Assembly: GCA_005239845.1 (NCBI GenBank)
Contig: SBBD01000163.1
Coordinates: forward strand, 1-10,499
Direction of reading: 5' to 3'
Length of the DNA: 10,499 nt
DNA from: an archaeon
GTDB taxonomy: Archaea > Micrarchaeota > Micrarchaeia > Norongarragalinales > SBBD01
The notes below the pieces were generated by a model, which saw only the letters and a program-made list of their open reading frames with translations, was not told the origin of the DNA and did not search any database. The number at the start of each line of letters is the position of its first letter. The first letter of the stretch is position 1. The translations under genes and the position numbers were made by a program. This document shows positions 1-10,499 of the stretch, in pieces.

Positions 1-246
1 CGCGAGCTGGGGCGCGCCATTCAGGCGGCCAGAAAGAAGGAGGGCTTGCAGGTGCAGGAAAAGATTGCGTTGAAGGTTTTTGCGGAAAAGGAAACGAAGG
101 AATTCTTGGAATCCAGGCGATCCGTGTTGTTGAAGGAAGTGGGGGCTTCTGAAGTCGAGTTTGCGAGTTCAGAAAACGAGCTGGGGAATGTTTTGGCGGA
201 AGCGAGTTTGGAGGAATGGAACGTTAAAGTCTCCTTCGGGAAATGA
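1..246 (+). CDS. ileS: Isoleucyl-tRNA synthetase, C-terminal fragment
   Basis: The reading frame is open from the first base and ends at TGA 244-246, so only the last 81 residues are present. They begin RELGRAIQAARKKEGLQVQE, which matches my memory of the C-terminal region of archaeal/eukaryotic-type IleRS: an Arg-Glu-Leu, an Ile-Gln, then Arg-Lys and a Gly-Leu-x-Val turn before an Ile. In the family this tail follows the tRNA-binding domain and helps position tRNA-Ile. The HIGH and KMSKS catalytic motifs would lie upstream, outside the window. The gene converges on the M50 protease gene with only 9 bp between stop codons. ValRS or another class Ia synthetase is the main alternative. The class assignment is firmer than the amino-acid specificity. 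Confidence 0.72.
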   Translation, partial: RELGRAIQAARKKEGLQVQEKIALKVFAEKETKEFLESRRSVLLKEVGASEVEFASSENELGNVLAEASLEEWNVKVSFGK

Positions 247-255
247 CCCGCCGTT

Positions 256-825
256 TTACCCGACTCCGACAAGGCCGACCATCAAGGCGAACAGGAGGCC
301 GAACAACAACAACGCGATCACGGCCCACGCCGTGTCGTTCCATGCCTTGATTTTCTCGCCGTCCATGGGAAATACGGGAATCGTGTTGAAGGCGCCGAGG
401 AACGCGTTCACGTACGCGCCCCAATAGGCCACGTCCTTAAGCCCAGCATTCGAATAGCCGAGCGAGAGGAACGCAATCGCCAGGAAAAAATTCATTAAGG
501 GTCCTGCCGCCGCAATTTTCCCGTTGTGGTCTCTGGTAAGATGGGGGCCGTGGATCATGACGGCGCCAGGCGCGGCAAACACGAAGCGTCCTGCCGTAAA
601 GAACGCCATGCCCAGCGCCAAAAGCAGCCCGGGCGTCCACGCCCTATAGTACGCGACGGCGCCATAGCCTTGCGCCACGATCTTGTGCGCCAACTCGTGC
701 AAGATGAATCCCAGGCCCAGCGTCATAAAGACGAGCCAGAAGTTTCCGCTGAACAAGGAGAACGCGATGGAAATCGTGATGACGGAAACGGCTATGTGCA
801 GGATTTCCGTGAGGTCGGTGCGCAT
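256..825 (-). CDS. M50 (site-2 protease type) membrane metalloprotease
   Basis: This 189-residue integral membrane protein has both signatures of the S2P/M50 intramembrane zinc proteases. HELAH (residues 43-47) lies in a hydrophobic helix and supplies two His ligands and the catalytic Glu. N-x-x-P-x-x-P-x-D-G (147-156, NTIPVFPMDG) supplies the third ligand, Asp155. AAGPLMN (106-112) resembles the conserved Gly-Pro segment between them. Helices cover about 11-42, 66-88, 107-124 and 165-187. There is no PDZ or CBS domain, so this is a minimal core. The family cleaves transmembrane segments of substrates; the substrate here is unknown. ATG at 825 lies 4 nt after the stop of the 134-residue protein, so the gene is the last of the serS operon and probably translationally coupled. 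The catalytic residues look intact. Confidence 0.9.
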   Translation of the reverse strand: MRTDLTEILHIAVSVITISIAFSLFSGNFWLVFMTLGLGFILHELAHKIVAQGYGAVAYYRAWTPGLLLALGMAFFTAGRFVFAAPGAVMIHGPHLTRDHNGKIAAAGPLMNFFLAIAFLSLGYSNAGLKDVAYWGAYVNAFLGAFNTIPVFPMDGEKIKAWNDTAWAVIALLLFGLLFALMVGLVGVG

Positions 826-829
826 GCTT

Positions 830-1234
830 CTACACTTCGCTTTCCGTGAGCCGGATGCTGGCCGGAGTGAACGTGCCTGTATAGCCCGTGATGATGCCTT
901 CGCCTCTACGATTGTTGGCCAGCCTCACCCTGATTTTTTTCCCGAGCCTCCCGTCTTCGAGGGCCGTCACGAAATACGTGTCCATCACGTTCTGGATCAA
1001 GTCGCCGTTGGAAACGTAACGGCGCTGTACGGCCATGAGCACATCGCCTTGCCTTACGCCGCGGACGTGGGGCTGCAGGTAGCCAAGCACCATGGCCAGC
1101 CCCAAACTCAGGGCGAACAGTTTCCAGAACGAGTCGATGGGCGTCCCGGGCACCCCGACGATGGAGAAGGCGAAGCCCAGCAGGGAGAGTGCCAGGAGCG
1201 CAAAAAAGGACTTGAAGAGGAAACGCAGGTTCAT
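830..1234 (-). CDS. Hypothetical two-helix membrane protein, serS operon
   Basis: I do not recognise a family for this 134-residue protein. Two hydrophobic segments (about residues 6-27 and 36-52) are separated by a short Gly/Pro turn. A C-terminal part (about 55-134) is rich in Val, Gly, Arg and Thr and looks like a small beta domain, probably on the cytoplasmic side because of its many Arg/Lys. The frame stays open upstream to 1360, but that extension overlaps the 3' end of serS and is low-complexity and charged. The ATG at 1234, 25 nt after the serS stop and directly before the first hydrophobic segment, is therefore the better start. It sits between serS and the M50 protease (4-nt gap to the latter). 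A role with the protease, such as partner or substrate adaptor, is inferred from position only. Confidence 0.78.
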   Translation of the reverse strand: MNLRFLFKSFFALLALSLLGFAFSIVGVPGTPIDSFWKLFALSLGLAMVLGYLQPHVRGVRQGDVLMAVQRRYVSNGDLIQNVMDTYFVTALEDGRLGKKIRVRLANNRRGEGIITGYTGTFTPASIRLTESEV

Positions 1235-1259
1235 TTTATTGCAATCACCGGCATGGCTT

Positions 1260-2555
1260 TCATTTTTTATGTTTTCGGGGGCGGATTTCCGAGAACCCCG
1301 CGTATTCCTGCAGGGCTTGGGGGATGCGGACGCTTCCGTCCTCCTGCTGGTGGTTTTCAAGAATCGCTACGAGGGCCCTCGGGTTGGCAACGGCCGTGGA
1401 GTTCAAGGTGTGCACCCACTCCTTTTCCTCGAACTTTCCTTTCTTGCGGTACCGGATTCCTAAACGCGTGGCCTGGTAGCTCCCGCAGTCGCTGCAGCTC
1501 ACCACTTCGCGGAACGCGTTCTGGGCAGGCATCCACGCCTCGATATCGTACTTTTTGCGCGCCATGCTGCCCATTTCCGCCGTGCACATGCCGACGACGC
1601 GGTAAGGGATTTCCAACTGTTGAAACAACTGTTCCGCGTTCGAGAGGAGTTCTTCGTGCAATGCAGGCGCTTGTTTGGGCGTGCAGAACGCGAATTGTTC
1701 GACTTTCGAGAACTGGTGGACGCGGAAGATGCCTTTCGTGTCCCTGCCGTGCGCTCCCGCTTCTTTCCGGAAGCACGAGCTGGTTCCCGCGTACTTCAAG
1801 GGAAGGTTCTCCTCCTCAACGATTTCCTTGGCGTGCATGGCGGCCAAGGGGTGCTCGGAAGTGGCAATCAGGTACAAGTCTTCCCCCTCGATCTTGTACA
1901 TGACGTCCTCGAAATCCTTCAAGTCCGTCACTCCCTCGTAGGGTTCCCGGCGCATGAAATAAGGTGGGAGGACGGGCGTGAACCCTTTCGCAGACAGGAA
2001 GTCGAGGGCCATGCGCTGCAAGGCCAGGTCCAACAGCACGAGTTCGTTTTTCAGGAAGTAAAAGCGGGCACCCGCGATTTTTGCCGCGCGCTCGAGGTCG
2101 GCAATGCCCAGCGATTCAATCAAGTCGACGTGGTTCTTTGGCGGGAACGCAAAGGAAGGCCGTTTTCCCCACGTGCGAACGACCGTATTGTCTTTTTCCC
2201 CTACGCCTTCCGGAACATCTTCTGCAAGCAGGTTGGGAATGCGGAGAAGCAGGGCATGAATTTCTTGTTCGAGCGTAATTCTTCGTTCGTCCGCTTGCTT
2301 GATTTTCTCGGGGATGGCGCTTGCCTCCCTTAGTTTTTCTGCCGCATCTTTGCCTTCCTTCTTGAGCCGGTTGACTTCCCGGGAAAGCGCATTGCGCAAG
2401 GCCTTGAGGCGTTCCGCTTCTTCCTTCTGCTTCCTCCATTCCTTGTCCTTTTGAAGCAGCAGGTCGAATTGCCGGAGGGTTTCCGGGTTCTGGCGGCGTT
2501 CCAAGTTCGCCTTGACTTCCGGTGCGTGGGCTCTCACGAAACGCAAATCCAGCAT
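1260..2555 (-). CDS. serS: Seryl-tRNA synthetase
   Basis: Class II SerRS of 431 residues, normal length for the common (non-methanogenic) type; it charges tRNA-Ser with serine. The N-terminal arm (about 25-105) is an antiparallel coiled coil rich in Lys, Glu and Leu that grips the long variable arm of tRNA-Ser. The catalytic core shows the TSE motif (232-234), motif 2 with FRKEAGAHGRDTKG (262-275) and motif 3 with TLNSTAVANPRALVAILEN (383-401), whose Arg binds ATP. SCSDCGSYQATR (353-364) is the family's conserved segment before motif 3. The ATG at 2555 has a purine-rich GAGGGAGA stretch 5-12 nt upstream. It is the first gene of an operon running into the 134-residue membrane protein and the M50 protease, and is divergent from the Lrp gene. 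Confidence 0.97.
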   Translation of the reverse strand: MLDLRFVRAHAPEVKANLERRQNPETLRQFDLLLQKDKEWRKQKEEAERLKALRNALSREVNRLKKEGKDAAEKLREASAIPEKIKQADERRITLEQEIHALLLRIPNLLAEDVPEGVGEKDNTVVRTWGKRPSFAFPPKNHVDLIESLGIADLERAAKIAGARFYFLKNELVLLDLALQRMALDFLSAKGFTPVLPPYFMRREPYEGVTDLKDFEDVMYKIEGEDLYLIATSEHPLAAMHAKEIVEEENLPLKYAGTSSCFRKEAGAHGRDTKGIFRVHQFSKVEQFAFCTPKQAPALHEELLSNAEQLFQQLEIPYRVVGMCTAEMGSMARKKYDIEAWMPAQNAFREVVSCSDCGSYQATRLGIRYRKKGKFEEKEWVHTLNSTAVANPRALVAILENHQQEDGSVRIPQALQEYAGFSEIRPRKHKK

Positions 2556-2585
2556 CTGTTTCTCCCTCGCATGCAGTTAGGCAGG

Positions 2586-2620
2586 GCAACGTTTTTAACC
2601 CGTTTCCCGCTAATCGTTGC
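2586..2620. promoter_or_regulatory. Inverted repeat around the Lrp promoter, possible operator
   Basis: GCAACG at 2586-2591 is repeated as its reverse complement CGTTGC at 2615-2620, so the two arms bracket the TATA-like box and end at the Lrp start codon. Lrp/AsnC proteins commonly bind dyads at their own promoters, so autoregulation and control of serS are possible. Six-base arms 23 bp apart can arise by chance. Confidence 0.3.
2591..2600. promoter_or_regulatory. TATA-like box, shared divergent promoter
   Basis: GTTTTTAACC is the only strong A/T box in the serS/Lrp intergenic region. It is centred 26 nt upstream of the Lrp ATG (2621), the spacing expected if transcription starts at the ATG, giving a leaderless mRNA. 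Read on the other strand (GGTTAAAAAC) it is about 40 nt from the serS ATG, giving a leader of roughly 15 nt. Use in both directions is inferred. Confidence 0.5.
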
Positions 2621-3109
2621 ATGCCGTTACTTCAAGAGGGGACGAGCGCTCTCGAGGAAAAGTACGCCTGCGATTCCTTGGACGAACGCATCCTGAAAGC
2701 CTTGTCGGAGGACGCGCGCAGCTCGTTCCGCGTGATTGCCAAGGGTTTAAAGGTCTCCACCTCTACCGTGGTGCAGCGCGTCAAGCGCTTGGAACAGGCG
2801 GGCATCATCCGGGGCTATGCGGCCGTCTACGACTACTCGAAGCTGGGGTACGAGTTCGTGGGGCTGGTTGAGGTCACCATCAACAAGGGCGCGCTGCTCG
2901 CCGTGCAGAAAAAGATTTCACTGCTTCCAGGAGTGGTGGCGGTCTATGATGTTACGGGGCTGAGCGATTCCATGGTGCTCATTCGCACGAAGAACCGGAA
3001 CGAGTTCAGCAAGCTCGTCAAGACCATTCTCGCCATCGAGCAAGTGGAACGCAGTAACACGCACGTCATTTTGAACGTGGTAAAAGAGGAGTATCGCCAG
3101 TTCCTTTGA
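2621..3109 (+). CDS. Lrp/AsnC family transcription regulator
   Basis: A 162-residue protein with classic Lrp/AsnC architecture. The N-terminal winged helix-turn-helix (about 18-66) shows DSLDERILKALSEDARSSF, then the recognition region around KVSTSTVVQRVKRLEQAG and the wing IIRGYAA. The C-terminal RAM/ligand domain (about 77-160) contains PGVVAVYDVTGLSDSMVLI (103-121), with the Gly-rich turn that binds effectors at oligomer interfaces. The frame is open further upstream, but the ATG at 2621 fits the usual start just ahead of the HTH and has a TATA-like box 26 bp before it. No Shine-Dalgarno is seen, as expected for a leaderless gene. The effector is probably an amino acid, identity unknown. 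It is divergent from serS and 23 bp ahead of the surface-protein gene, with which it is probably co-transcribed. Confidence 0.93.
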   Translation: MPLLQEGTSALEEKYACDSLDERILKALSEDARSSFRVIAKGLKVSTSTVVQRVKRLEQAGIIRGYAAVYDYSKLGYEFVGLVEVTINKGALLAVQKKISLLPGVVAVYDVTGLSDSMVLIRTKNRNEFSKLVKTILAIEQVERSNTHVILNVVKEEYRQFL

Positions 3110-3132
3110 GACACCGTGAGAACCGAGTACCC

Positions 3133-5511
3133 ATGGCCTCTTTTTTCGCCCGCATTTTCCTGCTGTTTTTCCTATGCCTTACCTTGCCTGTTTTTGGGGC
3201 CACGATCACCAATTTGGATTATGTCCCTTCCGATTTGACGGTCGGAGTGTCGAACACGGTTACGGTGCACTTTCGTGCCGCTTCCGAAAACAACATCACG
3301 TTCGTCAAAGTCAAGTTTCCTGACGCGTTCGGCGTTTCGGGGGCTACGCTGGGTTCCATGATCGGCAATGATAGTGCGGCTTCGTTGAGCGTGGGAGGAC
3401 AGGAACTTAATGTGTCCCTGGCTGCTTCCCAACGCTTGCTCACGACGACGGATGTAACCATAGTATTCAAGAACGTGGTCAACCCGCATTCCGCGCAAGG
3501 ATATACCGTTCAAATTTGGACGGGAAACACTTCGTATCCTGTGTTTGACATGGGAACCACGCTTCCCCAAAGCTTTCTTGCGGCTCCCATGGTCAACGTA
3601 ACCCTGGCGAACCTGACGGCGCTTTCCCAAGTCATTGGCGGCCAGTTCCTCTTCAACGCTTCCGGCTGGGACGCTTTTGGGAACGCCAACGCCACGGGAG
3701 GGTTTTCGTGGGCTTCCACCAACACGAGCGTTGCATCCTATATCAGCGGAACGGGGAATTCCTCGGGCGTGTTTTCCGCGGCGGGGTATGGGACCGCGAC
3801 GATTACCGCGACTTCCCTCCGCGATCCTTCCAAGAGCGCTTCCCTGGCGGTGACGGTGGCTGCCGATTCGACTCCTCCCTCTCTTTCCTTGCTTTCCCCG
3901 TCGCTTGCATTTTACTCGAACGCATCCGTTTTCTTCCACATTTCTTCATCGGAAGCCCTCTCCTCGCTCTTGCTGAACCTTTCGAAAAACGGTTCCTCGG
4001 TTGCCTCCTATTCCCTCTCCCAGTTTTCCGTTCCTTCGAATTATGCCTACCAGCTTACCGTCCCCTTGAACGCTTCCGAAGGCAACTATTCCTACTTCCT
4101 GGAAGCCAAGGACGCCTCCAACAATTCGGCCAACCTTTCCGGAGGCTTTGCGGTGGACTTGAGTGCGCCGCTTGCAACCAACTGGTCCGTTTCGTTGGCT
4201 TCTCCTGACCAAATTACTTCTGAAAAAAACGCGTCCACGTATAGGGGCCACCACGTGTTCTTTTATGCGAATGTATCGGAACCGTATGCCAACCTCTCTG
4301 GTTTTACGGCCAACCTGAAATACGCGAACGGCTCGCTTGCTTACGCCCTTTCTTCCCCGGAACGCCTTTCTTCTGGCTTATTCAAGTGGACCTGGTTCAC
4401 GAACACTTCCTTCCTCCCCGCCCTTTATTCCGTTGACTTTCTGCTGACGGATATGGCCGGCAATGCCGCCACCTACGCCAATTCCTTGCAGGTGGAGTTG
4501 CAAAACGCTTCCGGCAACCTTACGCTGGCTCTTTCCAGCGATTCGGTTTGTTCCGGCGAGGCCGTGCAGGCTTATGGCTATGCCTACGTGAACGGAACGG
4601 GACTGGCGGGCGCTACCATTTTATTCGAGGGGGCCGCCGCCACTTTTTCGGGGTCGGCAGTGACTTCAAGCGACGGCTCGTATTCGTTGGTGAAAGCCGT
4701 TTCCGGAAATGGCTCTGCCACGGTTGCCGCCCGCATCCAATATACGGGTGTCCAGGCAAGCAAAACCTTTTCCTTCCTTTCCCCATGCATTGCCTCCACT
4801 CCCACTTCGACTCCGATTCCCACTTCCACGCCTGTCGCTACTTCTTCCCCCACTCCTACTCCTGTTCCCACTTACTCGGGCACTCCGACGCCTCCTCCGG
4901 AAGAGCACAACAAGTCGCTTTCAGAAAACGCGGACGTCTTCGCCTTCTTTTCCAGCGATTCCACCCGCTTTGTCTTGCAGTACCGGGGCGGGGAAGACGG
5001 TTTTGAAGGAGACGTCGCGTACGCGTTTCCTCTGGAGTACGGGGACTATCTTACCGGAAAGATTTCATTCGAGCCCGAGCCTTCCCTTGTAAAGGAAGGC
5101 AGCATCGTCGCCCTCTGGAGGGACGTCAAGCTCGGACACACGGAAGCCTTCACCGTCACGGTGGCCGTCTCGAAGCCTTTGCCTCCCGCCCTATTGGACC
5201 AATTTACGGAACCCATCCTGACACCCAAACAGCGCCGTTCTTCCCCGACGCCTCCACCAAGCCCCCTTCAGAACCAGTTGCAGGACATTGCACGGCGGGG
5301 AGGGTTCAACTTGGCGGTTCTCGTGCTCATTATCGTGGGAGTCTTTGGCGGCATCGCGTTTTACGGCAAGCTCATGCAGAAAAAAGTGAGTCCTGAAAAC
5401 GCGCAAAAGCTGAAGGAACCGCCTAAAACGCCGCCCGCTTCCTCCGCGCAAAACCCTGCCTCTTCTTGGAAGCCCTTGAATTTGCCTCCATGGAATGAGA
5501 AAAAGAAATAG
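3133..5511 (+). CDS. Large secreted, glycosylation-rich surface protein
   Basis: A 792-residue cell-surface protein. An N-terminal signal peptide (about 1-22, hydrophobic, ending VFGA) favours the ATG at 3133 over an earlier TTG. The ectodomain is Ser/Thr/Asn/Ala-rich and looks like a string of beta-sandwich (Ig-like) domains: an N-terminal domain (about 24-145), a Big-2-like domain near 150-245, two more repeats with an acidic or Asp-Ala-Ser 'NN' turn (about 248-345 and 350-455), and a region resembling carboxypeptidase-regulatory folds (about 460-555). I count about 28 N-x-S/T sequons, pointing to heavy N-glycosylation. A Pro/Thr/Ser linker (about 555-592) precedes a further beta domain, then a single transmembrane helix (725-744) and a 48-residue Lys/Pro-rich cytoplasmic tail. 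This is S-layer or adhesin-like architecture. Exact function is unknown and domain borders are approximate. Confidence 0.85.
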   Translation: MASFFARIFLLFFLCLTLPVFGATITNLDYVPSDLTVGVSNTVTVHFRAASENNITFVKVKFPDAFGVSGATLGSMIGNDSAASLSVGGQELNVSLAASQRLLTTTDVTIVFKNVVNPHSAQGYTVQIWTGNTSYPVFDMGTTLPQSFLAAPMVNVTLANLTALSQVIGGQFLFNASGWDAFGNANATGGFSWASTNTSVASYISGTGNSSGVFSAAGYGTATITATSLRDPSKSASLAVTVAADSTPPSLSLLSPSLAFYSNASVFFHISSSEALSSLLLNLSKNGSSVASYSLSQFSVPSNYAYQLTVPLNASEGNYSYFLEAKDASNNSANLSGGFAVDLSAPLATNWSVSLASPDQITSEKNASTYRGHHVFFYANVSEPYANLSGFTANLKYANGSLAYALSSPERLSSGLFKWTWFTNTSFLPALYSVDFLLTDMAGNAATYANSLQVELQNASGNLTLALSSDSVCSGEAVQAYGYAYVNGTGLAGATILFEGAAATFSGSAVTSSDGSYSLVKAVSGNGSATVAARIQYTGVQASKTFSFLSPCIASTPTSTPIPTSTPVATSSPTPTPVPTYSGTPTPPPEEHNKSLSENADVFAFFSSDSTRFVLQYRGGEDGFEGDVAYAFPLEYGDYLTGKISFEPEPSLVKEGSIVALWRDVKLGHTEAFTVTVAVSKPLPPALLDQFTEPILTPKQRRSSPTPPPSPLQNQLQDIARRGGFNLAVLVLIIVGVFGGIAFYGKLMQKKVSPENAQKLKEPPKTPPASSAQNPASSWKPLNLPPWNEKKK
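4798..4905 (+). repeat. Pro/Thr/Ser-rich low-complexity linker
   Basis: Inside the surface-protein gene, imperfect repeats of the codons for Ser-Thr-Pro-Thr (for example STPTSTPIPTSTPV) encode an extended, probably O-glycosylated stalk between the Ig-like region and the membrane-proximal domain. The DNA is correspondingly C/T-rich on this strand (cactcc, cctact). A second short Pro-rich stretch lies just before the transmembrane helix. Confidence 0.8.
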
Positions 5512-5546
5512 GGATTGCCTACGAATGACTTTCCCCCCAATAACAG

Positions 5547-5561
5547 AAAAAAAGCAAAAAA
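5547..5561 (-). terminator. Oligo-T terminator of proS
   Basis: Directly after the proS stop codon the transcript strand reads T6-GC-T7, the kind of oligo-T tract at which archaeal RNA polymerase terminates without needing a hairpin. It occupies the 50-bp gap between the convergent surface-protein and proS genes. No comparable T tract serves the plus-strand gene. Confidence 0.55.
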
Positions 5562-7019
5562 CTAGTATTGTCTTGCGATGTATGCTTGCTGGCTGCTTGT
5601 CTTGCCGCACATAATGCAGCAGCCGTTCCCTTGGCTTTCTTCTCCCACGCGCTTGCCTCTTACCTTGCCTCCCTTCGTGTATTCCTTGAGCTCGTCGGCA
5701 CACTTCTTGCCCTCCATTTCCAGCGAACAGAAGAACGCCTTCGCAATGCCTTTCTCCTCCAAAATCCTTAACACGCCTTCCTTGTCCCCTCCCTCCCTAA
5801 TACGGTCTAGCAGCCATTTACTGGAACGCTCCTGCAGCTCTTTCAGCAACACCGCGGCCTGCTCCTTAATTTTTTGCACTAGTTCGGCCGCTTTCACAGT
5901 GGTTTTTTCTCTCGTGGTTCTCCTTACCAACGTAACCGTTTTTTCCTTCTCTTCCCGAGCGCCCACTTCCGCGCGCAAGGGGACGCCCTTCAGCTCCCAA
6001 TAATTGTACTTGAAGCCCGGGTTCTTGTCCGAATCGTCTATCCTTACTTTGATGCCTGCTTCCTTCAATGCTTCGGCGACACTATTCGCATAAGCTAGTA
6101 TGTCCTTTCCGTCCTCTTTCCCTTTCATTATGGGGACAATGACCACTTGTATTGGGGCAACGTCGAACGGGAAAATGAGTCCCTTGGAATCCCCGTGCAC
6201 GGCGGCAACGGCGGCCATCATCCTCCAAATGCCAGGCCCGAAGCACGTCGAATAAGGAACTTGCCTCTTGCCTTCCGCATCCAAGAAGCTTACTTCGAAC
6301 GCTTTCGTGAAGTGTTGTCCCAAATAATGCGTGCTCCCGAACTGCAAGGCTTTCCCGTCCGGCAAGAGACAATCATAGGCGAACGTGGCTTCCGCTCCCG
6401 CGAACGTGTCCCATTTCGGCCTCTGGAACTGCAGGAACTCGATGCCCATGCTCTCAAACGCCACTTTCCTCATGATTTCGCCGTCCTTCCTCGTTTGTTC
6501 CCATGCTTCTTCGCTCGTGGCATAGACGTTGTGCGTCTCAATCCACAAGAATTCCACTCCGCGCAAAAAGGGGTTCGTCTCGCTCTCGTTCCGGTACACG
6601 GAACAGCTCTGGTACAGCTTGTAGGGCAAGTCCTTGAAGCTCGAGATCCATAACTGGTACATTTGGTAGAACGCGGTTTCTGATGTAGGGCGAAGGGCAA
6701 GCGGCCTCTTCAACTCCTCTTTTCCCGCTTTGGTTACCCACAACACTTCGGGGGCAAACCCTTCCACGTGCTCCTTTTCCTTCTCGAAATTCTCTTCAGG
6801 AATCACGGAAGGGAAAATGACGGGAAGGTGGCCGTCCTCTTCCAGCTCCTTCTCAAACAACGCGTAGATTTTCTTGAACGCCATGCTGCTCCACGGCCTA
6901 TTCACCACGAAGCCTTTCACATTATAGCGCACATCCGCCAGTTCGGCCGCATAAATCACGGTATTGTACCATTCCGAGAAGTGGGCGAACTTGTCCAAAT
7001 TGAATTCGCGTTGCTTCAT
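5562..7019 (-). CDS. proS: Prolyl-tRNA synthetase, archaeal/eukaryotic type
   Basis: ProRS of 485 residues, the length of the archaeal-type enzyme that lacks the bacterial editing insertion. It charges tRNA-Pro with proline. Visible are the class II TSE loop (LRPTSETAFY, about 109-118), motif 2 with YRNESETNPFLRGVEF (142-157), and motif 3 near FGPGIWRMMAA with its ATP-binding Arg. An anticodon-binding domain follows at about 284-385. The C-terminal domain carries four Cys at 431, 440, 468 and 471 (the last pair CIMC), the zinc site typical of this subclass, and ends in the characteristic Arg-Gln-Tyr. The ATG at 7019 is taken as the start; an in-frame GTG at 7025 would add Met-Asp. The region around this start is repeated 72 bp upstream (see leader entries). 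It stands alone, convergent with the surface-protein gene. Confidence 0.96.
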   Translation of the reverse strand: MKQREFNLDKFAHFSEWYNTVIYAAELADVRYNVKGFVVNRPWSSMAFKKIYALFEKELEEDGHLPVIFPSVIPEENFEKEKEHVEGFAPEVLWVTKAGKEELKRPLALRPTSETAFYQMYQLWISSFKDLPYKLYQSCSVYRNESETNPFLRGVEFLWIETHNVYATSEEAWEQTRKDGEIMRKVAFESMGIEFLQFQRPKWDTFAGAEATFAYDCLLPDGKALQFGSTHYLGQHFTKAFEVSFLDAEGKRQVPYSTCFGPGIWRMMAAVAAVHGDSKGLIFPFDVAPIQVVIVPIMKGKEDGKDILAYANSVAEALKEAGIKVRIDDSDKNPGFKYNYWELKGVPLRAEVGAREEKEKTVTLVRRTTREKTTVKAAELVQKIKEQAAVLLKELQERSSKWLLDRIREGGDKEGVLRILEEKGIAKAFFCSLEMEGKKCADELKEYTKGGKVRGKRVGEESQGNGCCIMCGKTSSQQAYIARQY

Positions 7020-7028
7020 GTCCACGCT

Positions 7029-7091
7029 TTATCGCCTTTTTCTGGTCGAGCTCTTTTGGTAAAAGAGGTCGTTGGATTCGCGTTGCTTCAT
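7029..7091 (-). CDS. Possible 20-codon leader ORF upstream of proS
   Basis: Starting at the duplicated ATG (7091), this frame reads Met-Lys-Gln-Arg-Glu like proS itself, then diverges (Ser-Asn-Asp-Leu-Phe-Tyr...) and stops at TAA 7029-7031, 9 nt before the proS ATG. It contains no proline codon, so a classical proline attenuator is unlikely. It might act as a decoy or regulatory upstream ORF, or be a silent by-product of the duplication. Nothing shows that it is translated, and no ribosome-binding site is seen. Confidence 0.25.
   Translation of the reverse strand: MKQRESNDLFYQKSSTRKRR
7051..7067. promoter_or_regulatory. Perfect hairpin in the proS leader
   Basis: CTCTTTT (7051-7057) and AAAAGAG (7061-7067) form a 7-bp perfect stem with a 3-nt loop in the segment between the two copies of the proS start. 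In RNA it would lie 32-48 nt upstream of the proS ATG. The stem is A/U-rich and weak, so a regulatory role is speculative; it may instead be a trace of a small insertion. Confidence 0.35.
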
Positions 7092-7162
7092 GTCCATAGG
7101 CTGTCGCACTCTATCGCATGCATTCCCTGTTGCGTTTTCGTTGTTTTTTTAGTTGTAGAAGC

Positions 7163-7170
7163 TTAATTAA
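7163..7170. promoter_or_regulatory. TATA box of the tRNA-Leu gene
   Basis: TTAATTAA is centred 26 nt upstream of the first base of tRNA-Leu, the standard archaeal TATA position, in a 50-bp A/T-rich island. It is palindromic, so it could also serve proS on the other strand, where it is about 75 nt ahead of the first ATG and about 147 nt ahead of the proS ATG. The rest of the 7026-7192 gap holds the proS leader repeat and A/T-rich DNA only. Confidence 0.65.
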
Positions 7171-7192
7171 CGTATTTTTTCTCAATTCCAAC

Positions 7193-7355
7193 GCAGGGGT
7201 GGCCGAGCCTGGTCAAAGGCGCAGGGCTTAGGACCCTGTCTCTCAGGAGTTCGAGGGTTCAAATGACCCCTCTAGGGGAAGTATCCCCTACGCGGGTCGC
7301 CTCTACCCCTCTTCGGAGGTTGAAGAAAGGCTGTCTGAAACTCCCTCCCCCTGCA
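7193..7355 (+). tRNA. tRNA-Leu(UAG) with intron in the T-loop
   Basis: A complete class II tRNA can be folded. Acceptor GCAGGGG (7193-7199) pairs with CCCCTGC (7348-7354). The D stem is GCC/GGC (7202-7204/7218-7220). The anticodon stem CAGGG/CCCTG (7222-7226/7234-7238) has anticodon TAG at 7229-7231. The long variable arm with CTC/GAG is as expected for Leu. The T stem GAGGG (7253-7257) pairs with CCCTC (7343-7347). The T-loop is interrupted after TTCAAA, and joining 7263 to 7342 restores a 7-nt TTCAAAT loop. The mature tRNA is 85 nt, discriminator A7355, with no encoded CCA. UAG reads CUN leucine codons. A TATA box lies at -26. All helices are perfect, so the gene looks functional provided splicing occurs. 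Confidence 0.92.
7264..7341 (+). other. Archaeal tRNA intron, position 59/60, BHB motif
   Basis: The 78-nt intron has a textbook bulge-helix-bulge. T stem GAGGG/CCCTC is followed by 3-nt bulge ACT (7340-7342), a central 4-bp helix TTCA (7258-7261) with TGAA (7336-7339), 3-nt bulge AAT (7262-7264), and then GAC/GTC (7265-7267/7333-7335). Cutting after the second base of each bulge restores a perfect T-loop. Internally it has a hairpin TAGGGG/CCCCTA (7273-7278/7285-7290) with loop AAGTAT, and a CCTC-TTCG-GAGG hairpin (7308-7319) with a UUCG tetraloop. GACCC (7265-7269) can also pair with GGGTC (7294-7298), which competes with the outer BHB helix. Most archaeal tRNA introns sit at 37/38; T-loop sites are the minority. 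Confidence 0.85.
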
Positions 7356-7596
7356 CTTGACCCCTCTGGGGGGAAGTATCCCCCCACACGGCTACGTAGG
7401 CTTTTCGCCTACTAGTGCCTAAACCCCCAAAAGGGTTTAGAGCATCGCCCACTCCCCCCTCCAATAATTTCTTTTGCGCGGAGCCACCGCACCTTTCTTC
7501 CGCTCAAAACCGCGAGGTTTTGGCAGCAGCCTGGACTTAGTCCAGAGCGGTCCAAAAGAAAGGGGCAAGGCGTTCTAAATCTCCCTCCTCTACTCT
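7264..7596 (+). repeat. Tandem, diverged duplication of tRNA intron plus 3' exon
   Basis: Unit 1 (7264-7357) is the intron, the tRNA 3' exon and CACT. Unit 2 (7358 to about 7596) begins at exactly the base equivalent to the first intron base: TGACCCCTCT occurs at 7264-7273 and 7358-7367, each followed by a G run, AAGTAT and a C run. The right ends also correspond: GAAGAAAGG, then TCTGAAA, CTCCCTCC, CTGCACTT in unit 1; AAAAGAAAGG, then TTCTAAAT, CTCCCTCC, TCTACTCTT in unit 2. Unit 2 is about 145 nt longer, the extra lying in the middle. Its 3' exon copy no longer pairs with the acceptor stem. Confidence 0.75.
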
Positions 7597-7604
7597 TTCG
7601 CTTA
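7358..7604 (+). ncRNA. Highly structured RNA related to the tRNA intron
   Basis: This gene-free stretch of about 245 bp is packed with perfect helices: TGGGGGG/CCCCCCA (7367-7373/7380-7386, loop AAGTAT); GTAGGC/GCCTAC (7396-7401/7407-7412); CTAAACCC/GGGTTTAG (7419-7426/7433-7440); GCGG/CCGC (7478-7481/7487-7490); and CCTTTCTT/AAGAAAGG (7492-7499/7556-7563). The last encloses CCGCT/AGCGG (7500-7504/7546-7550), which closes a three-way junction. The junction's arms are CAAAACC-GCGA-GGTTTTG (7505-7522, a GNRA loop) and CTGGAC-TTA-GTCCAG (7531-7545). A T6 run at 7605-7610 could terminate the transcript, which would start at the tRNA promoter. No coding frame on either strand looks real. I do not recognise RNase P, SRP, rRNA or C/D-box signatures. 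The strand is inferred from homology to the tRNA intron. Confidence 0.6.
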
Positions 7605-7877
7605 TTTTTTATGGTAGAGTTTCAGCCATGCGCTTTTGAAGTGGGGGAGCGTCAGCGTGGAAAGCATGAGCGCAACCGCGGGAACGATGGCGTTAAGCCA
7701 TGGCTCGGGAACGCGAATGGCTTGCATGTAGGCTCCCATAGCCAAATAGGTGAACAAGGTGAGGAGGATTCGCCGCGTATAGCTCGTTTCCCACGCCTTG
7801 TCGGCTTCCACGCGGCGGTTCCGTTCCTCTATTGCCGCAATTTCTTTTTCCAGTCGTTGAAGCGTAGCCATTTTCAT
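7602..7877 (-). CDS. Small conserved two-helix membrane protein
   Basis: A 91-residue protein. The N-terminus (about 5-30) is a charged amphipathic helix or short coiled coil ending NRRVEADKAWETSYTRR. Two hydrophobic helices follow (about 36-55 and 61-78), the second containing PWLNAIVPAVALMLSTLTLP, then a basic tail. From memory this pattern (N-R-V-E-x-D-K-A-W-E-T-S, then L-N-A-I-V-P and L-S-T-L-T-L-P) is a recurrent uncharacterised small protein family in DPANN archaea and CPR bacteria; I cannot name a function. Translation may start at ATG 7877 or at ATG 7871, the latter 6 nt after an AGGA. It lies 2 nt after the stop of a 43-codon ORF, suggesting a two-gene operon. Its 3' end abuts the structured RNA on the opposite strand. 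Confidence 0.85.
   Translation of the reverse strand: MKMATLQRLEKEIAAIEERNRRVEADKAWETSYTRRILLTLFTYLAMGAYMQAIRVPEPWLNAIVPAVALMLSTLTLPHFKSAWLKLYHKK
7605..7610 (+). terminator. T6 run, possible terminator of the tRNA/ncRNA unit
   Basis: Six T on the plus strand follow the last structured segment and would suit archaeal RNA polymerase termination. The run also encodes the Lys-Lys end of the minus-strand 91-residue gene, so it may simply be coding sequence. Confidence 0.3.
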
Positions 7878-7879
7878 TC

Positions 7880-8011
7880 CTACCAGTTTATGCAGGCCAT
7901 TTTATAATCATCGTTTGAGTGGCAGACGGTACGCTTGCAGCAGGTGGTTCCGGCTACGGGTTTCCATTCCCTGATAATCCGTGCGTCCATTCGCGCTTTG
8001 GGCACAGCCAT
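7880..8011 (-). CDS. Putative 43-residue Cys-rich small protein
   Basis: ATG at 8011 opens a 43-codon frame ending TAG 7880-7882, only 2 nt before the ATG of the 91-residue gene; such tight spacing favours a real coupled gene. The N-terminal half is basic (MAVPKARMDARIIREWKPV). The C-terminal half is TTCCKRTVCHSNDDYKMACI with Cys at 24, 25, 30 and 40 and His31, a plausible single metal site. A TATA-like CGCTTAATG lies about 40 nt upstream. The frame is open further upstream, but that part overlaps the start of the TerC-like gene on the other strand and is probably not translated. No family is recognised. It could also be chance, since the frame is short. Confidence 0.5.
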   Translation of the reverse strand: MAVPKARMDARIIREWKPVAGTTCCKRTVCHSNDDYKMACINW

Positions 8012-8068
8012 TTTAATCCTGTAAGCGTAATGGGAGGCTAGCCGGTTTGTCATTAAGCGTGGGTTTTC

Positions 8069-9001
8069 ATGTTTGACTTGGGAATTGCCTTGTTTACGGT
8101 ACTGGGCCTCGCGTTGTTCGAGGTCGTCATTGCCGTGGACAACGCGGTCGTGAACGCGCACGTGCTTTCCACCATGTCCGAGAAGGCCCGCCGCTGGTTC
8201 CTCTTGTGGGGCTTGCTAGTCGCCGTCTTCATCGTGAGGGGCTTGCTGCCATGGCTCATCGTCTTTGCCTTGAACCCTTCCCTCGGCTTTTTCGGCTCGC
8301 TGACGCTGGCATTCAGCGACGACCCTGCCGTCGCGCATTCCATCGAGCAATCGGAGTCCGTGCTGCTGGTGGCCGGAGGCGTGTTCCTCACCTTCCTTTT
8401 TTTCCACTGGCTGTTCATGCAGCCCAAGAACTACGGCCTGCAGGTGGAAAAAAGGTTCGAGCGCCACGGCGCATGGTTTTACGCCATCGTTTCCGTGCTG
8501 CTGCTGGTCATCGTGTGGCTTTCCCTCGAACGCCAGCCGCTCATGGCTTTGGGGGCCACCATCGGCTCCACCATGTTCTTCATCACGCACGGCTTCAAGG
8601 AGTACGCGGAAGAGAAAGAGCGGCGCATGACGGCGGCTGGAACGCACGTCAGCGACTGGAGCAAGATTTTCTACTTGGAGGTCATTGACGCCGCTTTTTC
8701 CGTGGACGCCGTGCTCGGCTCGTTCGCGTTCACGTTTTCCGTTCCCCTCATTTTGGTCGGCAACGGCATCGGCGCGATTGTAGTGAGACAGCTGACGGTC
8801 ACCAACATGAAGCTGGTGACGCAGTATAAGTACTTGAAGAACGGCGCCATGTACTCGATTTTCCTGCTGGGCCTCGTCATGCTTGCGGACAGTTTCGGCG
8901 CCGGCATCCCGAACTGGGTTTCCCCGTTGCTGACGTTCGGGGTCATGGGCTACTTTTTCTGGAAGTCGCGCGCCGAACTCGCACTGGTCCAGAAGGCCTA
9001 A
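8069..9001 (+). CDS. TerC superfamily membrane protein (DUF475 type)
   Basis: A 310-residue polytopic membrane protein with the TerC/DUF475 signature. The first half has FEVVIAVDNAVVNAHVL (17-33), with acidic and Asn residues in a helix (Glu18, Asp24, Asn25). The second half repeats the theme in YLEVIDAAFSVDAVLGSFAF (202-221; Glu204, Asp207, Asp213). The family is thought to move or sense metal ions (tellurite-resistance TerC, manganese exporters). The two acidic helices related by internal repeat would form the metal path. About eight or nine hydrophobic helices are seen. The central loop around 175-198 is highly charged (EEKERR) and likely cytoplasmic. There is no clear TATA box at -26; an ATTTTAATC at 8010-8018 could give a short leader. 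The other ter genes are absent here, so tellurite resistance should not be assumed; metal ion homeostasis is the safer call. Confidence 0.9.
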   Translation: MFDLGIALFTVLGLALFEVVIAVDNAVVNAHVLSTMSEKARRWFLLWGLLVAVFIVRGLLPWLIVFALNPSLGFFGSLTLAFSDDPAVAHSIEQSESVLLVAGGVFLTFLFFHWLFMQPKNYGLQVEKRFERHGAWFYAIVSVLLLVIVWLSLERQPLMALGATIGSTMFFITHGFKEYAEEKERRMTAAGTHVSDWSKIFYLEVIDAAFSVDAVLGSFAFTFSVPLILVGNGIGAIVVRQLTVTNMKLVTQYKYLKNGAMYSIFLLGLVMLADSFGAGIPNWVSPLLTFGVMGYFFWKSRAELALVQKA

Positions 9002-9025
9002 CGCCGGATTGTTGATTGCTGAAAA

Positions 9026-9724
9026 CTATTTTGCCAGCATTCCCGGCTTTTTTGCGAAGACGAAGATGGAGTCGTGCTTGTGCCGCTTGGCGTGGGGGTA
9101 GCCGTCCATCTCAAGGTCAGGATCCCAGCGCTCCATTTTCCTGGTTTCGAGGATTTCGAACCCTTTCAGCATCCTTTTCACTTCTTCCACGGAATGAAAG
9201 CCGTAATAGACTCCTCCTTCCATGAACGCGTTGTGTCCCACTTTCTCTCCTTTCCCGAAAGCAGGGTCGTCCGTGGAATGGAATTCGACGAGCAGGAAAC
9301 CTCCCGGCTTGAGTGAATCGAATAAGTTGCGCAGCACTTTGCCCGCGTCCTCCAAGTGCACCATGACGTAGTCGCAGATGACGGCATCAAACTCGTCCTT
9401 GTAGTTGAGTTCCCGCAAATCCCCCTGCACGGCCTCGGCATTCGGATACTCGCGCGAAACCCGGTGTGCCCTCCTTATTCCTTCCTCGGAACTATCTACT
9501 CCGACAACGTCAAAACCCTGTTCTGCAAACGCCAGGAGGTTCCTCCCGTCCCCGCAGCCGGCATCCAAGACTTTCTTGACGCCGTGTTTCTTCAGGTAGT
9601 CCGCTTTCTCAAGAAAGAAGCCGGTGGGCTCCTCGTTCCAGACGGAAAAACGCTGTCCCTTGTATTCGGGATACACGTTGTCCCAGCGCTGGGGATTCCT
9701 TCCCGTCATATAAATTGCGTTCAC
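9026..9724 (-). CDS. Class I SAM-dependent methyltransferase
   Basis: A 232-residue protein with a Rossmann-type methyltransferase core. Motif I VLDAGCGDGRN (52-62) is the Gly-rich SAM-binding loop. VVGVDSSEEGI (73-83) has Asp77 for the ribose hydroxyls. GDLREL (101-106) and DAVICDYVMVHLED (113-126) are motifs II and III, and LKPGGFLLVEFHS (138-150) is the post-I strand region. The tail carries a basic segment (HAKRHKHD) and no extra domain. The target cannot be told; it resembles small-molecule or TehB-like enzymes more than RNA methylases. GTG at 9724 is preferred because AAGGA lies 5 nt before it. ATG at 9709 is the alternative and would drop five residues. It follows the MsrQ-like gene by 12 nt, so the two are likely one operon. 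Confidence 0.9.
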   Translation of the reverse strand: MNAIYMTGRNPQRWDNVYPEYKGQRFSVWNEEPTGFFLEKADYLKKHGVKKVLDAGCGDGRNLLAFAEQGFDVVGVDSSEEGIRRAHRVSREYPNAEAVQGDLRELNYKDEFDAVICDYVMVHLEDAGKVLRNLFDSLKPGGFLLVEFHSTDDPAFGKGEKVGHNAFMEGGVYYGFHSVEEVKRMLKGFEILETRKMERWDPDLEMDGYPHAKRHKHDSIFVFAKKPGMLAK

Positions 9725-9736
9725 TTTTTTCCTTGT

Positions 9737-10345
9737 TTAGGATTCTTGGGTTGGAGTGGCTGGAGGCTTCCGCAGCTTCAAGGCCATCTTTACCATGATG
9801 AGCACGGCCGCCACTCCTATTACTGTGTATTTGAGGACCTCGTTCTTCATGTATAGCAGTCCAATATTGGATGCGTGGACAAGACCCAGAACCGCGGCCA
9901 GGTACACGAGAAGTTGCAGCCTTTTCCAATTCTTTTTCAGCGTCCGTACCGCAAAATCGTTCGAGGTGGCGGCCATGAGAGCGGTAATTAGGAGGGCGAC
10001 GGTTCCCAGCATCAAGAAGCCGAAGTTTTTGTTTTGAAAGTACTTGTCCGGATTCCACCCGAAAAAGAAGTGCCAGACAAGCCCGACGTGAATCGCAGCG
10101 AAAAAGAAAGTGAAGATGCCGATCCACCTCCTGTTGGCGTAAACAAAACGGGTGAAGTCATTCGGAAAATGTGAAAGCAGGAGGGGAATAGAAAGGATGA
10201 AAAGGAGGGACAGCAACGCCAGGAAGCCGAAACTGCTCACGTACGCCACCGTCCTCTGCTTTTCGGGAACGAGAACATTGGCCGCCAAGAAAACGAGCGC
10301 AATGAGTACAATGCCGACTACTTGCACTTTGGTTTTTCCTTCCAT
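9737..10345 (-). CDS. MsrQ/YedZ-like haem-binding membrane protein
   Basis: A 202-residue membrane protein with about six helices, matching the ferric-reductase-like transmembrane domain of MsrQ (YedZ), the quinol-to-MsrP electron donor used in repair of oxidised methionine. RRWIGIFTFFFAAIHVGLVW (72-91) has the haem-ligand His86. Near the end, WKRLQLLVYLAAVLGLVHAS (140-159) is nearly the same as the family's W-x-x-L-H-R-L-V-Y ... H segment and keeps His157. The middle His of the family, expected at 144, is Gln here. Start ATG 10345 has GAGGG 8 nt upstream; a longer GTG start at 10396 would overlap the promoter. No MsrP or other redox partner gene is in the window. It leads the operon with the methyltransferase. 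A different ferric-reductase-like cytochrome is the main alternative. Confidence 0.8.
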   Translation of the reverse strand: MEGKTKVQVVGIVLIALVFLAANVLVPEKQRTVAYVSSFGFLALLSLLFILSIPLLLSHFPNDFTRFVYANRRWIGIFTFFFAAIHVGLVWHFFFGWNPDKYFQNKNFGFLMLGTVALLITALMAATSNDFAVRTLKKNWKRLQLLVYLAAVLGLVHASNIGLLYMKNEVLKYTVIGVAAVLIMVKMALKLRKPPATPTQES

Positions 10346-10397
10346 TTTGCTTTCCCTCTTTTGTACTAAAATTGGTGCATTCTCTATCCAAAACACC

Positions 10398-10405
10398 TTT
10401 TTATT
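10398..10405. promoter_or_regulatory. TATA-like box, divergent MsrQ-like/transferase promoter
   Basis: TTTTTATT is centred about 27 nt before ATG 10429 of the plus-strand gene, again fitting a leaderless transcript. The reverse reading (AATAAAAA) lies about 57 nt before the MsrQ-like ATG, giving a leader of about 30 nt that contains the GAGGG ribosome-binding site. Confidence 0.45.
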
Positions 10406-10428
10406 CCTAGCGGTAGATTTCTCATGAA

Positions 10429-10499
10429 ATGAACTTTATTCACCCGAAAGCGGAAGTGGACCAGCGCGTGAAGCTAGGGAACAACGTGTACATTGCCGC
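10429..10499 (+). CDS. Hexapeptide-repeat (left-handed beta-helix) transferase, 5' fragment
   Basis: ATG at 10429 opens a frame running off the window end. The first 23 residues are MNFIHPKAEVDQRVKLGNN followed by VYIA. The Ile-His-Pro-x-Ala-x-Val start and Val-x-Leu-Gly-x-Asn-Val-x-Ile spacing are typical of the first coil of LbetaH acyltransferases and nucleotidylyltransferase-like sugar enzymes (LpxA/LpxD, sugar N-acetyltransferases, gamma carbonic anhydrase relatives). The substrate cannot be told from this fragment. An upstream in-frame alternative is excluded because the ATG at 10424 is followed at once by TGA. A TATA-like box lies 27 bp upstream. Confidence 0.7.
   Translation, partial: MNFIHPKAEVDQRVKLGNNVYIA

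What the first reader, a model, noticed from the sequence alone, without database searches (positions are those of the whole stretch)
7387..7570. Unidentified multi-helix RNA with a GNRA-capped three-way junction
The extra part of unit 2 holds at least seven perfect helices. CCTTTCTT/AAGAAAGG and CCGCT/AGCGG together form a 13-bp stem with one side offset (TCCAA), leading to a three-way junction with a GCGA tetraloop arm and a TTA-loop arm. Such density is far above chance and typical of a stable ncRNA or a large structured intron. I see no RNase P, SRP or C/D-box signature. This is the best candidate in the window for an undescribed element.
Basis: partly seen in the sequence, partly recalled or inferred. 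Interest (0 to 1): 0.74.

Follow-up and report, generated by a model that had tools for sequence, protein, structure and literature searches.

The report
Nested mobile hairpin elements beside tRNA-Leu
What looked like one unknown RNA is a stack of tiny, repeated DNA elements that seem to have inserted in and around tRNA genes of a poorly known group of archaea, where one copy appears to have become a new intron.

Summary
The helices exist (RNA fold of 7387-7570: z -4.63, 0 of 200 shuffles as stable), but they are not one RNA gene. The region, from a Micrarchaeota relative, is a nest of dispersed miniature elements just after a tRNA-Leu(UAG) gene. A's stems covary (10 of 11 pairs). A third tract matches the purine arm in parallel, as in a triple helix (19 against 2, 26 ties). 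21 of 57 A copies have significant flanking direct repeats, 21-68 nt. The syntenic locus of another genus lacks the window's insertions. Another A copy fills a predicted bulge-helix-bulge intron in the same tRNA. Known parallels are bacterial intrastrand-triplex repeats and transposing archaeal tRNA introns; my searches found nothing combining them. The moving enzyme is unknown; transcription was not testable.

The parts
7193..7263 (+). 5' exon of tRNA-Leu(UAG), up to TTCAAA of the T-loop
   Evidence: cloverleaf read by eye; MFE fold; orthologue in G001
7264..7341 (+). predicted 78-nt T-loop (59/60) intron: BHB with GAGGG:CCCTC outer helix, TTCA:TGAA central 4 bp, bulges AAT and ACT
   Evidence: MFE structure; pattern scan; absent from the syntenic tRNA of G001
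7265..7310 (+). element A, copy 1, inside the intron: P1 GACCC/GGGTC, P2 TAGGGG/CCCCTA, third tract CCCCT
   Evidence: CM R1 64 bits; covariation of the family
7342..7355 (+). 3' exon of tRNA-Leu (TCCCTC CCCCTGC A)
7334..7358 (+). left copy of the direct repeat flanking insertion 2 (TCTGAAACTCCCTCCCCCTGCACTT)
   Evidence: local alignment score 23, 0 of 2688 random window stretches as good
7359..7461 (+). element A-long, copy 2: GACCC..., P2 GGGGGG/CCCCCC, third tract CCCCCC
   Evidence: CM R1 30 bits over 7362-7391; same form as L018, L027, L028, L149, L151
7392..7444 (+). module D1 (two hairpins) splitting P1 of A copy 2
   Evidence: at the same place in A in L018, L023 (its second D), L027, L028, L149, L151
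7466..7571 (+). element C: tract Y3 TTTCTTTTG - GCGCGGAGCCACCGCA - Y1 CCTTTCTT 7492-7499 / R AAGAAAGG 7556-7563 - tail GGCAAGGC
   Evidence: CM R2 58.7 bits; pattern in other Micrarchaeota
7500..7550 (+). module D2 lodged in the loop of C: CCGCT / GCGA-loop hairpin / TTA-loop hairpin / AGCGG (TCCAA 7551-7555 follows)
   Evidence: comparison with uninterrupted C copies and D copies
7574..7597 (+). right, decayed copy of the tRNA 3' end (TCTAAATCTCCCTCCTCTACTCTT)
7028..7071 (+). element B (CTTTTTCTGG - TCGAG - CTCTTTT/AAAAGAG), another hairpin of this plan
   Evidence: same kind in L026
7000..7024 (+). left copy of the 25-bp direct repeat flanking B (start of the ProRS gene)
   Evidence: 24 of 25 identical, 0 of 2726 random window stretches as good
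7072..7096 (+). right copy of the 25-bp repeat flanking B

Best explanation
The region is a nested pair of miniature, non-coding mobile elements. A-long carrying D1, followed by C carrying D2, stands directly after the tRNA-Leu(UAG) gene, flanked by about 25 bp of its 3' end and a decayed copy of it. A and C (and B nearby) share one plan: a purine arm R pairs with a pyrimidine arm Y1, and a third tract matches R in parallel, so one strand could fold into a hairpin with a three-stranded stem. Shown: copies are dispersed; A's stems change together, and so does its third tract; where repeats are found, the edge on the R side is sharp and the edge beyond the third tract is loose; flanking direct repeats mark insertion; a related genome lacks these insertions at the same locus. 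Inferred: the fold is recognised as single-stranded or extruded DNA by an unidentified enzyme that cuts the two target strands far apart, and gap filling leaves the long repeats. A long repeat regenerates the end of a tRNA or protein gene, so such insertions spare the gene. Where an insertion falls inside a tRNA loop, it is tolerated because the transcript forms a bulge-helix-bulge that the tRNA splicing endonuclease can remove; this is how the T-loop intron of this tRNA-Leu probably arose.
For: Dispersion: 35 blastn matches at E <= 1 in the own genome, the window itself among them and the weakest possibly chance or plain tRNA; A in 8 of 29 genomes of the order, 64 matches, 24 in G000 and 28 in G002; C in 42 of 196 genomes of the phylum sample (an upper estimate). 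Insertion: 21 of 57 A copies have flank repeats above the 99th percentile of 1238 mismatched flank pairs, and in the 23 above the 95th the left repeat ends 0-5 nt from the A match; 5 of 43 C copies above the 99th percentile of 1806, those repeats starting 0-3 nt after C; window insertion 2 and B. Empty site: the G001 locus has the same ProRS-tRNA-Leu order, an uninterrupted T-arm, no B at the ProRS start, and its own B-type insertion after the tRNA (read by eye). Fold: 96.3% of 621 cells paired, 10 of 11 pairs changed on both sides, covariation score 0.375 against 0.170 shuffled, 0 of 500. Third tract: parallel beats antiparallel 19 to 2 with 26 ties in 47 A copies; parallel match 0.883, 0 of 2000 tail permutations reach it. 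DNA rather than RNA: Watson-Crick 593, G.T 5, A.C 15, other 8. Intron: MFE, scan.
Against: 36 of 57 A copies and 38 of 43 C copies show no flank repeat above the 99th percentile. The T-loop copy in the window has no significant flank repeat (520 of 2714 random stretches as good). Many flank repeats have diverged (72-93% identity in most of the 21) while A stayed conserved, which a purely neutral insertion would not predict. A followed by C recurs at L010 after another tRNA-Leu, so the pair may have moved or been duplicated as one unit. No enzyme was found that tracks the elements: reverse transcriptase 0 of 29 genomes; Cas1 4 of 29, none found in G002; Y1 transposase 7 of 29, none found in G001 or G002; a tyrosine recombinase is in all three f1 genomes but was not found in C carriers G006, G021, G028. 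The antiparallel match also exceeds permuted tails (0 of 300), so relatedness of copies inflates the permutation test. For B/C-type hairpins the parallel preference is weaker (25 to 11, 24 ties, of 60 with asymmetric arms), and in C the purine arm can also pair antiparallel with the third tract, so a two-state pairing is an alternative to a triplex there. No matched RNA control was run for the G.U argument.
Confidence: 0.8

Rival explanations
1. It is a stable, functional ncRNA of about 200 nt, transcribed with the tRNA and trimmed.
For: Very stable fold; covariation in the A part; same orientation as the tRNA; A followed by C also stands after another tRNA-Leu gene of this genome (L010).
Against: With both D modules the combination was seen only here among the loci read; the parts occur alone and in other settings. 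No A+C at the syntenic locus in G001. The opposite strand as DNA folds as extremely. G.U is not enriched over A.C.
Confidence: 0.07
2. The elements are RNA-level parts of archaeal tRNA introns: intron cores that transpose between tRNA genes with the splicing system, as described for Thermoproteales.
For: Of 13 T-loop introns I accept by hand, 11 hold an A, B or C type hairpin; C ends close to the 3' splice site in L063 and L071.
Against: Many A copies have no tRNA within 150 nt (42 of 57 by ARAGORN, which misses T-loop introns), among them L019, L022, L024, L130, L136 and L152 with target repeats. C occurs in both orientations relative to the tRNA (L011 and L013 against L071, L073, L075), which an RNA-level core should not.
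Confidence: 0.15
3. Immobile triplex-forming repeats that break replication; the flanking repeats are tandem duplications made by slippage or repair at the triplex, in line with the genome instability proposed for bacterial triplex motifs.
For: Architecture like bacterial intrastrand triplex motifs (PMC4666352, sections 10, 15, 16, 18 read); no transposase found that tracks the elements.
Against: Slippage would need the element there first, while the G001 locus lacks these insertions; near-identical C copies lie in unrelated contexts in different genera and families.
Confidence: 0.13
4. Scars of integrase-type elements that insert at tRNA 3' ends and leave a partial tRNA copy.
For: Partial tRNA copies after several tRNA 3' ends (window, L010, L032); a tyrosine recombinase match in G000, G001 and G002.
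Against: The same elements sit with the repeat at the 5' part of tRNAs (L028, L145) and away from tRNAs, with repeats of unrelated sequence; no such recombinase found in G006, G021, G028, which carry C (genomes incomplete).
Confidence: 0.05

Closest known systems
Bacterial intrastrand triplex motifs (TM-ECO; PIT and BoxC names partly recalled; Holder et al. 2015, PMC4666352: abstract, sections 10, 15, 16, 18 and found passages read)
   Same: Dispersed short repeats with two stem arms plus a third tract that can form an intrastrand triplex; many copies per genome; function unknown.
   Different: TM-ECO is 37 nt, always intergenic in E. coli MG1655, purine-motif, loops 3-6 and 3 nt; the authors found no link with mobile elements. 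Here the linker is about 7-20 nt and includes a strand of P1 (A) or a small hairpin (C), copies can carry flank repeats of 21-68 nt and lie in or beside tRNA genes.
Transposing tRNA introns of Thermoproteales (Fujishima et al. 2010, seen only as cited in PMC4033280 and PMC10714607 passages)
   Same: Archaeal tRNA introns of one sequence family in many tRNAs, suggesting intron gain by transposition.
   Different: Here the same elements also sit outside tRNAs with target repeats, in both orientations, nested in one another, and in another phylum.
tRNA gene disruption by a mobile element in Caldiarchaeum (Sugahara et al. 2012, PMC3293823, outline and abstract read)
   Same: Links tRNA intron gain and tRNA fragments to integration of a mobile element.
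   Different: That element is 1.8 kb and is predicted to encode a recombinase; these are about 45-105 bp and non-coding.
MITEs and REP sequences (recalled; sizes also in a passage of PMC4666352)
   Same: Small, non-coding, dispersed, hairpin-forming, nested insertions.
   Different: No terminal inverted repeats seen, no short fixed-length target duplication, no matching transposase found.
Introners of eukaryotes (recalled; mentioned in PMC11782384 passages)
   Same: A mobile element family that creates introns.
   Different: Splicing here would be by bulge-helix-bulge in tRNA, not the spliceosome.

Membership tests
Archaeal BHB tRNA intron (unit 1, 7264-7341) | two 3-nt bulges separated by 4 bp, flanked by helices, restoring a standard tRNA | tested here: met
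   MFE of the pre-tRNA shows it; scan; T-loop TTCAAAT restored
Archaeal BHB tRNA intron (unit 1, 7264-7341) | cleavage by the tRNA splicing endonuclease | not testable with these tools
   no transcript data
Intrastrand triplex motif (ITxF definition) | three stem tracts compatible with base triads | tested here: inconclusive
   parallel third tract in A 19 to 2 with 26 ties, weaker in B/C; many copies carry mismatches and base triads were not scored one by one; C can also pair the tract antiparallel
Intrastrand triplex motif (ITxF definition) | both loops 1-6 nt | tested here: not met
   second loop of A and linker of B/C about 7-20 nt (read)
Classical MITE | terminal inverted repeats | tested here: not met
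   by eye: P1 and P2 are internal; the far end is the third tract
Classical MITE | short target duplication of fixed length | tested here: not met
   21-68 nt among the 21 significant repeats
REP / IS200-605 derivative | Y1 transposase in carrier genomes | tested here: inconclusive
   PF01797 in 7 of 29; one in G000, none found in G001 or G002 (incomplete genomes)
Retroelement (SINE-like) | reverse transcriptase in carrier genomes | tested here: not met
   PF00078 0 of 29 genomes (genomes incomplete)
Casposon / Cas1-type insertion | Cas1 in carriers | tested here: inconclusive
   PF01867 4 of 29, in G000 and G001 but not found in G002, which has most A copies
Known Rfam RNA (RNase P, SRP, group I intron and others) | covariance model match at gathering score | tested here: not met
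   0 matches in the window

The most novel reading that the evidence does not exclude
A new class of transposable element: non-coding hairpins with a built-in three-stranded stem that move as structured DNA, make target duplications of about 20-70 bp that spare the target gene, insert into one another, and, when they land in a tRNA loop, become BHB introns. That would make them archaeal counterparts of introners and a source of tRNA introns across Micrarchaeota, moved by an enzyme not yet recognised.
Probability: 0.45. Interest if true: 0.88.

Novelty: new variant of a known kind. Interest (0 to 1): 0.72.

Why it matters
The origin of archaeal tRNA introns and the role of triplex-forming repeats in prokaryotes are both open questions. 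Here one element family joins them: repeats with a triple-helix-like architecture whose insertions can be compared with a related genome, and which lie inside predicted tRNA introns. The elements are short and well delimited, so mobility, triplex formation and splicing can each be tested. They probably also explain why ARAGORN and Rfam missed this tRNA at their thresholds.

Tried and rejected
Rfam at gathering and at E 10: nothing but a sub-threshold tRNA and chance matches. ARAGORN on the window: 0 tRNAs; it handles introns in the anticodon loop, not the T-loop (recalled). Rfam at gathering on 40 loci: 0 matches in 20 loci of G002, 6 tRNA matches in 20 loci of G000, so I used ARAGORN with introns: 15 of 57 A copies within 150 nt of a tRNA. 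My own tRNA-arm regular expression was too crude (14 of 57 against about 7% expected) and is not used as evidence.

Viral contigs: no exact match to patterns of C, A or the C-like form of other families. The genome-contig scan with the C pattern gave 17 stretches: 9 in Micrarchaeota or an uncultured archaeon, 8 in bacteria, which I did not inspect and take as chance. Candidate enzymes by family: reverse transcriptase, Cas1, Y1 transposase, tyrosine recombinase; none tracks the elements.

Considered and rejected: group I intron, SRP or RNase P RNA (no Rfam match), one ncRNA gene (parts separable), assembly artefact (same elements in several assemblies; reads not checked).

Rows dropped: of 64 A matches I listed 58 for flank analysis (left out: G013:C15, G019:C18, G010:C1, G000:C21, G023:C55, G027:C71) and 57 lay in fetched stretches (G000:C165 did not). 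Of these 57, 47 were scorable for the third tract (3 without a stem, 7 without an anchor). Of 73 C matches I used 43, leaving out partial reverse-strand matches, duplicates and some second copies. The 64 raw hits were cut by hand to 13 T-loop introns; the rest look like chance. The flank-repeat control has a maximum of 140, which I put down to pairs of neighbouring copies; such pairs raise its threshold.

Full report
What the region is. The window lies in a genome held as G000. A 23-letter pattern of the C element (19 fixed bases) lies in named Candidatus Micrarchaeota records and in uncultured archaeon LFW-144_1 (9 of 17 stretches; the other 8 are bacterial and taken as chance).

Unit 1 is a tRNA-Leu(UAG) gene interrupted in its T-loop. 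The minimum-energy fold of 7193-7358 contains a bulge-helix-bulge: GAGGG:CCCTC, 4-bp TTCA:TGAA, bulges AAT and ACT. Cutting after the second base of each bulge (rule recalled) restores TTCAAAT and a standard T-arm, and gives a 78-nt intron, 7264-7341. The intron core is element A, 7265-7310.

Unit 2 is a composite insertion. A second A (7359-7461) is split by a two-hairpin module D1; element C (7466-7571) carries D2 in its loop. The pair is flanked by the tRNA 3' end (7334-7358) and a decayed copy (7574-7597); none of 2688 random stretches of the window aligns as well. Uninterrupted C reads GTTTTCTTTGGCGCGGNGCCANCGCACCTTTCTT-loop-AAGAAAGGGGCAAGGC. A followed by C without D also stands after another tRNA-Leu of the same genome, with a copy of that tRNA's 3' end behind it (L010, flank repeat significant), so the pair may be one unit or the product of duplication. 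Of 19 hits of a loose D finder, I judge by eye that 9 in the own genome (window twice, L018, L023 twice, L027, L028, L149, L151) are one module; the others are doubtful, chance, a reverse-strand duplicate or C-type hairpins.

Dispersal. blastn of 7150-7650 gave 35 matches at E <= 1 in G000, the window included. Model R1 (A) matched 8 of 29 genomes of the order, 64 matches, 24 in G000 and 28 in G002. Model R2 (C) matched 42 of 196 phylum genomes; in several more distant families the matches resemble TTTCTTTGGGGGTGAAACCCTCAGCCCCTTTCTTTT-loop-AAAAGAAAGGGGATATGGG, often inside tRNA genes by eye. Weak R2 matches may be convergent purine-pyrimidine hairpins, since the model is rich in simple sequence, so that count is an upper estimate. 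The strict 18-letter core occurs with up to 2 mismatches in 10 of 60 genomes; four of these (G005, G016, G017, G038) show no C around it.

Structure. On 60 distinct A rows fitted to the model, 96.3% of 621 cells pair; 10 of 11 pairs change on both sides, 97 cells against 30.4 in shuffles, 0 of 500. The alignment is fitted to the structure, which leans towards it, but the slid controls fall to 48-67% paired. Watson-Crick pairs 593, G.T 5, A.C 15, other 8: no G.U excess, so selection looks to act on DNA, or on both strands alike. No matched RNA control was run.

Third tract. In A the tail after P1 matches the purine arm R in the parallel sense (for example R GGGGAG, tail CCCCTC; R GGAGGG, tail CCTCCC). 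Of 47 scorable copies parallel wins 19, antiparallel 2, ties 26; mean match 0.883 against 0.796 for permuted tails, 0 of 2000. Antiparallel also beats permutation (0 of 300), so relatedness contributes; the 19-to-2 comparison should not favour one sense for that reason, although related copies are not independent. For 76 purine-arm hairpins of the B/C kind the upstream 60 nt favours parallel 36 to 12 with 28 ties (25 to 11 with 24 ties of 60 when the arm is not mirror-symmetric); the downstream control is even, 20 to 18 with 38 ties. I know of no copying process that makes mirror repeats, so this suggests selection for a triple helix (Y3.R-Y1). That step is inferred.

Insertion. For 57 A copies the best direct repeat between 70 nt left and 150 nt right was compared with 1238 mismatched pairs: 21 exceed the 99th and 23 the 95th percentile. 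The clearest are L152 (58 nt, 93%), L130 (48 nt, 96%), L136 (59 nt, 85%) and L021 (21 nt, 100%). In all 23 the left repeat ends 0-5 nt from the A match. For C, 5 of 43 exceed the 99th percentile of 1806 pairs, and those repeats start 0-3 nt after the 3' end. So both elements seem to have one sharp edge, on the R side, and one loose edge beyond the third tract. 36 of 57 A copies and 38 of 43 C copies have no such repeat.

Empty site. G001 (same family, another genus) keeps the order ProRS start - tRNA-Leu. Its ProRS start has no B and no 25-bp repeat, its tRNA has an unbroken T-arm, and after the tRNA lies a different insertion of B-type hairpins followed by its own copy of the tRNA 3' end (read by eye). 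The three window insertions are therefore gains in the G000 lineage, or less likely losses in G001.

Introns. One search lists 64 raw T-loop candidates; by hand 13 have a proper T-loop and 6 or 7 of 7 acceptor pairs (window, L007, L030, L031, L050, L055, L073, L075, L120, L171, L177, L187, L194). Eleven contain an A, B or C type hairpin by eye; L055 has none and L031 is unclear. L120 is a second A-filled T-loop intron, in G002. These loci were chosen by tRNA or element similarity, so this is not a rate. ARAGORN places 15 of 57 A copies within 150 nt of a tRNA; no genome-wide expectation was measured.

How it may work. Recognition of the folded strand, wide staggered cutting and gap filling fit the sharp and loose edges and the long repeats, but no enzyme was found. 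Genomes are incomplete, so absences are weak. In a tRNA of about 75 nt, a repeat of 20-70 bp restores the gene when the insertion is near an end; within the T-loop, a BHB is the other escape.

Literature. Searches found no description of such elements in Micrarchaeota. The nearest are bacterial triplex motifs (PMC4666352; abstract, sections 10, 15, 16, 18 and passages), tRNA intron transposition (Fujishima 2010, seen only as cited in passages of PMC4033280 and PMC10714607), direct repeats near introns (PMC11782384, passages) and tRNA disruption in Caldiarchaeum (PMC3293823, outline and abstract). PMC6125680 (passages) lists group I introns in Micrarchaeota rRNA genes, a different kind.

Noticed in passing
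window 7000-7096: Element B with a 25-bp direct repeat (24 of 25 identical) duplicates the first codons of the ProRS gene; absent in G001.
   Followed up: yes
L032 (G001:C7), after the tRNA-Leu: Independent B-type hairpin insertion plus a copy of the tRNA 3' end at the orthologous site, so the same tRNA end seems to have been hit in two lineages.
   Followed up: partly
L010 (G000:C189), after a second tRNA-Leu: A followed by C without D, then a copy of the tRNA 3' end: the same pair as in the window at another tRNA-Leu.
   Followed up: partly
L070 / L094 and L064 / L078: C-like elements nested in or tandem with other C-like elements; a shorter form TTTCTTTCGCGGCGCCATCGCCTTTCTTTT exists.
   Followed up: partly
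L143 (G002:C1:9673-9820): Two A elements close together with nearly the same stretch (AAAATAAGCGAGGAGTGAG) repeated beside them, next to a tRNA-Cys on the other strand, as if the site was hit repeatedly.
   Followed up: no
L063 and L073: Purine-first hairpins (arm AGAAGGAGAAAC) with the third tract TCTTCCTTTTG or TCTTCCTTTTCG in tRNA introns, a further variant with asymmetric sequence that shows the parallel match by eye.
   Followed up: partly
L185 (G039): A tRNA that seems to be interrupted by two purine-pyrimidine hairpin elements, one near the anticodon loop and one in the T-loop.
   Followed up: no
window 256-10396: Neighbouring genes look like an M50-type protease, SerRS, an Lrp-type regulator, a surface protein, ProRS, a TerC-like membrane protein and a methyltransferase (names from recall of the translations, not searched).
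   Followed up: no
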